Of a stretch of 64,000 nt of DNA, positions 1-64,000 are shown piece after piece. How positions within the stretch are numbered: position 1 is the stretch's first letter; each line of letters opens with the position of its first letter. The notes under the pieces were generated by a model that ran no database searches, had not been told where the DNA came from, and saw only the letters and a program-made list of their open reading frames with translations. The DNA is from Streptomyces sp. NBC_00536 (GTDB lineage Bacteria; Actinomycetota; Actinomycetes; Streptomycetales; Streptomycetaceae), in the NCBI RefSeq assembly GCF_036346295.1, contig NZ_CP107819.1, forward strand, positions 3,596,001-3,660,000. Reading direction: 5' to 3'. Made by a program: the position numbers and the translations under genes.

Positions 1-146
1 GCCGCCACGTCATCCTGCCCGAGGCCGCGACGGGGCTCGCCAAGCGGCTCTCCGCGCGGGGCTTCGAGCCGATCGGCATCCGGATGGACGAGCTGCTGAA
101 GGCGGGCGGCAGCGCGAAGTGCTGCACGCTGGAACTGCACGACTGA
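1..146 (+). CDS. C-terminal end of a DDAH/arginine deiminase-type amidinohydrolase (partial)
   Basis: Only the last 47 codons are present; the gene is cut by the window start (reading frame begins at base 3). The tail contains GGSAKCCTLELHD followed by TGA at 144-146. A Gly/Ser-rich loop followed by a cysteine and TLELH is typical of the C terminus of dimethylarginine dimethylaminohydrolase-like proteins, where the cysteine is the nucleophile that attacks the guanidine carbon of methylated arginine. It converges on ilvE with a 22-bp gap. Agmatine deiminase or another amidinotransferase-fold member cannot be excluded from so short a piece. Confidence 0.75.
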   Translation, partial: RHVILPEAATGLAKRLSARGFEPIGIRMDELLKAGGSAKCCTLELHD

Positions 147-168
147 GGAAAGCCGCCCCGCCCGCCGC

Positions 169-1260
169 CTACCCGATCTGGATCCGGTGCATCCAGCCGT
201 GGGTGTCGGGGGTACGGCCGGTCTGGAGGTCGAGGAGGGCCTTGCGCAGCCGCATGGTGACCTCGCCCGGCTGTCCGTCGCCGTGGACCCACTCGGCGCG
301 GGCCGACTTGACGGAGCCGACCGGGGTGATGACGGCGGCCGTGCCGCACGCGAACACCTCGGTCAGGGTGCCGTTCTCCACGTCCTTCTGCCAGTCCTCG
401 GTGGAGATCCGCCCCTCCTCCACCGTGTAACCGAGGTCGCGGGCGATCGTCAGCAGCGAGTCGCGGGTGATGCCGGGCAGCAGGGATCCGGTCAGCTCCG
501 GGGTGACGATGTGGTCGCGGTACACGAAGTACAGGTTCATGCCGCCCATCTCCTCGACCCAGCGGCGCTCGATCGCGTCGAGCCAGACCACCTGGTCGCA
601 GCCGTGCACGGCCGCCTCGGCCTGCGCGGCCAGCGAACCCGCGTAGTTGCCGCCGGTCTTGGCCGAACCCGTACCGCCCTTGACGGCCCGCACGTACTCC
701 TCGGACAGCCACACCGAGACGGGCTTGACCCCGCCCGCGAAGTACGCGGCGGCGGGGAAGGCGATCACCATGAACAGGAACTCGCTGGCCGGGCGCACGC
801 CCAGGCCGACCTCGGTCGCGAACATGAACGGCCGCAGGTACAGGGAGGATTCACCGGAGTCCGGCACCCAGGCGCGGTCCTGCTCGACCAGCGCGTCGCA
901 CGCCGCGACGAACAGGTCGGCGGGCAGCTCGGGCATGGCCATGCGGCGGGCGGAAGCCTGGAACCGCTCGGCGTTGGCGCGCGGGCGGAAGGTGGCGACG
1001 GAGCCGTCGGGCTGCTCGTACGCCTTGAGCCCCTCGAAGATCGTCTGCGCGTAGTGCAGGGTCATGTTCGCCGGGTCGATCGACAGCGGCCCATAGGGAA
1101 CCAGCTCGGCATCGTGCCAGCCGCGCCCCTCGGTCCACCTGATCTGCACCATGTGATCGGTGAAGTGCCGCCCGTACCCCGGATCGGCCAGGATCGCCTC
1201 GCGCTCCGCGGCGGACCGCGGCGTCGAAGAGGGCTTGATCTCGATCACGGGCATCGTCAT
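169..1260 (-). CDS. ilvE: Branched-chain amino acid aminotransferase
   Basis: PLP enzyme of fold type IV that interconverts leucine, isoleucine and valine with their 2-oxo acids using glutamate; in streptomycetes it also feeds branched acyl-CoA starters. The 363-aa product has the usual family length. The PLP lysine is K201 in [15 protein letters not shown], and the C-terminal phosphate-binding region [15 protein letters not shown] is intact. The start chosen is the ATG at 1260, giving [11 protein letters not shown]; an AAGGA site lies about nine bases upstream. The open frame extends to 1293, but the extra residues are not family-like. It stands alone and faces the DDAH gene tail to tail. 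Identification is firm. Confidence 0.96.
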
Positions 1261-1781
1261 GCTGGCAAGTCCTTCGCATCGCTCCTGGAACACCGATATC
1301 CGGCCCCCGATGGCCGATTATCGCAGCGCCACCCCCACGAGGGAATGGCCTCCGCCCAGCCAACGCCTCCCCCCGCCCCACCCCCGGCGCCACAGCAATC
1401 CATGCGCCCACCCCCAGCACCATCCGCTAGGCTGTCAGCGGTCAGGCGACCCCTGACCCCCGCCTTCGTGGGCCTTGCGGAAAACTACAAAACCGCAGCT
1501 CAGGGCCCTGACCCGTAAAGCCTCAGGAACGCCTCTCCCCCATTTTGGGAACGCATGAGGCTCCTTCGCAGGTCAGCCACGTCGCCACCCGCACCCGCTG
1601 GTTCGACGCACCCACGGCTCCGCGGCGCTCCTGGAGCAGGTCCAGTGGAGAAGGTCCAGAGCATCAGAAGCACCTGAAGCTCCGCGCGAACGTCCTCGAC
1701 AGCTTCGTCATCGAAACCGGGTTGGGTTGAAACCCCCAGGGCTGCCACCCCGGCCTTTGAACCTCACAGCTCGTGAAAGGG

Positions 1782-1955
1782 TCATGAGTCGGGTTTGTTG
1801 AGGCGTCGCCAGCACATGAGGCTGCAGACGAGGGGGACAAGGGCAAGGGGCTCGGTGACGTCGTTCGCATTCGCCGCGGTGGTGACGGCCTTGAGCGGGG
1901 TGCCGTGCCAGTCGTAGATCAGGTGGTGTTTTCTGCCGGTCTTCCGCCGGTCGAC
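1782..1955 (-). pseudogene. IS5-type transposase remnant with an internal deletion
   Basis: Reading the minus strand from 1955 gives VDRRKTGRKHHLIYDWHGTP followed by LKAVTTAANANDVTEPLALV, which is the catalytic core (first Asp region) of IS5-family DDE transposases of actinomycetes. It then runs in frame, without a break, into PLVCSLMCWRRLNKPDS and TGA at 1782, which resembles the extreme C terminus of the same family. About half of the usual protein between these blocks is missing. It is therefore an internally deleted, inactive derivative. Assignment to IS5 rather than a related DDE family is by memory of motif patterns. Confidence 0.7.
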
Positions 1956-1969
1956 CGGCGGAAGACCGG
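1936..1969. repeat. Perfect 34-bp palindrome at a transposon junction
   Basis: The 17-base arm CCGGTCTTCCGCCGGTC is followed directly by its exact reverse complement, with no spacer. The left arm encodes the DRRKTG residues of the IS5-like fragment on the minus strand, and the right arm leads into the IS630-like fragment on the plus strand. It looks like the scar of an inverted duplication or template switch rather than a regulatory site, although it would also extrude a strong hairpin. Confidence 0.9.
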
Positions 1970-2085
1970 TTACACGTAGCGCAACTGGAGGAGGTAGAGG
2001 CAGGACCTACCGCCGACGGCTGGGGCGATGACCAGCGGTGGACATCGGCCAGGATCGCGGAGCTGGTCCATCGCACATGTTCGAC
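1961..2085 (+). pseudogene. IS630-type transposase remnant (N-terminal winged-helix part)
   Basis: The plus-strand frame containing codon 1979-1981 reads AQLEEVEAGPTADGWGDDQR then WTSARIAELVHRT. This matches the pattern of the N-terminal helix-turn-helix of IS630-like transposases (roughly LxxELxAGPxAxGWxxDQRWTLARI). No catalytic domain follows; the similarity is lost near 2085. The piece has no plausible start and no ribosome binding site, so it is a fragment. Confidence 0.6.
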
Positions 2086-2514
2086 GGCCCTTCGAGCGCG
2101 ATATCGATGCTGTCGGGGAGCGACCGGAGCGGACCTGTGACGTGGAAGGACAGTGCCGGTCGCACGCTCAAGGAGAACCGGGAGCGAGCCGTGGGCCCAT
2201 CGCCCTCGTAGCGCTTGGGCCAGGGCGAGTGTGGGGGGCGCTCCTTGCCCAGCAGAGGTGCGTCGGCAACCCCTACCCGCCAGCCCCGAAGAGCTGCTTT
2301 CGTCCTCTCCAGCTCGGTCACCCACCGTCCGTGACCTGTGACCATCGACGGCGGTGCATCGGCGGCAAAGCCCTACCAAATCCCTCGAAGAGGCGACCCG
2401 GGGCGCTGATTCCGCCGTCCGGAGTACCTGTTGCGGGCTAGGCTGGCGCGACCGCAGGGGCTGAGCCGGGTACCCCAGACGGCGGACAGTGCGCGTGAAG
2501 GCGGGGACTGCGGG

Positions 2515-3054
2515 ATGGGTGAGCAGACGATCCGCCGTACAGGCGCACCATCGTCCTCCCAGAAGGAAGTCGCGAGCAGAGCCGTACTGGAACTGATCGT
2601 GAACGCCGCGGGCTGCTTTCTGAGTGATCCTCGCATCGACTACAACTGCGTGGACGCAACTGTCGTCTCCGCCGAACCCCATCCGTACGCGCTACCGCGC
2701 TTCGACGTTCAGCTCAAGGCCAGCAGCAGCAAGCTGCGCGTCCGGCGGCGCGCCAACGGCGACTTCTCGATGCAGTTGGACGCAAGAAGCCACGGGGAAC
2801 TGCGGCGCCCGCGTCTCACTCCGGTCAAGCTTGTTTTGCTGCTGCTCCCGACGGGGGTGGAGGTTCCCCGCCTGATCTGTGCAGGGGACAAGCTCATCCT
2901 CGATGGCATCATGCTCCAGTCAGACCCTCGCAGCTGGGATCCACTCGCGCCGGGTCGGAAGTCTGGGACAGTCCTTTTCAGGCGTGAGGACGAGTTCACC
3001 GAGGAGTATGTAAGAAGCGAGATGAAGAGGCTCGGCGACGGGGGTGTGGGATGA
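2515..3054 (+). CDS. DUF4365-family protein, nuclease-like
   Basis: A 179-aa protein whose layout fits DUF4365, a family with a PD-(D/E)xK nuclease-like core that is often found near restriction and defence genes. An N-terminal helix (ASRAVLELIVNAAGCFLS) precedes D47 in IDYNCVDATV and the Q-x-K strand at Q66-K68 (FDVQLKAS), consistent with a D...(E/Q)xK active site. The rest is a mixed alpha/beta region without further motifs. ATG 2515 is preferred because it has a purine-rich GAAGGCGGGG upstream; the frame is open from 2431. The stop overlaps the next gene by 4 bp (ATGA), so the two are translationally coupled. Nuclease activity is inferred, not shown. Confidence 0.7.
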   Translation: MGEQTIRRTGAPSSSQKEVASRAVLELIVNAAGCFLSDPRIDYNCVDATVVSAEPHPYALPRFDVQLKASSSKLRVRRRANGDFSMQLDARSHGELRRPRLTPVKLVLLLLPTGVEVPRLICAGDKLILDGIMLQSDPRSWDPLAPGRKSGTVLFRREDEFTEEYVRSEMKRLGDGGVG

Positions 3055-4325
3055 GCAGCCTGGAGATTGCGGACTTCTATCCTCTGACCACTTCTGTTTC
3101 CCCTTCTCAGGTTTCGGGGTTCCTCTCCTCACGGCACTGGACACTCGTCGATGTCCGTGAAGGCGCCTTCGAACGCTGGGCCCCGCCCGGCTTCGACCCC
3201 GAGCATTACCCTCGGGTCCTGTATCTCCTGCCGCTGAACCGCGAGTATGCGGACTTCGACCGGCGGTTCGCCGAGCTCATGTCCGTTCTGGCAGAGCACT
3301 ACGCGTGCGACTCCCCAGGTCTGCAGCGACTGATCTCATCGCGTAGCTGGGATTGCCTGACGGTTCGCCTTGTGCACGCCGATCCTGACTCCGACACCAT
3401 CGGCCTCGCCGAAGCAAAGGACACTCTCGGGGCGATCTACCGCCTTTTGGACGTATCCGCGCGCTACACCCACGACCCGCACACCTCCTTCGGTGGACGC
3501 CGGAGTCACACGGTCATGTCCTACATGCGTGAGCGGGTCACCCTGGGACACACACAGCACGGGAGCTTCATCTTCCCCGTCTACTCCCTGCTCGACGGCC
3601 GCGGGGATTCTCCGAAGGCGTTCGCGCGCGCCGTAATGGAGAACCTCGCGACAGGACTCAGCCTGCTCGGTGGTGATCCTCTCGACATCGAGCAGGACCA
3701 CAACACCGGTGGCGCACAAAGACTCGCCGCGATGCTGGCCAACGCTCTGCTGCCGCTCTCGAAGTTTCCGGGCCTGAAGTCGGTCGACCTCTCCCTGCAG
3801 TGGGCCTCAGGTCATCCCGGCCCGCGCCTCGACATGGACACCAGTACGCTCTTCACACCCGAAACCATCCGCACAGCCCACGGCACTGCTACTCAAGTGG
3901 CATTCGGTCGTTCTTCGCGGTCAACCCAGCTGGATACTCCGCCCCGGGCCTCCACTTCAGCCATCTCGACCAGTCCGGTCCCACGCTCCATGCCCTACGA
4001 ATCTCGTCCGCTTGAGGAATTCAGTGGACCGGTCCTCGCAGTGACCTTGGACAACCGGGCATCCGTGTCCGGCGGTGCCAGCGGTTACCTCGTCATAGGG
4101 CGAGAAGAGCAGGGAGAACCTGCTGAAGTACGAGTCGCGATCACCGAGGAGGAGTATTACCGGGCTGTGGCAGCGCACCGTGAGCGTAGGCCGGTGGCGG
4201 TCACGGGCGCCGTGTTCCAGCGTGGACGAACGTGGTGGGTCGACGGACAGATCAGCTTCGGGGCTGGCCGCCCCGCATTGCCCAGCGTTCAGTCGTCACC
4301 CACGAGCGACCGGCACGACGGTTAA
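3051..4325 (+). CDS. Unknown 424-aa protein coupled to the DUF4365 gene
   Basis: I do not recognise the family. The start ATG overlaps the stop of the DUF4365 gene, which strongly suggests one functional unit. No signal peptide, membrane segment, Walker motif or metal cluster is visible. Residues 1-290 look globular, with a histidine-rich central stretch (YMRERVTLGHTQHGSFIFP). Residues 290-325 are Ser/Thr/Pro-rich and probably a linker. The tail (about 325-410) is acidic and beta-rich, containing LVIGREEQGE and RTWWVDGQISFG. Codon usage is ordinary for the host. A regulator, sensor or specificity partner for the nuclease-like protein is possible, but this is inference from gene order only. 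Confidence 0.6.
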   Translation: MSSLEIADFYPLTTSVSPSQVSGFLSSRHWTLVDVREGAFERWAPPGFDPEHYPRVLYLLPLNREYADFDRRFAELMSVLAEHYACDSPGLQRLISSRSWDCLTVRLVHADPDSDTIGLAEAKDTLGAIYRLLDVSARYTHDPHTSFGGRRSHTVMSYMRERVTLGHTQHGSFIFPVYSLLDGRGDSPKAFARAVMENLATGLSLLGGDPLDIEQDHNTGGAQRLAAMLANALLPLSKFPGLKSVDLSLQWASGHPGPRLDMDTSTLFTPETIRTAHGTATQVAFGRSSRSTQLDTPPRASTSAISTSPVPRSMPYESRPLEEFSGPVLAVTLDNRASVSGGASGYLVIGREEQGEPAEVRVAITEEEYYRAVAAHRERRPVAVTGAVFQRGRTWWVDGQISFGAGRPALPSVQSSPTSDRHDG

Positions 4326-4731
4326 CAGCTGCGCCGCCGGCCGTGCATAGGACAAGCAAGTCTCGACGCGTTTCCTCCAACCGCACGGGTGGAGCACTGG
4401 CAAAACCCGGGGTCGATCACGGATCACGCTGGGCATCGCGCTACCCACGCTTTTCATGGGTGGGGCCGCGTTCCCGTTGTTCCCGGTGCGGGGACGGCAG
4501 CCGGGTACTCCTCGCTTAGGACGGCAGGCTGCCCTGGCTGTGCAGTCAGGACTTTCCGGCCCCGGGGGGGCGACGGCGAGGAGCCTTGAGGCAACTCCTG
4601 AATCTGCAGGTCACGGGCGACTGTGACAGGCCCCCGAAACTCCTGCCGGCCATGGGCGGAACAGTCGGCCCATTACTGCAGGTCAGCGGCCGCGAGCGGG
4701 GCTCCGGCTGCTCTCCCGGCCCGATGGCTGA
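4326..4731. other. 406-bp gene-free gap between convergent genes
   Basis: Nothing with coding character is seen. The decamer CTGCAGGTCA occurs twice in direct orientation (4604-4613 and 4676-4685), and AACTCCTG is also repeated nearby. These may be remains of an insertion end. No clear terminator hairpin was found for either flanking gene. Confidence 0.45.
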
Positions 4732-5820
4732 TCAGGGAACCAGCGACAGGGCCCGCCGGGGCTCAGTTGCGGAGTGCTGGCCGCCGCCGTCGACCATAGT
4801 GATGGTCAGCCCGAAAAGCATCTTGTTCATCTCCTCCGAGGTCAGGCCCAGCTCTGCGGCCACGACGGCCGGCTTCACTCCGGTGGACCTCAGCCCGCGG
4901 AAGACCTTGGTCAGGACCTGGGAGGTCTCCCGCTTCTTCATGCCCTCGGGCTCGTCTCTGCGGTAACCCCGCTTGCTGAGCTCTGTGCAAGCGGAACGGT
5001 ATTGCCAGTCGGTGAGCAGTCCGAGATCGTGCATCCGGTAGGTCAGCGCCATCGCGGAGACCTTCCAGATCCTCTTTCCCTTGAGGATCTGGTCGACATG
5101 GGCTCCGGCCGGCATGTGGCCGATCACGCTGGCTGCGGGCATGAGGAAGGCGCTGGCGAAGTCGTTCGCCTGCCGCTCCGCCTCGGGTCCGGAGCACTCC
5201 CGGTCGCTGCCGTGCATGACGAGGTGGCCGAGCTCGTGCGCCGCGTCGAAGCGGCCGCGCTCAACGGACTTCATCGTGTTCAGGAAGACGAAGGGGGTTG
5301 GCCCCCGCCAGAGCGCGAAGGCGTCGACTTCGGCGTACTCCGGCGCGAGGGAGAACACGCGGACACCGTGTGCTTCCAGAAGATGGACCATGTTGGGCGC
5401 CGGCGCGCTGCCCAGGCCCCAGCGGGTGCGGACCATCTCAGCTGCGGTCTCCGGATCGGGCTTCCCCAGGGAGGGGATGTCGGCCGCCGGCAGCCGGAAG
5501 CGCTCGTCGATCCAGTCGTACAGCAGCGCTGCGAGCGTGCCGGCGGCGCGGGCGGCGTCCAGTGTGCGGGCCGAGGTCTTGCTCCGGGCCCTCCACGAGA
5601 TCCCTTCCATCGGGAGTTCGTCGACCTCCGGCCCTTCGAAGAAGAGCTCGGGGAAGTCGAGGGCCTCGGCGAGGCGTCCCACGGTGGTGCGGCGCGGCGT
5701 AGTTCGGCCCGTTTCATAGTTAGACAGGCTCTGCAGGGAGACTCCCGCGAGCTCGGAGAGTTCCGCGAGTGTCAGGCCCCGGCGCTTGCGGGCCAGCGTG
5801 ATACGGGACGGGGTGACCAT
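4732..5820 (-). CDS. XRE helix-turn-helix regulator fused to an ImmA/IrrE (M78) metallopeptidase
   Basis: A 362-aa intracellular regulator-protease. Residues 1-60 form an XRE helix-turn-helix (RRGLTLAELSELAGVSLQSL). Residues about 80-250 form an IrrE/ImmA zinc-peptidase domain with H195-E196-x-x-H199 (AAHELGHLVMH) and a downstream E215 in ERQANDFASAFLMP, so all zinc ligands are present. Proteins of this design bind DNA and cleave a repressor after a signal; they occur in phage and ICE control circuits and as toxin-antitoxin regulators. The C-terminal 110 residues are helical and unassigned. It lies 72 bp downstream of an unknown 218-aa gene on the same strand and is likely co-transcribed. Confidence 0.88.
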   Translation of the reverse strand: MVTPSRITLARKRRGLTLAELSELAGVSLQSLSNYETGRTTPRRTTVGRLAEALDFPELFFEGPEVDELPMEGISWRARSKTSARTLDAARAAGTLAALLYDWIDERFRLPAADIPSLGKPDPETAAEMVRTRWGLGSAPAPNMVHLLEAHGVRVFSLAPEYAEVDAFALWRGPTPFVFLNTMKSVERGRFDAAHELGHLVMHGSDRECSGPEAERQANDFASAFLMPAASVIGHMPAGAHVDQILKGKRIWKVSAMALTYRMHDLGLLTDWQYRSACTELSKRGYRRDEPEGMKKRETSQVLTKVFRGLRSTGVKPAVVAAELGLTSEEMNKMLFGLTITMVDGGGQHSATEPRRALSLVP

Positions 5821-5892
5821 GGTGGGACTGCCTCAGGATCTGGGTGGTGCGGGTGGGGCGGCCAGTATCGCGGCCATCCCACAGGACGGGCC

Positions 5893-6549
5893 TCAGCGAA
5901 ACTCGACGGGGATGTCGATCTCGTCGGGTCCATCTTCGTCAGGTCGTTCGATTCCGTCCATCTTGATGACGGGCAGCGGGATCCGCAGGGCCCACTCCGC
6001 CACGAATCCGCGCTCGACCTGGACGGGCAGCGACAGCTCGCTGTGGATCCGCACCGCATCCTCGATCTCCACCCGGTAGGAGACAAGGAACCAGGTCTTC
6101 AGCGCCCGCGCCTCATCCTCGTCGAGGACTGCCTCATGCGGCCCGACGGGGGTGGGGAAGAGGGCAGGCTGCAAGTTCGCCTCGGCCGCCCGCTCGGTAG
6201 CGGCACCCCGCTTATGGAGGTTGGTGGGATGAAGGGCCTGTATGCCCGTGGCCGAGTCCCCGACCATCGTGGCGATCGCGAGGGTCTTCTGCGGGTTGCA
6301 GACGGTTTCGAGGTGGTCGTGCAAGAGCCGCTTCCAGCCCTCGTGGCGGATGTGCTCCTCCCGAAGGAGACGTACGTGCTCCTGGTAGGCCCGGGTCCCG
6401 GCCGTGTTCGCCGGGTGGTTGGGAGTGGCCGTCCGTCGCGCCGCTTCGCCGGCATACAGCGCCGGGTGCAGGTACTCCCACCTCGTTCCGAGAGCCGCCA
6501 GCTTGGCTCGGATGTCGTTGGGAACGGGGGCGACGAGGGGCATGGCCAT
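5893..6549 (-). CDS. Unknown 218-aa protein upstream of the XRE-ImmA gene
   Basis: Not recognised. The start ATG at 6549 has GGAGG five bases upstream. The protein is soluble, without signal or membrane segments. The first 120 residues are helix-rich with many His, Glu and Arg (REEHIRHEGWKRLLHDHLET). The C-terminal third is beta-rich and ends in an acidic patch (IERPDEDGPDEIDIPVEF). It is the first gene of a two-gene unit with the HTH-metallopeptidase, and two palindromic sites lie in its upstream region. Pairing with ImmA-like proteases suggests it could be the protease substrate, a toxin or an effector; none of these is demonstrated by sequence. Confidence 0.6.
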   Translation of the reverse strand: MAMPLVAPVPNDIRAKLAALGTRWEYLHPALYAGEAARRTATPNHPANTAGTRAYQEHVRLLREEHIRHEGWKRLLHDHLETVCNPQKTLAIATMVGDSATGIQALHPTNLHKRGAATERAAEANLQPALFPTPVGPHEAVLDEDEARALKTWFLVSYRVEIEDAVRIHSELSLPVQVERGFVAEWALRIPLPVIKMDGIERPDEDGPDEIDIPVEFR

Positions 6550-6575
6550 GGAGCCTCCGGTGAGCGACGGAAGAA

Positions 6576-6617
6576 CTTATAAGGAGGCTACCGCAGACGC
6601 GGCGTCAGATTTATAAG
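6576..6617. promoter_or_regulatory. Paired CTTATAAG-type sites upstream of the XRE-ImmA unit
   Basis: CTTATAAG (perfect palindrome, 6576-6583) and TTTATAAG (6610-6617) lie 34 bp apart, 27 and 61 bp before the 218-aa gene start. AT-rich palindromes stand out in this GC-rich DNA. They fit operators for the XRE domain of the downstream gene (autoregulation) or overlapping -10 elements. Function is inferred. Confidence 0.45.
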
Positions 6618-6624
6618 ACCACCA

Positions 6625-7036
6625 TCATCGCCCCATCACTACGCTTGAGTTCGCGGATTCACCCACCTCCGGCAACACTGCATGGCGTCCAACTCGTGGC
6701 AGCTGTGACGTGCTGCGACCGGATTCCACGTACGGATCGGGCTGAACGAGGAGAGTGGGGTGGCCGCGCGCGGTGCGTTCGGTGGCCCAGGCGTAGTCGA
6801 GGGCGGTGGAGTCGTCGTCGATCCAGACGACTGGTGCTCTGCCGAGCCACGCGTCTACGTGGTCGCGCTTCCAGAGATAGCCGTCGGGATGGGTCGTAGT
6901 GATCTGCGGGCGGGGCAGATCTAGGTAGGGGAAGTCCTGCAGCCCCAGGAGCGGCCCGACGATCGTGGTGGCGTTGCGTCAGCTCGTGCACCAGACCGGG
7001 GCGCCGAGGCCGCTGTGCCAGCTCGACCAAGTCGCC
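6625..7036 (-). pseudogene. HAD-like protein pseudogene (C-terminal part)
   Basis: The minus strand below 6979 reads RNATTIVGPLLGLQDFPYLD, then KRDHVDAWLGRAPVVWIDDD and HPTLLVQPDPYV, ending in TGA at 6625. This is the pattern of a HAD-domain family common in Streptomyces. Just upstream the frame reads VWCTS-stop-RNATT, where the family has VWxTSW; the stop (TGA, 6979-6981) is one base away from TGG. A frameshift near 7005 separates this from the preceding DLVELAQ in another frame. The N-terminal catalytic DxD part is gone. Nonsense, frameshift and truncation together make this a clear pseudogene. Confidence 0.72.
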
Positions 7037-7228
7037 GTCGGCGATCTCGTGACCCGCGTGAACGAGCTCACCACTCAGAACCAGCGGCTCTCTGACGGCC
7101 TCGCTGCCGCCAAGCACGCGACGGCCGAGCTCGAAGCACAACTCACCGAGGCTCAGGACGACCTAGCCGCGGCCCGCGGCAGTCTGCGGAAAATGATCCG
7201 CGCCGAGAACCACGGCGGGGCAACATGA
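7034..7228 (+). pseudogene. TnpC/DUF6262-like coiled-coil remnant of a Tn554-type element
   Basis: The plus-strand frame ending in TGA at 7226-7228 reads VTRVNELTTQNQRLSDGLAA then AELEAQLTEAQDDLAAARGS and LRKMIRAEN. This heptad-rich tail followed by RKMIRxEN is characteristic of DUF6262 proteins, the third gene of Tn554-like transposons (two tyrosine recombinases plus TnpC). Only the C-terminal half remains and neither recombinase is next to it. Its left end runs antisense into the HAD pseudogene. The frame opens upstream to 6965, but that part is not family-like. Confidence 0.55.
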
Positions 7229-7295
7229 TGTCTGAAAGAAGGAACCATCGAACTTTCCGGCCGCCGCGTGAGTCGGGGCAGAGGGAGAACACTGA

Positions 7296-8771
7296 GTGAG
7301 CACTCCGCGCAAAACACCCCCCACACTGTCACCACTTACGCACGAGTGGAACACGGCGCGGAACACAGCGAAAGGGTGGCCGCAGTTCCTGGAAGCTGTG
7401 CATGTTGACGGACTTCGGGGATGGAACGGTGAGACCGTCGAATTCCGATTCCCGGTCGTTGCGGTTGCTGGCGAAAACGGGGCCGGAAAGAGCACTATTC
7501 TCAAAGTCGCAGCTGCCGCCTATGTGGTAAACCAAGAGGACGGATTGACTTTCTACCCGGATGACTTCTTTCCTAATACGCCATGGGAAATCGTCGAAGG
7601 CGTTGCCTTGGGTTACCAGATCAGGCGCGGAAATTCCGTTAGCAATCTGACCTTGAGGAAGCCTACCAAGCGATGGCGTGGAATGCCCGACAGATTTCGG
7701 CGCCCCGTATTCTTTCTCGACATCAGCCGCACGCAGCCCATCAACACTCTAGTCGGCTATGGAAAGATCGCTAAGGAGCTGAACTTCCCCGGCGATATCA
7801 CGCTATTCAGTGAGTCTGACCGGGCGCTGCTGTCCCGGATCATGAACAAGTCGTACACTGCGAGCGGCATGGCGAAGTACGAAAACAAACAGGTCGGAGT
7901 CCTGACCACTGACGCGGGAGAGTACTCCAATTTTCATCAAGGTGCTGGCGAGGACGCCACCACAGACCTGGTGGCATTGCTCCGGTCCGCCCCCGTGCAG
8001 TCTCTCGTCATCATTGATGAGGTAGAGGCCTCTCTCCATCCGAGGGCCCAGCGACGCCTGATGACAGAACTGTTCGCCATCTCAAAGGAAAGGAAGATTC
8101 AATTCATCCTTTCCACCCACTCGGCCACCATTCTTGAACAACTGCCGACTGAGGCTCGCGTCTACATTCAGGCTCAGCGCAAGGGGCCACGAAACATTAT
8201 CTATGGAGTGACTCCGGAGTTCGCCATGTCACTCATGGATGATGTTGATCATCCAGAGCTCACACTATATTGCGAGGACGAGCAGGCGCAGACCCTGGTT
8301 GACGCATTGATCTCCCAGGAGATGCCTGAAATCAGGAATCGAGTGGCAGTGATACCAGTGGGCGCTGCTTCCACAGTGAAAACCCTCGGGGAGCTAGCAT
8401 CGAAAGATAAGCTCCCCAATCGGTCCCTCGGAATTCTCGATGGAGATCAGGATGAAAGTGAAGGCTGCATTCTTCTCCCAGGTGCACAAGCGCCCGAGAA
8501 AGAAGTCTTTAGCGCCCTTGATGAAACGGCATGGGAGAAGGTTGCTAACCGTCTCGATGTACGAGTTGCTGATCTGCTCGAAGCCGTCGACGACGCACGC
8601 CAGATCGTCAATCACCATGCGTGGGCCCGCAAGGTGGCAGAACGGCTTGGCCCGCGAGTTCGCGTCGGACGGGTCTGGGAAGACATCGCCTCGGTGTGGT
8701 CCAAGGAGGTAGTCGATCCAGCCAAGCGAACAGCGTTCGTCGAGGCGATCCTCCAGCATCTGATCGAGTGA
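7296..8771 (+). CDS. OLD-like AAA/ABC-type ATPase with C-terminal TOPRIM-like region
   Basis: A 491-aa cytosolic ATPase of the OLD/AAA_21 type. Walker A is GENGAGKS (59-66), an ABC-like signature lies in SNFHQGAGED (211-220), Walker B is SLVIIDE (236-242) and the switch histidine is H275 in ILSTHS. After the ATPase, a TOPRIM-like part has E327 in LYCEDEQ and D382-x-D384 in LDGDQD, the expected metal ligands of OLD nucleases. Proteins of this design act in anti-phage systems (OLD, Gabija GajA, PARIS-like). GTG 7296 follows GAGGGAGAAC. Base composition is visibly less GC-rich than its neighbours, with many A/T third positions, indicating recent acquisition. It is followed by a HEPN-motif gene. 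Confidence 0.82.
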   Translation: MSTPRKTPPTLSPLTHEWNTARNTAKGWPQFLEAVHVDGLRGWNGETVEFRFPVVAVAGENGAGKSTILKVAAAAYVVNQEDGLTFYPDDFFPNTPWEIVEGVALGYQIRRGNSVSNLTLRKPTKRWRGMPDRFRRPVFFLDISRTQPINTLVGYGKIAKELNFPGDITLFSESDRALLSRIMNKSYTASGMAKYENKQVGVLTTDAGEYSNFHQGAGEDATTDLVALLRSAPVQSLVIIDEVEASLHPRAQRRLMTELFAISKERKIQFILSTHSATILEQLPTEARVYIQAQRKGPRNIIYGVTPEFAMSLMDDVDHPELTLYCEDEQAQTLVDALISQEMPEIRNRVAVIPVGAASTVKTLGELASKDKLPNRSLGILDGDQDESEGCILLPGAQAPEKEVFSALDETAWEKVANRLDVRVADLLEAVDDARQIVNHHAWARKVAERLGPRVRVGRVWEDIASVWSKEVVDPAKRTAFVEAILQHLIE

Positions 8772-8777
8772 TTGGGT

Positions 8778-8809
8778 GCACCCCCGAGCGTGATCGCGTT
8801 CGGGCGTGC
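8778..8809 (+). terminator. Imperfect hairpin after the OLD-like gene
   Basis: GCACCCCCGAGCG pairs with CGCGTTCGGGCGTGC around a TGAT loop, with one mismatch and a two-base bulge. There is no T-run. It lies between the ATPase stop and the ATG of the HEPN gene and could attenuate read-through. Confidence 0.35.
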
Positions 8810-8913
8810 CCCCAGTCAAGTCCTGGCCCGTCATCCTGCCAGCCGATCTGGCAGCGCTGCTCGGAATCCTGATCACCGCGGCGGAGTGCTGCCTTTTCCA
8901 ACCGGAGGCAGTC

Positions 8914-9657
8914 ATGACCGAACTCGACGTCATACTCAACGAACTCGCCCAAGGGCTGCGCCCGATGTCACAGGGCATCGAATGGTTCGAAGCGCTGAGT
9001 CCGGAGGGGCAGTGGGGCACCCTGCACTGTGATCCGGCCCGGAAGCACTCTTCCGGCTGGTGGGATCTCTGGGAACTCGACACCCTCGGCAGGCTTCTGG
9101 ACGGACTCGTACCCGCGATGGCAGATCCCGTGAGCGGAGAAGCACTGCGACTGCAGATCAGCTATGCGATCACGGCCATCCGCGACCAGGGTTTCGTGGA
9201 GCAGCGGGTGATGATCGGGGCTGCCGGACTGGAGCACGCTATGTGGCAGAGGCTCTGCCTTCGCGGCGTCCTCACTCGCGCGGAGTACAAGAACACCCGC
9301 TTGTGGCCTGCCCACGAAAAGTTGCGGAAGGCCCTCCGGGAGATCAACGTCGAGGTCTCCATAGACCGCGGCCGTCTGCCAGCGATGGCTTCCTTCGTCG
9401 ATGAGATGCGTCGGCGTACTGGGCAGGCCTGGGATGGCCCCGCCGTGGTGACCAAGGTCCGCAACCACATGGTTCACCCCGAAGAGGATCAGAAGGAGCT
9501 CTACCGGATTCCGGGCCTCGTCACGGAAGTGTGGCTGCTTGCCAGGCACTACCTGTCACTGCTGGTTCTTGAGTCGCTGGGCTATCGAGGAACGCATCAG
9601 AACCTGTCGAGAATGCACGGCATCGCAGGTGAGGTCGAGGACACTCCGTGGCCATGA
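8914..9657 (+). CDS. HEPN-motif protein with a DUF5958-like N terminus
   Basis: A 247-aa protein. Residues 183-188 read RNHMVH, an R-N-x3-H (Rx4H) motif typical of HEPN RNase domains, set in a helical C-terminal region (TKVRNHMVHPEED then a Leu-rich helix HYLSLLVLESL). The first ~40 residues (ILNELAQGLRPMSQGIEWFE) closely follow the start of DUF5958 proteins, after which the match stops at PARKHSSGWW. This suggests an in-frame join between a DUF5958 gene start and the 3' part of a longer HEPN gene. ATG 8914 has an ideal GGAGG five bases upstream; the frame stays open back to GTG 8806. Next to an OLD-like ATPase, an RNase effector role is attractive but unproven. Confidence 0.6.
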   Translation: MTELDVILNELAQGLRPMSQGIEWFEALSPEGQWGTLHCDPARKHSSGWWDLWELDTLGRLLDGLVPAMADPVSGEALRLQISYAITAIRDQGFVEQRVMIGAAGLEHAMWQRLCLRGVLTRAEYKNTRLWPAHEKLRKALREINVEVSIDRGRLPAMASFVDEMRRRTGQAWDGPAVVTKVRNHMVHPEEDQKELYRIPGLVTEVWLLARHYLSLLVLESLGYRGTHQNLSRMHGIAGEVEDTPWP

Positions 9658-10180
9658 GTCGGGCCTATGCCGGCCTGTTCCCGAGACGCTCTACGAACGC
9701 GGCGAGGCGGTCTGGCGGGACCGTGTAGGAGATGCGGACATGGTGTGGGGCAGCGAAGTCCGCAGCAGAGGTAATAGTGCGGTCGGTCGAGGACCCACTG
9801 AGGGTTCTCCAACCTGAAGTCGCAGGTCACGGGGGCTTGCGTGGGACGGCAGTGGACACCTCGGGCGGCTCCCGGGCGTGATCGCGAGAAGGTGATCGTC
9901 TGTCTGCTGGAAACCTCGGCGTTCGTCAGTACGAGCAGCGCGCGTAGGGGGATCGTCGCATGGCGGGCGTTCATTCAGAGCTTGGTGAGGATCCGCCAGT
10001 CCTTCAGGGCGGCGAAGCCGTGCTCGCTCGCTGCTCGTTCGTGGCCGACAAGCCTGTTCGACTCCTTCTGTGCGGCGGTCAGACCTCACCTCAGCCGTGG
10101 GGAAAGTCGCCTGACGAAGATTCGAACATATGGCAGATTGACGGGTGCATGACCTGATCTTCATCCTCGAAGGAGCAGTT
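9658..10180. other. Gene-free stretch of about 520 bp containing IS debris
   Basis: Apart from the transposase tail at 9905-10083 (entered separately), no coding region is seen. The minus strand near 9663-9760 has a short readable piece (HHVRISYTVPPDRLAAFVER then stop) that could be the end of some enzyme, but it is too short to name. The frame 9691-10344 on the minus strand is in the wrong phase for the transposase homology. Confidence 0.5.
9905..10083 (-). pseudogene. C-terminal fragment of a DDE (IS5-like) transposase
   Basis: The minus strand reads LTAAQKESNRLVGHERAASE then HGFAALKDWRILTKL, a TGA stop, and MNARHATIPLRALLVLTNAE. This is the typical end of actinomycete IS5-like transposases: the conserved catalytic Glu segment (E-H-G-F-A-x-L-K-x-W-R-I-L-x-K) followed by a leucine-rich tail. 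The in-frame stop and the missing N-terminal two thirds show that it is dead. Confidence 0.7.
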
Positions 10181-11560
10181 TTGCCCCGCAAGTTGACCAC
10201 AGCCGCCATGACGGCGGCCATGATCGCCGCCACTCTCGCCGTTGCCCCGTTTGCCGGGGCTTCGTCATCGCCGAAGAACACTCCGGTGATTGCCGCGTCC
10301 CCGACCTCCTCCACTCTCGCCACAGTGGACAAGGCGACCCTCAAGCGGCAGGCCCAGTTGGATGCCCTCGCCGATCAGATCACTGGCACCAGTGGCACGG
10401 AGGCTGAACACGTCGGTGGTTACGGCGGAGTTGTGGTGCACCCGAAGACGGGTGAGCTTTCCGTGTATTGGAAGGGGGATGTTCCGCAGAACGTCAAGGA
10501 TGTCCAGGCGAGTGCCGCCGCCAAGGGTCTGAAGGTGACCGTCTCCCCGGCCGCGTACTCTGCACAGGAGTTGGAGGCGGCCCGCGACAGCTTGAAGAAG
10601 GCCGTCAAGGGCAAGGACGCGGCCACGGAGCCGGTCGCAGCGTGGAATTCCATCGCGGTCCTTCCTGACGGCAGCGGCCTGTCTGTCACCTACAACTCGC
10701 CGACGTCGCAGCCCGCTCCATCCGCGAAGTCCGCGAAGTCCGCGAAGAGTACGACTCATCCGATCTCGGCCCAGCGGATCACCAGCACGTCTGCGGTGGA
10801 TGTTGCCGCCCGTGCGCAGACGCTGGCCGGTGTTCCGGTGCAGGCAGCATCCGCCCCGGAGATGGAGGACACCAGCACTCGGGTCTCCGACGTCTCACCG
10901 TTCTGGGCCGGTGCGCAGTTGACCAACCCTGACGGCTCCTGGTGCTCCTCCGGCTTCGGCGGTACGTATACGGGCACGGGCAGCAAGATCATCCTGACCG
11001 CGTCACACTGCGCGACATCCGGGGAGTTCACCACGCCCCAGGGTGTCAAGGAGGGATACGCTGGGATCTCCAACACCGACTATGACACGACGTTCGTGAA
11101 CGTGATCGGCGAGTCTGGGAAGCAGTTCTACGACGGGGCGTGGAACGACTCGACCGGGTATCACAAGCACGTCGCGAGCTGGGGTCTCAACAAGGCCGGC
11201 GACTATGTGTGCACCTCGGGTTCCATGTCCGGCATCCATTGCAACATCCTGGTGCAGTACGCCGGGATAACAATGAACATCGGCGGCATCGACCGGCAGA
11301 ACGTCGTCAAGGCGATACGGACCGACACCAGCATGGCGGTGGCAGGGGGTGACAGCGGTGGCCCGGTTGTCACCAGCCCGGACGGCACCTACAGCAACGA
11401 CAACATGCAGGCCCGAGGCCTGATCAGCGCCGGCTGGGGCAGCACCGTAACGTGCCCGGCTGGAAGTGTCGCAAACAGTGGGACCACATGCTACGAGGGT
11501 GTCGCCTTCATCGGCATGTCTGCCATTGTGAACAAGATGGGATTCAACCTCAACACCTGA
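10181..11560 (+). CDS. Secreted trypsin-like (S1) serine protease
   Basis: A 459-aa exported protease. TTG 10181 is chosen because GAAGGAG lies five bases upstream; it gives a classical signal peptide (LPRKLTTAAMTAAMIAATLA...GASS). A propeptide-like region of about 200 residues follows, ending in a Lys/Ser-rich linker (three SAK repeats). The protease domain carries the catalytic His in LTASHCAT and Ser in AGGDSGGPV; the Asp is probably in NTDYDTTF. Cysteines are spaced for disulfides (WCSSGFGG...SHCAT; YVCTSGSMSGIHC). The layout resembles alpha-lytic or streptogrisin-like enzymes. The lipoprotein gene 17 bp downstream is probably co-transcribed, and an I36 inhibitor gene lies nearby. Confidence 0.88.
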   Translation: MPRKLTTAAMTAAMIAATLAVAPFAGASSSPKNTPVIAASPTSSTLATVDKATLKRQAQLDALADQITGTSGTEAEHVGGYGGVVVHPKTGELSVYWKGDVPQNVKDVQASAAAKGLKVTVSPAAYSAQELEAARDSLKKAVKGKDAATEPVAAWNSIAVLPDGSGLSVTYNSPTSQPAPSAKSAKSAKSTTHPISAQRITSTSAVDVAARAQTLAGVPVQAASAPEMEDTSTRVSDVSPFWAGAQLTNPDGSWCSSGFGGTYTGTGSKIILTASHCATSGEFTTPQGVKEGYAGISNTDYDTTFVNVIGESGKQFYDGAWNDSTGYHKHVASWGLNKAGDYVCTSGSMSGIHCNILVQYAGITMNIGGIDRQNVVKAIRTDTSMAVAGGDSGGPVVTSPDGTYSNDNMQARGLISAGWGSTVTCPAGSVANSGTTCYEGVAFIGMSAIVNKMGFNLNT

Positions 11561-11577
11561 CCTGACAGGGGAGCTTC

Positions 11578-12105
11578 GTGATACGGACCACCGCCCGCAC
11601 CGCCGCCATCGCTCTGGCCGCGGTACTCGTCAGCGGGTGCGGCACCGGCCACGGTGGTTCCCCTCTCGTGATGCCGACGCCGTCGCCCGGTGACACCGAA
11701 GGACAGATCATGTCCGTCACCGGCGAGGGTTTCACCATCTGCGGGATCGGTCCTCGCAAGCCCGGCCTGTACGACGTGACGGTGTGTGGAGACGTGACCA
11801 AGGCTCACGCGGTCTTGGATTCCCGCTTCCCCGGTAAGACGGTGCCGGTCGCCTACAGTCCGGATGACGGTGGGGTGCACACCCCGCAGGAGCTTGTGCT
11901 GCAGTACTGGGTGAACCACACCAAGGGCGACGGGTTCATGGTCAGCTCGACCCGGATCACCGGGGACGGAAAGATCGAGGTTGGGATAGACGGGGATCTC
12001 AACAAGGCCCGCACCATCCTGGACCGGCAGTTCCCAGGACGGACCGGAGTCCACGCAGAGCAGGCCGCCCACGAGCTGCGATTCGATCCAAAGAAGGCCC
12101 TGTAG
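11578..12105 (+). CDS. Small secreted lipoprotein of unknown function
   Basis: A 175-aa product starting at GTG 11578, with GGGGAG upstream. Residues 1-21 form a lipoprotein signal with the lipobox VSGC, so the mature protein should be anchored outside the membrane. The rest shows two related units: a TICGIG...VTVCGDVTKAHAVLDSRFPG segment and a later EVGIDGDLNKARTILDRQFP segment, both with a [GC]D[VL]xKAxxxLDxxFPG core. This suggests an internal duplication. No enzyme motif is present. It follows the S1 protease gene closely and may assist or bind it; this is inferred from position only. Confidence 0.75.
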   Translation: MIRTTARTAAIALAAVLVSGCGTGHGGSPLVMPTPSPGDTEGQIMSVTGEGFTICGIGPRKPGLYDVTVCGDVTKAHAVLDSRFPGKTVPVAYSPDDGGVHTPQELVLQYWVNHTKGDGFMVSSTRITGDGKIEVGIDGDLNKARTILDRQFPGRTGVHAEQAAHELRFDPKKAL

Positions 12106-12138
12106 AGCTGCTCCGGGCGTGGGCGCAGCGGGTGGGCC

Positions 12139-12540
12139 ATGTCCGGCGAGAGCGCGGCCAGTCTGGACGGTACATCCCCGCAGCTCCAGGACGCGATCAT
12201 CCCTGAGCCCGACGGCTCAACCAACCTGCACCCCGACCGGGCTATCGACACTCTCTCCGGCGACTGTCCCGAACCCCTCGCCGCCTGAGTGGTTGGCCTA
12301 CCCCGTACGCAAGCCCCAGGCTGCGGACGAGGAGTCCCGCAACGCCACAGTTGCAAGAAGACGCCCTCCACCTACGTCGTATGTGCACAGGACCGGGACC
12401 CCGGCCTCCAGCGGAGGATGGCCTCGCGCTACACCGACGTGCGCGAATGGCAGACAGGCAGCTCCCCGTTCGCGGGACAGTCCGATCTCATTGCGAAACT
12501 CCTGCGGGAACTACTCGCCAACCCCACCCCGCCCAGGCGA
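12139..12540 (+). pseudogene. alpha/beta-hydrolase pseudogene (C-terminal half)
   Basis: From 12139 the frame reads MSGESAASLDGTSPQLQDAI...DCPEPLAA, hits TGA at 12286-12288, and continues in the same frame as VVGLPRTQAPGCG...TYVVCAQDRDPGLQRRMA and VREWQTGSSPFAGQSDLIA. The second part is the usual end of small alpha/beta-hydrolases, where TYVxCxxDR is followed by a TGHSPF motif that carries the catalytic His. Here that position is Ser (TGSSPF). The nucleophile half is absent. An in-frame nonsense codon, loss of the N-terminal half and loss of the His mark it as a relic. It runs into an IS fragment at 12550. Confidence 0.72.
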
Positions 12541-12549
12541 AACGGCAAG

Positions 12550-12730
12550 TCACAAGCACTTGTTGATGGCTGCTACCAAGACGGTGGCCTCGTATCGCAC
12601 CGCGAGCTTGTCGTATCTGGTGGCGACGGCGCGGTTCCTCCTGAGGCGGTTGATCCCGCACTCGACCGCATGGCGCTCACGGTAGTCGGCCGGGTCGAAG
12701 CGGTGGCCATCGTCAAGACGGCGCTCACGC
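12550..12730 (-). pseudogene. C-terminal end of an IS5/IS1647-like transposase
   Basis: The minus strand reads [20 protein letters not shown] then [20 protein letters not shown] and LVAAINKCL before TGA at 12550. This is the conserved C terminus of IS1647-like (IS5 group) transposases from Streptomyces, with the catalytic Glu in RHAVECGIN. Only about 60 residues remain. It abuts the 3' side of the hydrolase pseudogene. Confidence 0.75.
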
Positions 12731-12844
12731 CCACCGGTCACGGACCCGCACCCAGTCTGAGGTTCCAGACCACACAACCAGGATGGCCACAGTCGCATCC
12801 GCAGCTGTGGCCATCCGAATCAGGGTGTGAACGACTGAAGAGCC

Positions 12845-13540
12845 TTAGTTGACGACTACGGCATCAGCCCTGTCGTTCCAGGTTCCCCCCCAGACGTAAC
12901 TCGCCTTGGTGAAGTCGTAGCAGGACCCGGCACCCATCAGCATTTCCGGGTCCGGCTGGAAGTCCCGGAAGTCGACGAGGCTCGCGCCGGACTGATAGCG
13001 ATTGACGCAGCCGGAGCTGGCCTGGTCCCTGAAACCCCAGTCGCTGAGGTTCTTGGTTCCCCTGGTGTTCCACTGGAGGCGGCGACCCGTGTAGTTGGAG
13101 TCCTGCCACACACAGATCCAACCGAGGGGGCAGTCATCGATGGAGAACGTTCCTGTCGGCGCCTGACGTGCCGTGTCCAGGCCCATCGCCTTTCGGGCCA
13201 CGCTCTCCCGCTTGGCAACCGCTGCGTTGACGTCCGCGAGCGCCGAGTCGGCTTCACTCTGACTGTCAAAGCACTTGACCGACTCCGCGGACACCTCGGC
13301 ACATATTTGCGCTCCCTGCCAGCCGCGCGAGAGGTCGATCTGCTTGCCCTTGTAGCTCGCGATGACAGGCTTCGAGTCAGCGATCTCTGCGCGCATGCGC
13401 TGCTCGGCGGCAGGACCGAGAGTCCCGGTGGCAGGAGGCGTTGGCGACGGTGCTGCGGCCGCCCCCGCGACCTGCACAGTGGAAAGCGTGGCGCCGACGA
13501 TGGCAGCCATGGTTAAGCCTATTCGTGTTACAGAACGCAT
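12845..13540 (-). CDS. Secreted peptidase-inhibitor family I36 protein
   Basis: A 231-aa exported protein. ATG 13540 is preceded by GGGGAGGGG, and the signal peptide ends near VQVAGAAAA. Residues about 40-125 form a helical spacer. The C-terminal ~95 residues have the I36/SMPI beta-gamma-crystallin pattern: CPLGWICVWQDSNYTGRRLQW, with further cysteines in SSGCVN and GSCYDF and an aromatic-rich ending. The family includes the Streptomyces metalloproteinase inhibitor SMPI, and many members are simply extracellular crystallin-fold proteins. It lies near an S1 protease gene but on the opposite strand, so a functional link is only possible. Confidence 0.82.
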   Translation of the reverse strand: MRSVTRIGLTMAAIVGATLSTVQVAGAAAAPSPTPPATGTLGPAAEQRMRAEIADSKPVIASYKGKQIDLSRGWQGAQICAEVSAESVKCFDSQSEADSALADVNAAVAKRESVARKAMGLDTARQAPTGTFSIDDCPLGWICVWQDSNYTGRRLQWNTRGTKNLSDWGFRDQASSGCVNRYQSGASLVDFRDFQPDPEMLMGAGSCYDFTKASYVWGGTWNDRADAVVVN

Positions 13541-13731
13541 GGGACCCCTCCCCTGTGAACCGCCCTGGTGGCAGCTCAGCCCTCTTGGAGGCGCCGACAG
13601 CTGATCCTCTAGCTGCGCGCCGCCAGAAAGCTAGCCAAGAGAAGACCGTTAGGATGTGACCGAGATCACTCAATCGCATCCCCTGCGGCGAGTCGGACAC
13701 CCATTCGACTTCTTTGGCCTGAACCCAGACG

Positions 13732-14739
13732 CTACTGGCCTGGCACTTGACCGGCCTTGTCCACGACGCCCCGGGCGACGATGGCTACAGAGGTCACAGG
13801 CGCCCCGGCCTTCCCCCACGCGCTGTCCTTGAGCAGCACGGTGCGCTCACCCAAGAGACGCATGCTCACCGTGTCGAAAATCCACTCGGTCCGCTCACCG
13901 TTGTGAACCCGAGCAACTGCAACTCCCGGCCGCCCGATCGCGTCCGTTGCCTGAGGAACCAGTACAACGCCGGGAATCCGGGCGGCAGCACGGTAGAGGG
14001 CAGCGCTTACGCCGGGCGGGGCCTCCACCGTCCGCAGCAGGTCGCCGATGGCGACGAAGGCTTCCTGATCGGGGCCGGTGGTCGATCCGGAGCCCTCGCC
14101 GTGGTTGAGTCGGGCGTCGGCGTAGATCGTCTCCAGCAGCCTGTCGGGGTCGGTTGAGAGGCCCTCGAGGAAGCGGTAGGTGGGACCGTTGATATTTGCC
14201 TTGCCCTTGCCTCCTGCCGGGTCCGTCGAGGTTCCCCGGGCGGTGCGCGTGACGGTGCCGTCTGATCCGTCGACGGATACCCAGCGCTCCGCCGATTCAT
14301 CTGTAGCGGCGGCTGCCATTCCGCCATTCGCGGTCTCGGACAGGGACGTGGAGTGTCCGGCTGTCTTCGTGTAGAGGAACTGCCCGTCGCGGACGGTCGG
14401 AGCGGGGGCCGCCTGCGCCGCCAGCGCTGCGCGATCCAGCAATTGAACGGCCGCCGGTTCAGTCTGTGCGACGGCGAGGTGCTCGTTGGAGCCGCTCACG
14501 CCGAGGGTGACGGCCAGAATCGCCGCACAGGTCGCGGCGCCGACAGCAGCGAGCAGGATCAATCGACGGCGGGACCGCGCTGGGGCGGGGTACGCCTCCC
14601 AAGCCGTTTCGCGCATCAGGTGCTCCTTGATCCGGTGTTTTCCATGGAACGGCAGATCCGCATCCGAAATGCCGGGCAGACGCCGGATCAAGTCAATGGA
14701 CTCGATTGGGTCAAATCGCGGGTCATCGGCGGCGTTCAC
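13732..14739 (-). CDS. CU044_5270-family membrane-anchored protein, partner of an ECF sigma factor
   Basis: A 335-aa protein starting at GTG 14739, with a strong GGGAGGGGAAG site. Residues 1-63 are cytoplasmic (DDPRFDPIESIDLIRRLPGI), residues about 64-85 form one membrane helix (RLILLAAVGAATCAAILAVT), and the remainder is extracytoplasmic. The body matches the CU044_5270 family (AAVQLLDRAALAA...DGQFLYTKT...RTEWIFD), which in actinomycetes is nearly always encoded directly after an ECF sigma gene. Its start overlaps the sigma stop (GTGA). It probably senses an envelope signal and may act as an anti-sigma-like partner; the mechanism for the family is not established. Confidence 0.85.
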   Translation of the reverse strand: MNAADDPRFDPIESIDLIRRLPGISDADLPFHGKHRIKEHLMRETAWEAYPAPARSRRRLILLAAVGAATCAAILAVTLGVSGSNEHLAVAQTEPAAVQLLDRAALAAQAAPAPTVRDGQFLYTKTAGHSTSLSETANGGMAAAATDESAERWVSVDGSDGTVTRTARGTSTDPAGGKGKANINGPTYRFLEGLSTDPDRLLETIYADARLNHGEGSGSTTGPDQEAFVAIGDLLRTVEAPPGVSAALYRAAARIPGVVLVPQATDAIGRPGVAVARVHNGERTEWIFDTVSMRLLGERTVLLKDSAWGKAGAPVTSVAIVARGVVDKAGQVPGQ

Positions 14740-15323
14740 AACTTCCCCTCCCGTGCTGTTCGGGACCCGGTGGTGGTGCGTCTTGAGGCCTGAGGCTCCG
14801 TGAGGGGAGCGGCTGCGAGCTTGCGCAGGCGGGCCCGGGCGCGCGAGAGCCGGGAGCGCACGGTCCCCACAGGCAGATCGCACACCTGCGCCACCTCCTC
14901 CTGGCTGAGGCCGGACCATACGCACAGAAGGAGAATCTCGCGGTCCGTACTTCTGAGCTTCTCCAGCGCAGCAAAGGCAGCTGCGGCCTGGGCCGTGTCG
15001 GTGATCCGGGACACGACAGCGTCCGCTGGGTCGGGTACGAGGTCGGGCGGCGGAAGGCGGGTCATAGCGTGGCTGTGACGGCGCGCCGCCCTTCGACTGT
15101 TGCGCATGACGTTCGTCGCGACACCGAAGAGCCATGCCCGCTGGCTGTTGACATCGTCGAGCGCGTCGCGGAGCCGCCACGCTTCAAGGAAGGTGAGGGA
15201 GACGATGTCCTCAGCGCCCGCTAAGTCTGCGGTCATGCGCACGGCGTGCGCGTACACCGCCCGGGCGTGCGTTTCGTAGAACTCTGCGAACAGTTGGTGG
15301 TCCACACTGAGTAGTGTCCGCAC
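14736..15323 (-). CDS. RNA polymerase ECF sigma factor
   Basis: A 195-aa group 4 sigma factor. Region 2 spans about residues 10-75 (FAEFYETHARAVYAHAVRMT...AEDIVSLTFLEAWR) and region 4 about 115-170 (LRSTDREILLLCVWSGLSQE then VAQVCDLPVGTVRSRLSRAR). It has the expected size and no extra domains. The start is GTG 15323 (a GTG at 15305 is an alternative). It is translationally coupled to the CU044_5270 gene, the usual arrangement for this ECF group, so it likely directs transcription of its own operon and an envelope regulon. No -35/-10 pair was identified with confidence upstream. Confidence 0.93.
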   Translation of the reverse strand: MRTLLSVDHQLFAEFYETHARAVYAHAVRMTADLAGAEDIVSLTFLEAWRLRDALDDVNSQRAWLFGVATNVMRNSRRAARRHSHAMTRLPPPDLVPDPADAVVSRITDTAQAAAAFAALEKLRSTDREILLLCVWSGLSQEEVAQVCDLPVGTVRSRLSRARARLRKLAAAPLTEPQASRRTTTGSRTAREGKL

Positions 15324-15649
15324 ATCCCACCCTGTTGCATGTGATCCGCCTCACGTTAACGGGTGAAGCGTTCGGCAGCGCAAGGAGGACGGGGGCCCGC
15401 CCCACGCTCCCCAAGACATCCTTCTTGATCGGGTGACGCGATGATCGCCCCCACCCCGAGTGGCGGGCGCATTCCCGTGTCAGTCTGCCGTACTGGTCCT
15501 GGGCCGCCAGGCTCGGGATCAGCAGCAACGTGGCTGTGTCGCTGTTCGTTCCCTACCAGCCATGCGCGTGCAAGGTGGTCGCGGGATCTGTCAGCCAGTT
15601 GAAATCAGCAGGCGTTGCCAGCGAGCAGAACACGGGCTACGCGGTCTCG
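15324..15649. other. 326-bp gap between the sigma factor and a small membrane gene
   Basis: I see no gene here. The minus-strand frame 15211-15528 overlaps the sigma gene and has no family features. The upstream control region of the sigma factor should lie in 15324-15420. No clear repeat or hairpin was noted. Confidence 0.4.
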
Positions 15650-16129
15650 CTACTCATGCACAGAGTGCCCGGATGGCGACGGCGTCGAGACCGAAGGCGC
15701 GTCGCATGCCGTCTCGTCTCGCTGGGTGGTCACGGTCGTCCCAGGTCCCAAGGGCGTCTTGAGGGTGAAGGACCAGCACTGGTACTTCGTCTTTGGGCCC
15801 GGGAACAACCGGGCGACGCGGATCTCGTGATCAGTGCGCCGAATGCTCCATGGCTGCGGTGAGATGGCTTTGAGCTCCTCATCCGTCAGAGCCCCATCCT
15901 GCGCCCCGCGTTGGATTGCCTGACTGGTCAACCTGGTATCTGTCTCGAGTTGCCATTGCATGCGCGTGGCAGCGACATTGGGGAGGGATACTTCCAGCCA
16001 CCAGATCAGGATTCCGACCACGGCCAACGCAAGAACCGCCAGCAGCAGCAGGACGGCGCCCCCCGCCCGCATCGCCGTGCGGCGTGCGGACGGGGGGCGC
16101 CGAGAGCCAGGTGCGTCTAAGGGAGTCAC
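15650..16129 (-). CDS. Small single-pass membrane protein of unknown function
   Basis: A 159-aa product from GTG 16129. Residues 1-20 are basic (RRPPSARRTAMRAG), and residues about 22-45 form one membrane helix (AVLLLLAVLALAVVGILIWW). The remainder is extracytoplasmic, with two cysteines (YQCWSF, ETACD) that could form a disulfide. It begins 22 bp after the large secreted protein gene on the same strand, so the two likely share a transcript. The family is not recognised. It could be an accessory or anchoring factor for the secreted hydrolase; this is inference. Confidence 0.6.
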   Translation of the reverse strand: MTPLDAPGSRRPPSARRTAMRAGGAVLLLLAVLALAVVGILIWWLEVSLPNVAATRMQWQLETDTRLTSQAIQRGAQDGALTDEELKAISPQPWSIRRTDHEIRVARLFPGPKTKYQCWSFTLKTPLGPGTTVTTQRDETACDAPSVSTPSPSGHSVHE

Positions 16130-16151
16130 GTAGACGAGCCTGCCCTGCGCA

Positions 16152-19100
16152 TCACGAGCCTGTATAGCCGATCTCCTGGAGCCGCTTGGCCATGACGGCC
16201 GCGTATCCGGTGGTTCCGGCCGATTTGGGGTGGAACGATTCCCGGCTCATGCAGGCGTCGACGGGTATCCCCGCGTAGAGGCAGCCGCCAGCCTGGGTGA
16301 CGGGATCCTTCTGGTGGAAGTCGCCGTCCCCGTTGGGTCCGACGACGATCTTGTTGATCCACTCGGGGTCGTCGCAGCCGCCGTGCCCGGTGAACGCCTG
16401 TACCGGGTTGGCGTAGGCGATGTTCCACCCGGTGGTGGCTTTCTGGTTGACGAGGTCGTTCTGCTTGCCGTCGAGGTAGTTGACCAGTTCGGCGATGGCC
16501 CGGGCCTCGGGCAGGTAGAAGTAGAGCGACCCGGAGCACTTCACCGTCTTGCTGAGCAATTCGGGGTAACCCATGAGTACGATCTTCGCCCCGGGGGCCT
16601 TGCTCCTGATGTCCTGCAGTGTCTCCTCCAGATGCACGATCATGGTGTCGGCGATGCCTTTGTAATACGGCAAGAAATTCGGGTCGTCGTTGCAGTCCTT
16701 CCCCGGGCTCGAGCAGTCCAGCATGGCGTTCGCGAACCCGCCGCCGTCGTTCCCTCCGAGCGTCAGCATGACCAGGGTCGTATCACTCGACAGCACACCT
16801 GAGTCAACTTGGTTGATCTCTCGGAACTGTCCCTCTTCGAACTTCTGGGTTCCCGGTTTGTAGTTTCCGCTCCTGACGTTGTCGGTCATTGCTCCGGAGC
16901 AGGCTACGAATCCGAGTTCCGCGGAGGGGCTGAAGGTGTCCGCCTGGGTGCCGAGGGGGGCGGACTGGCCGGGGAGGGTGAGTTTGCGGGCCCAGGCGTC
17001 GTTGCTGCGGCGGCATGCGTCCCAGTTGGGCTTGCCGTGGTTGGCATCCGATTCAGGGGAGTACGCGCCGGCGCCCTCGCCGGAGGTGTAGGAGTCGCCG
17101 AGTACCGCGACCATGTGCTGGGGTTTCGCCGCGAGCGGCTGGAAGGCGATGGCGTCCCAGGCGATGTCCTGGTCCGCGGTGCCGTCCGCGGTCTGGTTGT
17201 CGAGGCTCACCTTCGGGGTGCCTTTGAAGCGGTACGTGCCGAGTGACACCCAGCGGTTGGATCGGTAGTTCTGGTTGATGTAGCGGTCTCTGGGGGCCGT
17301 GCCGTCGCCGAGGTCGACGCGGTACCGGGCCTGGTGTGTCTCGGCTCCGCTGTCGGGCAGGTGGACCAGGACCCGTGCCCACTGGTCGAGGGGCGTGTTG
17401 AGCGTCCAGGTGCCCGTGATTCTCATCTGGTCGATTCGGCTGGCACTGGCGCGGGTGTGCGTGAACCAGAAGTGAGAGCCGAGACCGCCGCCGACTTGGT
17501 GGAGGTCCTCCTTGCCTTCATAGGTGACGGACGCCCCGGAGGTGGGAGCGAAGTCCAAAGAGAGGGAACCGGAGTTCGTCCAGGGCTTCGCGCAGTCGCT
17601 GCGCAGGGTGGAGACGGACGCGTCCACGTCGTCGACGATCAGCGCTCCTGCGGGCAGGCCGCTCGTGGCGCAGTTGGGCTTGCCGCTATTGCCCCGTCCG
17701 AGTTCGGCACGAAGCGTTTTGTAGGTGAGGGCCTCGTGGCCGCAGGCGGCCACGCAGTCCTTCCAGGTGGCGTCCGAGTGGAACCAGAACTGCTTGTAGC
17801 ATTCCTCGTTCGTGCAGACGGTGGGTGTGCCGGGCGTGCAGTTGTTGCTGCTGTTGCAGAAGGTCGACAGGGGCGGCTTGATGGCCGCGGTACGGGAGGC
17901 GATGTCTCCCCACCAGGCGGCCGAGTAGCCGTGCGTATTGCTGTTGTTCTGTTCTCCGGCGTCGCTGTAGGCGCGGCCCGTGTCGATCGGGTACGCCGCC
18001 CAGCCCATGACCTTCTCGGGGTAGGGCCAGTTCTGTGGCTTGGCCGCGTCCGCGTAGTGGTTGTTGTCGAGGAAGGCGTTCCGGTCGGCCGGGTACTTGG
18101 GATTGGCCGGGTTGTTCAGCCATCCCAGACCCCAGCGGCCCAGAAAGTCTCCGGTGTTGAAGCCGAGGTTGTAGTTCCACACCGCGGCGAACCAGTTCTC
18201 GACGGCCTTGGGATCGTCATTGTTGAGCTTGATGGTCTGACCGGGGGTGTGCAGCTCGTTCCACTTGTCGGACAGGGTCTTGGCCGCGATCGCGATGTTG
18301 TAGGCGTAGTCCAGTGCGATGGCCCGCTGCTGCCCGGCGGGAAGCGCGTCCGGTTTGCCGTCCTGCCTCCGGCCGGGGACGCTCATGCCGTCGGTCTGCT
18401 GGCCGATGCCGTAACCGCAGTCGGCCTTCTCCCAGTTGACGCTCCAGATCTTGTCCGGGTCGTAGCCGGGAGTGCCGGGGTACACGTTCGTGCCGTAAAA
18501 GTTGCCGACGAGCGGGTTCCCGGTCTGGCCGGGCATCGCGTGGTACGACGCCTGCGAGAGGTTGGACTCCTGTGCCAGGACGCCGAGCAGCACCTGGGCG
18601 GGGATCCGGGATCCCGCCGGCGCACCCTTCAGTGCGGGCAGCGGGAACGTCTGGGACGGTGGACTCAGCGCGCCGAGGCCCGCCTGGGAACGATAGCCCG
18701 ACGTCGGAACCCAGCTGCTTCCCAGCTCCCCGCGGATGGCCATGTCCGCGGCCCATTCCACCTGGTTCGGCGTGGGCTGCAGAGCCTGCTGGGCGGCGTC
18801 GTTACGGGGTATGGAGCAGGTCCGCTCGGGGTCGTACGGCGTGGACCCCGATCCGGCCGCGGCCAGTCCCGCCTCGGAGGGCTTCACCTTCTCCGCTCCC
18901 GCGACCGCCGCCAGAGCGGGCGAGGGCTGCTCCGTGCCGCTGCCGGGGGCGGCGGGGACGGTGAACGCCAGCTTCTTCTGGCTGCTCGCTGTGTGGGCCT
19001 CGATCCGGTACGGGGCGCTCTCCCCGTCCGCGTACGGCGTCAGCGGCTTGGAGACGTGCGTGCGCAGACCTGCGGAGACCGCCGTGTCCACCACCAGGCG

Positions 19101-20120
19101 GCCGTGCGAGGAGACAGTGCTACCGGGCTCCGCGTTCAACCGCTGAACGGTCTTGGGCAGTACAGGCTTGCCCTTCGGCGCCCCCGTCAGATACAGGCGC
19201 CCTTCCGTACCTGCGGTCAGGCCCACCGTGCCAAGTGCACCGCTGGCGAGTTCGGTCACCTTGGCGGAAGCCACCCTTTTGACACTGACCTGCTCGTCAT
19301 GGCGTTCGAGGAAGACCATTCCGCCGTCGGCGTCCGGGTGCAGGTGGAAGGCGGGCCCGGACGTCTTGGTCAGCAGCTCGCTGCGCCCGTCGGGCAGGAC
19401 GCGGCTGAGCTGATTGCCAACGGCGGCGATGATGCCGTCCTTGCCGGGCACGGCCGATGTCGCCTGCCCAGCGACCGTGACCTCTGAGGTGATTTTCCCC
19501 GCCGCGGCATCCAGGCTCAGAAGCCGGGTCTTGCCCGTCTCCTGATCGGCGGCCTGGGTGAGCACGGCGATCTCCCCCGTCCCACAGCCCGGGTTGAAGT
19601 ACGCGAGGGAGACCTGCCGGTTCAGCTTGGTCACCTTGCGCGTCTCGAGGTCCACCACTGCGGCGAAGGCACCCCGGTCGAACAGCATCGGCTTGTTGGT
19701 GAACGACCGGGGAGCATAGGCGACCACCGCCCGCTTGCCCGAGCCGGTGACACAGACATTGCCTATCCAGGCGTCACTCTCGAAGCCGTCCTCCCGCAGT
19801 GCGGCGACCTCCTGCCACTGGTAGGCCTTGGAACTGTCCGCCGCGAGCACGTGAAGCCCTTCGGCGTCACCGACCACAGCCACCGCCCGGTCGCCCGAGG
19901 TACGCCAGTCCTTCGGCAGCACAGTGTCCGGCTGCTCCACCTTCGACGGGTCGTCCCCGCCGGGTAACGACCTACTGGAGGAACCAGACTCCGTCGCGTT
20001 CACCGCTGTGCCGGCCTGTTCCGCGCCGGGTTGTGCCCACGCTGACGTGGTGGGGAGCAACCCCACCGCCAACACCGCCACCGCACTGGCGGCGACCCAC
20101 CCCTGTTTACCTCTTCGCAT
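16152..20120 (-). CDS. Very large secreted composite protein: propeller-like region, lytic-transglycosylase-like domain, golvesin-like domain and SGNH hydrolase
   Basis: 1,322 aa from ATG 20120, chosen because MRRGKQGWVAASAVAVLAVG is a clean signal peptide; the frame opens to 20207. Residues about 80-420 look like a seven-blade beta-propeller. Residues about 460-720 resemble a lytic transglycosylase/muramidase with E518 in GVLAQESNLSQ and a GYGIGQQTDG loop. Residues about 850-990 resemble golvesin/xly C-terminal-like beta domains (RYRVDLGDGTAPRDRYINQN). Residues about 1000-1322 are an SGNH hydrolase with S1010 in GDSYTSGEG, block III GGNDGGGF and H1297 in SFHPKS. It likely acts on cell-wall or glycan material outside the cell. 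The linked small membrane gene follows it. Confidence 0.78.
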   Translation of the reverse strand: MRRGKQGWVAASAVAVLAVGLLPTTSAWAQPGAEQAGTAVNATESGSSSRSLPGGDDPSKVEQPDTVLPKDWRTSGDRAVAVVGDAEGLHVLAADSSKAYQWQEVAALREDGFESDAWIGNVCVTGSGKRAVVAYAPRSFTNKPMLFDRGAFAAVVDLETRKVTKLNRQVSLAYFNPGCGTGEIAVLTQAADQETGKTRLLSLDAAAGKITSEVTVAGQATSAVPGKDGIIAAVGNQLSRVLPDGRSELLTKTSGPAFHLHPDADGGMVFLERHDEQVSVKRVASAKVTELASGALGTVGLTAGTEGRLYLTGAPKGKPVLPKTVQRLNAEPGSTVSSHGRLVVDTAVSAGLRTHVSKPLTPYADGESAPYRIEAHTASSQKKLAFTVPAAPGSGTEQPSPALAAVAGAEKVKPSEAGLAAAGSGSTPYDPERTCSIPRNDAAQQALQPTPNQVEWAADMAIRGELGSSWVPTSGYRSQAGLGALSPPSQTFPLPALKGAPAGSRIPAQVLLGVLAQESNLSQASYHAMPGQTGNPLVGNFYGTNVYPGTPGYDPDKIWSVNWEKADCGYGIGQQTDGMSVPGRRQDGKPDALPAGQQRAIALDYAYNIAIAAKTLSDKWNELHTPGQTIKLNNDDPKAVENWFAAVWNYNLGFNTGDFLGRWGLGWLNNPANPKYPADRNAFLDNNHYADAAKPQNWPYPEKVMGWAAYPIDTGRAYSDAGEQNNSNTHGYSAAWWGDIASRTAAIKPPLSTFCNSSNNCTPGTPTVCTNEECYKQFWFHSDATWKDCVAACGHEALTYKTLRAELGRGNSGKPNCATSGLPAGALIVDDVDASVSTLRSDCAKPWTNSGSLSLDFAPTSGASVTYEGKEDLHQVGGGLGSHFWFTHTRASASRIDQMRITGTWTLNTPLDQWARVLVHLPDSGAETHQARYRVDLGDGTAPRDRYINQNYRSNRWVSLGTYRFKGTPKVSLDNQTADGTADQDIAWDAIAFQPLAAKPQHMVAVLGDSYTSGEGAGAYSPESDANHGKPNWDACRRSNDAWARKLTLPGQSAPLGTQADTFSPSAELGFVACSGAMTDNVRSGNYKPGTQKFEEGQFREINQVDSGVLSSDTTLVMLTLGGNDGGGFANAMLDCSSPGKDCNDDPNFLPYYKGIADTMIVHLEETLQDIRSKAPGAKIVLMGYPELLSKTVKCSGSLYFYLPEARAIAELVNYLDGKQNDLVNQKATTGWNIAYANPVQAFTGHGGCDDPEWINKIVVGPNGDGDFHQKDPVTQAGGCLYAGIPVDACMSRESFHPKSAGTTGYAAVMAKRLQEIGYTGS

Positions 20121-20745
20121 CTGCGCTCTTCCCTTACCCCTCAACGGTCCTACCGAGAATGTGTCCGGTGCAGAAAAGACCGTTCGAACAGGGAGCGGCA
20201 ACCACATAGTTCACTCCCGTGACAACACGTGGCTGGGTCGCATCAGCTCGCGAAGGGCGCTCAGTCTCCGGCCGTCGGGCTTGACCTGGGCAACCCCGTG
20301 GTTGATCGGGTGTACCTGCAGCCAAGCCAGCAAGATCCGGCTATCCGGACTGGCCTGTTCTCCCCGGGCATCACTTTGCGGACGGTGTGCAGGGAGCGTC
20401 AGTGACCGAGTGTCCGAGTGTCCGAGTCGATAGAAGCAGCAGTGAATTTCTAGCCGACCAGTTCTGCGGTCATCGGGGATGCGGATGCACAGACCTCTAA
20501 GGCACCGAGCTGCCGATCCTCTCTCCCATCGGCCCCACCTCAGCCCCCTGAACGCGTTGGCACACATCGCGGCAGCCTCGGCCCTGGACCGGCACCGCTC
20601 TCACGGGACTGTTCGGCGGCTATCCCAGGCCCTCGCGGCCCTGGCCTCGGTCTCGGTAGTGGCCGCGTGCCTCGTCTTGGCAGCATCACCACGTCACTGA
20701 CTTCACTGCCCAGCCGAACTCCGTCCGCAGCGCTGCGAACTGCCG
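20121..20745. other. Gene-free stretch of 625 bp
   Basis: No convincing coding region is visible on either strand. A short tandem repeat of CCGAGTGT (about 20405-20427) and a pyrimidine-rich tract were noted. The first 80 bases should contain the promoter of the large secreted protein gene. The rest may be decayed DNA of the island. Confidence 0.45.
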
Positions 20746-21192
20746 TCAGCACAAGGTGATCTGCCCGTCCGGGATCCAGCCGTCCACATACCCTTCGAGG
20801 AACGCACCCAGATCCGGGATACCCAAGTGCTCGACTAGATAGGCGACTTGGAGATGTGGAAACCAACACAGGTCTGCCACACCCGGCGCCGGACGCAGGG
20901 CGGAGGCCGGACTCACGTGCGCGGTGGAGACACTGACAACCCATCGAGATGGGGGATCGGCGCCGGCGGATCGCGGGGCTTCGACCCTTCCTGTCACACG
21001 TCCGAAGCGAACCGCTGCGGACGGTGCCACGGCAGCCGCGAGCCGCCGAGCCGCCCCCGCATGCAGCTCGCCGTTACGCCGCCGCACCGCGGGCAGGGTC
21101 CAGGATCTGTTCGCACCCGCAGGGCCGGGCCGAACCAACGCCACTCGGTGCAGCGGATCGAAGCACGCGAGGAACACGTCCCGCCGCACCAT
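20746..21192 (-). CDS. NUDIX-like protein lacking a full Nudix box
   Basis: 148 aa if ATG 21192 is used; the frame opens to 21210, but the likely conserved part starts at VRRDVFLACFDP. The layout (VFLACFDPLHRVALVRPGP, NRSWTLPAV, GELHAGAARRLAAAVAP) follows a NUDIX fold with substrate strand and helix. However, the catalytic REUxEE glutamates are replaced by RRLAAA, so hydrolase activity is doubtful. The end is acidic and short (GYVDGWIPDGQITLC). It lies 75 bp downstream of a small XRE gene on the same strand. The same GCAT-n2-ATGC site occurs just before its start and before the XRE gene, suggesting shared control. Confidence 0.5.
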   Translation of the reverse strand: MVRRDVFLACFDPLHRVALVRPGPAGANRSWTLPAVRRRNGELHAGAARRLAAAVAPSAAVRFGRVTGRVEAPRSAGADPPSRWVVSVSTAHVSPASALRPAPGVADLCWFPHLQVAYLVEHLGIPDLGAFLEGYVDGWIPDGQITLC

Positions 21193-21193
21193 C

Positions 21194-21208
21194 GGTGCAT
21201 ACATGCCC
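21194..21208. promoter_or_regulatory. Candidate operator, copy 1 (GGTGCATACATGCCC)
   Basis: A 15-bp sequence containing the interrupted palindrome GCAT-AC-ATGC, directly upstream of ATG 21192. An identical 15-mer is found at 21673-21687 before the XRE gene. A candidate binding site for that regulator. Confidence 0.45.
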
Positions 21209-21285
21209 ATAGCGATGACCGTAGACCGCAGCGCGGCGCAACGCGCGCCGAGTGGGCCGGGCGGGGTCCGACCACGGGTCAGGCC

Positions 21286-21633
21286 CTACTCCGCGGGGGG
21301 AACGGGCGGCAACGCGGCGAGGCCGGGCCAGATCTGGAAGCCAAGCGCGACCTCCAGACGCGCCAGGGTTCCCGCATCGGGCAGCACTTTGCCGCTCAGG
21401 ACGCGGCTGATCGTCGTGTGATTGATTCCAGTGGCCTCTGCCAGCGTTCGCAGGCTCTGCCCACTGGCGGCAACAGCGCGCTCGAGGTTGCGGGCCAAGG
21501 CCTGCGCGTAGTGGGCACTGACGGGGGCGTCGGGCGAGAGAGCGGCGTGCGGCCAGGTGCCGTCGGCGATATACGTGTGCGGCACCTTGTCGTTACTGCT
21601 CCGGGGCATGCCGGGATCATCCCATGCACCCAT
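21286..21633 (-). CDS. Small XRE-family helix-turn-helix regulator
   Basis: 115 aa. ATG 21633 has GGGAGGGGAG close upstream. Residues about 50-105 form the XRE DNA-binding domain (RNLERAVAASGQSLRTLAEA followed by TGINHTTISRVLSGKVLPDA). The N-terminal 45 residues are polar and unassigned; there is no effector domain. It is the first gene of a probable two-gene unit with the NUDIX-like gene. A 15-bp sequence with a GCAT-n2-ATGC core sits 40-54 bp upstream and again before the second gene, so autoregulation is likely. Confidence 0.82.
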   Translation of the reverse strand: MGAWDDPGMPRSSNDKVPHTYIADGTWPHAALSPDAPVSAHYAQALARNLERAVAASGQSLRTLAEATGINHTTISRVLSGKVLPDAGTLARLEVALGFQIWPGLAALPPVPPAE

Positions 21634-22075
21634 CCACGCTCCCCTCCCTGTTCGATGGAATGGATCAAAAATGGTGCATACATGCCCCGATGTCAGCTTC
21701 TCACCCTCAGCATCTCGAAACGCTGCGACGCGCAGGGCGAGCGATGCTCATCACCGCCCGACAGCGCACCAGCTCCGGCGGGGCGCCACCCTCTCCCTTT
21801 CACTCCCGTGCGCCCCCACTGCGCACGTGCTTGCCGCACTGACTCTGGGTAGCTGAGGACTCAGAAAGAATGCGCAGGCCAGGAAAGGGGCGACTTTGTG
21901 AAACATCACATTCCAGCGAAGCCCAGGCCACAACTTCCAGCACTCGTTCGATTTCTTTCCGCACGTCCAACTGCAGCTTCGCGTGAGGGAATTACAGAGA
22001 TGCCCTACCGGGGCGATGGGGCAGTCGATACGCTCAATGGAAATCCCGGTCAAGGGAATTGCGGGGAGGTGTTTC
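21634..22075. other. 440-bp divergent intergenic region
   Basis: It contains the second GCAT-n2-ATGC site (entered separately) and, from about 21890, DNA noticeably richer in A/T than its surroundings that leads into a plus-strand gene with a strong ribosome site at 22063-22068. No coding region is apparent. Confidence 0.45.
21673..21687. promoter_or_regulatory. Candidate operator, copy 2 (GGTGCATACATGCCC)
   Basis: Exact 15-base copy of the site at 21194-21208, in the same orientation, 40-54 bp upstream of the XRE gene start. The position fits a repressor site overlapping the core promoter. Confidence 0.45.
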
Positions 22076-22552
22076 ATGCGTACACGTCGGGCACAGGGTG
22101 TCCTTGACCAGCTGAGGCGTCTGGCCGTTGACGACGAAGCCCGGCTCGCGGTAGTGAAGGACCGCCTCGCACGGGCTGAGCGTGAGCTGGCGTCCGCCCG
22201 CTCGGACTTCGAGTCCGCGCACGCCCGCGCCGCGATCTCACAGCGGGTGGCGCTGGCGGCTGAAGAGCTGTTGCCGCACGCGACACAGCGGCAAGCCGGT
22301 GATCGCGACCCCGGCCCGACCGGCCCCGAGGGTGGGAAGCGAACCCTTGGGGACGAACTAATCGCCCTCGCTGGCAGCAGGCGCCGCCTCACCCGCAGGG
22401 AGATCGTCGAACACCTTGTCCGCACACGCCCGGACATCGCGAGGACCGGAATCGGGCCGGAACTCACCCGCCTGGTGAAGGCGGGCATGCTGGCCCGGCT
22501 CGACCGCGGCGTCTACGAGATTCCCTCCAGCACCCGAGGAGATGATGCGTAG
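22076..22552 (+). CDS. Coiled-coil protein with a C-terminal winged-helix domain
   Basis: 158 aa from ATG 22076, which follows GGGGAGG with six-base spacing; the frame opens to 21983 without family-like sequence. Residues 1-65 form a charged coiled coil (LAVVKDRLARAERELASARS). Residues about 95-158 form a winged helix (LIALAGSRRRLTRREIVEHL then GPELTRLVKAGMLARLDRGV). It carries no catalytic motif. Such proteins usually act as DNA-binding accessory or regulatory factors. A second winged-helix gene follows on the same strand. Confidence 0.65.
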   Translation: MRTRRAQGVLDQLRRLAVDDEARLAVVKDRLARAERELASARSDFESAHARAAISQRVALAAEELLPHATQRQAGDRDPGPTGPEGGKRTLGDELIALAGSRRRLTRREIVEHLVRTRPDIARTGIGPELTRLVKAGMLARLDRGVYEIPSSTRGDDA

Positions 22553-22588
22553 AGGACATTTTAAGCACATAGGCGTTTATACGCGCGA

Positions 22589-22622
22589 GTGCCGCCGAGG
22601 CGTCGGAACCAATCGGCGGCAC
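22589..22622. repeat. Inverted repeat between two winged-helix genes
   Basis: GTGCCGCC and GGCGGCAC form a perfect 8-bp stem with an 18-base loop in an otherwise A/T-richer spacer. It could be a weak terminator of the first gene or an operator for either winged-helix protein. Confidence 0.35.
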
Positions 22623-22733
22623 ATGGACACGCGTTCTTTTGGGCTCACGTATCACGGCCATTCTAAAGGCCAACTCCAGACGATGCGAGAGCTCTGCGAG
22701 AATTCGGCCCCGAGCGGCCGAGATTGGGCTCCC

Positions 22734-23498
22734 ATGTCTATGTTTTCCCACGCCGATTCCAGTACGAGCTGGCCACCTCCCAGCGCACCGGCGGATGCCA
22801 CGCGACCCGGCCACGACGGCAGGGCGCGATCACCCCACCGCGCCCTGCCCACCGTCCGGATGAGTCCCGCCCAGCAGATCCGGCTTGTCGTCGCCCTCGC
22901 GGGACTCGGGGCTGAAGGCAAAGAGGTCACCCGCGCGGCCGTGGCGGCACGCATCGGGAAGAGTCCGGACACGGTGAGCGAGAGCATGGCGTTCCTGGGC
23001 GAAGTCGGGCTGACCGAGCCGGGGCGCGGCAGGTACGCGCTTACCGATCAGGGGCGCGCGTTCGCCGAGGCGTGGCCGCGGGATTCCACCCAGGCCCGGC
23101 TCGTGCTCCGCCCGCTCATGCAGGCCCACTGGTCCGCCGCCGCTGCGGCCAAGTGCCTGGCCGACGGAACACTGCCCCAAGAAGAGCTGGCGCGCCTCTT
23201 GCGCACCGGGTTGAGCCGCCATGCCATGCGGGGCGTGTACCTCGTGGAGTGGCTAGTCATCGGCTTGACCGTCGAGCGTGACGACCGCCTGCACATCCAC
23301 CTTCCCGGTCAGGCCCAGCAACCCGGCTCAGCCGGCCCAGCCCAGGCGAAACCCAGGACGGAAAGGGAAGAGCCCGACCCCGCGTTCCTGCTCGGTCTGA
23401 CCCTCCGTGAGATCCAGGAACTGCCCGACGCGCGATACGTCGCCTTCCTCGAAGGTGTGCTGCAGACCCTACGCGGCGCCCTCGCTCCCGTCGCCTGA
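22734..23498 (+). CDS. Winged-helix DNA-binding protein of unknown role
   Basis: 254 aa if ATG 22734 is used; the frame opens to 22542, but typical host codon bias begins only near 22745. Residues about 45-120 form an ArsR/MarR-like winged helix (QQIRLVVALAGLGAEGKEVT...VAARIGKSPDTVSESMAFLG then RYALTDQGRAFAEAW). The middle is helical (RLVLRPLMQAHWSAAAAAKC), and the end is a proline-rich linker plus a short helical domain (ARYVAFLEGVLQTLRGALAP). No ribosome site is obvious, so the start is uncertain. It ends just before a strong terminator. Confidence 0.6.
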   Translation: MSMFSHADSSTSWPPPSAPADATRPGHDGRARSPHRALPTVRMSPAQQIRLVVALAGLGAEGKEVTRAAVAARIGKSPDTVSESMAFLGEVGLTEPGRGRYALTDQGRAFAEAWPRDSTQARLVLRPLMQAHWSAAAAAKCLADGTLPQEELARLLRTGLSRHAMRGVYLVEWLVIGLTVERDDRLHIHLPGQAQQPGSAGPAQAKPRTEREEPDPAFLLGLTLREIQELPDARYVAFLEGVLQTLRGALAPVA

Positions 23499-23503
23499 GT
23501 GAA

Positions 23504-23534
23504 GCGCCGGACCGGCATGAGGCCGGCCCGGCGC
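23504..23534 (+). terminator. Rho-independent-type hairpin
   Basis: GCGCCGGACCGGC pairs with GCCGGCCCGGCGC around a five-base loop (one mismatch in 13). It starts six bases after the stop of the winged-helix gene. There is no T-run, as is common in Streptomyces terminators. Confidence 0.75.
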
Positions 23535-23539
23535 CTCCA

Positions 23540-23608
23540 GGGTGGCGGCTGGTGTCCGCGTCTGGACTCTGGACCCGCACGCGGAGGGTTCGATCCCCTC
23601 GCCATCCA
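23540..23608 (+). tRNA. tRNA-like sequence, possibly a decayed tRNA-Gln(CTG)
   Basis: Bases 23540-23546 (GGGTGGC) pair with 23601-23607 (GCCATCC) as a seven-bp acceptor stem with one G-T pair, followed by A. A perfect T arm is present: GAGGG, TTCGATC, CCCTC. In the anticodon position the loop CTCTGGA has T33 and anticodon CTG, but its stem CTGGA/CCCGC pairs poorly, and the D-arm space is only 15 bases. The total of 69 nt is short. It is either a degenerate tRNA or a tRNA-like piece carried by a mobile element; it lies 250 bp before the recombinase-like gene. Confidence 0.4.
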
Positions 23609-23861
23609 CCCATGCCGACCAGCATGGCACCCATCGACCGAGAGGAACCAGTAGGCATGCGCATCACACCAGCAAGCCCAGTCCGCTGATCACACATCAG
23701 TTCTTCGGCCGCATGGCCGTAGCACTCACTCCTGCGGCGTCCTCCTGTTGCGGACCCGCTCCCCCCTCTCCATGGTGGTGCATGTTCGCACCAACCATGT
23801 GGAGGCCGTCCCGTGTCCGACACCCCAGCCGCATTCCATCTTGCTGTTTTGGCCGCACTCC

Positions 23862-24797
23862 ATGCCTGGTGAGACCTCCCTTCCCGCCGGCCTCGCTCGC
23901 GTGCTGGATGCTTGGCAGGACCTGGTCGCCCAAGGTGAGATGTCGGAGCAGACTTTCGGCCGCTTCAGCCAACTCCTGAACCGGTTCGAGTACTTCGCCA
24001 CCGCCCATGGGGTGCGGGAGTTCCGTGCCGTCGGCGAGTCGTTGGCCGCCGCGTTCATCGATGCCCACGGCCGCACCCGGCACGGACACGTCGCACCGGC
24101 CGCGATCGCCACCCGCCACCTCCGGCGCAGCGTCCTACGGATGTGCTTCACCGTGGCCCGTGAGCTCCAGCTCATCGAGACCGACCCAACCTGGCGCATC
24201 GACCTGCCACCGAGGGTCAAGGGGTCGACCCGCCCTCTGAACGACGACGAGACCATCGCCTTGCGCCGCGCAGCCGAGTTCGTCGAGCGTCCCACCCGCC
24301 ACGCCGCTGCGGCCGCTCTCGCCCTGGCAGGCGGATTCAGCGGCGAGATCGGCCACATCCGCCCCGCCGACGTCGACCCCGGCGGCCATCGTGTATGGAT
24401 GCACGGCTCGACCAAGACCATCCCGCGCTGGTGCCCCTTGGACACCTGGGGCCTTCGCGTACTGGCGGCCCGTAGAGGGTGCTTGGAGCCCAGCACCGCA
24501 TCTGGGAAGCCCCCGTTCGCGGTCTCCGGACGGGCCGGATCGGACGAGCAGGTCCAGGCGAGGGTGTGCGTCGCCCTGCGGGACCTCCTCAAACAGATCG
24601 GGCTCGCCGCCGATCGGGCAGTGCGCCCTGCCTCCATCACCGCTTACGCAGGCTGGGAGACCTTCACACGCACCGGCCGCATCGAGGCCGCCGCCCGGCA
24701 CCTCGGCATGGCATCCCTGGACAGCGCCGCCGCCCTCATCGGGCACGACTGGCAGATCCCGACCGCAGAAAGGCAGGCCGGACGCCATGCCCGATGA
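23862..24797 (+). CDS. Tyrosine-recombinase-like protein with degenerate active site
   Basis: 311 aa from ATG 23862 (the frame opens to 23748). The N-terminal ~120 residues resemble a core-binding domain (FGRFSQLLNRFEYFATAHGV...ATRHLRRSVLRMCFTVAREL). The C-terminal half follows the integrase catalytic fold. Where active enzymes have G-x-R-x-x-E, this reads GGFSGEIGHIRPADVD, so the first Arg is missing. A Lys is kept in STKTIPRW, but the HxxR and LGH...Y boxes are changed (TAYAGWETF, HLGMASLDSAAALIGHDW). Catalysis is doubtful. Its stop overlaps the DDE gene start by 11 bp. A helper or DNA-binding subunit of a transposition complex is possible. Confidence 0.65.
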   Translation: MPGETSLPAGLARVLDAWQDLVAQGEMSEQTFGRFSQLLNRFEYFATAHGVREFRAVGESLAAAFIDAHGRTRHGHVAPAAIATRHLRRSVLRMCFTVARELQLIETDPTWRIDLPPRVKGSTRPLNDDETIALRRAAEFVERPTRHAAAAALALAGGFSGEIGHIRPADVDPGGHRVWMHGSTKTIPRWCPLDTWGLRVLAARRGCLEPSTASGKPPFAVSGRAGSDEQVQARVCVALRDLLKQIGLAADRAVRPASITAYAGWETFTRTGRIEAAARHLGMASLDSAAALIGHDWQIPTAERQAGRHAR

Positions 24798-26358
24798 CCT
24801 CTTCGGCGACCCCGTCCCGCGCACCGTCCGCAAGAAGGCCGCACGCCGGGCCCTGGAATCCGACATCCGCACCGTCTCCCACCGCATCAAGGACGTCGCC
24901 TTCTTCGAAGACGTCTACCGGCTCACCACCGCCCTCGACACCACGGGCGGCCCCCGCGTGGGACGCCCTCCCGCGTTCCCGCCGTACGTCTACCTGCTCT
25001 TCCTCGCCCTGCGCGGAATCCACGGCTCTGCCCGCTACTGCGCCGGCGAACTCCGCGACCAAGCCGTCTGGGAGGAGATCCGCAAGGGCGTGGCCCACCA
25101 CCTCGGCAGGGACGAGGCGCGGAGCCTGCCCGAGGTCGGACCCACTCGTCATCAGTGGCAGCACGCTCAGAGCACCCTCCTGATCCCCCACCTGAACGAA
25201 CTCTCCGAAACGTTCGCGGAACTCGCCCTCGCCCAAGCCCTCCGCCAAGGCCTCCTGCCTCCCGAGGAGCGTCGTTCCTGGAGCAACCCGGGCCGCCATC
25301 AGCTCATCGCCGGCGACGGCACTGTGGCCAAGTCCCCCACCCTCTCCACCGTTCCCTACAGCGTCGACGAGAACGGCGTGCGCCGCAGCCACCGCGTCGA
25401 CCCCGCCGCTGCCTGGCAGAAGGAAGGCGGCGGCAAGCGGGACGAGCAGGACGAGAGCGGCGCAGCGGCATCACGAGACGCGACTACCGGCCAAGGGACC
25501 AAGGACCCGAAGGGCAGCAGGTACGCGGACGGCACGATGGTTCTGGGCAGCAAGTTCGTCGTGTTCTCCACACGCCACCGCGGCTACTTCCGGCGTGTCT
25601 TCCTGCGCTACAGCCATGTTCCCCACGACCAAGAGGGCGGCGAAGCCGCAGTAGCCCTCAAACTCGCCTGCGCCATCCTCGACGCCGCAGAAGGCTGCAT
25701 GGGTGTCCTTTACGACGGGGCCTTCCGCGGCATGCACCGTGACGTCATCGCCCGCCGCGGCAAGCTCCTCATCAACAAGCAGCACAAGGGGGCCAAACCG
25801 CGGTATCTGCGCACCCTCGACTACGGGCGCTGCCGCCACGAACTGTGGTCCAAGAAAGGACGCGCCCACGAACGCGTCTTCCTCGACACCGGCACGACCA
25901 CCCTCCTACCACTGCCCATCCGCAAGCTCGAACGCCGCAGCAGCCCCAACGCCCACCGCTGGTACCACCTGCTCGCCGTCCCCTGCCCCCGCGGCGCCCA
26001 CGAACACCGCGAGCCCGTCGGTATCACCACCACCCCCGGCGAACGTGAGGACGGCCAGAGCGACACCGAGACCGGATTCCACCGCGCCGAACACCTCCTC
26101 CAAATCCCCGACGCCACCAGCACCCACCAGACCCTCTACGGCGGCCGCGAAGACACCGAGTCCGGCTTCTCCCAGCTCGACCGCTCCCTCTGGAACCGCC
26201 GCATGATCGCCTTCGGTACCGACGCACAGAGTCTCGTCATCCTCGGCTTCCTCCTCGCCCAGAACGCCACCAGCGCGGCCCGCTACCGAGAAGACCCCAC
26301 CTACGCCGACGCGGACGCCGAGACCGCAGAAGGCCTCGCCCGGTCCCCCGACAACTGA
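24787..26358 (+). CDS. IS4-type DDE transposase-like protein
   Basis: 523 aa from ATG 24787, with its start inside the recombinase-like gene. The RNase H-like core is split by a long insertion: D177 in LIAGDGTVAK, D310 in GVLYDGAFRG and E458 in YGGREDTESGFSQLD. The last motif matches the IS4 signature Y(2)R(3)E(6)K, with Y451, R454 and E458, but Asp replaces the Lys at 465. Between D177 and D310 lies a low-complexity Lys/Asp/Gly tract (about 210-250). The reading frame is intact. No terminal inverted repeats were recognised by eye. Coupling to a tyrosine-recombinase-like gene beside a tRNA is unusual for IS4 elements, which normally carry one gene. Confidence 0.72.
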   Translation: MPDDLFGDPVPRTVRKKAARRALESDIRTVSHRIKDVAFFEDVYRLTTALDTTGGPRVGRPPAFPPYVYLLFLALRGIHGSARYCAGELRDQAVWEEIRKGVAHHLGRDEARSLPEVGPTRHQWQHAQSTLLIPHLNELSETFAELALAQALRQGLLPPEERRSWSNPGRHQLIAGDGTVAKSPTLSTVPYSVDENGVRRSHRVDPAAAWQKEGGGKRDEQDESGAAASRDATTGQGTKDPKGSRYADGTMVLGSKFVVFSTRHRGYFRRVFLRYSHVPHDQEGGEAAVALKLACAILDAAEGCMGVLYDGAFRGMHRDVIARRGKLLINKQHKGAKPRYLRTLDYGRCRHELWSKKGRAHERVFLDTGTTTLLPLPIRKLERRSSPNAHRWYHLLAVPCPRGAHEHREPVGITTTPGEREDGQSDTETGFHRAEHLLQIPDATSTHQTLYGGREDTESGFSQLDRSLWNRRMIAFGTDAQSLVILGFLLAQNATSAARYREDPTYADADAETAEGLARSPDN

Positions 26359-26392
26359 GCCGCAGAGCCCCCCACTGATCCGCTACCCTGTC

Positions 26393-26419
26393 CCTGGGCT
26401 GCCCTTGCGGCAGCCCAGG
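26393..26419 (+). terminator. Strong hairpin after the DDE gene
   Basis: CCTGGGCTGCC and GGCAGCCCAGG pair perfectly over 11 bp with a CTTGC loop, 35 bp after the DDE stop. It insulates the tRNA from upstream transcription. Confidence 0.8.
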
Positions 26420-26480
26420 ATCTTGCCGAGGCGAGCCGGAGACTCACGCAGAGTATTCAGCCACGTTTCACGCAAGGCCC

Positions 26481-26553
26481 GCCTTCGTAGCTCAGGGGAT
26501 AGAGCACGGCTCTCCTAAAGCCGGTGTCGCAGGTTCGAATCCTGCCGAGGGCA
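26481..26553 (+). tRNA. tRNA-Arg (anticodon CCT)
   Basis: A complete 73-nt cloverleaf. The acceptor GCCTTCG pairs with CGAGGGC (one T-G pair) with discriminator A. The D arm is GCTC...GAGC around AGGGGATA, the anticodon stem CGGCT/AGCCG flanks the loop CTCCTAA (anticodon CCT), and the T arm GCAGG-TTCGAAT-CCTGC is perfect. CCA is not encoded. tRNA-Arg genes are common attachment sites, and this one marks the right end of the accessory region. A second copy of its 3' end was not found elsewhere in the window. Confidence 0.95.
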
Positions 26554-26571
26554 CAGGACGTAACGCGCTGA

Positions 26572-26628
26572 CCTGGGGTTTCTCCCCAGGGAGGGCTCCA
26601 TTCGGCCCCGGACTCCGGTCCGGGGCCG
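26572..26628 (+). terminator. Two consecutive hairpins after tRNA-Arg
   Basis: The first (26572-26590) is CCTGGGG/CCCCAGG with loop TTTCT. The second (26603-26628) is CGGCCCCGGAC/GTCCGGGGCCG with a four-base loop, followed by TTT. They end the tRNA transcript and, from the other side, the convergent HTH gene. Confidence 0.8.
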
Positions 26629-26672
26629 TTTGCGTGTGCGGGGGCCCGGGACGGCGTGGGGGTCCGGGCCGG

Positions 26673-28064
26673 TCAGGACGCGTCCGGCACCCAGGCATTG
26701 GGGCCGGCGTTGTACCAGTACTGGCGGCCGGTGGTGAGCGCCGTGGTCCGGAACGGGCGGCCGTGGTCGTCGATGGTCGTGGTCCCCTGCCGGTCGCCAC
26801 TGCTCCAGGCCAGCTCCAGGTACCAGCGGACGTCATGGCCGAGCGTGGAGGCGTCGATGTCGAGGACCTGGGGGTCGGTGGCGGACACCTTGTAGGGGAA
26901 GTCGGTGATCGGCGTCGGCCGTGCGCCCTCATGGCCGGGGGCCGGCCGGGGGTGTGGTGAGGCGGCGTCGAGGTCGATGGCGAACGAGGCGGGCTCCAGC
27001 TCGCCGCCGCAGCCCGAACCCATGGTGTAGCCGTTCCACGCGGGCGCCTTGCCGCTGTCGACCGTGTGGACGTACAGAGCGTGCAGGACCACGGGGTTGC
27101 TGTCGGTGCCCTGCACGGTCACCTCCATCCGCAGGTGCCCGGCGGGTACGGCGTGCAGCGCGGACGCCCAGCCGTCGGTGGCGCCCCGGGCCGGGGGCGG
27201 CGGGACCTTGCCCGGCTCCTGGTCCAGGGCGAACCACTGACCGCAGGGGCTGCCCCAGTTGTTGGTCAGCACGCTGACGGTGAAGGGAACGGAGGCGGAG
27301 CGGGGCGCCGGGGTGCCGGAGGAGGGCGTGGTGCCGGGGGGCGTGGTGCCGGTCGGCGCGGAGGTGCCGGGGGTGCCCGAGGGCGACGTCGGCTGAGGGG
27401 CGGCGGTGCCGGCGGCCGCGCCCGCCGAGAGGGGCTGCCGTGCCTTCGCCGACTCCGATGCCGCCGCATGCTGTGCGCCGGACGGTTCGGCGGTGTGCGT
27501 GCCGCCGGAGAGCGTCGCCACGGCCACGGTCGTACCGGCCGCCATGGCCACGACGACGCCCGCCGCGAGCGCGACCAGCCGACGGCGCCGGCCGCCGGGC
27601 CCGGTGGCTGTGCGGGCGGGGGTCGCCTCATGCGGGGAAGGGGAGCCGTCCTGGTCCGTCACGTCCGGCAGGGCCACCACCAGGGGCTCCGGCTCCGGCG
27701 CCCCCGCCTCGGCCGTCGGACTGACGGGAGCCGGGTCGGAAGCCGGGTCGGGAGCCGCCCCATCGGGGACCGTCGCGGCGGGCGCACCGCCGCCCGCCGA
27801 CTCCCGGCGGCGTTCGGCCAGGGCCACGATCCACTGATGGTGCAGGGCCACCAACTCGTCGGCGGACGCTCCGCAGACCCTGGCGAACCGCTCCACGGGC
27901 GCGTAGTCCGTGGGCACCGTCTGGCCGTTGCAGTAGCGGTGCAGGGTCGAGTTGCTGGAGTGCAGCCGTTTGGCGAGGGTGCCGTAGCTCCGCCCGGACC
28001 GTTCCTTCAGTTCACGCATCAGCTCCGCGAACCGCTCGGTCTCCGCGCCCGTGCCCGTGCCCAT
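26673..28064 (-). CDS. Helix-turn-helix protein with one membrane segment and an extracytoplasmic domain
   Basis: 463 aa from ATG 28064, the first Met of the usual MGTGTGAETERFAELMRELK start. Residues about 8-85 form an XRE-like domain (GRSYGTLAKRLHSSNSTLHR then YCNGQTVPTDYAPVERFARV). A disordered Pro/Ala linker follows, then a membrane helix (LVALAAGVVVAMAAGTTVAV), a Thr/Pro-rich stalk and a beta-rich domain of about 170 residues outside the cell. This one-component membrane-regulator layout is common in Streptomyces. The gene faces a DUF4232 lipoprotein gene across a region with seven GGAAC half-sites, its probable operators. A frame extension to 28259 would run through that operator region and is rejected. 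Confidence 0.8.
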   Translation of the reverse strand: MGTGTGAETERFAELMRELKERSGRSYGTLAKRLHSSNSTLHRYCNGQTVPTDYAPVERFARVCGASADELVALHHQWIVALAERRRESAGGGAPAATVPDGAAPDPASDPAPVSPTAEAGAPEPEPLVVALPDVTDQDGSPSPHEATPARTATGPGGRRRRLVALAAGVVVAMAAGTTVAVATLSGGTHTAEPSGAQHAAASESAKARQPLSAGAAAGTAAPQPTSPSGTPGTSAPTGTTPPGTTPSSGTPAPRSASVPFTVSVLTNNWGSPCGQWFALDQEPGKVPPPPARGATDGWASALHAVPAGHLRMEVTVQGTDSNPVVLHALYVHTVDSGKAPAWNGYTMGSGCGGELEPASFAIDLDAASPHPRPAPGHEGARPTPITDFPYKVSATDPQVLDIDASTLGHDVRWYLELAWSSGDRQGTTTIDDHGRPFRTTALTTGRQYWYNAGPNAWVPDAS

Positions 28065-28085
28065 CCCGCCCCCACCCTCACCCTC

Positions 28086-28171
28086 GTTCCGGAACGCCGT
28101 TCCAGGCTCGGCGGTTTCCCCAGGTGAGAGTAGTTGGAACCGTTCCATGGTTCCCACTTCCCGGTGGGAAC
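28086..28171. promoter_or_regulatory. Array of seven GGAAC/GTTCC half-sites between divergent genes
   Basis: GTTCC or GGAAC occurs at 28086, 28091, 28099, 28136, 28142, 28150 and 28167. They form a perfect GTTCCGGAAC palindrome (28086-28095), GGAAC-n3-GTTCC, GGAAC-n1-GTTCC and the hairpin GTTCCCAC-n6-GTGGGAAC (28150-28171). The array fills the space upstream of the HTH membrane protein and about 105 bp before the DUF4232 lipoprotein gene. It probably binds the HTH protein. Confidence 0.6.
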
Positions 28172-28276
28172 GGCGACTGGGACGGAAAGGGCCGCACAGT
28201 TGGCCTGGCCGACCGGTCCGCCGCAGAGCCGACCGGAATCCTGCCCCTGTGTGAACCACCCGACGGAGGAAGACCC

Positions 28277-28975
28277 ATGTCCATGACCCGCACCCGCACC
28301 CTGCTCTCGTGCGCCGCCCTCGCCCTCGGCTCCACCGCCCTCATCGGCTGCGCCGGCATGTCCTCGGCCTCCCCCGCGACCCCGGCCGCCTCCGCCGTCC
28401 CGTCGGCCTCCACCGGCTCGTCGGCCTCCACCGTTCGCGTCGCCGCGCCGTCCACCCCGGCGTCAACGCCCCGCAGCGGCGGCTCGGCAGCAACCCACGA
28501 CGACAGCGACAGCTACGCGTACACCCACGCCTGCTCCAAGAACCAGCTGTCGGTGCGGGTGGTCCGCCGTGCGGCGGCGGCCAGTCAGCGGGTGATCGAG
28601 GTGCGCAACCTCGGTGCGAACTCCTGCGGCCTCTCCTACTACCCGCTGGTCAGCGTGGGCGACCCGAACGCCGCGGATCACACCTACGACATCAAGCCCC
28701 TGATCCCCGGCGGCCTCGGCGGCCCGCCCGCGTACGCGCTCCACACCGGGAAGACCGCCTACGCGGTCATCGACCTCGACCCCAGCGGCAAGGCCCCGAA
28801 CGCGTCCCAGGGCGGCGAGTTGAACGTCCTGGCCCACAGCGACATGCCCAACGCCGACACGCTCAACTTCCCGCTCGGCTCCAACTCGCGGGTGCTGAAG
28901 CCCAAGCTGGGCCTGTACGAGGACAACGTCAATGACGCGGTCGCCTCCATGAACCAGGCGACCGTCCAGTCCTGA
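28277..28975 (+). CDS. DUF4232 lipoprotein
   Basis: 232 aa from ATG 28277, with GGAGGA nine bases upstream. The lipoprotein signal has lipobox LIGC (Cys25), followed by a Ser/Ala/Pro-rich stalk of about 55 residues. The DUF4232 domain spans about 90-225, with C100 (HACSKNQLSV) and C130 (ANSCGLSYYPL) in the usual positions. The domain is immunoglobulin-like and its role is unknown; in streptomycetes it is always exported. It is transcribed divergently from the HTH membrane protein, and the GGAAC operator array lies between them, so it is the likely target of that regulator. Confidence 0.85.
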   Translation: MSMTRTRTLLSCAALALGSTALIGCAGMSSASPATPAASAVPSASTGSSASTVRVAAPSTPASTPRSGGSAATHDDSDSYAYTHACSKNQLSVRVVRRAAAASQRVIEVRNLGANSCGLSYYPLVSVGDPNAADHTYDIKPLIPGGLGGPPAYALHTGKTAYAVIDLDPSGKAPNASQGGELNVLAHSDMPNADTLNFPLGSNSRVLKPKLGLYEDNVNDAVASMNQATVQS

Positions 28976-28988
28976 GCGGCCGTTCCCG

Positions 28989-30269
28989 TCAGGTACGGGG
29001 CGGGGGCGGGGTCAGGGTGACGCGGGCTTCGGCGCCGCCTTCGGGGCGGTTGGTGAAGGTGAGGGTGGCGGACAGGGCGTGGGCCTGGCCCGCGGCGATG
29101 GTCAGGCCCAGGCCGTGGCCCTTGTTCATGCCCTCCGTGCGGAACCGCTGCGGGCCGCTCGTCAGCAGGTAGTCCGGGTAGCCGGGGCCCTCGTCGGTCA
29201 CGGTCACCGTGAGGGCGTCGACGGTGACCGTGACCGGGGCCACGCCGTGTTTGTGGGCGTTGGCGATCAGGTTGCCGAGGATGCGTTCGACCCGGCGGCG
29301 GTCGGTCTCCACCACGTGGGAGGAGACGACGGTCAGGCGGGTGTCCGTGCCCGAGGCGCGGATCGTACGGGCGGCCAGTTCGGCGAGGTCGTGGGAGTCC
29401 AGCTCCGGGCGCTCGCTGCGGGTGTCCAGCCGGGATATCTCCAGCAGGTCCTCGGTCAGCGCGCGCATGGCCTGCACCCGGTCCCGTACGAGTTCGGCGG
29501 GCCGGCCCGGCGGGAGGAGCTCCGCGGCGGCGTTGAGCCCGGTCAGCGGGGTGCGCAGTTCGTGGGCGACGTCGGCCGTGAAGCGGCGTTCCGATTCGAG
29601 CTTGCGCTGGAGGGAGGCGGCCATGATGTCCAGGGCGCCGGATACGGCGGCCACCTCGTCCCGCGCCCGCGGCGAGTCGTCGACGCGGGCGTCCAGGTCG
29701 CCGGCGCTGATCCGGCGGGCGACCTGCGCGGTCTGGTGCAGCCGCCGGGTGATGCGGGTGACGCCGATGGCGCCGATGAGGAGGGTGCCGCCGATGGCGA
29801 GGACCGCGGAGCCGAGGATGGCCCGGTCGAGGTCTGCGATGGTCTGCTCGCTGGCGCTGTAGTCGACGGCGGCGGCGATCACGCCGTCCCGGTCCGCGGG
29901 TCCGGCCGCCCACATGACCGGCTTGTTCCGGAGTTCGCCGACGAGGGTGCCGCGCCGTCCGGCCGCCGCGTACGCGCGCAGCTCGGGGGGCAGGGCCTTG
30001 GGGTCGAGGCCTTCGCCGCGCGGGGTGCGGGTGCCGGTCTCGTACGCCTCGGTGATCCGGTCGAGGCGGTCGAGGGCCTTCTCCCGGGCGGTTCCGATGG
30101 TCTGGTTGGTCATGGCGTTGTGCACGAGTCCGCCGAGGAGGGCGGCGAGCCCGCAGCACATGAGGGTGATGAAGACCGCGGCCTTCCAGGTCAGGGTCGC
30201 CGTCCACGCCGGGAACCGGAACACGGCGCCGAACGGGGAGCGCAATCGATTCTTCGACCGGTTCCTCAC
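28989..30269 (-). CDS. Two-component sensor histidine kinase
   Basis: 426 aa from GTG 30269, which overlaps the stop of the lipoprotein gene (GTGA). Two membrane helices (about 23-45 and 145-167) flank an extracytoplasmic sensor of about 100 residues. A HAMP domain follows, then HisKA with phospho-acceptor H236 in FTADVAHELRTPL, and a HATPase_c domain with N box LGNLIANAHKHG and G box DEGPGY and KGHGLGL. No response regulator gene is in this operon or next to it, so the partner must be encoded elsewhere. It is the third gene of an operon with a sortase and a lipoprotein, which suggests it monitors the cell surface. The order recalls cse-type lipoprotein-kinase loci, but it is not the same set. 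Confidence 0.9.
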   Translation of the reverse strand: MRNRSKNRLRSPFGAVFRFPAWTATLTWKAAVFITLMCCGLAALLGGLVHNAMTNQTIGTAREKALDRLDRITEAYETGTRTPRGEGLDPKALPPELRAYAAAGRRGTLVGELRNKPVMWAAGPADRDGVIAAAVDYSASEQTIADLDRAILGSAVLAIGGTLLIGAIGVTRITRRLHQTAQVARRISAGDLDARVDDSPRARDEVAAVSGALDIMAASLQRKLESERRFTADVAHELRTPLTGLNAAAELLPPGRPAELVRDRVQAMRALTEDLLEISRLDTRSERPELDSHDLAELAARTIRASGTDTRLTVVSSHVVETDRRRVERILGNLIANAHKHGVAPVTVTVDALTVTVTDEGPGYPDYLLTSGPQRFRTEGMNKGHGLGLTIAAGQAHALSATLTFTNRPEGGAEARVTLTPPPPRT

Positions 30270-31003
30270 GGGTGGGGCTTCCCCGCCGGGCGGATGATCT
30301 CCGTCAGGCGCGGCAGCAGGGCCTGATGGCTCGGGCACCAGGTCCACACCTCGCGCTTCTCGGTGCCCACCGCGCCCTCGTGGGAGCGGACGATCACGTC
30401 CCGCTGGGCCAGCTCGACGCTGAGGACCCGCTCGTAGGTGTTCATGATCCTCAGGACCCGGCCGTCCCGGCACGCGTAGATACGGATGTTCAGGATGTCC
30501 GGCGACACCCCGACGCCGAGGATCAGCTCGTCTTCGCCGTTCCCCGTCAGATCACGGTAGTGCGCCGACTCCAGCGGGCACCCGGCAGCCCCCGGCCGCT
30601 CGCACCGGCCCAGCTCCGCCACCAGCCGCTCGCGCTCGCCCGGATCCCCGCGGTGGTCCGGTCCGGCCGGCAGGTCGGCCGTGACCAGTTCCATCGGGTC
30701 GACCGCGTGCAGGCCCCCCTCGGCATCCGGGAATCCGGCCACCGGTACGCCGGCCGTCCGCTCCCCGCTCTTCGCCGCGTCCCGGTCCGGCTCGGCGGGC
30801 GGGCGCTCGGCCCACCGCTGGTACGGGCCCTGCGCGCGCACCGCCGGGACGCCGCGCTCGCCCACCACGGCGTGCTCCGCGCTACAGCCCGCCAGGGCCA
30901 GGGTCAGGGCCATCACGGGCAGGGTGAGGAGGGCGAGCACCAGGTAGCGGCGCCAGGCGTGCGACGGGTCCGGGGCGTCTGCGCCCCTCGGCTGCGGGGT
31001 CAC
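30266..31003 (-). CDS. Lipoprotein between a sortase and a histidine kinase
   Basis: 245 aa from GTG 31003, whose bases overlap the sortase stop (GTGA). After a basic N terminus (SHAWRRYLVLALLTLPVMAL) the lipobox is LAGC. The mature part has a charged, disordered region, then a domain of about 120 residues (GNGEDELILGVGVSPDILNI and MNTYERVLSVELAQRDVIVR) that looks like a single FG-GAP-like or beta-propeller-like repeat. It is tightly coupled to both neighbours, so it may be an accessory sensor lipoprotein for the kinase, as CseA is for CseC. Family assignment beyond lipoprotein is uncertain. Confidence 0.75.
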   Translation of the reverse strand: MTPQPRGADAPDPSHAWRRYLVLALLTLPVMALTLALAGCSAEHAVVGERGVPAVRAQGPYQRWAERPPAEPDRDAAKSGERTAGVPVAGFPDAEGGLHAVDPMELVTADLPAGPDHRGDPGERERLVAELGRCERPGAAGCPLESAHYRDLTGNGEDELILGVGVSPDILNIRIYACRDGRVLRIMNTYERVLSVELAQRDVIVRSHEGAVGTEKREVWTWCPSHQALLPRLTEIIRPAGKPHP

Positions 31004-31629
31004 GCCACGAGGTCGCCGTAGAAGATGACGTTGTTGGTGCGGTGGCCGTCCTTGATCTCTCCGCCGCAGGTCAGCAGGCGCAGCTCGGGGCGGCTCGTGG
31101 CGCCGTAGACCTTGTCCGTCGGGAAGTCCTTCTTGTTGACGTCCTCGATCTCGCGGATCTTGAACCGGGCGGTCTTCCCGTCCTCGCGCGGCACCTCGAT
31201 CAGATCGCCGAGCCCGATCTTCTTGACGTCCTTCATCAGCGCCGGGCCGTACTTCGTGTCGAAGTGCGCGACGAGTACGGAAACCCCCCGCTCCCCCGGC
31301 GTCGCGCCGTCCGCCCACCACCCGGGCGTGTCCGCGTCCGTCTCCGCGCTGGGCACGCCCAGCTCGCCCGCCGCGTCCACCGTGAGGTCGACCATCTTCT
31401 TCGCGTCCACCCCGGCCGCGTCGATCTTCATACCGGTGGGCCGGGACTTCGGCAGCGCGTGCGCCGCCGTGTCCGATACGGGCGCCACGGCGGCCGCCGT
31501 ACTGCCGACCTTGGGGTCCGGTGGCAGCTGGGTCCCCGCCCCCTCCCCGAACCCGAACGCCAGGCGCGCAACGGCCCCCGCGACGGCGAGCGTGACGGCT
31601 ACGGCCGCGGTGCGGTGGATGGCGGGCAT
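31000..31629 (-). CDS. Class F-type sortase
   Basis: 209 aa from ATG 31629, preceded by GAGGGG. An N-terminal signal anchor (about 7-28) is followed by a linker and the sortase beta-barrel. Catalytic residues are all present: H122 in LVAHFDTKYGPA, C188 in LRLLTCGGEI and R197 in GHRTNNVIFYGDL. It is short, with no C-terminal membrane helix, as in actinobacterial class F enzymes. Sortases join LPxTG-type proteins to the wall; no LPxTG substrate gene is visible in the window. It is the first gene of a three-gene operon with overlapping starts and stops. Confidence 0.9.
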   Translation of the reverse strand: MPAIHRTAAVAVTLAVAGAVARLAFGFGEGAGTQLPPDPKVGSTAAAVAPVSDTAAHALPKSRPTGMKIDAAGVDAKKMVDLTVDAAGELGVPSAETDADTPGWWADGATPGERGVSVLVAHFDTKYGPALMKDVKKIGLGDLIEVPREDGKTARFKIREIEDVNKKDFPTDKVYGATSRPELRLLTCGGEIKDGHRTNNVIFYGDLVA

Positions 31630-31784
31630 GCGTGGTTCCCCTCGTCTCGGCGTCGCCCGTGGTCGGCGACAGATCAGACGTTACGAGGGTCATGTTTTGG
31701 TAATCCGTCGGCAATGTAACAGTTTGCCGGACCTGTGGACCCGAAGGCGTTAAGTGGCCGAAAGGACCAGAAGCGGAGGCCAGA

Positions 31785-31814
31785 AAGCCCTCCCGGCCGA
31801 TGCCGGGAGGGCTT
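31785..31814. terminator. Perfect 13-bp terminator hairpin
   Basis: AAGCCCTCCCGGC and GCCGGGAGGGCTT pair without mismatch around CGAT. It lies 22 bp beyond the stop of the small minus-strand gene and upstream of the sortase operon, separating the two units. Confidence 0.85.
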
Positions 31815-31836
31815 GGGCGCGGCATGCGGCACGGGG

Positions 31837-32040
31837 TCAGCTGAGGCCCCTGCTGCGTTCTCCGATGCGGTCGCCCTGCGGGGTTCCGGACCGCTTGAGA
31901 GCCGCCTTCGTGTGCGCTCCGCCCTTCACCTTGCTCCGCAGTTCACCTTCGTACCCGTGGCCCGGCCCCTTCGGCGCCTGGGGCAGCTCCAGCGCCTTGG
32001 CGACCGCGTCACGGAAATCCTGCTTCTGCTCTTCACTCAT
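31837..32040 (-). CDS. Small conserved-looking basic protein (67 aa)
   Basis: Starts at ATG 32040. It is soluble, strongly charged and predicted to be mostly disordered after an N-terminal helix (MSEEQKQDFRDAVAKALELP). The C-terminal half, KGGAHTKAALKRSGTPQGDR, is basic and could bind nucleic acid. GGAGG lies 14 bases before the start. It has its own strong terminator. Short proteins of this style are common in streptomycetes without assigned function; I cannot name the family. Confidence 0.6.
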   Translation of the reverse strand: MSEEQKQDFRDAVAKALELPQAPKGPGHGYEGELRSKVKGGAHTKAALKRSGTPQGDRIGERSRGLS

Positions 32041-32142
32041 CCCGCCGTCAACTCCTCCGGGAAGCACCCAATCGGACCTATAGGACCTACGGGGATCGTA
32101 TGCAGATATGAGGATGAACGCACCCGGACAGGAGGGCATCTT

Positions 32143-34104
32143 CTACGGAAGCTCGGGCGTCCCCACCGCCTTGCGGACCAGTTCCTCCGGACAGGGCGTC
32201 CCGCGCGGCAGCTGGTACTTCGCCGCCACCCGGTACTCCCCCGGCGCCGGGACCAGCAGCTCGGTCCACACGTCGCCCGAGTCGTCCGGCTCCGCCTTGA
32301 ACAGGCAGCCCGCCGTGTTCGCGTACTCCCTCGGCACCTTCCCGGCACCCTTGGGGGCGGCCGCGGACCGGGCCTTCGAGGTCTCCGTCTCCTGCGGCGG
32401 CGCGACCGGCTTGCCCGCCGCGTCGACCAGCCCCAGCCACGGCGAGTGGGGGATCCGTACCAGCACCCGGCCGGACTGCCGTACGTCGACCACCAGCTCG
32501 TCCGCACCCGCGCGGACCACCGTCGCCGGGCCGGAGACCAGCGCGGTCGGCCGGTCGACCTTGAAGAGCTGCCAGTTCGCGTCGCCCCACACCTGCTGGA
32601 GGTACGGCAGGCCCGCGCGGACCAGTTTCGCCTCGGCCTCGCCGCCGTTGTCTGGTTTGTCGGCGGGCAGCACCACATAGTGCACGGCCCAGCGCTCCAG
32701 CCAGGTCCGGTACGTCGTGGCGGTGAGGGTGTCGTCGTAGAAGACCGGGTTGCGTTCCAGGTCGGCCTGCCGGTTCCAGCCGCGCGCCAGGTTCACGTAC
32801 GAGGGGATGGCCGAGGATTCGCGGTGGCTGCTGACCGGGACGACCTCGACCCGGCCGCGGTCGGCGCCCGCCTTCTTCAGCTGGTCGATCAGCGGGGCCA
32901 GCTCGCGGTTCCAGGCGGCGACGGGGGTGGTGCGGACGATGTCCTGGACGCTGTTCGTGGTGATCCAGGCGGTCACGCCGACGATGGCGAGCACCAGCGC
33001 GTACCAGCGGCGGGAGCGCGGGAGGGCGTGCGGGAGGGCCGCGACCAGGACGGCGGCGGCGAAGAGCATGGCGAGGCGGGTGACGTTCGAGCCGATCTGC
33101 GAATCGATCGCCCAGGTCAGGAAGACGCCCAAGGCGTAGACGGCCGCGGCGATCCGGACCGTCTTCCACCGCTTCGGCACGAGGACCGCGACCAGCGCCC
33201 CGAACAGGAACGGCAGCCAGGCCGAACCCAGCCCCATCGGCTGCGTCCCGGAGAACGGGAACAGCCACGCCGACAGCCCGACCACGGCCACCGGGGGCAG
33301 CCCGATGGCGTACGCGCCCGGGCGCCGCCCGCTCAGGAACAGCGCGGCCGCGATCACCCCGAGGAAGAGCCCGGCCACCGGACTGGAGGCGGTCGCGAGG
33401 GCCGCCAGCACGGCCGCGACGGACGCCTTGGCCCAGCGCCGCTCCGACCATGCGCGGGGCCAGCAGAAGGCCGCGGCGACCGCGCCCAGCGCGAACATCA
33501 CCCCGAGCCCGAAGGTCACCCGGCCGGACACGGCGTTGCAGAACAGCCCGTACACCCCGGCGAGGGCGGGCCACAGCGGCTGCCGGACGGCGCCCCGGCA
33601 GCGGGTGAGGACCAGCGCGAGGAGGGCGGCGGAGACGGTCCCGGCGATCATCATCGTCGTGCGGACGCCGAGGACGTGCATGAGGTACGGCGAGACGACG
33701 CTGTAGGACACCGGGTGCATGCCGCCGTACCAGGCGAGGTTGTAGGCGGAGTCCGGGTGGCGGCCGACGAACTCGGCCCAGGCGTCCTGGGCGGCGAGGT
33801 CGCCCCCGCTGTTCGCGAAGCTGAAGAACCAGGCGACGTGGACGACCGCCGCGAGGGCGGTGGTCACGCCGATCGGGTGACGGTGACCGAAGGCGAGCGC
33901 GGCGCGGAGCCGGAGCCGGAGCCCGAGCCGGAGCGCGCGTCCGCGTGTGTGCGGGGGCGTGCGCGAGGGCGTGTGCGGAGGCGTGTGAGGGCCCGGATCC
34001 GGTCCGCCGGTCGGTATGCCGGTCTCCCCGGCGCCGCCCGTGGCATCGCCGGTGGCGTCGCCCTGCTGCCGCTCCTGCTGCCGGCCCTGCTCAGCGGTGG
34101 TCAC
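32143..34104 (-). CDS. Polytopic membrane protein, glycosyltransferase-C-like
   Basis: 653 aa from GTG 34104, which has GGGGAG with seven-base spacing (ATG 34122 is an alternative). A Pro/Arg-rich cytoplasmic N terminus is followed by about 12 hydrophobic segments between residues 75 and 415 (for example FLGVIAAALFLSG and TRLAMLFAAAVLVAALPHAL). A soluble C-terminal domain of about 230 residues has a carbohydrate-protein-like beta character (SGRVLVRIPHSPWLGLVDAA). The topology resembles GT-C or PMT-type enzymes that use lipid-linked sugars, with an early acidic loop (AQDAWAEFVGRH). The catalytic identity is not certain. It sits just downstream of a D,D-carboxypeptidase gene in the same orientation, consistent with an envelope role. 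Confidence 0.65.
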   Translation of the reverse strand: MTTAEQGRQQERQQGDATGDATGGAGETGIPTGGPDPGPHTPPHTPSRTPPHTRGRALRLGLRLRLRAALAFGHRHPIGVTTALAAVVHVAWFFSFANSGGDLAAQDAWAEFVGRHPDSAYNLAWYGGMHPVSYSVVSPYLMHVLGVRTTMMIAGTVSAALLALVLTRCRGAVRQPLWPALAGVYGLFCNAVSGRVTFGLGVMFALGAVAAAFCWPRAWSERRWAKASVAAVLAALATASSPVAGLFLGVIAAALFLSGRRPGAYAIGLPPVAVVGLSAWLFPFSGTQPMGLGSAWLPFLFGALVAVLVPKRWKTVRIAAAVYALGVFLTWAIDSQIGSNVTRLAMLFAAAVLVAALPHALPRSRRWYALVLAIVGVTAWITTNSVQDIVRTTPVAAWNRELAPLIDQLKKAGADRGRVEVVPVSSHRESSAIPSYVNLARGWNRQADLERNPVFYDDTLTATTYRTWLERWAVHYVVLPADKPDNGGEAEAKLVRAGLPYLQQVWGDANWQLFKVDRPTALVSGPATVVRAGADELVVDVRQSGRVLVRIPHSPWLGLVDAAGKPVAPPQETETSKARSAAAPKGAGKVPREYANTAGCLFKAEPDDSGDVWTELLVPAPGEYRVAAKYQLPRGTPCPEELVRKAVGTPELP

Positions 34105-34209
34105 TGCCGCACTCCCCAACATCCGTCCCGGTGCCAAGACGCGACCCGGCGCCCCGGGGTTGCCCGGGGCGCCGTGAGCCGGTCCCGCTCCTGTTTCGCG
34201 CTCCTGCTG

Positions 34210-37200
34210 TCAGCCGACGCGTGTCAGCTTGCTGCCGATGCCCGGCGCGGCCAGCTCGCGCTGCAGCGCCACCGGCACCTTCACCTGGCTGGCGCCCTCG
34301 CCGACGGTCAGCACTCCCACCTTGGTACCGGCCTTCGCCGTCCCCGGGATCTTCGTACCGCCGTCACTCAGCTTGACGGTGACCGTGAGCCCCGACCAGC
34401 CGACCGCCTGGACATCGGCGGTCGCGACGACCGGGGTGCGGCCGCCGAGCCCGTCGTCGACGTAGCCGACGACATCGCCCTTCTTCACGACCGTCGCGCC
34501 CTCAAGGGACTTCTGGGTCGCGATCATCAGCTGCTTGCTCGCCGCGATCACCGTGTCGATGATCGCCGGCTTGTGCTGGGCGAGGACGGCGCCGACGATC
34601 AGCTGGTTGGTGTTGCCGACCTTCTTCTGCGCGGCGAAGAGGAGGTTTCCGCCGGCCTTCGTCGTCGTACCGGTCTTGATGCCGAGCGAGTCGTTGTACG
34701 GGACCAGCCGGTTCCAGTTCGGCCACGTCTTGCCGGACGGGTCCACCCAGCTCGGCTTCCTCGTGATGTCGAGCAGCGCGTCCATCTCGACGAGCTTGAG
34801 ACCCAGCTTGACCTGGTCCTCGGCCGTGCTGACCGTGGTCGCGTCCAGACCCGAGGGGTCCGTGTACGTCGTGTTGGTCATGCCGAGGTCCTTGGCGGTG
34901 GCGTTCATCTTCGCGACGAACGCCTCCTGGCTGCCGGAATCCCAGCGGGCGAGGAGCCGCGCGATGTTGTTGGCCGAGGGGATCATGAGGGCCGCGATCG
35001 CGTCGTACTCCGAGATCTGCTGGCCCTCCTTGACCGTGTCGAGGGTGGATTCGTTGTCCGTGGAGTTGTTCTTCTTGCCCTCGGTCTCGGCCGTCTTGTC
35101 GATGTCGATCATCTTGCCCTTGTCCCCCTTCTTGAAGGGGTGGTCGCGCAGGATGATGTACGCCGTCATCGACTTGGTGACGCTCGCGATCGGTACGGGC
35201 TTCATCTCGCCGGACGAGCCGAGCGTGCCGAGGCCCGCCGCCGCCATGTACGCCTGGCCCTCGGTGGGCCAGGGCAGGGCGGGCTTGTCGCCCTCGAAGG
35301 CGAACGAGTTCTTCGCCGTCATCGTCAGCGTCGGCGCGGGCAGCGGGCGGAACAGCTGGACGATGCCCAGGATGACCGCCAGCAGCGCGAGCAGCGGGGC
35401 GTAGATCTTGACCCGGCGCACGGTGGTGCGCATCGGGCTGGGCGGCGGGGGCGGATTGTTCGTCAGCTCGGCGAGCATGTCGAGCGGGGGCCGCGGCGGC
35501 AGGGGCTGCTGCGTGGTCCGCTCGGAGCCGGAGTGGGTGACGGGGGGCGTGTGCGCCTTCGGCGCGGTGGGCGGGGTGGGCTTGGCCTCCGCCTTGGACT
35601 GGCCCTGGGGCTCCGCCTTGGCGGGTGCGCCCGCGCCCTCGCCGCGCAGCGGTACGAAGGTACTGGCCCGCTCGGCCCCCGCCTTGGCGCCCGCCGCCGG
35701 GCCCTGCTTGGGATCCACCTTGGGCCACTGCTTGGGGTCCGCCTGGGTGCCCTGCTGGGAATCCGCCTTGGGGGCCTGCTTGGGGCCCGCCTGGGCGCCT
35801 GCCGGGGTGCCCGGCCTGGCGCCTGCCGGGGTGCCCGGCTTGGCGTCCGCCTGGGTGCTCGGCTTGGCGTCCGCCTTGGAGCCCCGCTCGGGGTCCGCCT
35901 TGGGGCCTCGCTCGGGGTCCGGCTTGGGGCCTCGCTCGAAGTCCGCCTTGGGGGCCTGCCTGGCGTCCGCCTGAGTGCCCCGCTCGGGGTCCGGCTTGGG
36001 GCCTGCCGGGCCGCCGGAGCCGGTGGTCCGGCCCGTGGCCTCCGCCGGACCGGCGTCCGGGCGCACGGCCCGGAACACGGCCGTGCGCTCACTGTCGGAC
36101 GGCTCCGAAGCCTTGGCCTTGCCGGCGGGCTTGGCCTCGGGCTTCGCCTCCGGCTTGGTCTCGGCCTTCGGCTCAGGCTTCGGCTCGGGCTTGACCGCAG
36201 GCTTCGGCTCGGGCTTGACCGCAGGCTTCGCCTCCGGCTTGGCCTCGGGCTTCGCCAACTCGCCGGAGCCCTGGGCATCCGTGCGGACCGCCCGGAACAC
36301 CGCCGTGCGCTCACTGCCGGACGGCTCCGAAGCCTTGGCCTTGCCCGCGGGCTTCGGCTCGGGCTCGGCCTTCGGCTTGGCCTCCGCCGCGCCGTCGGAG
36401 CCCTTCGCATCCGGGCGGACCGCCCGGAACACGGCCGTGCGCTCACTGTCGGACGGCTCCGAAGCCTTGGCCTTGCCCGCGGGCTTGGCCTCCGGCTTCG
36501 CCTCGGCCTCAGGCTCGGGCTTCGGCTTGGCCGCCCCGCTGGAGCCCTTGGCGTCCGCCGGGCCGGGACGCGCGGGCGCGTCAGCGCCCTTGGCATCCTG
36601 GCGAACCGCCCGGAACACAGCCGTGCGCTCGTTGTCGGCCGGAGCCTTGGCCTCGGGCTCGACGACCTCGGCCTCGGGCTTGGCCTTCGCCTCCGGCTTC
36701 GCCTCGGGCTCGGGCTTCGGCTCGGCCGTGCTGCCGGAGCCCTTGGCCTCCGCCGGGCCGGGGCGCGCGGGCGCGTCAGCGCCCTTGGCCGCGCCGTCGG
36801 AGCCCTTCGCGTCCGGGCGGACCGCGCGGAACACCGCGGTGCGCTCGCTGTCCGCCGCCGCCGAGGCCTTGGCCTCGGGGGCCGTGGACGGCGCCGGGAG
36901 GCGGGGGTCGGGGCGCGAAGCGGAATCCTTCTTCGCGGAGCCGCCACCGGTGCCGGGGTTGCGGCGGAAGGCCTCGAACACCGTGGTCTTCTCATCCGCC
37001 GGAGCGGGGTCCGCGGCGCCGGCGGAATCCTTGACGGGCATGCGGAACACCGACGTGCGCTCGGGGTCGGACCCTTCGGACGGCGAAGCGGAATCCTTCG
37101 CCGCGACCCGGTCGGCCTCCTTGGCTGGGGTCGGCGACGGCTCAACAGAACCCTCGTCAGCCACGCCAGCCACGTCGTCCGACGCCGAAGCGGAATCCTT

Positions 37201-37449
37201 GTCACCATCCGACAGGGAGCCCGTACCGACGGCATCCGGCTCGGAACCCTCAGGCTCGGCCTCCGGCTCGTCCGCCTTCGCCACCCACGCCGCAACCGCG
37301 GCGCGCAGGGGATCGTCCTTCCCCTCGGGGGCGGCCTCGGCGGCCTCCGGATCCCGGGGGCGGAACACCGACAGGCGAGGGTCGGACTCCGCCGCCCCCG
37401 GCGCACCCGCGCCTTGCTTTACCGACTTGTCGGGGGACTCGCCCGCCAC
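34210..37449 (-). CDS. D-alanyl-D-alanine carboxypeptidase (S11) with a very long repetitive cytoplasmic N terminus
   Basis: 1,079 aa from GTG 37449 (GAGGAGG upstream; start VAGESPDKSVKQ). Residues 1-690 are low-complexity, rich in Lys, Ala, Pro, Glu and Asp, and carry eight or nine copies of a motif close to ERTAVFRAVR, between PKPEAKPEAK-type tracts. A membrane helix follows at about 700-720 (IYAPLLALLAVILGIVQLF). The extracytoplasmic S11 domain has S756-x-x-K759 (IASVTKSM), S825-x-N827 (PSANNIA) and K925-T-G (IKTGTTT), so it should trim D-Ala from peptidoglycan stem peptides. Typical homologues have a much shorter tail. The TAVF-like motifs look like Ser/Thr kinase or FHA-domain targets (inference). 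Confidence 0.92.
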   Translation of the reverse strand: MAGESPDKSVKQGAGAPGAAESDPRLSVFRPRDPEAAEAAPEGKDDPLRAAVAAWVAKADEPEAEPEGSEPDAVGTGSLSDGDKDSASASDDVAGVADEGSVEPSPTPAKEADRVAAKDSASPSEGSDPERTSVFRMPVKDSAGAADPAPADEKTTVFEAFRRNPGTGGGSAKKDSASRPDPRLPAPSTAPEAKASAAADSERTAVFRAVRPDAKGSDGAAKGADAPARPGPAEAKGSGSTAEPKPEPEAKPEAKAKPEAEVVEPEAKAPADNERTAVFRAVRQDAKGADAPARPGPADAKGSSGAAKPKPEPEAEAKPEAKPAGKAKASEPSDSERTAVFRAVRPDAKGSDGAAEAKPKAEPEPKPAGKAKASEPSGSERTAVFRAVRTDAQGSGELAKPEAKPEAKPAVKPEPKPAVKPEPKPEPKAETKPEAKPEAKPAGKAKASEPSDSERTAVFRAVRPDAGPAEATGRTTGSGGPAGPKPDPERGTQADARQAPKADFERGPKPDPERGPKADPERGSKADAKPSTQADAKPGTPAGARPGTPAGAQAGPKQAPKADSQQGTQADPKQWPKVDPKQGPAAGAKAGAERASTFVPLRGEGAGAPAKAEPQGQSKAEAKPTPPTAPKAHTPPVTHSGSERTTQQPLPPRPPLDMLAELTNNPPPPPSPMRTTVRRVKIYAPLLALLAVILGIVQLFRPLPAPTLTMTAKNSFAFEGDKPALPWPTEGQAYMAAAGLGTLGSSGEMKPVPIASVTKSMTAYIILRDHPFKKGDKGKMIDIDKTAETEGKKNNSTDNESTLDTVKEGQQISEYDAIAALMIPSANNIARLLARWDSGSQEAFVAKMNATAKDLGMTNTTYTDPSGLDATTVSTAEDQVKLGLKLVEMDALLDITRKPSWVDPSGKTWPNWNRLVPYNDSLGIKTGTTTKAGGNLLFAAQKKVGNTNQLIVGAVLAQHKPAIIDTVIAASKQLMIATQKSLEGATVVKKGDVVGYVDDGLGGRTPVVATADVQAVGWSGLTVTVKLSDGGTKIPGTAKAGTKVGVLTVGEGASQVKVPVALQRELAAPGIGSKLTRVG

Positions 37450-37647
37450 CAGTTCCTCCTCGATCGACGTCCGGCCGCTGTCCGGACCGCTGTCCGAACC
37501 GTCTAACAGTGTCCCGTCTAGGGGGCATCGCCCCCGCGCTAGACGAGAACGACATACTTGCCGGTTCCCACACAAACCGACCAGGCACTCTCGACAGATG
37601 AATGTGAGAGGGGTCACCCTGTCACTCATCCACGCGGGGAGGCATGG

Positions 37648-38394
37648 ATGGGCAGGAGCCGCAGAACAATTCCGGAGGAGCTTCTGCTGCTCGCTTTGGA
37701 CCCGGCAACGGGAACCACGGCGCAGCCGCAGTCGCTCGACCTCGGCCTGGCCGGGGCACAGCTAGTGGAGCTGGCTCTGGCAGGACGGATAGCCCCAGAC
37801 GGGGATCGTATCGCCGTGGTGATGCCACGGCCGACAGGAGATCCGACCCTGGACTCCGCACTGGAACTGCTGCGCCGTCGCGGCAGCCCGGTTCGGGCAG
37901 TCCACTGGATCGGCGGACCCCGACTGGGGCTCCGCCAGGTTTACCTCGCTCACCTGGAGCGTTGCGGCATGGTCCATGCCGTCGCGGGCCAGATGTGCGG
38001 GGTGCTGCCGACGACTCGCTACCAGGCGACCGACACGGCAATCAGCCGGGAGATCCGTGCCCGGCTGGACAGTGCGATCCGCACCGGTGTACCGCCGGAC
38101 CCGCGGACCGCGGCGCTCGCCGCCCTGGCCCACGCGGTCGGACTCGGCAAGCACCTTTACCCCGGCAACGAGGGGCGTTCGTCCAGGTCCCGCCTGCGGG
38201 ACCTGATTCGGCACGACCCCATGGGCGGCCTCGTGGCACACGCCGTGATGGACGTTCAGAACGGTGTGGCCGCACAGCCGCGCCGCGACCGTGCTCCGGC
38301 ACCGGCTTCGCCGCCGTCCGCCCGCGCGACGGCTACCAGCGTTCCGCTGCAGCCGCGCCGCACGGGTGCGATGGCCCGCGCCGCCGCACACTGA
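37648..38394 (+). CDS. GPP34 (GOLPH3-like) family phosphoprotein
   Basis: 248 aa from ATG 37648, preceded by GGGGAGG; the frame opens to 37558. The helical GPP34 fold is indicated by TIPEELLLLALDPATGTT at the N terminus, LAGAQLVELALAGRIAPDGD and the later TAALAALAHAVGLGKHLYPG. Eukaryotic GOLPH3 binds phosphatidylinositol-4-phosphate; bacterial members are common in Streptomyces and have no settled function. It is divergent from the carboxypeptidase gene. The basic C-terminal 40 residues are disordered. Confidence 0.88.
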   Translation: MGRSRRTIPEELLLLALDPATGTTAQPQSLDLGLAGAQLVELALAGRIAPDGDRIAVVMPRPTGDPTLDSALELLRRRGSPVRAVHWIGGPRLGLRQVYLAHLERCGMVHAVAGQMCGVLPTTRYQATDTAISREIRARLDSAIRTGVPPDPRTAALAALAHAVGLGKHLYPGNEGRSSRSRLRDLIRHDPMGGLVAHAVMDVQNGVAAQPRRDRAPAPASPPSARATATSVPLQPRRTGAMARAAAH

Positions 38395-38540
38395 TCCACC
38401 GCGTCACCGTTCCACCGTCCCAGCGCGTGACCGTACGACCGTATGACCGCTTCACCGCACCACCGACTACACCCCACCGCACGACGAACGCCATGGCCGC
38501 GACCGGCGTCCCCCCAGGACCCGGTCCGGACACCGCCAGC

Positions 38541-38583
38541 GCGCGGGGTGGCGGGCCGGTCCACCGGCCCCGCCACCCCGCGC
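38541..38583 (+). terminator. Long hairpin between the GPP34 and XRE genes
   Basis: GCGCGGGGTGGCGGGCCGGT (38541-38560) pairs with 38563-38583 over 20 bp with one bulged C and a two-base loop. The rest of the 377-bp spacer (38395-38771) has an irregular run of octamers ending in ACCG (38396-38465) and an A/G-rich leader (about 38720-38760) before the next gene; no other gene is seen. Confidence 0.8.
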
Positions 38584-38771
38584 GTCTGCGTTGCGCCGGA
38601 CGCACGCCCGGCAGCCCGGTTTCCCGTTTCCCGCACGTCTGTTTCCCGGGTCCAGCGGAACCGTTCCGGCCCGTTCCCCAGCGGGGTCGCGCCCTTCGAT
38701 GGCAGTCTGCTCATCATCAGACACGCAGAGAGACAGTAAGCAAACAGCAAGCAAGCGGAGGTGCCGTACCC

Positions 38772-39656
38772 GTGGCGTCCAATGTCAACCCCACCGTCCG
38801 ACGCCGCCGATTGGGCATGGAGCTGCGCAAGCTCCGTGAGGACAAAGGCATGACGGCCGAGCAGGTCGCCGAACGTCTGCTCGTATCCCAGTCCAAGATC
38901 AGCCGCCTTGAGAACGGCCGCCGTTCCATCAGCCAGCGCGACGTCCGCGACCTGTGCGACGTCTACGAGGTCGAGGACCGCCGGCTCGTCGACTCCCTGA
39001 TGCAGATGGCCAAGGACTCCCGCCAGCAGGGCTGGTGGCACGCCTTCGGCGACATCCCCTACAGCGTCTACATCGGCCTGGAGACGGACGCGGCCAGCCT
39101 GCGCACGTACGAGCCCCAGGTGGTCCCGGGGCTGCTGCAGACCCCGGAGTACGCTCAGGCCCTGATCCGCGGCGCACTGCCCGAGACCGCGCCCGTCGAC
39201 ATCGAGAAGCGCGTACAGGTGCGGATGCACCGCCAGAAGCGGCTCTCGGAGACCGACAACAGCAATGCCGACGTCGGCCCGCTGCGGCTGTGGGCCGTCA
39301 TCGACGAGGCCGCCCTGCGCCGCCGGGTGGGCGACGGGCAGTTGATGGTCCGGCAGCTGGAGTACTTGATAGAGCAGTCGGAACAGCCGTACGTCACCGT
39401 CCAGGTGATGCCGTTCTCGATGGGCGCGCACCCCGGCGTGAACGGCCAGTACGCCATTCTGGAATTCCCGGACGCCTCCGACTCCACGGTCGTGTACATC
39501 GAGGGCGTCACGAGCGATTTGTACCTGGAGAAGGCGAATGACGTTCAGAAGTACAGCGTGATGTACGAGCACCTGCGCGCCCAGGCCCTCAATGTGGACC
39601 AGACGCGGGAGTTCATCTCCGACATCATCAACGACCACGCGGGCAAGCGACGGTAA
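38772..39656 (+). CDS. XRE regulator with DUF5753 (Scr1/WhiJ type)
   Basis: 294 aa from GTG 38772 (GGAGG upstream; start VASNVNPTVRRRRLGMELRK). Residues 10-70 form the XRE domain (EDKGMTAEQVAERLLVSQSK then ISRLENGRRSISQRDV). Residues about 100-285 are DUF5753 (VVPGLLQTPEYAQALIRGAL; VGDGQLMVRQLEYLIEQSEQ; VQVMPFSMGAHPGVNGQYAI). This is the large WhiJ/AbaA-type family of Streptomyces developmental regulators. It is followed after 200 bp by a DUF397 gene, the usual partner, which behaves as a small modulator or toxin-like protein in this family. Confidence 0.92.
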   Translation: MASNVNPTVRRRRLGMELRKLREDKGMTAEQVAERLLVSQSKISRLENGRRSISQRDVRDLCDVYEVEDRRLVDSLMQMAKDSRQQGWWHAFGDIPYSVYIGLETDAASLRTYEPQVVPGLLQTPEYAQALIRGALPETAPVDIEKRVQVRMHRQKRLSETDNSNADVGPLRLWAVIDEAALRRRVGDGQLMVRQLEYLIEQSEQPYVTVQVMPFSMGAHPGVNGQYAILEFPDASDSTVVYIEGVTSDLYLEKANDVQKYSVMYEHLRAQALNVDQTREFISDIINDHAGKRR

Positions 39657-39858
39657 AAGTGGAGAAATCCGGGCAGGTGGCGGAGGGCGCCGGTACGGTA
39701 CACCGCCACCGCCCGGCCATGGAAGACCTGGCCTGAATATGCCATCCGGACGGGTGAATGACCACTTCACCCGTCGGGCGGTGCCGGTAGCGTCGATCAC
39801 GTCAGCCAGGAAATGGGTTGACGCCAATTCGGAACGACTCGCTGAACCGGAGAAAAAC

Positions 39859-40071
39859 ATGGCTATTCGACTGGGCGCCACGGAAAACTGGACGAAGTCC
39901 TCGTACTCCGGCGGCAACGGTGCGTGCGTCGAAGTCAAGTCCCCCGTCACCGAGGCCATCGCGGTCCGCGACTCGAAGGTGCAGGACGGTCCGTCCATCG
40001 CCTTCGCGCCGGGTTCCTGGACCTCGTTCGTCACCGAGGTCAACGAAGGCCGGCTGGGACAGCTCGTCTGA
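39859..40071 (+). CDS. DUF397 protein, partner of the XRE/DUF5753 regulator
   Basis: 70 aa from ATG 39859, with an A-rich GAGAAAAAC upstream. The typical DUF397 sequence is present: WTKSSYSGGNGACVEV near the start, IAVRDSKVQDGP in the middle and SWTSFVTEVNEGRL at the end. DUF397 proteins are encoded beside XRE/DUF5753 regulators throughout Streptomyces and are thought to interact with them. It lies alone, 200 bp after the regulator, so it may have its own promoter. Confidence 0.93.
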   Translation: MAIRLGATENWTKSSYSGGNGACVEVKSPVTEAIAVRDSKVQDGPSIAFAPGSWTSFVTEVNEGRLGQLV

Positions 40072-40122
40072 GCATCACGACGAGCCCCCCGACCGACCTG
40101 CCCGCACCGCAGGCAGCACAGG

Positions 40123-40173
40123 CACCACCCGCAGTACATGCACCACAAGCACCACAAGCACCACCCGCAGTAC
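40123..40173. repeat. Short direct repeat cluster
   Basis: CACCACCCGCAGTAC occurs at 40123-40137 and again at 40159-40173; between them lie two copies of CACCACAAG. Non-coding, in the spacer after the DUF397 gene. Confidence 0.7.
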
Positions 40174-40179
40174 TGACTG

Positions 40180-40220
40180 GAGCCCTCTCGACTGGCCCGC
40201 CGTCCCGGCCGAGGGGGCTC
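40180..40220 (+). terminator. Hairpin between DUF397 and a convergent gene
   Basis: GAGCCCTCTCG pairs with CGAGGGGGCTC over 11 bp with one G-T pair and a 19-base loop. It is a likely bidirectional terminator for the convergent genes. Confidence 0.6.
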
Positions 40221-40255
40221 GGCCATGCCCGCCGCGGACCGGCGTGACGGGCCTC

Positions 40256-41104
40256 CTACCGGAGCTGGTCGACGTACCGGTCCGTCCCCGGCACGGTCGG
40301 GACGAACGGCGCCACCAGCTCCACGCGCCCGCCCAGACCCGCCGCCGCGACCTCCGCGTCGAGCCCCTGGAAGCGGTCCCAGCAGGTGCGCGGGTCGGCC
40401 TCCAGGAACCAGAGCAGCGTCAGCCGGGTGTCGACCCCCTCGACCTGCTTGACGTAGGTCATCCGGTCGCCCGGCAGCGGGGTCGGCCGGAAGACCGTGA
40501 CCATCGCGGCCGGTGAGCCGTGGAGCCGCTGCGGCAGGTGCCGCGAGCGCAGCCACTCCAGCAGCTCCGCCCGCCGCTCGGGGCCCTCCGCGTCGATGAC
40601 CTGGAGGACGAGCCCGGCGTACGGGTGGTCCATCGCGTGGTAGTCCCGGGGTCCGGCGGCACCGTCGCGGTAGACGGTCGCCTCGTGGTCCTGGAAGGCG
40701 GTGAAGACGTGCGTGCGGTCCTGGTAGACGCGGCCGTCGCGGTTCAGCCGCTTGTTGATGCCGACGGTCCACTTCATGTGCTCGTCGTAGCGGCCCTCCG
40801 TCACCCAGTACGTCGAGAGGTAGCACCCGGCGGTGACCGGCTGGGCGACGGCCGACTTCTCCGGGTAGCGCAGCTCCTGGAGTTCGCGGGTGGCGACCCA
40901 GCGGCGCCCGGCGAACATCCACGGCATGGCCATGGCCCCGGCGTAGTAGTGGTCGTCCTCGTACCAGCGGTTGTACGCGAACTCGTGGCCCGGGTGCGGT
41001 TCGACCATGGTGATGAGCGCGTGGCCGGGGTGCACCCCGTACGGCCCGACGGACGCGAGCGCGGCGTAATCGTCGGGCCGGGTGTCCTGCGATTCTCTCG
41101 TCAT
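40256..41104 (-). CDS. Unknown 282-aa protein, probably of ferredoxin-like (dimeric alpha-beta barrel) fold
   Basis: Starts at ATG 41104. Soluble, with no signal or membrane segment. Two related halves seem to be present, each with a strand-helix pattern: EPHPGHEFAYNRWYEDDHYY near the start and GDRMTYVKQVEGVDTRLTLL near the end. The first resembles dimeric alpha-beta barrel proteins (EthD-like, with a W-Y-E-D-x-H-Y motif). The middle is rich in His, Asp and Tyr. The gene stands alone, divergent from an aminotransferase gene across about 130 bp. The family is not recognised with confidence. Confidence 0.6.
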   Translation of the reverse strand: MTRESQDTRPDDYAALASVGPYGVHPGHALITMVEPHPGHEFAYNRWYEDDHYYAGAMAMPWMFAGRRWVATRELQELRYPEKSAVAQPVTAGCYLSTYWVTEGRYDEHMKWTVGINKRLNRDGRVYQDRTHVFTAFQDHEATVYRDGAAGPRDYHAMDHPYAGLVLQVIDAEGPERRAELLEWLRSRHLPQRLHGSPAAMVTVFRPTPLPGDRMTYVKQVEGVDTRLTLLWFLEADPRTCWDRFQGLDAEVAAAGLGGRVELVAPFVPTVPGTDRYVDQLR

Positions 41105-41231
41105 GGGACCGGTCTAGCTGATGATTCGTCAGATGGGGAGTGGCAGGAGCCTGTTCAGCCCGTGGACAGGTGGGTGCCCTATGCACCTTCCGCGGTTACG
41201 CTGCGCCCAACCGCCTCCCCAAGGAGTCCCC

Positions 41232-42413
41232 GTGCCCGCATCCCCGCCCCCCTTCGCCGCGCGAGCCGTCTCGACCGGGGGCTCGCCCGTACGGGAGATC
41301 CTCGCGCTCACCGAACGGCCCGGCGTGATCAGCTTCGCGGGCGGGCTCCCGGCGCCGGAACTCTTCGACACCGAGGGCCTGCGGGCCGCGTACGACGCCG
41401 CCTTCGCGGACTCGGCCGCCCGGGCCCTGCAGTACTCGACCACCGAGGGCGCCCCCGAACTGCGCGAGGTCATCGCCGCCCGGGCGAGCGCGCGCGGACT
41501 CCCGACCGGGCCGGACGACGTGCTGGTCACCACCGGTTCGCAGCAGGCGCTCGCGCTCGTCACGGCGACCCTGGTGGAGCCGGGCGACGTCGTCCTGGTC
41601 GAGAACCCGACCTACCTGGCGGCCCTGCAGTGCTTCGCCATGGCCGGGGCGCGGGTGGTGGCCGTGCCGTGCGACGAGGACGGGATCGTGCCCGAGGCGC
41701 TGGAGGAGGCGGTGCGTCGCGAGCGGCCGAAGCTGCTGTACTCCGTGCCCACCTTCCAGAACCCCACCGGGCGCACCCTGCCCGCCGCCCGCCGGGCCGC
41801 CGTGGCGGAGATCGCGGGGCGGCTCGGGGTGTGGCTGGTCGAGGACGACCCGTACGGCGAACTCCGCTACGAGGGCGCGGACATCCCCTGGCTGGCCGCG
41901 CACCCGGGGGCGGAGGACCGTACGGCGCTGCTCGGCAGCTTCTCCAAGGTCATGGCCCCGGGGCTGCGGCTCGGCTGGCTCCGGGCCCCGGTGGGCCTGC
42001 GGCGGGCCGCGGTGGTGGCGAAGCAGGCCACCGACCTGCACACCTCGACGGTGGACCAGCTGGCGGCCGCGCGCTACCTGGCGGTGGCCGACCTGGACGC
42101 GCACGTGGCGGTCGTCCGCGACGCCTACCGCGAGCGGCGGGACGCGCTGCTGGCGGGCCTGCCGTTGGCCTTGCCGGCGGGGGCGCGGTGGAACCGGCCG
42201 GAGGGCGGGATGTTCGTCTGGGTGCGGCTGCCGGAGGGGTACGACGCGGGGGCCCTGCTGAAGGCGGCCGTCGCGCACGACGTGGCGTACGTGCCGGGGG
42301 CCGCCTTCTACACCGGCCCCCCGGACCCCCGTACCCTCCGTCTCTCCTTCACCACCCACACCCCCGCGGAAATAGCCGAGGGCCTGACCCGCCTGTCCAC
42401 GGCCCTGTCCTGA
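41232..42413 (+). CDS. PLP-dependent aminotransferase (fold type I, MocR/2-aminoadipate type)
   Basis: 393 aa from GTG 41232, which follows AAGGAG with five-base spacing. The layout is that of class I/II aminotransferases of the LysN/2-aminoadipate group: TERPGVISFAGGLPAPELFD, the PLP ring contact in VENPTYLAALQCF, VPTFQNPTGR, the Asp-Tyr pair VEDDPYGELRY and the Schiff-base lysine in LGSFSKVMAPGLRLGW. It ends with GAAFYTG and LRLSFTTHTP, which hold the substrate carboxylate. There is no GntR DNA-binding domain, so this is the enzyme and not a MocR regulator. The substrate cannot be told from sequence; 2-aminoadipate or branched/aromatic amino acids are possible. Confidence 0.9.
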   Translation: MPASPPPFAARAVSTGGSPVREILALTERPGVISFAGGLPAPELFDTEGLRAAYDAAFADSAARALQYSTTEGAPELREVIAARASARGLPTGPDDVLVTTGSQQALALVTATLVEPGDVVLVENPTYLAALQCFAMAGARVVAVPCDEDGIVPEALEEAVRRERPKLLYSVPTFQNPTGRTLPAARRAAVAEIAGRLGVWLVEDDPYGELRYEGADIPWLAAHPGAEDRTALLGSFSKVMAPGLRLGWLRAPVGLRRAAVVAKQATDLHTSTVDQLAAARYLAVADLDAHVAVVRDAYRERRDALLAGLPLALPAGARWNRPEGGMFVWVRLPEGYDAGALLKAAVAHDVAYVPGAAFYTGPPDPRTLRLSFTTHTPAEIAEGLTRLSTALS

Positions 42414-43023
42414 CGCCGAGCGCGCCCCGGCCCACCCTCCGGGGACGCTCACGGCCCGAAGCGACCGGTGCGCCCCGGCCCACCCTCCGGGGGCGCCTCA
42501 AACGCCGGCGAGGCTGACCCCGCCCCCGGAAGCACCCCGGGTCGGACGCGCCCCCGGCGTGCCCTCAATCGCCGGGCAGGCTGGAACCAACCCCTGCGGG
42601 CCGTTCTGCCTCCGGCGGGCCCTCAAACGCCGGGCAGGCTGGAATTGCCCTCCGGGCAACCCAGCCGCCCACCCCCAAGCCCCGCCAAAGGCAAGCCAAC
42701 CCCCGCCAACCCCTGAGGCCCCGCCGCCCCCTCAAGCCCCGCCGGAGGCAAGTCAAGCCCCGCCGGCGATTGAGGCGCCCCCGGAGGGCAAACCAGCCCG
42801 CACGGGCCCACCCAGCCCAGCCACCCGGCCCCGCCGGAGGCAAATCAAGCCCCGCCGGCGATTGAGGCGCCCCCGGAGGGCGAACCGGCCCGCACGGGCC
42901 CGACCGCCCCGGCCACCCCCAGCCCCCCCGGGCGGAAGCCGTGTCGCGGGGCTTCACACCCCGGCCGAGCCGCCGTAGCCTGACGCACCGTCAGATCAAT
43001 CGGCCGCCCCGCCAGGAGCCCGC
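42414..43023. repeat. 610-bp intergenic region made of GC-rich interspersed repeats
   Basis: A 74-bp unit occurs twice (42736-42809 and 42828-42901) with three differences; its core is CCGGCGATTGAGGCGCCCCC. Shorter related pieces (CTCAAACGCCGGGCAGGCTG and CTCAATCGCCGGGCAGGCTG) lie at about 42500-42650 in the opposite sense. This is the style of the small intergenic palindromic repeats of Streptomyces. No gene is seen; the open frames are by-products of repeat composition. Confidence 0.75.
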
Positions 43024-43812
43024 ATGCTGCTGCAAGGCAAGACCGTCATCGTCTCCGGCGTCGGCGCCGGACTCGGCCATCAGGTCGCCGCCGCCGTGGT
43101 CCGCGACGGCGGCAACGCCGTCCTCGGCGCCCGCACCGAGGCCAATCTCGCCAAGTCCGCCGCCGAGATCGACCCCGACGGCACCCACACCGCCCACCTC
43201 CCCACCGACATCACGAACGAGGCGCAGTGCGCCGCCCTCGCCGCCCTCGCACAGGACCGTTTCGGCCGGATCGACGCCGTCGTGCACGTCGCCGCCTGGG
43301 ACTCCTACTTCGGCGGCCTCCAGGACGCCGACTTCGGCACCTGGCAGCAGATCCTCGACGTCAACCTCCTCGGCACCCTGCGGATGACCCGCGCCTGCCT
43401 GCCCGCCCTCAAGGCCAACACCGGCGGCGGAGCGGTCGTCATCATCGGCACGCAGTCGGCCGTCGCCGCCCCCTCCGAGGTCCAGCAGGCCGCGTACGCC
43501 GCCTCCAAGGGCGCGCTGACCTCGGCCATGTACTCGATGGCCCGCGAACTGGGCCCGGACCGGATCCGGGTCAACACCGTGCTGCCGGGCTGGATGTGGG
43601 GCCCGCCGGTGCAGGCGTTCGTCACCTTCAGCGCGCACGCCGAGAACGTCCCGGAGGCGGAGGTACTGGCCCGCCTCACCCAGCGCATGGCACTGCCGGA
43701 ACTGGCCACCGACGGGGACGTCGCGGACGCCGCGGTCTTCCTCGCCTCCGACCGCGCGCGGTCGATAACCGGCCAGTCGCTGCTGGTCAACGCCGGTGAG
43801 CTGATGCGATGA
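43024..43812 (+). CDS. SDR-family oxidoreductase
   Basis: 262 aa, classical short-chain dehydrogenase/reductase. The NAD(P)-binding glycine motif is GVGAGLG (12-18), followed by NAG-type VVHVAAWDS, the catalytic Ser in [12 protein letters not shown], and Y-x3-K in [10 protein letters not shown]. The end has the usual [20 protein letters not shown]. The basic residue after the second strand (GARTEANL) hints at NADP. The substrate is unknown. It is 64 bp upstream of fbiC in the same direction but has its own start site; a link to F420 chemistry is not evident. Confidence 0.92.
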
Positions 43813-43876
43813 CCCAGGTGATGACCCACGTCACGACGGCCCTCGCGGCCGGATCCTCGGATCGTATGCTCGCATC

Positions 43877-46492
43877 ATGAGCACTCCGAGCAACGCTCCG
43901 GCCGGCCCGACCGACAACTCCATGCGCCGCGCCCTCAAGCGGGCGCGCGACGGCGTCGCGCTCGACGCGGCCGAGGCGGCCGTGCTGCTCCAGGCACGCG
44001 GCGAGGCCCTGCGTGACCTCTCCGCGTCCGCCGCCCGGGTCCGGGACTCCGGGCTCGCCGCCGCGGGCCGCCCGGGCGTCATCACGTACTCCCGCAAGGT
44101 CTTCATCCCCCTGACCCGCCTCTGCCGCGACAAGTGCCACTACTGCACCTTCGTCACGGTCCCCGGCAAGCTGCGCCGCGCGGGCCACGGTCTGTACCTC
44201 TCCCCGGACGAGGTCCTCGCGATCGCCCGCGAGGGCGCGGCGATGGGGTGCAAGGAGGCCCTGTTCACGCTCGGCGACCGGCCCGAGGACCGCTGGCCCG
44301 AGGCCCGCGAGTGGCTCGACGCGCACGGGTACGACGACACGCTCGCCTACGTCCGCGCGATGGCGATCCGGGTGCTGGAGGAGACGGGCCTGCTCCCGCA
44401 CCTCAACCCCGGGGTGATGACCTGGTCCGACCTCCAGCGCCTCAAGCCCGTCGCCCCCTCCATGGGCATGATGCTGGAGACCACCGCCACCCGTCTGTGG
44501 TCCGAGCCGGGCGGCCCGCACCACGGTTCCCCGGACAAGGAACCGGCCGTGCGGCTGCGCGTCCTGGAGGACGCGGGCCGCTCCAACGTGCCGTTCACCA
44601 CCGGGGTGCTGATCGGCATCGGCGAATCGTACGAGGAGCGCGCGGACGCGTTCTTCGAGCTGCGCCGGATCCAGCGGGCCTACCACGGCATCCAGGAGGT
44701 CATCGTCCAGAACTTCCGCGCCAAGCCGGACACCGCGATGCGCGCGATGCCCGACGCGGAGCTGGAGGAGCTGGCCGCCGCCATCGCCGTGGCCCGGCAC
44801 ATCCTGGGCCCGTCCGCGCGGATCCAGGCCCCGCCGAACCTGGTGGACGCCGAGTACGCACTGCTCATCGGCGCGGGCATCGACGACTGGGGCGGGGTCT
44901 CCCCGCTCACCCCCGACCACGTGAACCCCGAGCGCCCCTGGCCGCACATCGAGGAGCTGGCCGCGCGGACCGCCGCCGCCGGGTTCGAGCTGCGCGAACG
45001 CCTCACCATCTACCCGGAGTTCCTGACCCGCGGCGAGCCCTGGCTGGACCCCCGGCTGCTGCCGCACGTCCGCGCGCTGGCCGATGCGGAGACCGGGCTC
45101 GCGGACGAGCGGGCGAGCGTCGAGGGGCGGCCGTGGCAGGAGCCCGACGAGGGGTTCACGGGCACCGGGCGCACCGATCTGCACGCCACCATCGACACCG
45201 AGGGCCGCACCTCCGACCGGCGGGACGACTTCGACCACGTCTACGGCGACTGGGAGGCCCTGCGCGAGGCCGCGGCCCCCGGCATGGTCCCGGACCAGGG
45301 GCACGACGGGCACACCGGCCCCGAGCGCCTCGACGCCGAGGTCCGCGCGGCCCTCGCGCAGGCCGCCGACGACCCGACGAAGCTCACCGACGGCCAGGCC
45401 CTCGCCCTGCTGCACGCGGACGGCCCGGCCCTGGACGCGCTCTGCCGGATCGCCGACGACCTGCGCAGGTCCGTCGTCGGCGACGAGGTGACGTACATCG
45501 TCACGCGCAACATCAACTTCACCAACGTCTGTTACACCGGCTGCCGGTTCTGCGCCTTCGCGCAGCGCCGCACGGACGCCGACGCCTACACCCTCTCCCT
45601 CGACCAGGTCGCCGACCGCGCCGCCCAGGCCTGGGACGTGGGCGCGGTCGAGGTGTGCATGCAGGGCGGCATCCACCCGGACCTGCCCGGGACCGCGTAC
45701 TTCGACATCGCGCGCGCGGTGAAGGAGCGGGTCCCCGGCATGCACGTGCACGCCTTCTCCCCCATGGAGGTCGTCAACGGCGCGAGCCGCACCGGGATGT
45801 CGGTCCGCGACTGGCTGACGGCGGCCAAGGAGGCCGGCCTGGACTCCATCCCGGGGACGGCGGCGGAGATCCTGGACGACGAGGTCCGCTGGGTGCTCAC
45901 CAAGGGCAAGCTGCCCACCGCCGACTGGATCGACGTCATCACCACCGCGCACGAGCTGGGCATCCGCTCCTCGTCGACCATGATGTACGGGCACGTGGAC
46001 CAGCCGCGGCACTGGCTCGGCCACTTCCGCACCCTGGCCCGGATCCAGCAGCAGACGGGCGGTTTCACGGAGTTCGTGACGCTGCCCTTCATCCACACCA
46101 ACGCGCCCGTGTACCTCGCGGGCATCGCCCGGCCCGGCCCCACGGACCGCGACAACCGGGCGGTGATGGCGATGGCCCGGCTGCTGCTCCACCCGCACAT
46201 CACCAACATCCAGACCAGCTGGGTCAAGCTCGGCGCGGAGGGCGCGGCCGAGATGCTGCGCTCGGGGGCGAACGACCTCGGCGGGACGCTGATGGAGGAG
46301 ACCATCTCCCGGATGGCGGGCTCGGGTTACGGCTCGTACAAGTCGGTCCAGGACCTGATCGCGATCGCGGAGGCGGCGGGGCGCCCGGCCCGGGCCCGTA
46401 CGACGCTGTACGGAGAGGTCCCGGAGGAGCGGCAGCGGGCGGCGCGCGCCTCGGACGGCCACCTGCCCGCGCTGCTGCCCGTACTGGAGTAG
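43877..46492 (+). CDS. fbiC: Bifunctional FO (7,8-didemethyl-8-hydroxy-5-deazariboflavin) synthase
   Basis: 871 aa, fusion of CofG and CofH, as in actinobacteria. Both halves are radical SAM enzymes. The first cluster is C83-x3-C87-x2-C90 ([11 protein letters not shown]); the second is C552-x3-C556-x2-C559 ([11 protein letters not shown]). CofH joins tyrosine to 5-amino-6-ribitylaminouracil and CofG closes the ring to give FO, the chromophore of coenzyme F420. The C-terminal half also contains [20 protein letters not shown] and [12 protein letters not shown], typical of CofH. Length and motifs are normal. A luciferase-like oxidoreductase of the F420-using class is encoded 2.7 kb downstream. 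Confidence 0.97.
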
Positions 46493-46525
46493 CCGGGCGG
46501 CGGCGCGGGAGCACGGGAGAGGGGC

Positions 46526-47614
46526 TCAGCCGACGAGCAGGTCCCGCTTGAGCTGCTTCAGCTCGCGCGCGTCGACGCCGAGGCCCTGGTCGAGGTAGCG
46601 GTCGAAGGAGCCGTACCGGGCCTGGACCTCGGCGTACCCGGCGTTCAGGTACTCGGGGCGGACGTCGAGCATCGGCTTGTAGACGGCGGCCTGCTGCGCC
46701 GGGAGGTGCGAGAGGACCGCGTCGTTGGCGGCCTTGCGGTAGTCGTTGCTGGCGAGGTAGTCGGCCATGACGGTCTCGGCGGGGACGCCGAGCGCGGTCA
46801 GCAGGGAGGCGTTGGCCCAGCCGGTGCGGTCCTTGCCCGCGGTGCAGTGGAAGAGGACGGCGCGCGAGCGGTCGTTCCCGGCGGCGCTCTCGATCCCCGC
46901 GAAGACCTGCGTGTAGGCCTTCTTGCCGCCCTCGCCGCTGACCATGCCTTTCTCAGCCTCGGTCATGGCCTTGACGGCCTCGTCGGGGGTCCTGGGCAGG
47001 GTCTGGAAGGAGCCGGAGCCCGCGAAGACGTCGGCGACGACGTAGGCCGCGCCCGCCGGGACCTTGTCGGGGCCCTTGGTGCGCTCGTCGGTCATGCGCA
47101 GGTCGAAGACGGTCCTGACGCGCAGCCGCTGGAGCTTGGCGAGGTCGGCCGCGGTGAGCTTGTCGAGGGCGTCCGAGCGGTAGATCTCGCCCATCTTGAC
47201 CCACTGGCCGGTGGTGGTGCGGTAGCCGCCCGCGTCACGGAAGTTGGCCGTGCCGTCGAGCTTGATCAGCCGGTCGGCGAGGCGCAGGCCCTGGCCGCGG
47301 TCCGGGACGAGGTCGAACCACTGGCGGTCGGCGGCGGGCAGCCCCTTGACGACGGCCTCGCCGGTGGCGCCGCCCTTCGCGACGACCTTGCCGTTGGCCT
47401 TGATCTCGACGCGCTTGACGCCGTTGACGCCCTTGGCACCCTTCGTGTCCCACTTCACGGTGTACGAGCCGTCGGCGCCGGCGGTGACCGTGGCGGCGGT
47501 GAAGGGGATGGCGGAGTGGCTGTGGGCGCTGTGGGCACTGGCGGCCGGGGCGACGAGGGCGGAGAGGGAGAGTGCGCAGGCGATGGCGGTCGCGGCGAGG
47601 GTTGCCTTCTTCAT
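46526..47614 (-). CDS. Secreted tyrosine-specific protein phosphatase
   Basis: 362 aa from ATG 47614. The signal peptide is MKKATLAATAIACALSLSAL, cut near ASA. Residues about 30-110 look like a small beta domain (fibronectin-like). The phosphatase domain (about 115-330) begins with DGTANFRDAGGYRTTTG and has the P-loop HCTAGKDRTG (H-C-x5-R), with the general-acid region around RSDALDKL. This matches secreted PtpA/Lip1-like Y-phosphatase3 proteins. The substrate could be phosphotyrosine proteins, phosphoinositides or other phosphate esters outside the cell. The gene converges with fbiC and is divergent from the ADP-ribosylglycohydrolase-like gene. Confidence 0.9.
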   Translation of the reverse strand: MKKATLAATAIACALSLSALVAPAASAHSAHSHSAIPFTAATVTAGADGSYTVKWDTKGAKGVNGVKRVEIKANGKVVAKGGATGEAVVKGLPAADRQWFDLVPDRGQGLRLADRLIKLDGTANFRDAGGYRTTTGQWVKMGEIYRSDALDKLTAADLAKLQRLRVRTVFDLRMTDERTKGPDKVPAGAAYVVADVFAGSGSFQTLPRTPDEAVKAMTEAEKGMVSGEGGKKAYTQVFAGIESAAGNDRSRAVLFHCTAGKDRTGWANASLLTALGVPAETVMADYLASNDYRKAANDAVLSHLPAQQAAVYKPMLDVRPEYLNAGYAEVQARYGSFDRYLDQGLGVDARELKQLKRDLLVG

Positions 47615-47844
47615 GCCGTCGAATCTGTTGGCCCGGCAAGAACGCCACGTGAACGAGGTGTGGCCGGAAACAGCCCTTCCGAAGACAAGTGGCAAACCGT
47701 GCCACTCAGCTACTTGGGGGCCGACGAATCCCGGAGGGTTCCGGCCTTTCTCCGCACACATACGGCCCGCTCGACGGCCTCCCTCCGGATTCGAACGGGC
47801 GGGTCCACTACAGTGCGCGCCAGAGCCAGCGGGGGGATGCGTTC

Positions 47845-49002
47845 ATGGACTTGACGGCGGCAAACGTGACGACGGGAAGCGTGACCACCGGCCTGTGGGG
47901 CCGGATCGAACAGCAGGACTTCCGCAGCCGGGTGCGCGGCACCCTGCTCGGTTCCGCCATCGGCGACGCCCTCGGCGCGCCCGTCGCCGGGCTCTCCCTC
48001 GACGGGATCCGCTCGGCCCACGGGCCGCAGGGCCTGACCGAACCGGCCCCCGCCCACGGCCGGCGCGGCGCCGTCACCGCGGCCACCCAGCTCACCCTGT
48101 TCACCGTCGATGGCCTGATACGGGCCCACGTGCGCCGGGACACCGGCGCCTGGCACCCGCCCACCGACGTCCACCGCGCCCACCTGCGCTGGGCCGCCAC
48201 CCAGCACGACTGGGGCCCGGACGAGCGGCGCAAGGAGAACGGCTGGCTGGCCCAGGAGGAGTGGCTCTACGCCCGCCGCGGCCCCGGCCGGGCCTGTATG
48301 ACCGGCTTCGGCGACGAGATCCTCGGCACCCTGGAACAGCCCAAGAACCCCACCGCCCGGGACGCCGACGCCACGGTCCGCTCCGCCCCCTTCGGCCTGC
48401 TCGTCGGCTGGGAGCCCGCCCTCGTCCTCCAACTCGCCGTCGAGTGCGCCACGCAGAGCCACGGCCACCCCACCGCGTACCTCTCCGCGGGCGCCTTCGC
48501 GGTCATCGTCCACGGCCTGACCCGCGGCGAAAGCCTCGACGCGGCCGTCCAGCGGGCCCTGGGCCTGCTCGGCTCCCGGGCCGGCGGGCAGCCCGTCACC
48601 GACGCCCTCCAGCGGGCCACGGCCGCCGTCACCCGGGGCGTCCCGTCCCCGGAGATCATCGAATCGCTCGCGCCGGGCGACGGCGAGGGCGGCCGCGACG
48701 CCGACGCCGCCCTCGCCATCGCCGTGTACTGCGCCCTGGTCGCCGAGGACGTACGCCACGGCCTGCGCCTCGCGGTCAACCACGGCGGCGACTCCTCCGC
48801 GACCGGCGCCCTCTGCGGAGCCCTGCTGGGCGCCCTGCACGGCGAAACCGCCCTCCCCGCGCCCTGGCTGGCCGACCTGGAGGGCCGCGCCACGCTGCTC
48901 GAACTCGCCGACGACTTCGCCCTGGAGATGACCCAGGGCCCCACCCTCCACGGCCCGGCCACCTCCTCCCCAGCCTGGCTGACCCGCTACCCGCGGGGCT
49001 AG
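47845..49002 (+). CDS. ADP-ribosylglycohydrolase-family protein with altered metal-binding residues
   Basis: 385 aa from ATG 47845. The fold is clear: RGTLLGSAIGDALGAPVAGL at the start and HGGDSSATGALCGALLGALH near the end. Active members bind two Mg ions through a T-D-D-T motif and a G-D-S-D-T motif. Here these read T78-A79-A80-T81 (AVTAATQLTL) and D316-S317-S318 (GGDSSATG), so at least three ligand aspartates are missing. The enzyme is probably inactive, or it binds ADP-ribose-like ligands without cleaving them. The reading frame and codon use are normal. The stop codon lies inside a 20-bp inverted repeat. Confidence 0.85.
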   Translation: MDLTAANVTTGSVTTGLWGRIEQQDFRSRVRGTLLGSAIGDALGAPVAGLSLDGIRSAHGPQGLTEPAPAHGRRGAVTAATQLTLFTVDGLIRAHVRRDTGAWHPPTDVHRAHLRWAATQHDWGPDERRKENGWLAQEEWLYARRGPGRACMTGFGDEILGTLEQPKNPTARDADATVRSAPFGLLVGWEPALVLQLAVECATQSHGHPTAYLSAGAFAVIVHGLTRGESLDAAVQRALGLLGSRAGGQPVTDALQRATAAVTRGVPSPEIIESLAPGDGEGGRDADAALAIAVYCALVAEDVRHGLRLAVNHGGDSSATGALCGALLGALHGETALPAPWLADLEGRATLLELADDFALEMTQGPTLHGPATSSPAWLTRYPRG

Positions 49003-49074
49003 GGGGTGTCCGGTGGATCAGGGCCGGGCCCGGCTCGCCTGCCTATCCGACCCCGATCCACCGGACACCCCCTA
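49000..49074. terminator. Perfect 20-bp inverted repeat overlapping a stop codon
   Basis: TAGGGGGTGTCCGGTGGATC (49000-49019) and its exact complement (49055-49074) flank a 35-base loop. The first three bases are the stop codon of the ADP-ribosylglycohydrolase gene. The inner loop also has GCCGGGCCCGGC. It probably acts as a terminator and belongs to a repeat type scattered in Streptomyces intergenic DNA. Confidence 0.75.
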
Positions 49075-49146
49075 TACAGACCCCTGCCCACCTCGCGCGT
49101 GAGCCCGTACCGTGACCCCACCCACGTCACGGAGGTGTCTGAACAC

Positions 49147-50025
49147 ATGCCGAGCACACCGAACCCGCGGATCTCCGCCACCATCTTCCTGACCGACCGG
49201 ACCATCGCGCCCGTGCCGCTCGCCCGCGCGCTCGAAGAGCGGGGGTTCGCCGGGCTCTACCTGCCCGAGCACACCCACATCCCGGTCAGCCGCGACACCC
49301 CGGCCCCGATGGGCGGGGAGCTGCCCGAGGAGTACGGGCGGACCGTCGACCCGTTCGTGGCCCTCGGGCAGGCCTCCGCCGTCACCGAACGGCTGGGCCT
49401 GGGCACCGGGATCACCCTGGTCGCGCAGCACGACCCGATCGGGCTGGCCAAGCAGATCGCCACCCTCGACCACCTCTCCGGGGGCCGCTTCACCCTGGGG
49501 CTCGGCTACGGCTGGAACGTCGAGGAGGCCGCCGACCACGGGGTGCGGTGGCAGGAGCGGCGCGAGCTGGTGCGGGACCGGATGGCGCTGATGCGCGCGC
49601 TGTGGGCGCCCGAACCGACCGCGTACGTCGGCCAGTTCTCCGGCGTCAGCGCCAGCTCGGCCTTCCCCAAGCCGGTCCAGGCCCCCCGCGAACTGGCCCC
49701 CGGCGTCCCCCTGCACGGCCCCCGCACCCTCATCGGGGGCGCCGCCGGACCCAAGCTCTTCGCCGCGATCGCCGACCACGCCGACGGGTGGATGCCCATC
49801 GGGGGCGGCGGGCTGACCGAGTCGCTGCCCGCGCTGCGCGCCGTGTGGGAGGCGGCGGGGCGGGATCCGAAGTCGCTCCAGGTGGTTCCGTACGCCGTCC
49901 GGCCGACCCCCGGGAAGCTGGCCCACTACGCCGACCTCGGGCTCGACGAGGTCGTCCTGCAACTGCCCTCGGCGGGTGAGGCCGAGGTCCTGCGGACACT
50001 GGACGAGTTCGCCCCGTACCTCTGA
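49147..50025 (+). CDS. LLM-class F420-dependent oxidoreductase
   Basis: 292 aa from ATG 49147 (GGAGG 11 bases upstream). Luciferase-like TIM barrel: ALEERGFAGLYLPEHTHIPV, LGLGTGITLVAQHDPIGLAK (the non-prolyl cis-peptide region), LDHLSGGRFTLGLGYGWNVE and LIGGAAGPKLFAAIADHADG. This subgroup (TIGR03619-like) is predicted to use F420 rather than FMN; fbiC is nearby. The substrate is unknown. It is preceded by the 20-bp inverted repeat, which separates it from the upstream gene. Confidence 0.9.
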   Translation: MPSTPNPRISATIFLTDRTIAPVPLARALEERGFAGLYLPEHTHIPVSRDTPAPMGGELPEEYGRTVDPFVALGQASAVTERLGLGTGITLVAQHDPIGLAKQIATLDHLSGGRFTLGLGYGWNVEEAADHGVRWQERRELVRDRMALMRALWAPEPTAYVGQFSGVSASSAFPKPVQAPRELAPGVPLHGPRTLIGGAAGPKLFAAIADHADGWMPIGGGGLTESLPALRAVWEAAGRDPKSLQVVPYAVRPTPGKLAHYADLGLDEVVLQLPSAGEAEVLRTLDEFAPYL

Positions 50026-50163
50026 GGGCGCGGGCCCGGGAGGCCCGAACGCCCCCCGCCCCCCGCCGTCTTGCTCCGCCTGCCTAGACTGCCCGTCTGA
50101 AATCAGCCACACGGCCGGGACGCGTCAGGGCCCGGCGGACGCGACGGACGGGGGCGGGCCGGG

Positions 50164-50565
50164 ATGCAGAACTCCGATCTCGACGTATCTCAGGACGACC
50201 TCGGCAGGCTCGCCGACGACCTCGACGCGATGCAGGCGTACCTGGACGAGCAGACGCGCCGCATGGACCGGGTCGTCGACGCCGTCGCGGCGGGCTGGCA
50301 GGGCCCCACGGCCACCGCCTACCGCAGCCTCCACCAGGGCGTGGCCGAGGATGCCGTCCGCATCCGGCAGGTCCTCGTCCTGCTCGAAGCGGCCACCCGG
50401 GCCAGCCGGGACGGCTTCACCGAGCAGGAGATGGAGACCCTGTCCCGGCTGAAGAAGATGCAGGACGGCGAGGACGTCCCCGCGGCGGCCCGCGCCCTCC
50501 AGGCACCCGACCCGGCCCCGCCCGCGGCGCCGGCGCGCCCGCACAGCCGCATCTTGGACATGTGA
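50164..50565 (+). CDS. WXG100-like protein with extended C terminus
   Basis: 133 aa. Helical hairpin with the W-x-G turn in AAGWQGPTATAYRS (about residue 45), flanked by long helices, which is the fold of Esx/WXG100 proteins of type VII secretion. A Pro/Ala tail follows (APDPAPPAAPARPHSRILDM). It is the first gene of a toxin operon: a second WXG100 protein, a large toxin and immunity genes follow with short gaps. It probably pairs with the second small protein to guide the toxin to the secretion machine. No EccC-type ATPase is in the window. Confidence 0.82.
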   Translation: MQNSDLDVSQDDLGRLADDLDAMQAYLDEQTRRMDRVVDAVAAGWQGPTATAYRSLHQGVAEDAVRIRQVLVLLEAATRASRDGFTEQEMETLSRLKKMQDGEDVPAAARALQAPDPAPPAAPARPHSRILDM

Positions 50566-50590
50566 ACGACCACGGGGGAGCAGCCACACC

Positions 50591-50896
50591 ATGCCGGACG
50601 ACGACCGCATAACCGTCGACTTCGCCACGCTGCGCAGGCTGTCGGGCGAGCTCGAAAGCATCCTCAAGACGCTCAACGAGAAGCTGGACGGCCTCTACGA
50701 GCGCGCCACCAAGGTGGTGCTGAGCTGGGACGGCGAGGCGCGCGACGCCTTCGTCGACGAGCTCGACAAGTGGGACCGCTCCGCACAGGACCTCGTCGCG
50801 GCCCAGGCCTGGCTGCACGAGGTGGTCGTCAAGGGCCACCTCAACTACGACGCGGCCAACCGGTCCGTGCTCCGCGGCTGGGGCGGTGGCGCCTGA
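50591..50896 (+). CDS. WXG100-family protein
   Basis: 101 aa. The W-x-G turn is in LSWDGEARDAFVDEL (about residue 44), between two amphipathic helices; the size is standard for Esx proteins. Its stop (TGA) shares a base with the ATG of the toxin gene. Likely partner of the preceding WXG100-like protein and chaperone or targeting factor for the downstream toxin. Confidence 0.88.
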   Translation: MPDDDRITVDFATLRRLSGELESILKTLNEKLDGLYERATKVVLSWDGEARDAFVDELDKWDRSAQDLVAAQAWLHEVVVKGHLNYDAANRSVLRGWGGGA

Positions 50897-52653
50897 TGGC
50901 CGGACCCACGGGCCCCGCGCAGCCGCCCGGCGGCGCGGGCACCATCGACGTCAAGCCCAGTGACCTGTGGCGGGTGTCGGGCCACATCGCGCAGCAGCAG
51001 GGCATGATGCACACGGGCGCCAAGAATCTCGTGACGGGCCTGGAGAAATACCCGGACGCGGGCGGCGCGGGCACGGAGGCGGCCCGTTTCTCCCAGGCCT
51101 ACATGAAGACCGGCAACCGCTGGCTGGAGGTCTGGGGCAAGGGCGTCCTGAGCATCGGCGGCGCCGCCGTCGGCTTCACCGAGACCGCCAACGCCTACTC
51201 CCAGGCCGACGCCGCCGCCCACCCCAAGCCGGGCCAGGCCGCCGAGACCCGCCCGGTGCCCGCCGTCACGGACAAGACCCCGGACTACGGGAAGATCCCC
51301 GACCTCAAGTGGGGCGACGACGACGGCGGCGACGACTTCATCCGCAGCGTGCTGGAGATGATCCCCGAGGCCGTACGGAGCATCCTCCAGCCGGTGCTGA
51401 AGAAGGCCCTGCGCATCGGCCGCCTCGCCGACGTCTTCCCCGAACCGCAGCAGCACTACCTCAACTCGCTGTCCCAGACCTGGTCGAACACCACGATGTG
51501 CCTGGGCCAGGTCTCCGGCGCGCTGACGGCCGAGGTCTCCACCATCACCAATCCGCAGCAGGCGGACTGGGAGAACGCGATGAAGACGTTCTGCAGCGCG
51601 GTGTGGGGCACCTCCGCCTGGGGCAAGACCCAGCAGGGCTACCAGTGGGCGCACAGCTCCGGGCACGGCCCGAGCGCCACGCCCACCGGCAGCCAGCCCG
51701 TGATGACCGTCCTCTTCGACACCGCGATGGAGATCAGCAACATCCTGCGCGAGTACGCGGAGGCCGCGGTCAAGCTGAACCACGAGATCTGGGAAGAGTT
51801 CGTCAAGGCCGCGAAGAAGGCGGCCAAGGAGGTCCTGGAGGACGTGGACCTCAAGGACGGCTTCAGCATGAAGGACGTCAAGGGCCTGGCCAAGGGCCTC
51901 GGCAAGGCGGGCAAGATGCTGCTCGACTTCGACGTCCAGCTCGTCCTCAAGCTGGACACGGCCGCCATCAACCGGATCGTCGACACCTACACGACCACCC
52001 TGAACGGCCTCACCACCCGCGTGGACAACAAGCTCCCCGCCCTGGACGAGGCCTACCTCAGCGCGCCCAAGTTCGAAGCGGGCGTCGCCCGCGCGCACGG
52101 CTTCGGCGCCCGCGCGCTCAACGAGTTCAAGCACGAGCAGAAGTGGACGGTCCAGGGCCCCGACGGCACGCAGGTCTTCGACCTCGCGAGCAACGAGTAC
52201 CTGGGCGGCGGCCACACCCTCGACAAGCACGTCGGCAAGACCGACGAACAGCTCGCCCAGCGCCTGCGCGACCAGGCCGACCCGCCGACGCCCTCCTGGC
52301 CGTACAACAAGCCGAAGATCGGCGGCTCCTCGTCCTTCACGGACTACGCGCACGCCCAGTCGCTGACGGAGTACAACCTCAACAACCGCCGCTCCGACAT
52401 CTCCGCCTGGCTCACCGGACCGCCGCCGCCCAGCGACGGTTCCACGAAGGACTTCACCAGCGCCGCGCCGAACGGCGAGAACAGCGGGCGCTACGTCTCC
52501 AAGCAGCCCGACCCCGCCCATCCCGGCAGCGGCTACAAGGACAACGGCCTGAACGCCAAGGCGGTCGACGTGAAGAACGTCAAAACGGTGCTCCGCTACG
52601 ACTCCCGGCTCGATCCGCCGTACATCATCTACACATCGATGCCCGCACCGTGA
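50896..52653 (+). CDS. Type VII-associated polymorphic toxin with RNase A-like C-terminal domain
   Basis: 585 aa from ATG 50896. The N-terminal ~100 residues are WXG/LXG-like helices (DLWRVSGHIAQQQGMMHTGA...NRWLEVWGKG). A long helical middle follows (EYAEAAVKLNHEIWEEFVKA). The toxin tip is about residues 430-585: GGGHTLDKHVGKTDEQLAQR with H440, K444 and H445, then SSSFTDYAHAQSLTEYNLNN, and the closing strands KTVLRYDSRLDPPYIIYTSM. This is the bacterial CdiA-CT RNase A-like domain, expected to cleave RNA in competitor cells. There is no signal peptide, as expected for type VII export. Immunity candidates follow directly. Confidence 0.85.
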   Translation: MAGPTGPAQPPGGAGTIDVKPSDLWRVSGHIAQQQGMMHTGAKNLVTGLEKYPDAGGAGTEAARFSQAYMKTGNRWLEVWGKGVLSIGGAAVGFTETANAYSQADAAAHPKPGQAAETRPVPAVTDKTPDYGKIPDLKWGDDDGGDDFIRSVLEMIPEAVRSILQPVLKKALRIGRLADVFPEPQQHYLNSLSQTWSNTTMCLGQVSGALTAEVSTITNPQQADWENAMKTFCSAVWGTSAWGKTQQGYQWAHSSGHGPSATPTGSQPVMTVLFDTAMEISNILREYAEAAVKLNHEIWEEFVKAAKKAAKEVLEDVDLKDGFSMKDVKGLAKGLGKAGKMLLDFDVQLVLKLDTAAINRIVDTYTTTLNGLTTRVDNKLPALDEAYLSAPKFEAGVARAHGFGARALNEFKHEQKWTVQGPDGTQVFDLASNEYLGGGHTLDKHVGKTDEQLAQRLRDQADPPTPSWPYNKPKIGGSSSFTDYAHAQSLTEYNLNNRRSDISAWLTGPPPPSDGSTKDFTSAAPNGENSGRYVSKQPDPAHPGSGYKDNGLNAKAVDVKNVKTVLRYDSRLDPPYIIYTSMPAP

Positions 52654-52690
52654 CGGCCCCGGACCACCCGATCTCCTTGGACAGCACCCC

Positions 52691-53326
52691 ATGAACGCAC
52701 CCGTACCCGTACCCGGAGCAGCGGCGGACTCGGAATCCCACACGTGGGAGACGGCCCTCCTACGCCTCCTCGACGACCCGTACGTCTTCGCCTCCACCGG
52801 CCCCCGGCAGCACCCCGGTGCGGACTGGGCCGAGGACGTCCTCGCCGTGCTGCGCCGCGAGAACGCCGACCCGCGGGGCTGGGCCGGCCTCGACTGGGAC
52901 CGCGACGGCGAGGAACGCGCCGCCGTCGGCCCGTCCTTCCCCTTCCGCGCCGACCTCACCGCAGCCGGGCTGCGCGCGGGCCTGTACCCCGTCGACCGCG
53001 CGTCCGCCACCGACCTGCTCGCCTCGTTCACTCAGGAGTGGACCTTCGAGGTGACCCCGCTGTACGCCCGTACGCCCGCGGAGCTGGAAGCCGTACGGGA
53101 GGACGCCCGCACCCTGCTGCGCCGCTACGAGGGCGCGGAGGCCGGAGACACGGGCACGACGTACTGGACGACGTCCCCCCTGGCCCGCACGACCACCACC
53201 CCCGACTTCCTCCAGGCGCGCCTGGCGGGCGGCGGAACCCGCTGCACCGACTACGTCGAGGAACTGGGCCTGATCGTGCTCACGCCGTCCGAAGCGGCCG
53301 TCTTCTGGTCATTCAACGCACTCTGA
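52691..53326 (+). CDS. Candidate immunity protein for the RNase A-like toxin
   Basis: 211 aa, 37 bp after the toxin. Acidic, soluble, no signal. It has a repetitive Trp/Asp-rich centre (RGWAGLDWDRDGEERAAVGP) and two halves with similar LLASFTQEWTFEVTPLYART-like strands. The acidic character fits binding to a basic RNase. The family is not recognised, and the immunity role rests on position directly behind the toxin. Confidence 0.6.
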   Translation: MNAPVPVPGAAADSESHTWETALLRLLDDPYVFASTGPRQHPGADWAEDVLAVLRRENADPRGWAGLDWDRDGEERAAVGPSFPFRADLTAAGLRAGLYPVDRASATDLLASFTQEWTFEVTPLYARTPAELEAVREDARTLLRRYEGAEAGDTGTTYWTTSPLARTTTTPDFLQARLAGGGTRCTDYVEELGLIVLTPSEAAVFWSFNAL

Positions 53327-53374
53327 CAACGCAAGGTGATCCCCCTCCCCACCCCTCCAGGAGACAATGAGGCC

Positions 53375-53674
53375 ATGCTCACCAGATCCGCCAGCTACCC
53401 CGACAGGGAAACCGCCCAGTGGGCCACCCAGCAGGTCGTGACCGCCAACGAGCAGGTCATCCACCGCTGGCTGGCGCAGGGCACCCGGCGGCGGCTCGTC
53501 ATCGAGGCCGCCTGGCCCTCCCGCGAGGCGCCCGTCGGGCGGGTGCTGCTCGAAGCGATGCTGCTCGCCGGGCGTGACCCGGTCGACGTCCGCGCGGCCC
53601 GTGTCGTACTGCGGCGCGAACCGGCCGGCCCGCACGGGTTCGTCGTACAGACCACCGTCCCGATCTACCTGTAG
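53375..53674 (+). CDS. Orphan C-terminal half of an RNase A-like toxin domain
   Basis: 99 aa from ATG 53375 (AGGAG 11 bases upstream; the frame opens to 53336). The sequence SASYPDRETAQWATQQVVTA, NEQVIHRWLAQGTRRRLVIE and ARVVLRREPAGPHGFVVQTT follows the second half of CdiA-CT RNase A-like domains (S-x-F/Y-x-D-x-x-x-A...V-V-L...T-x-x-P). The first half, with the H-x-L-x-x-H-V catalytic motif, is missing. It is therefore a toxin cassette fragment of the kind left behind when a new tip displaces an old one, here kept with its own CdiI immunity gene. It may be silent or serve in recombination. Confidence 0.7.
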   Translation: MLTRSASYPDRETAQWATQQVVTANEQVIHRWLAQGTRRRLVIEAAWPSREAPVGRVLLEAMLLAGRDPVDVRAARVVLRREPAGPHGFVVQTTVPIYL

Positions 53675-53685
53675 AGGCCGTCCCC

Positions 53686-54339
53686 GTGTCCATGAAGCCC
53701 CTCGAACACGACCGGCGCTACGGCGAGCTGGACCAGGTGATGCGCGCCTACCTCGGCCAGGCCGCCGACGACACCCCCGAGCGGCGCAGCACGGCCCTGG
53801 ACGCCTACCTCCGCCACACCTGGCACACCCGCCCCTGGGCCATCGCCGAGGCGGAACGCCAGCTGCGCGAGTACAGCCGTACGCCCCCGGGCCGGCTGCG
53901 CCTGAGCCTCGGCGAGTTCTACGCGGTCCCCGACACCGGCATGCCGGAGTCCGCCATCGGCGCGTGGCTGCTCGTCCTCGCCGACCACCTCAAGGCGAGC
54001 GTCGAGAACGGCGAGGTGCCCCCGCCCGCCCTGCCGCAGACCCACTGGGAGTGGCACGCCCGCTTCCCAGAGACGGGTCAACTCCTCGGCGGCTGGTTCT
54101 CACAGGACATCGTGGACGAGTTCGACGACCACGACGCGGCGATCGCGGACTACGCCGCGACCACCCACCCCCACGTCATCGCCCGCCTGGTGGGCGAACT
54201 GAACGAACTGGCCGCCCTCCCCCTGGAGGACACGGACTACGCCGTGGCCGTAGCCGAACTGGGCATGGAGGTAGGCGTCCCCGAACCCTTCTCCTACGGC
54301 ATGTGGCTCAGCCTGGTAGCAGCCGACCTCACGGCGTGA
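53686..54339 (+). CDS. CdiI-family contact-dependent inhibition immunity protein
   Basis: 217 aa, start 12 bp after the orphan toxin half. The C-terminal part LLGGWFSQDIVDEFDDHDAA, IARLVGELNELAALPLEDTD and SYGMWLSLVAADL matches the CdiI family that neutralises RNase A-like CdiA tips. The N-terminal 90 residues are a helical extension (TALDAYLRHTWHTRPWAIAE). It presumably protects against the toxin represented by the preceding fragment, and possibly against the full-length toxin upstream. Last gene of the operon; a long non-coding region follows. Confidence 0.85.
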   Translation: MSMKPLEHDRRYGELDQVMRAYLGQAADDTPERRSTALDAYLRHTWHTRPWAIAEAERQLREYSRTPPGRLRLSLGEFYAVPDTGMPESAIGAWLLVLADHLKASVENGEVPPPALPQTHWEWHARFPETGQLLGGWFSQDIVDEFDDHDAAIADYAATTHPHVIARLVGELNELAALPLEDTDYAVAVAELGMEVGVPEPFSYGMWLSLVAADLTA

Positions 54340-54403
54340 GCGGGGGCTTTCCTGACCGGGCGGCCGTCACGGCGGGCCGGTGGTGGTAGGCGGGTTTCAC
54401 GCA

Positions 54404-54690
54404 CCGGGGTCGGGGAGGTTCCGGGGGCTGCCCGCCAGTTCAACTGTCTCTTCGTGCCGGGTCACCCTGTCAAGGGCGCTCCCTGCGGTCGCGTCGCTAC
54501 GCGATGGCCTTCGGCCACCCTTGACAGCGCGCCCCGACACGAAAAGCCAAGAACTGTCGGGCGGCCCCCGGGGGAAGGCATGGGGACAGGGGCCCACTTC
54601 CCAGGGGTGGGATCGGGCCAGCCATGGCCCGGGTGCGGCCAAGCCGCGCCCTTCGGGCGGACAGACGACAAGCGCGCGAGCAAATCGCTA
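54404..54690 (+). repeat. Left arm of the inverted non-coding element
   Basis: Begins near GGTTCCGGGGGCTGCCCG and contains AGTTCAACTGTCTCTTCGTG, an internal inverted repeat CTGTCAAGGG (54467-54476) with CCCTTGACAG (54518-54527), and a block of about 48 bp (around 54538-54585) identical to the right arm. It ends near the ACGACAAGC...AATCGCTA segment. The internal repeats could fold as RNA hairpins. Confidence 0.8.
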
Positions 54691-54942
54691 CGCGCTCCTC
54701 TGCGAGCGGCGTCCGCGGCCCGTTTGGGGCTGGTGGCGGTGCGGGAAGGCCGAAAGCTCGGCCAGACGAGCATGGAGTCGGGTCAAGCCACCCCCGACAC
54801 TCAACACCCCTCCAAAATGCCCATTTTGTAGCGCTTTGGACCCCCCACTTTGGGGCGGACGGCCGACTCACCCGTCTCCACCTCGGCCTGACCGAAGTCC
54901 GAGCCACAATCAGCCCGCAGACGCCGCTGTGACCGGGACTGT

Positions 54943-55235
54943 GTAGCGATCTGCCCGCGTGCTTGTCGTCTGTTGCTTGTCCGCCCGGAGGGCGCGGCTG
55001 GGCCGCACCCAGACCCCGGGCCGGTGATCAAGATGTGGCCGATGGGACCAGGTCCCCCATGCCTTCCCCCGGGGGCCGCCCGACAGTTCTTGGCTTTTCG
55101 TGACGGGGTGGTCTGTCAAGGGTGGCCGCAGGCCATCGCGAAGCGACGCGACGAAGGAGCGCCCTTGACAGGCCGCACCGGCACGAAGAGACAGTTGAAC
55201 TGACGGGCAGCCCCCGGAACCCCACCGACCCCGGA
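54943..55235 (-). repeat. Right arm of the inverted non-coding element
   Basis: Inverted copy of 54404-54690 with scattered substitutions and small indels, including the CTGTCAAGGG/CCCTTGACAG pair and the 48-bp identical block (around 55055-55102). The similarity ends close to the start of the GNAT gene's 3' side, so the element inserted or spread exactly in intergenic DNA. Confidence 0.8.
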
Positions 55236-55251
55236 CGCACAACGCGATGGC

Positions 55252-55710
55252 TCACGCGGCGCAGCCGCGCCCCGGCAGGGCCAAGGCGACGTACGGGATC
55301 GTGGCGCCGTCCAGGAGATACGTCTCGACCTCCTCGAAGCCCAGCGCGCGGGCGAAGGCCAGGCCCTCCGTGTTGCTCGCCAGGACGACCGTCTCGATGC
55401 CCGCGCCGCCCAGGGTGGCCGCCACGTCGAGGCAGCGGGCGTAGAGGAGGCGGCCGAGGCCCTGGCGGCGGTGGGGCGGGAGGATGCGCGCGATCACCGT
55501 AACGTTCGGGGTCTCGTCGTCGGGGGGACGTACCGTCGAGCAGCCGACGGCGACGTCGTCGACGTACGCCACCTCCAGCCGGTACCGCCGCCTGCGTTCC
55601 CGCAGTACGTCGAGGGAGAGCGGGTCGGTGGGGATGATCGTGTTGTGGACGTGCTGCCAGTCCGCGAGGGTCGCGTCGTCCTGCGGGCTGATGAAGCGAA
55701 GGTTCGGCAT
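55252..55710 (-). CDS. GNAT-family N-acetyltransferase
   Basis: 152 aa, complete GNAT domain. Motif A is ARILPPHRRQGLGRLLYARC with the R/Q-x-x-G-x-G acetyl-CoA loop; motif B ends with TEGLAFARALGFEEVETY. The N-terminal strand IIPTDPLSLDVLRERRRRYR supplies the substrate side. The acceptor is unknown (small molecule or protein). It is the second gene after the DUF1707 gene on the same strand, with a 30-bp gap, so they may share a transcript. Confidence 0.9.
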   Translation of the reverse strand: MPNLRFISPQDDATLADWQHVHNTIIPTDPLSLDVLRERRRRYRLEVAYVDDVAVGCSTVRPPDDETPNVTVIARILPPHRRQGLGRLLYARCLDVAATLGGAGIETVVLASNTEGLAFARALGFEEVETYLLDGATIPYVALALPGRGCAA

Positions 55711-55740
55711 GGGGTTCAGGGGTATCGCCTGCCGAGTTCC

Positions 55741-56376
55741 CTACGCAAGCGACTTGCGCGCGGCCTTCGCCGCCGCCTTGACCGCCTTGCGCTCCTTGCG
55801 TTCGGCGCCGATGCCGCCGAAGAGGGCCAGGCCGGTGACCCTGACGCGCGGGGAGCCGGGGGTGCCGGGGCCGCTGGCGCGGTCGCCGAAGCCGCCGAGG
55901 ATGCCGATGCCCTTGACCTGGCACTCCAGGTCCGGGGGCACGACCACGGACATGCCGCCGAAGAGGGCGAAGCAGCGGATGTCCACCTCGGCCTCCTCGA
56001 AGTGCGCTTCGCGCAGGTCGATGACCCCGCCGCCCCAGAGGGTGAAGGCGGTGAAGGTCCGTCCCACCGTCCAGTGGCCGCGCCGGGCGAAGCCGCCCCA
56101 GACGGCGAAGGCGCCGGACGAGGTCGCCTGGCCGCCCATCCGCTCGGGCCAGCCGCTCGCCACCCGGGCGGGCGCGGCGGCGGAACGGGCCTCCGCGGGG
56201 AGGTCGCTGATCAGGGTGGCCAGTTCGCCGCGGGTACGGGCCTTCAGCGCGGAACCGAGGCGTTCGTCGAACTCCTCCATGTCGAGGCGGCCTTCCGCGA
56301 CGGCCTGCCGGAGGGTCTCGGTCACCTCTTCGCGTTCGGCATCGGAGGCGCGCATCTCGGGAAGGTTGTTCGTCAT
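55741..56376 (-). CDS. DUF1707 protein with LiaF-like C-terminal region
   Basis: 211 aa from ATG 56376. The DUF1707 (SHOCT-like) domain occupies about 5-58: MRASDAEREEVTETLRQAVA then EGRLDMEEFDERLGSALKAR. The C-terminal ~100 residues resemble the cell-wall-active antibiotic response (LiaF/DUF2154) beta-helix: FTLWGGGVIDLREAHFEEAE, FALFGGMSVVVPPDLECQVK and LALFGGIG. There is no membrane helix. Such proteins are common in streptomycetes, with suspected roles in envelope stress signalling. Confidence 0.88.
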   Translation of the reverse strand: MTNNLPEMRASDAEREEVTETLRQAVAEGRLDMEEFDERLGSALKARTRGELATLISDLPAEARSAAAPARVASGWPERMGGQATSSGAFAVWGGFARRGHWTVGRTFTAFTLWGGGVIDLREAHFEEAEVDIRCFALFGGMSVVVPPDLECQVKGIGILGGFGDRASGPGTPGSPRVRVTGLALFGGIGAERKERKAVKAAAKAARKSLA

Positions 56377-56444
56377 GTACACAGCCTAAGGAGAGAGGGT
56401 GCCAACAAGCCACCTGGCCACCCCGGCCAGTCCGCTCAGCCCGC

Positions 56445-58241
56445 TCAGTCCGCGTACAAGGCCTCTATCTCCCGCGCGTAGCGTTCGCTCACCGCCTTCC
56501 GGCGGAGTTTCAGCGTCGGGGTCAGGGCGCCCGACTCCACCGTGAACTCCCGGTCCAGGATGTGGAAGGCGCGGATGCGGGCCGGGCGGGAGACCGACGC
56601 GTTGGCTTCGGTCACCGCGGCCTCGACCAGGGCGCGGACCGCCGGGTGCGTGGACGGCGTACCGGCGAGGTCGAGGCCCTCGCGGGCGGCCCAGGCGGTG
56701 ATCTCCTCGGCGTCCAGCGCGATCAGGGCGACCGGGTGGGGGCGGTGGTCGCCGATCATCACCGCGCGGGAGACGAAGCGGGAGCGCTGGATCGCGAACT
56801 CCACTTCCGTCGGCGTGATGTTCTTGCCCGATGAGGTGATGATCAGTTCCTTCTTGCGGCCCGTGATGCTCAGGAATCCGTCCTCGTCCAGGGCCCCCAG
56901 GTCGCCCGTGTGCAGCCAGCCCCCGGGGTCGACGGTCTCCTTCGTGGCGTCCGGGTTGGCGTGGTAGCCCGGGAAGACCATCGGGCCCCGGGCCAGTACC
57001 TCGCCGTCGTCCGCGATCCGCACCTCGCAGCCCGCGATGGGCCGCCCGACCGTGCCGTAGCGGACCGCCGCCGGGTGGTTGAGGCTGATGACCCCGCCCG
57101 ACTCGGTCATCCCGTACCCCTCGAAGACCGCGATCCCGCAGGCCCGCAGGAAGTCCAGGGTCGCGGGCGCGATGGGCGCGCCGCCCGTGAGCGCCCACCG
57201 CAGCCGCCCGCCGAAGGCGCCCCGGACCAGGGAGTAGAGGGATTTCTCGGCCGCCTCGTACGCGTCCCGGGACTCCTCCGGCAGTTCGCCGTCCGCCGCC
57301 AGGACGCCCAGGCGCACCGCTTCCTCGAAGCGCGCGCGGCCGCCCTCCTGCGCTTCGGCGAGGGAGAGGACCACGGAGTGCAGTTTCTCGAACAGGCGTG
57401 GCACGGAAGGGAGATGAGTCGGGCGGGCCTCGGCGAGTTCGGCGATGACGTTCTCGATCCGGCCGCCGAAGTACGCCAGTTCCCCGCCCTCCAGCAGGGT
57501 GGTGAACTGGATCAGCTGGGCCAGCAGGTGTGCGAGCGGCAGGTAGAGGTACGTCGAGTCGCCCGGGCCGCCCTTGATCAGCGGGAGGGTGGCGTCCTGG
57601 ATGGCGCCGAGGTTGCCGTGGGTGAGGCGGCATCCCTTGGGGAGGCCGGTGGTGCCGGAGGTGTAGACGATCGACGCGTCGTCGTCCGGCCCCACGGCCG
57701 CCGCCCGGGCGTCGAGTTCGCCCTCCGTCGAGCCGGCCGCCGCGCCCGCGAAGGAGGAGAGGAGGGGCGTGGGTCCCTGCTGGTCACTCCCCTTCCCCTC
57801 CAATTCCCCCGGGTCCATCAGCACCACCTCACGGAGCCCGGGCAGCCCCGGCAGCCCCGCCCGCAGGGCCGTCACCCGCGCCGCCTGCGTCTCGTCATCG
57901 CAGACGACGACCACCGACGCCGAGTCGGAGAGCACCCAGGCCAGTTCCTCTGCGCCCGCCGTCGGGTACACCGGCACCATGACGGCGCCCGCCGCCAGTA
58001 CCCCGAAGTGGGTGTACGTCCACTCCGGCCGGGTTTCGGCGAGTACGGCGACCCGCTCGCCCGGCGCGACCCCGAGGGCCAGCAGCGCCCGGCCCACCTC
58101 GCCGACGCGGGCGTCCAGTTCGGCGTACGTCCGGGTCTGCCAGGCGCCCCCGCGCCGGAAGCGCAGGGCGGTCTCGGGCCCGTACCGACGGGCGGTCCAG
58201 CGGGTGAACACCGCCAGCGTGTCCGGTCGTACAGCGTCCAT
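56445..58241 (-). CDS. Long-chain fatty acyl-CoA (AMP-forming) ligase, FadD15-like
   Basis: 598 aa, adenylate-forming enzyme. Core motifs: P-loop SIVYTSGTTGLPKGCRLTHG, A5 FEGYGMTESGGVISLN, A7-A8 LHTGDLGALDEDGFLSITGR and KKELIITSSGKNITP. The C-terminal lysine region (ALTPTLKLRRKAVSERYARE) is complete. It activates a fatty acid as acyl-AMP and then forms acyl-CoA. It is divergent from an AraC-type regulator across a spacer of tandem repeats and may be its target. A second enzyme of the same group begins at the right edge of the window. Confidence 0.92.
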   Translation of the reverse strand: MDAVRPDTLAVFTRWTARRYGPETALRFRRGGAWQTRTYAELDARVGEVGRALLALGVAPGERVAVLAETRPEWTYTHFGVLAAGAVMVPVYPTAGAEELAWVLSDSASVVVVCDDETQAARVTALRAGLPGLPGLREVVLMDPGELEGKGSDQQGPTPLLSSFAGAAAGSTEGELDARAAAVGPDDDASIVYTSGTTGLPKGCRLTHGNLGAIQDATLPLIKGGPGDSTYLYLPLAHLLAQLIQFTTLLEGGELAYFGGRIENVIAELAEARPTHLPSVPRLFEKLHSVVLSLAEAQEGGRARFEEAVRLGVLAADGELPEESRDAYEAAEKSLYSLVRGAFGGRLRWALTGGAPIAPATLDFLRACGIAVFEGYGMTESGGVISLNHPAAVRYGTVGRPIAGCEVRIADDGEVLARGPMVFPGYHANPDATKETVDPGGWLHTGDLGALDEDGFLSITGRKKELIITSSGKNITPTEVEFAIQRSRFVSRAVMIGDHRPHPVALIALDAEEITAWAAREGLDLAGTPSTHPAVRALVEAAVTEANASVSRPARIRAFHILDREFTVESGALTPTLKLRRKAVSERYAREIEALYAD

Positions 58242-58257
58242 CGGGATCGCCTCCAGG

Positions 58258-58340
58258 GCGGTACGTCGTCGGATACGTCATCGGTACGTCGTCGGGCACG
58301 CGGCCGCGTACGGCTGCATACGGCCGCGTACGGCCGCGTA
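58258..58340. repeat. Tandem decamers and dodecamers in a divergent promoter region
   Basis: Four 10-bp units, CGGCCGCGTA (with one variant CGGCTGCATA), run head to tail at 58301-58340. Just to the left, three TACGTCGTCGG-like units (TACGTCGTCGGA, TACGTCATCGG, TACGTCGTCGGG) occupy 58262-58295. The ten-base period places each unit on the same face of the helix. They sit between the acyl-CoA ligase gene and the AraC-type gene. Confidence 0.75.
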
Positions 58341-58433
58341 CGGATGACGCTAGGCAGGCCCTCGCCCCCGGCGGCATGACCGGAAGCGTCACCCCGGCTG
58401 ACCGCAGCGCTCATTGCCGCTACCGTCAGGGCC

Positions 58434-59456
58434 ATGGGGAGGCGGACGGTCACCGTGCACCACGTGCGCGCCGTGCTCGCCGGCGCGCGCGGCGCGGGCG
58501 TCGACATCGTGCCGCTGCTGCAGGAGGCGCAGATTCCGCCGCTGCTGCTGGGGGACGACCGGGCGCGCGTCACGCCCGCGCAGTTCGCCCGGCTGTTCCG
58601 CGCCCTGTACCGGATCACGCAGGACGAGTTCCTCGGCCTCGCGACGGCCCCCAGCCGCCCCGGCACCTTCGCCATGATGTGTCACGCCGCGCTGGGCTGC
58701 CGGGACCTCGGGGCGGCGATCGAGCGCGGCGCGGCCTTCTACCGGCTCTTCCCCGGCGGTCCGGAGCTGGACCTCGAAGTGAGCGGCGGCCAGGCGCGGT
58801 TCAGCGTCCACAACGACTTCGGCCGGGACGAGGAGCGGTTCCTCACCGAGTGCCTGCTCGCGATCTTCCACCGGCTGTGCAGCTGGCTGATCGGGCGGCG
58901 CATCCCGCTCGCCGACGCGGCGTTCGTCTATCCCCCGCCGCCGCACGAGGACGAGTACGGCCTGCTCTTCGACTGTCCGGTCCGCTTCGGGCAGCCGCGC
59001 ACCGGGGCCGTCTTCGACGCGCACTGGCTGGCCGCGCCGCTCGTACGGGACGAGGCCGCGCTCGACGCGATGCTGCGGCGGGCCCCCTTCGACCTGCTGT
59101 CGCGCCCGGAGTACGGGACCACGGTCGCCGAGCAGGTGCGCCGGACGCTGAGCCACGAGCTGCGGGTGTCGCCGCGGCTGCCGGAACTGGGGGAGGTCGC
59201 GGGGCGGCTCGCGGTGTCCCCGGCGACGCTGCGGCGCCGGCTGCGGGCAGACGGGACCTCGTTCCAGCAGCTCAAGGACCATGTGCGGCGGGACGCGGCG
59301 ATCGCGGGGCTGGCGGAGAGCGGGGAGCCGATCGCGGAGCTGGCGGCGCGGCTGGGGTTCTCCGAGGACACCGCCTTCCACCGGGCGTTCCGCCGCTGGA
59401 CGGGCACCACCCCGGGCGCCTACCGCGCACACCCCGGCCCGGTGGACCGGGCGTAG
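58434..59456 (+). CDS. AraC-family regulator with arabinose-binding-like N-terminal domain
   Basis: 340 aa. Residues about 20-205 match the N-terminal domain found in OruR/ArgR-type AraC proteins (PLLQEAQIPPLLLGDDRARV; RITQDEFLGLATAPSRPGTF). Residues about 235-335 are the AraC DNA-binding domain with two helix-turn-helix units (LAVSPATLRRRLRADGTSFQ; IAELAARLGFSEDTAFHRAF) and the closing RRWTGTTPGAYR. No ribosome site is evident before ATG 58434, so translation may be leaderless. This regulator group often controls lipid or amino acid catabolism; the divergent acyl-CoA ligase is the natural target. Confidence 0.92.
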   Translation: MGRRTVTVHHVRAVLAGARGAGVDIVPLLQEAQIPPLLLGDDRARVTPAQFARLFRALYRITQDEFLGLATAPSRPGTFAMMCHAALGCRDLGAAIERGAAFYRLFPGGPELDLEVSGGQARFSVHNDFGRDEERFLTECLLAIFHRLCSWLIGRRIPLADAAFVYPPPPHEDEYGLLFDCPVRFGQPRTGAVFDAHWLAAPLVRDEAALDAMLRRAPFDLLSRPEYGTTVAEQVRRTLSHELRVSPRLPELGEVAGRLAVSPATLRRRLRADGTSFQQLKDHVRRDAAIAGLAESGEPIAELAARLGFSEDTAFHRAFRRWTGTTPGAYRAHPGPVDRA

Positions 59457-59487
59457 GCGCTCTCTTTCGGGTGACACCCCCGGCGCG

Positions 59488-59508
59488 CCCGGCGCCGCGG
59501 GCGCCGGG
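59488..59508 (+). terminator. Nine-bp hairpin after the AraC gene
   Basis: CCCGGCGCC and GGCGCCGGG pair perfectly with a three-base loop, 32 bp after the stop of the AraC-type gene. Confidence 0.7.
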
Positions 59509-59618
59509 ATCGTGGGTGCGGGTCGGCAAAGCTGAGCAGCCCGGACAGCGACCTTCCTGCCGGTCGGTCACCACGGTCTCCTCACCGCCCCCACACGGAC
59601 CCCTTGGGAGAGCCCCCC

Positions 59619-60803
59619 ATGCGCATCCGAAGCACCGCGATCCGAAGCACCGCACTCGCCGCCGTATCCGCCCTGTCCCTGGCCCTGGCGGGCGGGATCC
59701 CCGCCACCACCGCCCATGCCTCGGCCGACGCGGCGCGGGCCGCCGACCGGCCCGGCGACGTGGTCGCCAGCGCCCCCTCGTCGTTCCGCCCGGCGCCGGG
59801 CCAGTCCACCAACACCAAGGCCTGGAAGATCCATTACCGCTCGACCACCGCCGACGGCGCCCCCAACGTGGTCTCCGGCACCGTGATCGTCCCGCAGGAC
59901 GGCCGCGCCGGCCCCCGCCCCCTGGTCAGCTACGCCGTCGGCACGGTCGGCCTCGACGACTCCTGCGCGCCCAGCGACCACTTCCCCAACGGCACCTCCT
60001 CGGAGGGCAGTCTCATCCAGCGGCTCACCCAGCGCGGCTGGGCGGTGGTCGTCACCGACTACGAGGGCCTCGGCACCCCGGGCCCGCACACCTACGCCGT
60101 CGGCCCGTCGGAGGGGCACGCCGTCCTCGACGCGGCGCGCGCCGCCCAGCGGCTGCCGGAGGCCGGGCTGCCGGCCTCCGGCCCGGTCGGCATCATGGGG
60201 TACTCGCAGGGCGGCCAGGCCTCCAGCTGGGCGGCCGAGCTGCAGGGCTCGTACGCCCCCGAACTCCAGGTCAAGGGGGCGGCGGCCGGCGGGGTCCCGG
60301 CGGACCTGCTCAAGGTCATGGACTTCAACAACGGCTCCGCCGGCTCCGGCCTCATCTTCATGGCCGCCGCGGGCCAGGACGCGGCCTTCCCGGAACTGAA
60401 CCTGGACTCCTATCTCAACCCGGCGGGCAAGACCTTCGTCGCCGGTCTCAGGACCCACTGCGCCGCGATCGACACGATCGGCGGCTCCTTCAAGCGGATC
60501 TCCGACATGACCACGAGGGACCCGCTGGCCCAGCCCGACTGGCAGACCCGGATGAACCAGTCCAAGCTCGGCCGGACCGCACCGGCCACGCCGGTGTACC
60601 AGTACCACGCGGTCAGCGACGAGTTCATCCCGTACGCCGTCGCCCAGCAGCTGCGCGCCGACTGGTGTGCGAAGGGCGCGAACGTCCACTGGCACGCGAT
60701 CCCGGGCCGCGGCCACATCACCGGGGGGATCAGCGGGGCGGCCGCGGCGGGCAACTGGCTGGCCGACCGCTTCGCCGGGCGCCCGGCGGACAGCAACTGC
60801 TGA
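59619..60803 (+). CDS. Secreted lipase/esterase (PF03583-type)
   Basis: 394 aa from ATG 59619 (GGGAGAG upstream; the frame opens to 59604). Signal peptide MRIRSTAIRSTALAAVSALS...AHA. An alpha/beta hydrolase of the secretory lipase type: nucleophile Ser in IMGYSQGGQASSWAA, acid in HAVSDEFIPY, and His in PGRGHITGG. Cysteines (DDSCAPSD, LRTHCAAID, ADWCAKG, SNC) likely form disulfides. The substrate is probably triglycerides or esters outside the cell. It sits between fatty-acid activation genes, a fitting context for lipid use. Confidence 0.9.
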   Translation: MRIRSTAIRSTALAAVSALSLALAGGIPATTAHASADAARAADRPGDVVASAPSSFRPAPGQSTNTKAWKIHYRSTTADGAPNVVSGTVIVPQDGRAGPRPLVSYAVGTVGLDDSCAPSDHFPNGTSSEGSLIQRLTQRGWAVVVTDYEGLGTPGPHTYAVGPSEGHAVLDAARAAQRLPEAGLPASGPVGIMGYSQGGQASSWAAELQGSYAPELQVKGAAAGGVPADLLKVMDFNNGSAGSGLIFMAAAGQDAAFPELNLDSYLNPAGKTFVAGLRTHCAAIDTIGGSFKRISDMTTRDPLAQPDWQTRMNQSKLGRTAPATPVYQYHAVSDEFIPYAVAQQLRADWCAKGANVHWHAIPGRGHITGGISGAAAAGNWLADRFAGRPADSNC

Positions 60804-60843
60804 GCGTTCCGCGGTGGTTCAAGGCCCCGCCGGCCAGGGGACC

Positions 60844-62424
60844 TCAAGAGTCACCGGCGGGGCACGACATCGTCCCGCTCGCCAGCTCCCCCTCGACGAG
60901 GAAGGCGTTGACCCGCTCGCGCACGCACACCGAGTGGAAGTAGGCGGCGTGCCCGTCGCCCTTGTAGTCCAGCACCACCGCCGAGCCGAGCCGCGCCGCG
61001 GTCTCCTCGGTCCAGCGGTACGGGGTCGCCGGGTCCCCGCGCGTGCCGACCAGCAACATGCGCGGGGCGCCCGGCCGGTCGATGGCGCGCAGGAAGCCGC
61101 TGCCCGCGGGGCGTCCGTAGCAGGACAGGACCGTCATCAGCTGGTGCGGCCCGAAGACCGGTGAGGCGGCGCGGAATTCGGCCGCCCGGGCGTCGATCTC
61201 CTTCTCGATCGCGGCCGGACTGGCCTTCGCGTCACCCCGGTCGGGGTCGTCGGCGCAGTTCACCGCGATCAGCGCGGCCTCCATGTTGTCGGCGGGCACC
61301 GGGTGCGCCGCGGGCGCGGGGTTCGCCTCCGGGGGCGGCGGGCCGGTCGGTCCGCCCAGTTGCAGCAGCCCGGTGGGGTCGCCGTCCCGCTCGGCGGCCG
61401 CCAGGCCCTCGGCGAGCGAAGGCCAGGAATCCTGCGAGTAGAGCGCGCCGGCGATGGCCCGGGTGGCGTCCTGCCCGGTGAAGGGCGAGCCGTCCTCGCC
61501 GATCAGCGGCTGTGTGTCGAGGCGGGTGACGAGGGCGTTCACCTTCTCCTTGGCGGTGCGGGTGTTGGTTCCGTAGACACAGCCCTGCCGGCGGGTGCAC
61601 CAGCGCAGGAAGTTCTCCAGTGCCTGCTGCTGCCCCTGGGCCGATACAAGTGCCTGCTCCACCAGCGGTTCGGTCAGCGTGTCGACCCCGTCGAGGACCA
61701 TCCGGCCGACGCGGCGCGGGAACTGCGCGGCGTACACCGCGCCGAGCCGGGTGCCGTAGGAGAAGCCGAGGTAGTTGAGCTTGTCGTCGCCGAGCGCCTG
61801 GCGCATCACGTCCAGGTCGCGCGCCACGTGGACCGTCCCGATGTACGGGAGCACGGGGCCGGAGTGCTCCGCGCAGCGCTCGGCCACCGCGCGCAGGGCC
61901 GCGAGCTGCGCGGCGGGGTCGTCGCCGGTCCCGGGATCCTCGCCGGTCGCGGAGTCGTCGCCGGGGGCCGCGTCGAGGACGCCGCCGCAGCTGACCGGTG
62001 CGCTGTGGCCGACCCCGCGCGGGTCGAAGGCGACCAGGTCGTAGGACTCGCCGAGGTCGGCGAAGGCCTTGGGGTCGGCGGCGAGCGCCTCGACGCCCGG
62101 GCCGCCGGGCCCGCCGAAGTTCAGGAGGAGCGAGCCGAGCCGTTTGCGGCCGTTGGCGGGGATCTTGGCCATGGCTATCGAGAGCGTGCCCTTGGCGGGG
62201 TCGGCGTGGTCGAGGGGCACGGTGAGGGTGCCGCAGCGCAGGGCGGCGGGCGCGCCGGGCTGGTCCGGGCAGTCCCCCCAGCGGATGTGCTGGCCGTAGA
62301 AGCGGGCGAGGGCGGCGGGGTCGGGGCTCGGACTCGTGCGGGGGCCGGGCCCGGCCCCCAGCGAGGCCAGCGCCAGCACGGCGAGGCTTACGACAGCGGT
62401 ACGGCGGGAACGGGACCGGTGCAC
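60844..62424 (-). CDS. Secreted TAP-family alpha/beta hydrolase (tripeptidyl aminopeptidase type)
   Basis: 526 aa from GTG 62424 (GAGGAGGG upstream). An N-terminal export signal (SRRTAVVSLAVLALASLGAG) is followed by an alpha/beta hydrolase with oxyanion loop LNFGGPGGPGVEAL, nucleophile Ser in LGFSYGTRLGAVYAAQFPRR and a C-terminal TAP-like domain ending in the His region VLDYKGDGHAAYFHSVCVRE. It resembles SlpD/SlpE and tripeptidyl aminopeptidase of Streptomyces, which release tripeptides from protein N termini. It has no propeptide typical of S. lividans Tap. It converges with the lipase gene. Confidence 0.9.
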   Translation of the reverse strand: MHRSRSRRTAVVSLAVLALASLGAGPGPRTSPSPDPAALARFYGQHIRWGDCPDQPGAPAALRCGTLTVPLDHADPAKGTLSIAMAKIPANGRKRLGSLLLNFGGPGGPGVEALAADPKAFADLGESYDLVAFDPRGVGHSAPVSCGGVLDAAPGDDSATGEDPGTGDDPAAQLAALRAVAERCAEHSGPVLPYIGTVHVARDLDVMRQALGDDKLNYLGFSYGTRLGAVYAAQFPRRVGRMVLDGVDTLTEPLVEQALVSAQGQQQALENFLRWCTRRQGCVYGTNTRTAKEKVNALVTRLDTQPLIGEDGSPFTGQDATRAIAGALYSQDSWPSLAEGLAAAERDGDPTGLLQLGGPTGPPPPEANPAPAAHPVPADNMEAALIAVNCADDPDRGDAKASPAAIEKEIDARAAEFRAASPVFGPHQLMTVLSCYGRPAGSGFLRAIDRPGAPRMLLVGTRGDPATPYRWTEETAARLGSAVVLDYKGDGHAAYFHSVCVRERVNAFLVEGELASGTMSCPAGDS

Positions 62425-62529
62425 GGCGCCCTCCTCGGCGGCTGCCCCCGGACCACCATAAGCGGGCCGCTCCGGTCCCGCCTGCGCAGGCGGAACGGCT
62501 GGTCACGGGCCTGCGCACGCCCCGGGGCG

Positions 62530-64000
62530 CTACTTCCGGTACAGCTCCTCGATCTCCCGGGCGTGGTCGCGGGCCACCGCCGCCCGCTTGATCTTCATCG
62601 AGGGGGTGAGGTGGCCGCGTTCCTCCGTGAAGTCGGCGGGCAGCACCGCGAAGCGGCGGATCGATTCGGCGCGCGAGACCAGCTTGTTCGCCTCGTCCAC
62701 GGCCTTCTGCAGCTCCGCGCGCAGCTCCTCGTCGCGCACCAGCTCGGCGAGCGGCATCCGCTGCTTCTTGTGCATCAGCCGCCAGTGCGCCAGCCCCTCC
62801 GCCTCCAGGGTGATCAGCGCGGTGACGTACGGGCGGTTGTCGCCCACCACCATGCACTGGCCGACGAGCGGGTGGGCGCGGAGCCAGTCCTCCAGGGGCG
62901 CGGGCGCGACGTTCTTGCCGCCCGAGGTGATGATGATGTCCTTCTTGCGGCCGGTGATCGTCAGGTACCCGTCGGCGTCGAGTTCGCCGATGTCCCCGGT
63001 GGGGAACCAGCTGCCCTGGGGCAGGCCCGCGCCGCTGTTCCAGTACCCGGCGAAGACGTGGCGGCCGTGCAGCAGCACCTCGCCGTCGTCCGCGATCCGC
63101 ACGGCGGTGCCGGGCAGCGGCCAGCCGACGGTGCCGAGGCGGGGCCGGAGCGGGGGCGTGACCGTACTGGCCCCGGTCGTCTCCGTGAGCCCGTACCCCT
63201 CGAACACCTCGATGCCCGCGCCCGTGTAGAAGGCGGCGAGGCGGCGGCCGAGCGGGGAGCCGCCGCTCAGGACGTAGCGCACCCGGCCGCCGAGCGCGGC
63301 CCGGATCCGCCGGTAGACCAGCGGGTCGTAGAGCGCCCGGGCGGCGCGCAGCCCGAGCCCCGGGGACGCGCCCTCGGCCAGTTCGCCGTAGCTGCGGGCG
63401 ATGCGCGCGGCCCGGTCGAAGGAGGCGGCGCGGCCGAGTTTCTCGGCGGTGGCGCGGGCGGTGTTGTAGACCTTCTCCAGCACGTAGGGGATGGCGAGGA
63501 GGAAGGTCGGGCGGAATCCGGCGAGGTCGGCGAGCAGGTCGTCGGTCTGGATGCTCGGGGCGTGGCCGAGCTTGACGCGGGCGCGCAGGCAGCCGATGGC
63601 GACGGTGCGGCCGAAGACGTGGGAGAGCGGGAGGAAGAGGAGCGTCGAGGCGGGGTCCTTGCTGACGGACCGGAAGACGGGGTGCAGCAGGGCGACCGAA
63701 TTGTCGGCTTCGGCAAGGAAGTTGCCGTGGGTCAGGACGCAGCCCTTGGGGCGGCCGGTGGTGCCGGAGGTGTAGATGAGGGTGGCGGCCGAGTCGGGCG
63801 CGCAGCGTGCGCGGCGCTCGTGCACGAGCGCGTCCGGGATCCGCTCACCGGCCTTGACCAGCCGGGCGAGGGCGCCGGTGTCGAATTCCCACAGGTGCGC
63901 GAGGCCGGGCAGGGCGACCCGTTCGCCGCTGATCACGCGGGCCTGCACGGTGTCCTCGACGGCGCAGGCGACGGCGCCGGAGTCCTCGATGATCCAGCGG
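62530..64000 (-). CDS. Long-chain fatty acyl-CoA ligase (partial, 5' end outside the window)
   Basis: The frame is open to the window edge, so at least 110 N-terminal residues are missing. Motifs: TLIYTSGTTGRPKGCVLTHG, FEGYGLTETTGASTVTPPLR, PTGDIGELDADGYLTITGRK and KDIIITSGGKNVAPAPLEDW. It ends LTPSMKIKRAAVARDHAREI. It is of the same type as the ligase at 56.4-58.2 kb but clearly diverged, with a different lid and acyl-tunnel region. Apparent ATG starts inside (for example at 63948) are not the true start, because RWIIEDSGAVACAVED upstream is family-like. Confidence 0.9.
   Translation of the reverse strand, partial: RWIIEDSGAVACAVEDTVQARVISGERVALPGLAHLWEFDTGALARLVKAGERIPDALVHERRARCAPDSAATLIYTSGTTGRPKGCVLTHGNFLAEADNSVALLHPVFRSVSKDPASTLLFLPLSHVFGRTVAIGCLRARVKLGHAPSIQTDDLLADLAGFRPTFLLAIPYVLEKVYNTARATAEKLGRAASFDRAARIARSYGELAEGASPGLGLRAARALYDPLVYRRIRAALGGRVRYVLSGGSPLGRRLAAFYTGAGIEVFEGYGLTETTGASTVTPPLRPRLGTVGWPLPGTAVRIADDGEVLLHGRHVFAGYWNSGAGLPQGSWFPTGDIGELDADGYLTITGRKKDIIITSGGKNVAPAPLEDWLRAHPLVGQCMVVGDNRPYVTALITLEAEGLAHWRLMHKKQRMPLAELVRDEELRAELQKAVDEANKLVSRAESIRRFAVLPADFTEERGHLTPSMKIKRAAVARDHAREIEELYRK

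Follow-up and report, generated by a model that had tools for sequence, protein, structure and literature searches.

Two open reading frames lie on the forward strand of the window (the whole 64-kb stretch of Streptomyces DNA that was analysed), the first encoding an ABC-ATPase with a TOPRIM-like region and the second a fusion protein that carries a HEPN motif. The features of the locus are as follows, in order of position:

4732 to 5820, minus strand: RmrA-like HTH/ImmA-protease antitoxin (PADLOC RmrA PDLC03949, E 1.2e-152; Pfam Peptidase_M78)
5893 to 6549, minus strand: RmrT-like toxin of a RosmerTA pair (PADLOC RmrT PDLC03935, E 3.9e-53)
7019 to 7228, plus strand: remnant (3' tail) of a DUF6262 gene, immediately 5' of the ATPase gene; the intact gene is the third of a tyrosine-recombinase cassette
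7296 to 8771, plus strand: HEC-04-like ABC-ATPase/TOPRIM gene, 491 aa, GTG start behind GGGAG
7470 to 7496, plus strand: Walker A GENGAGKST, with K65
8001 to 8021, plus strand: Walker B SLVIIDE, with D241 and E242
8118 to 8120, plus strand: switch histidine H275 (STHS)
8253 to 8495, plus strand: TOPRIM-like region, with E327 at 8274-8276, D382 at 8439-8441 and D384 at 8445-8447
8914 to 9009, plus strand: 5' end of a DUF5958 gene, about 32 codons behind its own GGAGG; the junction is uncertain by a few codons
9010 to 9657, plus strand: C-terminal half of a YopA-type HEPN protein, about 214 aa, joined in frame to the preceding DUF5958 codons
9460 to 9477, plus strand: HEPN motif R-N-x3-H (RNHMVH), as read from the sequence

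Both open reading frames lie where a sequence-only reading of this DNA had placed them, and the Walker A, Walker B and switch-histidine motifs, E327 and D382/D384 that it had named in the first are all present and conserved. In an alignment of 38 sequences, made up of the window protein and relatives 96–46% identical to it, K65, D241, E242, H275, E327 and D382 are identical throughout (38/38); residue 384 is D in 31 and E in seven, a replacement among close relatives that tempers the catalytic role ascribed to D384. A wider set of 16, which includes the window protein and a putative IbfA, keeps K65, H275, E327, D382 and D384 in all 16 and E242 in 15, L057 having a gap there, and shows D or E at position 241. 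The gene also stands apart in composition, as the same reading had noted: its GC content of 0.562 (56.2%) is the lowest (rank 1) among 626 segments of the same length, compared with 0.700 (70.0%) for the whole window, 0.680 for RmrA and 0.631 for the HEPN part of the second open reading frame. GC3 is 0.63 in the window ATPase, 0.60–0.63 in the nearer relatives (L028, L048, L049 and L050) and 0.70–0.74 in two Microbacterium copies, and the likeness to the nearer relatives indicates that the low GC travels with the ATPase gene in those relatives.

The best PADLOC profile match of the ATPase is HEC-04 (PDLC04149; E 1e-53, 180.7 bits), with residues 22–441 aligned to positions 17–436 of 494 in the model. 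Membership was judged against the score of the putative IbfA and not the PADLOC cut-off, the window protein reaching 180.7 bits compared with 141.3 bits for an E. coli plasmid protein (L068, 518 aa) taken as IbfA from its length, its plasmid type and its neighbouring ProQ/FinO gene. As far as profile similarity can place it, the ATPase is a new member of the already described HEC-04 family. The suggestion that it stands outside any described system was not borne out, while its identification as an OLD-type ATPase with a TOPRIM-like tail, from a defence family, is supported by both profile and motifs. In the available extracts of PMC12111858, HEC-04 is described as a single ABC-ATPase/TOPRIM chain, HEC-04 and IbfA are reported to protect against phage as single genes, and IbfA is reported to lower phage yield and raise early transcription with no ATP depletion; DNA cleavage is not among the IbfA effects described in those extracts. 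HEC-04 is credited in citations to bioRxiv 10.1101/2024.01.29.577857, and a term search of the text of PMC8565338 found no mention of HEC, TOPRIM or "embedded". Among viral contigs, no relative was found with the window protein as query and one distant relative was found with query A1; the contig search with A1 returned at least eight loci, and L014–L016 were used.

The likeness to HEC-04 (Hma-embedded candidate) extends to the single chain, the length (494 in the model, 491 in the window) and the catalytic residues. The setting is different, however, as no Hma genes were recognised among the scanned window neighbours and the window ATPase lies in an island beside RosmerTA. IbfA of IncI plasmids is 25% identical to the window ATPase over 408 residues, through both domains, but it is a distant, enterobacterial plasmid protein and the local alignment stops at residue 414 of 491. 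The second-best profile match is the retron I-B ATPase-Toprim effector (PADLOC PDLC02914; E 6.6e-24), whose best stretch, 235–388, reaches the TOPRIM region, although no reverse transcriptase domain was found in the seven window proteins scanned around the ATPase (4732–11560). Unlike in Gabija, no GajB-like helicase domain was found in these seven proteins, and the direct neighbours of the ATPase are the DUF6262 tail and the HEPN chimera. Unlike in PARIS, the TOPRIM motif lies in the same chain, and the same scan found no separate AriB-like TOPRIM domain. Assignment of the ATPase to PARIS, Gabija, Septu or a retron was rejected on profile matches weaker than that to HEC-04 and on the absence of recognised partner genes.

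Class 1 OLD nucleases are encoded by a stand-alone gene. The AlphaFold model of the ATPase (mean pLDDT 82.6) contains a predicted ABC/SMC-type head fold, for which the top Foldseek match is the OLD protein of Thermus scotoductus (6p74), and a BFVD structure search with the model returned mainly ABC heads. E327 and D382/D384 come directly after predicted strands, at 322–326 and 377–381, and motif and strand order agree with a TOPRIM topology. The structural matches stop near residue 315, so the TOPRIM region is barely covered, and the hhalign alignment to P2 OLD is likewise confined to the ATPase part, with the TOPRIM region outside it. Both the ABC head and the E...DxD motif of class 1 OLD nucleases (P2 Old; 6p74) are found in the window ATPase, yet the sequence alignment between them covers the ATPase part only. 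The structural comparison that had been proposed thus showed a head resembling that of OLD 6p74 and hardly reached the TOPRIM region.

The two genes lie in a mobile island that holds another defence-type system, RosmerTA (4732–6549); the available extracts of PMC10440598 report phage defence for systems of this type. The mobile debris that had been noticed in the island is confirmed by the DUF6262 gene tail at 7019–7228, which is at most 60% identical to plasmid proteins annotated DUF6262; 16 plasmid records match it, nine of them under a DUF6262-annotated gene. A recombinase–recombinase–DUF6262 cassette is present in five of the six plasmid regions read (L063 is without such annotation), and DNA matches to three of the five cassettes tested begin at 7019. 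Part of the tail also lies 5' of the ATPase in G1053 (locus L048). We take DUF6262 to correspond to TnpC of Tn554. A pseudogene-like fragment at 6770–7015, with DNA 82% identical to L030:12654–12901, ends just before the tail.

RosmerTA and a HEC-04-type ATPase also occur together at L053:3134–7398, in the order and orientation of window 4732–8771; RmrA is 78%, RmrT 51–53% and the ATPase only 29% identical to the window counterparts, and the DNA match covers 4901–6121. An ImmA/IrrE-type gene is present at L055, where the gene beside it gave no RmrT match. A unit of RosmerTA and HEC-04 was considered and rejected: the listings, which gave 25 of 336 RmrA plasmid records and 15 of 831 ATPase records, have a single record in common and so show no general link. 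Gene lists were derived with a GC3-based caller, which missed the L029 ATPase, the window RmrA and RmrT, and the split HEPN copy in L036.

Two neighbourhoods of other family members are described here in their own right. In two Microbacterium genomes (L046:7565–11608 and L047:7848–11892), a C5-methyltransferase, Vsr, a protein of about 300 aa and a HEC-04-like ATPase are encoded co-directionally, and the ~300-aa protein of L046 gave no Pfam or PADLOC match. At L048:11608–16710, a 1700-aa protein is encoded adjoining an ATPase 95% identical to that of the window; it has a P-loop-like stretch and gave no Pfam or PADLOC match.

The neighbourhoods of the ATPase could be taken to mean that it is an accessory nuclease to restriction-modification genes, orphaned in the window. 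Such genes lie near it at three of seven close and two of 11 wider loci, with brxL about 4 kb away at L059. A Bse634I-type endonuclease gene and a C5-methyltransferase stand beside the ATPase at L028; a C5-methyltransferase, Vsr and an unrecognised gene lie directly upstream at L046 and L047; type I genes are upstream at L054; and Vsr and a C5-methyltransferase are downstream at L056 (Pfam was run on the L028 and L046 neighbours). The types of restriction-modification genes vary among the loci, however, and elsewhere the ATPase is accompanied by recombinases, genes for metal resistance, one P450-like gene (L029, by our own reading) or unrecognised genes. Defence genes cluster in any case, and HEC-04 and IbfA are reported as acting alone in the available extracts of PMC12111858, all of which makes an accessory role improbable.

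It is very unlikely that the ATPase serves the transposons that carry it, through DNA processing and not defence. The DUF6262 tail lies directly upstream in the window and in part at L048, tyrosine recombinases lie upstream of the ATPase at L055 and downstream at L053, an rve/Mu_transpos_C transposase is nearby at L049 (in a presumably Tn7-like transposon) and a serine recombinase gene adjoins the ATPase at L050. These recombinases are of differing types, however, and in the six plasmid regions where a DUF6262-type match occurs, no ATPase gene of comparable size is annotated alongside (L066 has a 175-aa 'AAA family ATPase'). The varied recombinase settings instead have the appearance of mobile cargo.

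The second open reading frame is a chimera. Its 5' part is 69% identical to a DUF5958 protein (P0015) over 17% of the query, and its HEPN part is 77% identical to P0002 (362 aa) and 68% to P0003 (412 aa). The DNA match to the full-length 447-aa HEPN gene of L030 begins at 9011, and the window copy sets in at a point corresponding to roughly residue 233 of the 447, with about 230 N-terminal residues missing. Judged from its sequence context, the ATG at 8914 behind GGAGG appears a likelier start than the GTG at 8806, and the window copy is alone among the 112 HEPN-family proteins checked in having a DUF5958-type start. The frame corresponds to the C-terminal half of a YopA-type HEPN family (PF26308 and PF27216); full-length members are about 445 aa, whereas the window copy is without the YopA-central half and has the DUF5958 start in its place. 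The R-N-x3-H HEPN RNase motif that had been noticed in this gene is indeed present. Both its R and its H are invariant among 11 relatives, some of them shorter than full length, and again across a wider set of 10; R-N-x3-H-P occurs in 103 of the 112 family proteins, with A for N in one and no match in eight. The protein probably has a HEPN fold. Foldseek with the HEPN model gave no match below E 1, and no PADLOC model matched the window copy at E 0.001 (best 0.027). Compared with its nearest relative, the HEPN half has a dN/dS of about 0.17, inside the 0.13–0.27 of other pairs (NG86, with dS near saturation), which indicates no clear decay. The HEPN frame is what remains of a separate full-length HEPN gene that has lost its front part, and it most likely landed beside the ATPase by chance.

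The sequence-only reading had seen in the two genes a candidate defence pair. In such a two-gene system, infection would be sensed by the OLD-like ATPase, which would then set free the adjoining HEPN RNase. The genes are on the same strand, 142 bp apart, and the HEPN frame keeps its GGAGG, an intact motif and a dN/dS without clear decay; at L037, a HEPN-family member is followed 367 bp downstream, on the same strand, by a GajA-type ATPase/TOPRIM gene. The L037 ATPase, however, is of another family than HEC-04 and represents one of 11 loci, and the adjacency of the window is not conserved. Besides the window, seven close-clade ATPase genomes were examined (G901, G1053, G1110, G012, G145, G839 and G699; 96–51% identity). 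None has a HEPN gene adjoining the ATPase, with the upstream side in G1110 lying outside the contig (the ATPase match stops about 120 bp from the contig end), and no HEPN relative was found in six of the seven, G1110 having two copies on other contigs. The DNA that the 95–96% identical copies have in common with the window, 7135–8868 in G1053 and 7274–8830 in G901, ends before the DUF5958 start at 8914. Viewed from the HEPN gene, the fetched flanks of 11 further loci of its family contain no HEC-04, those of L038 covering a single side.

Larger surveys agree with this absence of a shared distribution. Carrier counts in these searches are lower bounds, with three to eight candidates scored per genome: among 345 genomes of the window's taxonomic family, at least three have the ATPase (E up to 1e-40) and at least eight the HEPN family (E up to 1e-10); among 394 genomes of the class, at least one has the ATPase (E 1e-80) and at least seven the HEPN family; and among 295 genomes of the genus, at least four have the ATPase. 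The window's genome is the only one with both in the family set and again in the class set. The search for homologues returned ATPases without a HEPN gene beside them, the very outcome that the earlier reading had set against its own proposal, and the pair is not supported. With a HEPN frame that has lost about 230 N-terminal residues and carries a start of foreign origin, which sets it apart from the 111 further proteins checked, a two-gene system is scarcely credible.

Beyond the window, eight distant members of the HEPN family (19–31% identical to L030) keep the R and H of the motif, and members in E. coli carry the RefSeq name 'YopA family protein' (PF26308 and PF27216). A full-length YopA-type HEPN gene precedes the GajA-type ATPase/TOPRIM gene at L037:8314–11665 (PDLC04168, E 5.5e-148), and at L036:8307–9246 (G169) a HEPN-family copy matches in two separate pieces. 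In Nostoc (L071:304–8571), the HEPN gene is flanked in an operon-like run by a large type IIG-like methyltransferase on one side, with a small ORF intervening, and by an SNF2-type helicase on the other; the helicase's best PADLOC model is C3a139, then DrmD. The run in Planktothrix (L076:82–8918) consists of a large DNA methyltransferase, a small ORF, HEPN, a sigma-70-annotated gene and an SNF2 protein. In E. coli, the HEPN gene of L074:3500–8792 and of three further loci examined among 27 places in 24 records (L077, L078 and L079) has three integrase-type genes on one side and an HTH-type gene, HsdM and HsdS on the other, joined in L077–L079 by DUF262/GmrSD-type genes; an insertion element interrupts HsdS in L077. 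The E. coli island is located beside ssb1/uvrA in L077 and L078 and on plasmids in L074 and L079. Annotation shows no restriction system adjoining HEPN at L072, L073 or L075, and no PADLOC model matched seven HEPN-family members (the window copy excluded) at E 0.001. HEPN domains in restriction-modification operons are a known theme in the available extracts of PMC3710099, in which a term search found no mention of YopA, and a literature search found no paper linking YopA with HEPN or treating the YopA central domain. It is conceivable, though unlikely, that YopA-type HEPN proteins form a defence RNase family as yet undescribed, whose members join up time and again with restriction genes (type I, type IIG-like and GmrSD-like), with GajA-type OLD (L037) and with HEC-04 (the window), the window copy having joined the OLD-type ATPase after shedding its sensor half.

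The ATPase is in all likelihood a stand-alone phage-defence nuclease of the HEC-04/IbfA family, and by analogy it most likely works like an OLD nuclease. Its SMC/Rad50-like ABC heads would bind ATP, form a dimer and be licensed by infection-linked DNA or a phage protein; the TOPRIM acids E327/D382/D384 would then nick or cut DNA, so that infection would abort after the cleavage. The gene itself moves with little flanking DNA. We infer the nuclease activity, the trigger and the outcome, the cleavage step because of the motifs and of OLD biochemistry, and the function is carried over from proteins about 25% identical.

The claimed new two-gene system becomes a member of HEC-04, and the catalytic residues common to the ATPase and IbfA open a poorly understood family to direct test in Streptomyces. 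The locus also illustrates that shuffling within an island can fake a two-gene system, here by setting a foreign start and half a gene beside a putative mobile nuclease. The YopA-type HEPN family, present in restriction loci of Cyanobacteria and E. coli, merits a study of its own, and in its full-length form it is a better lead than the pairing of ATPase and HEPN.
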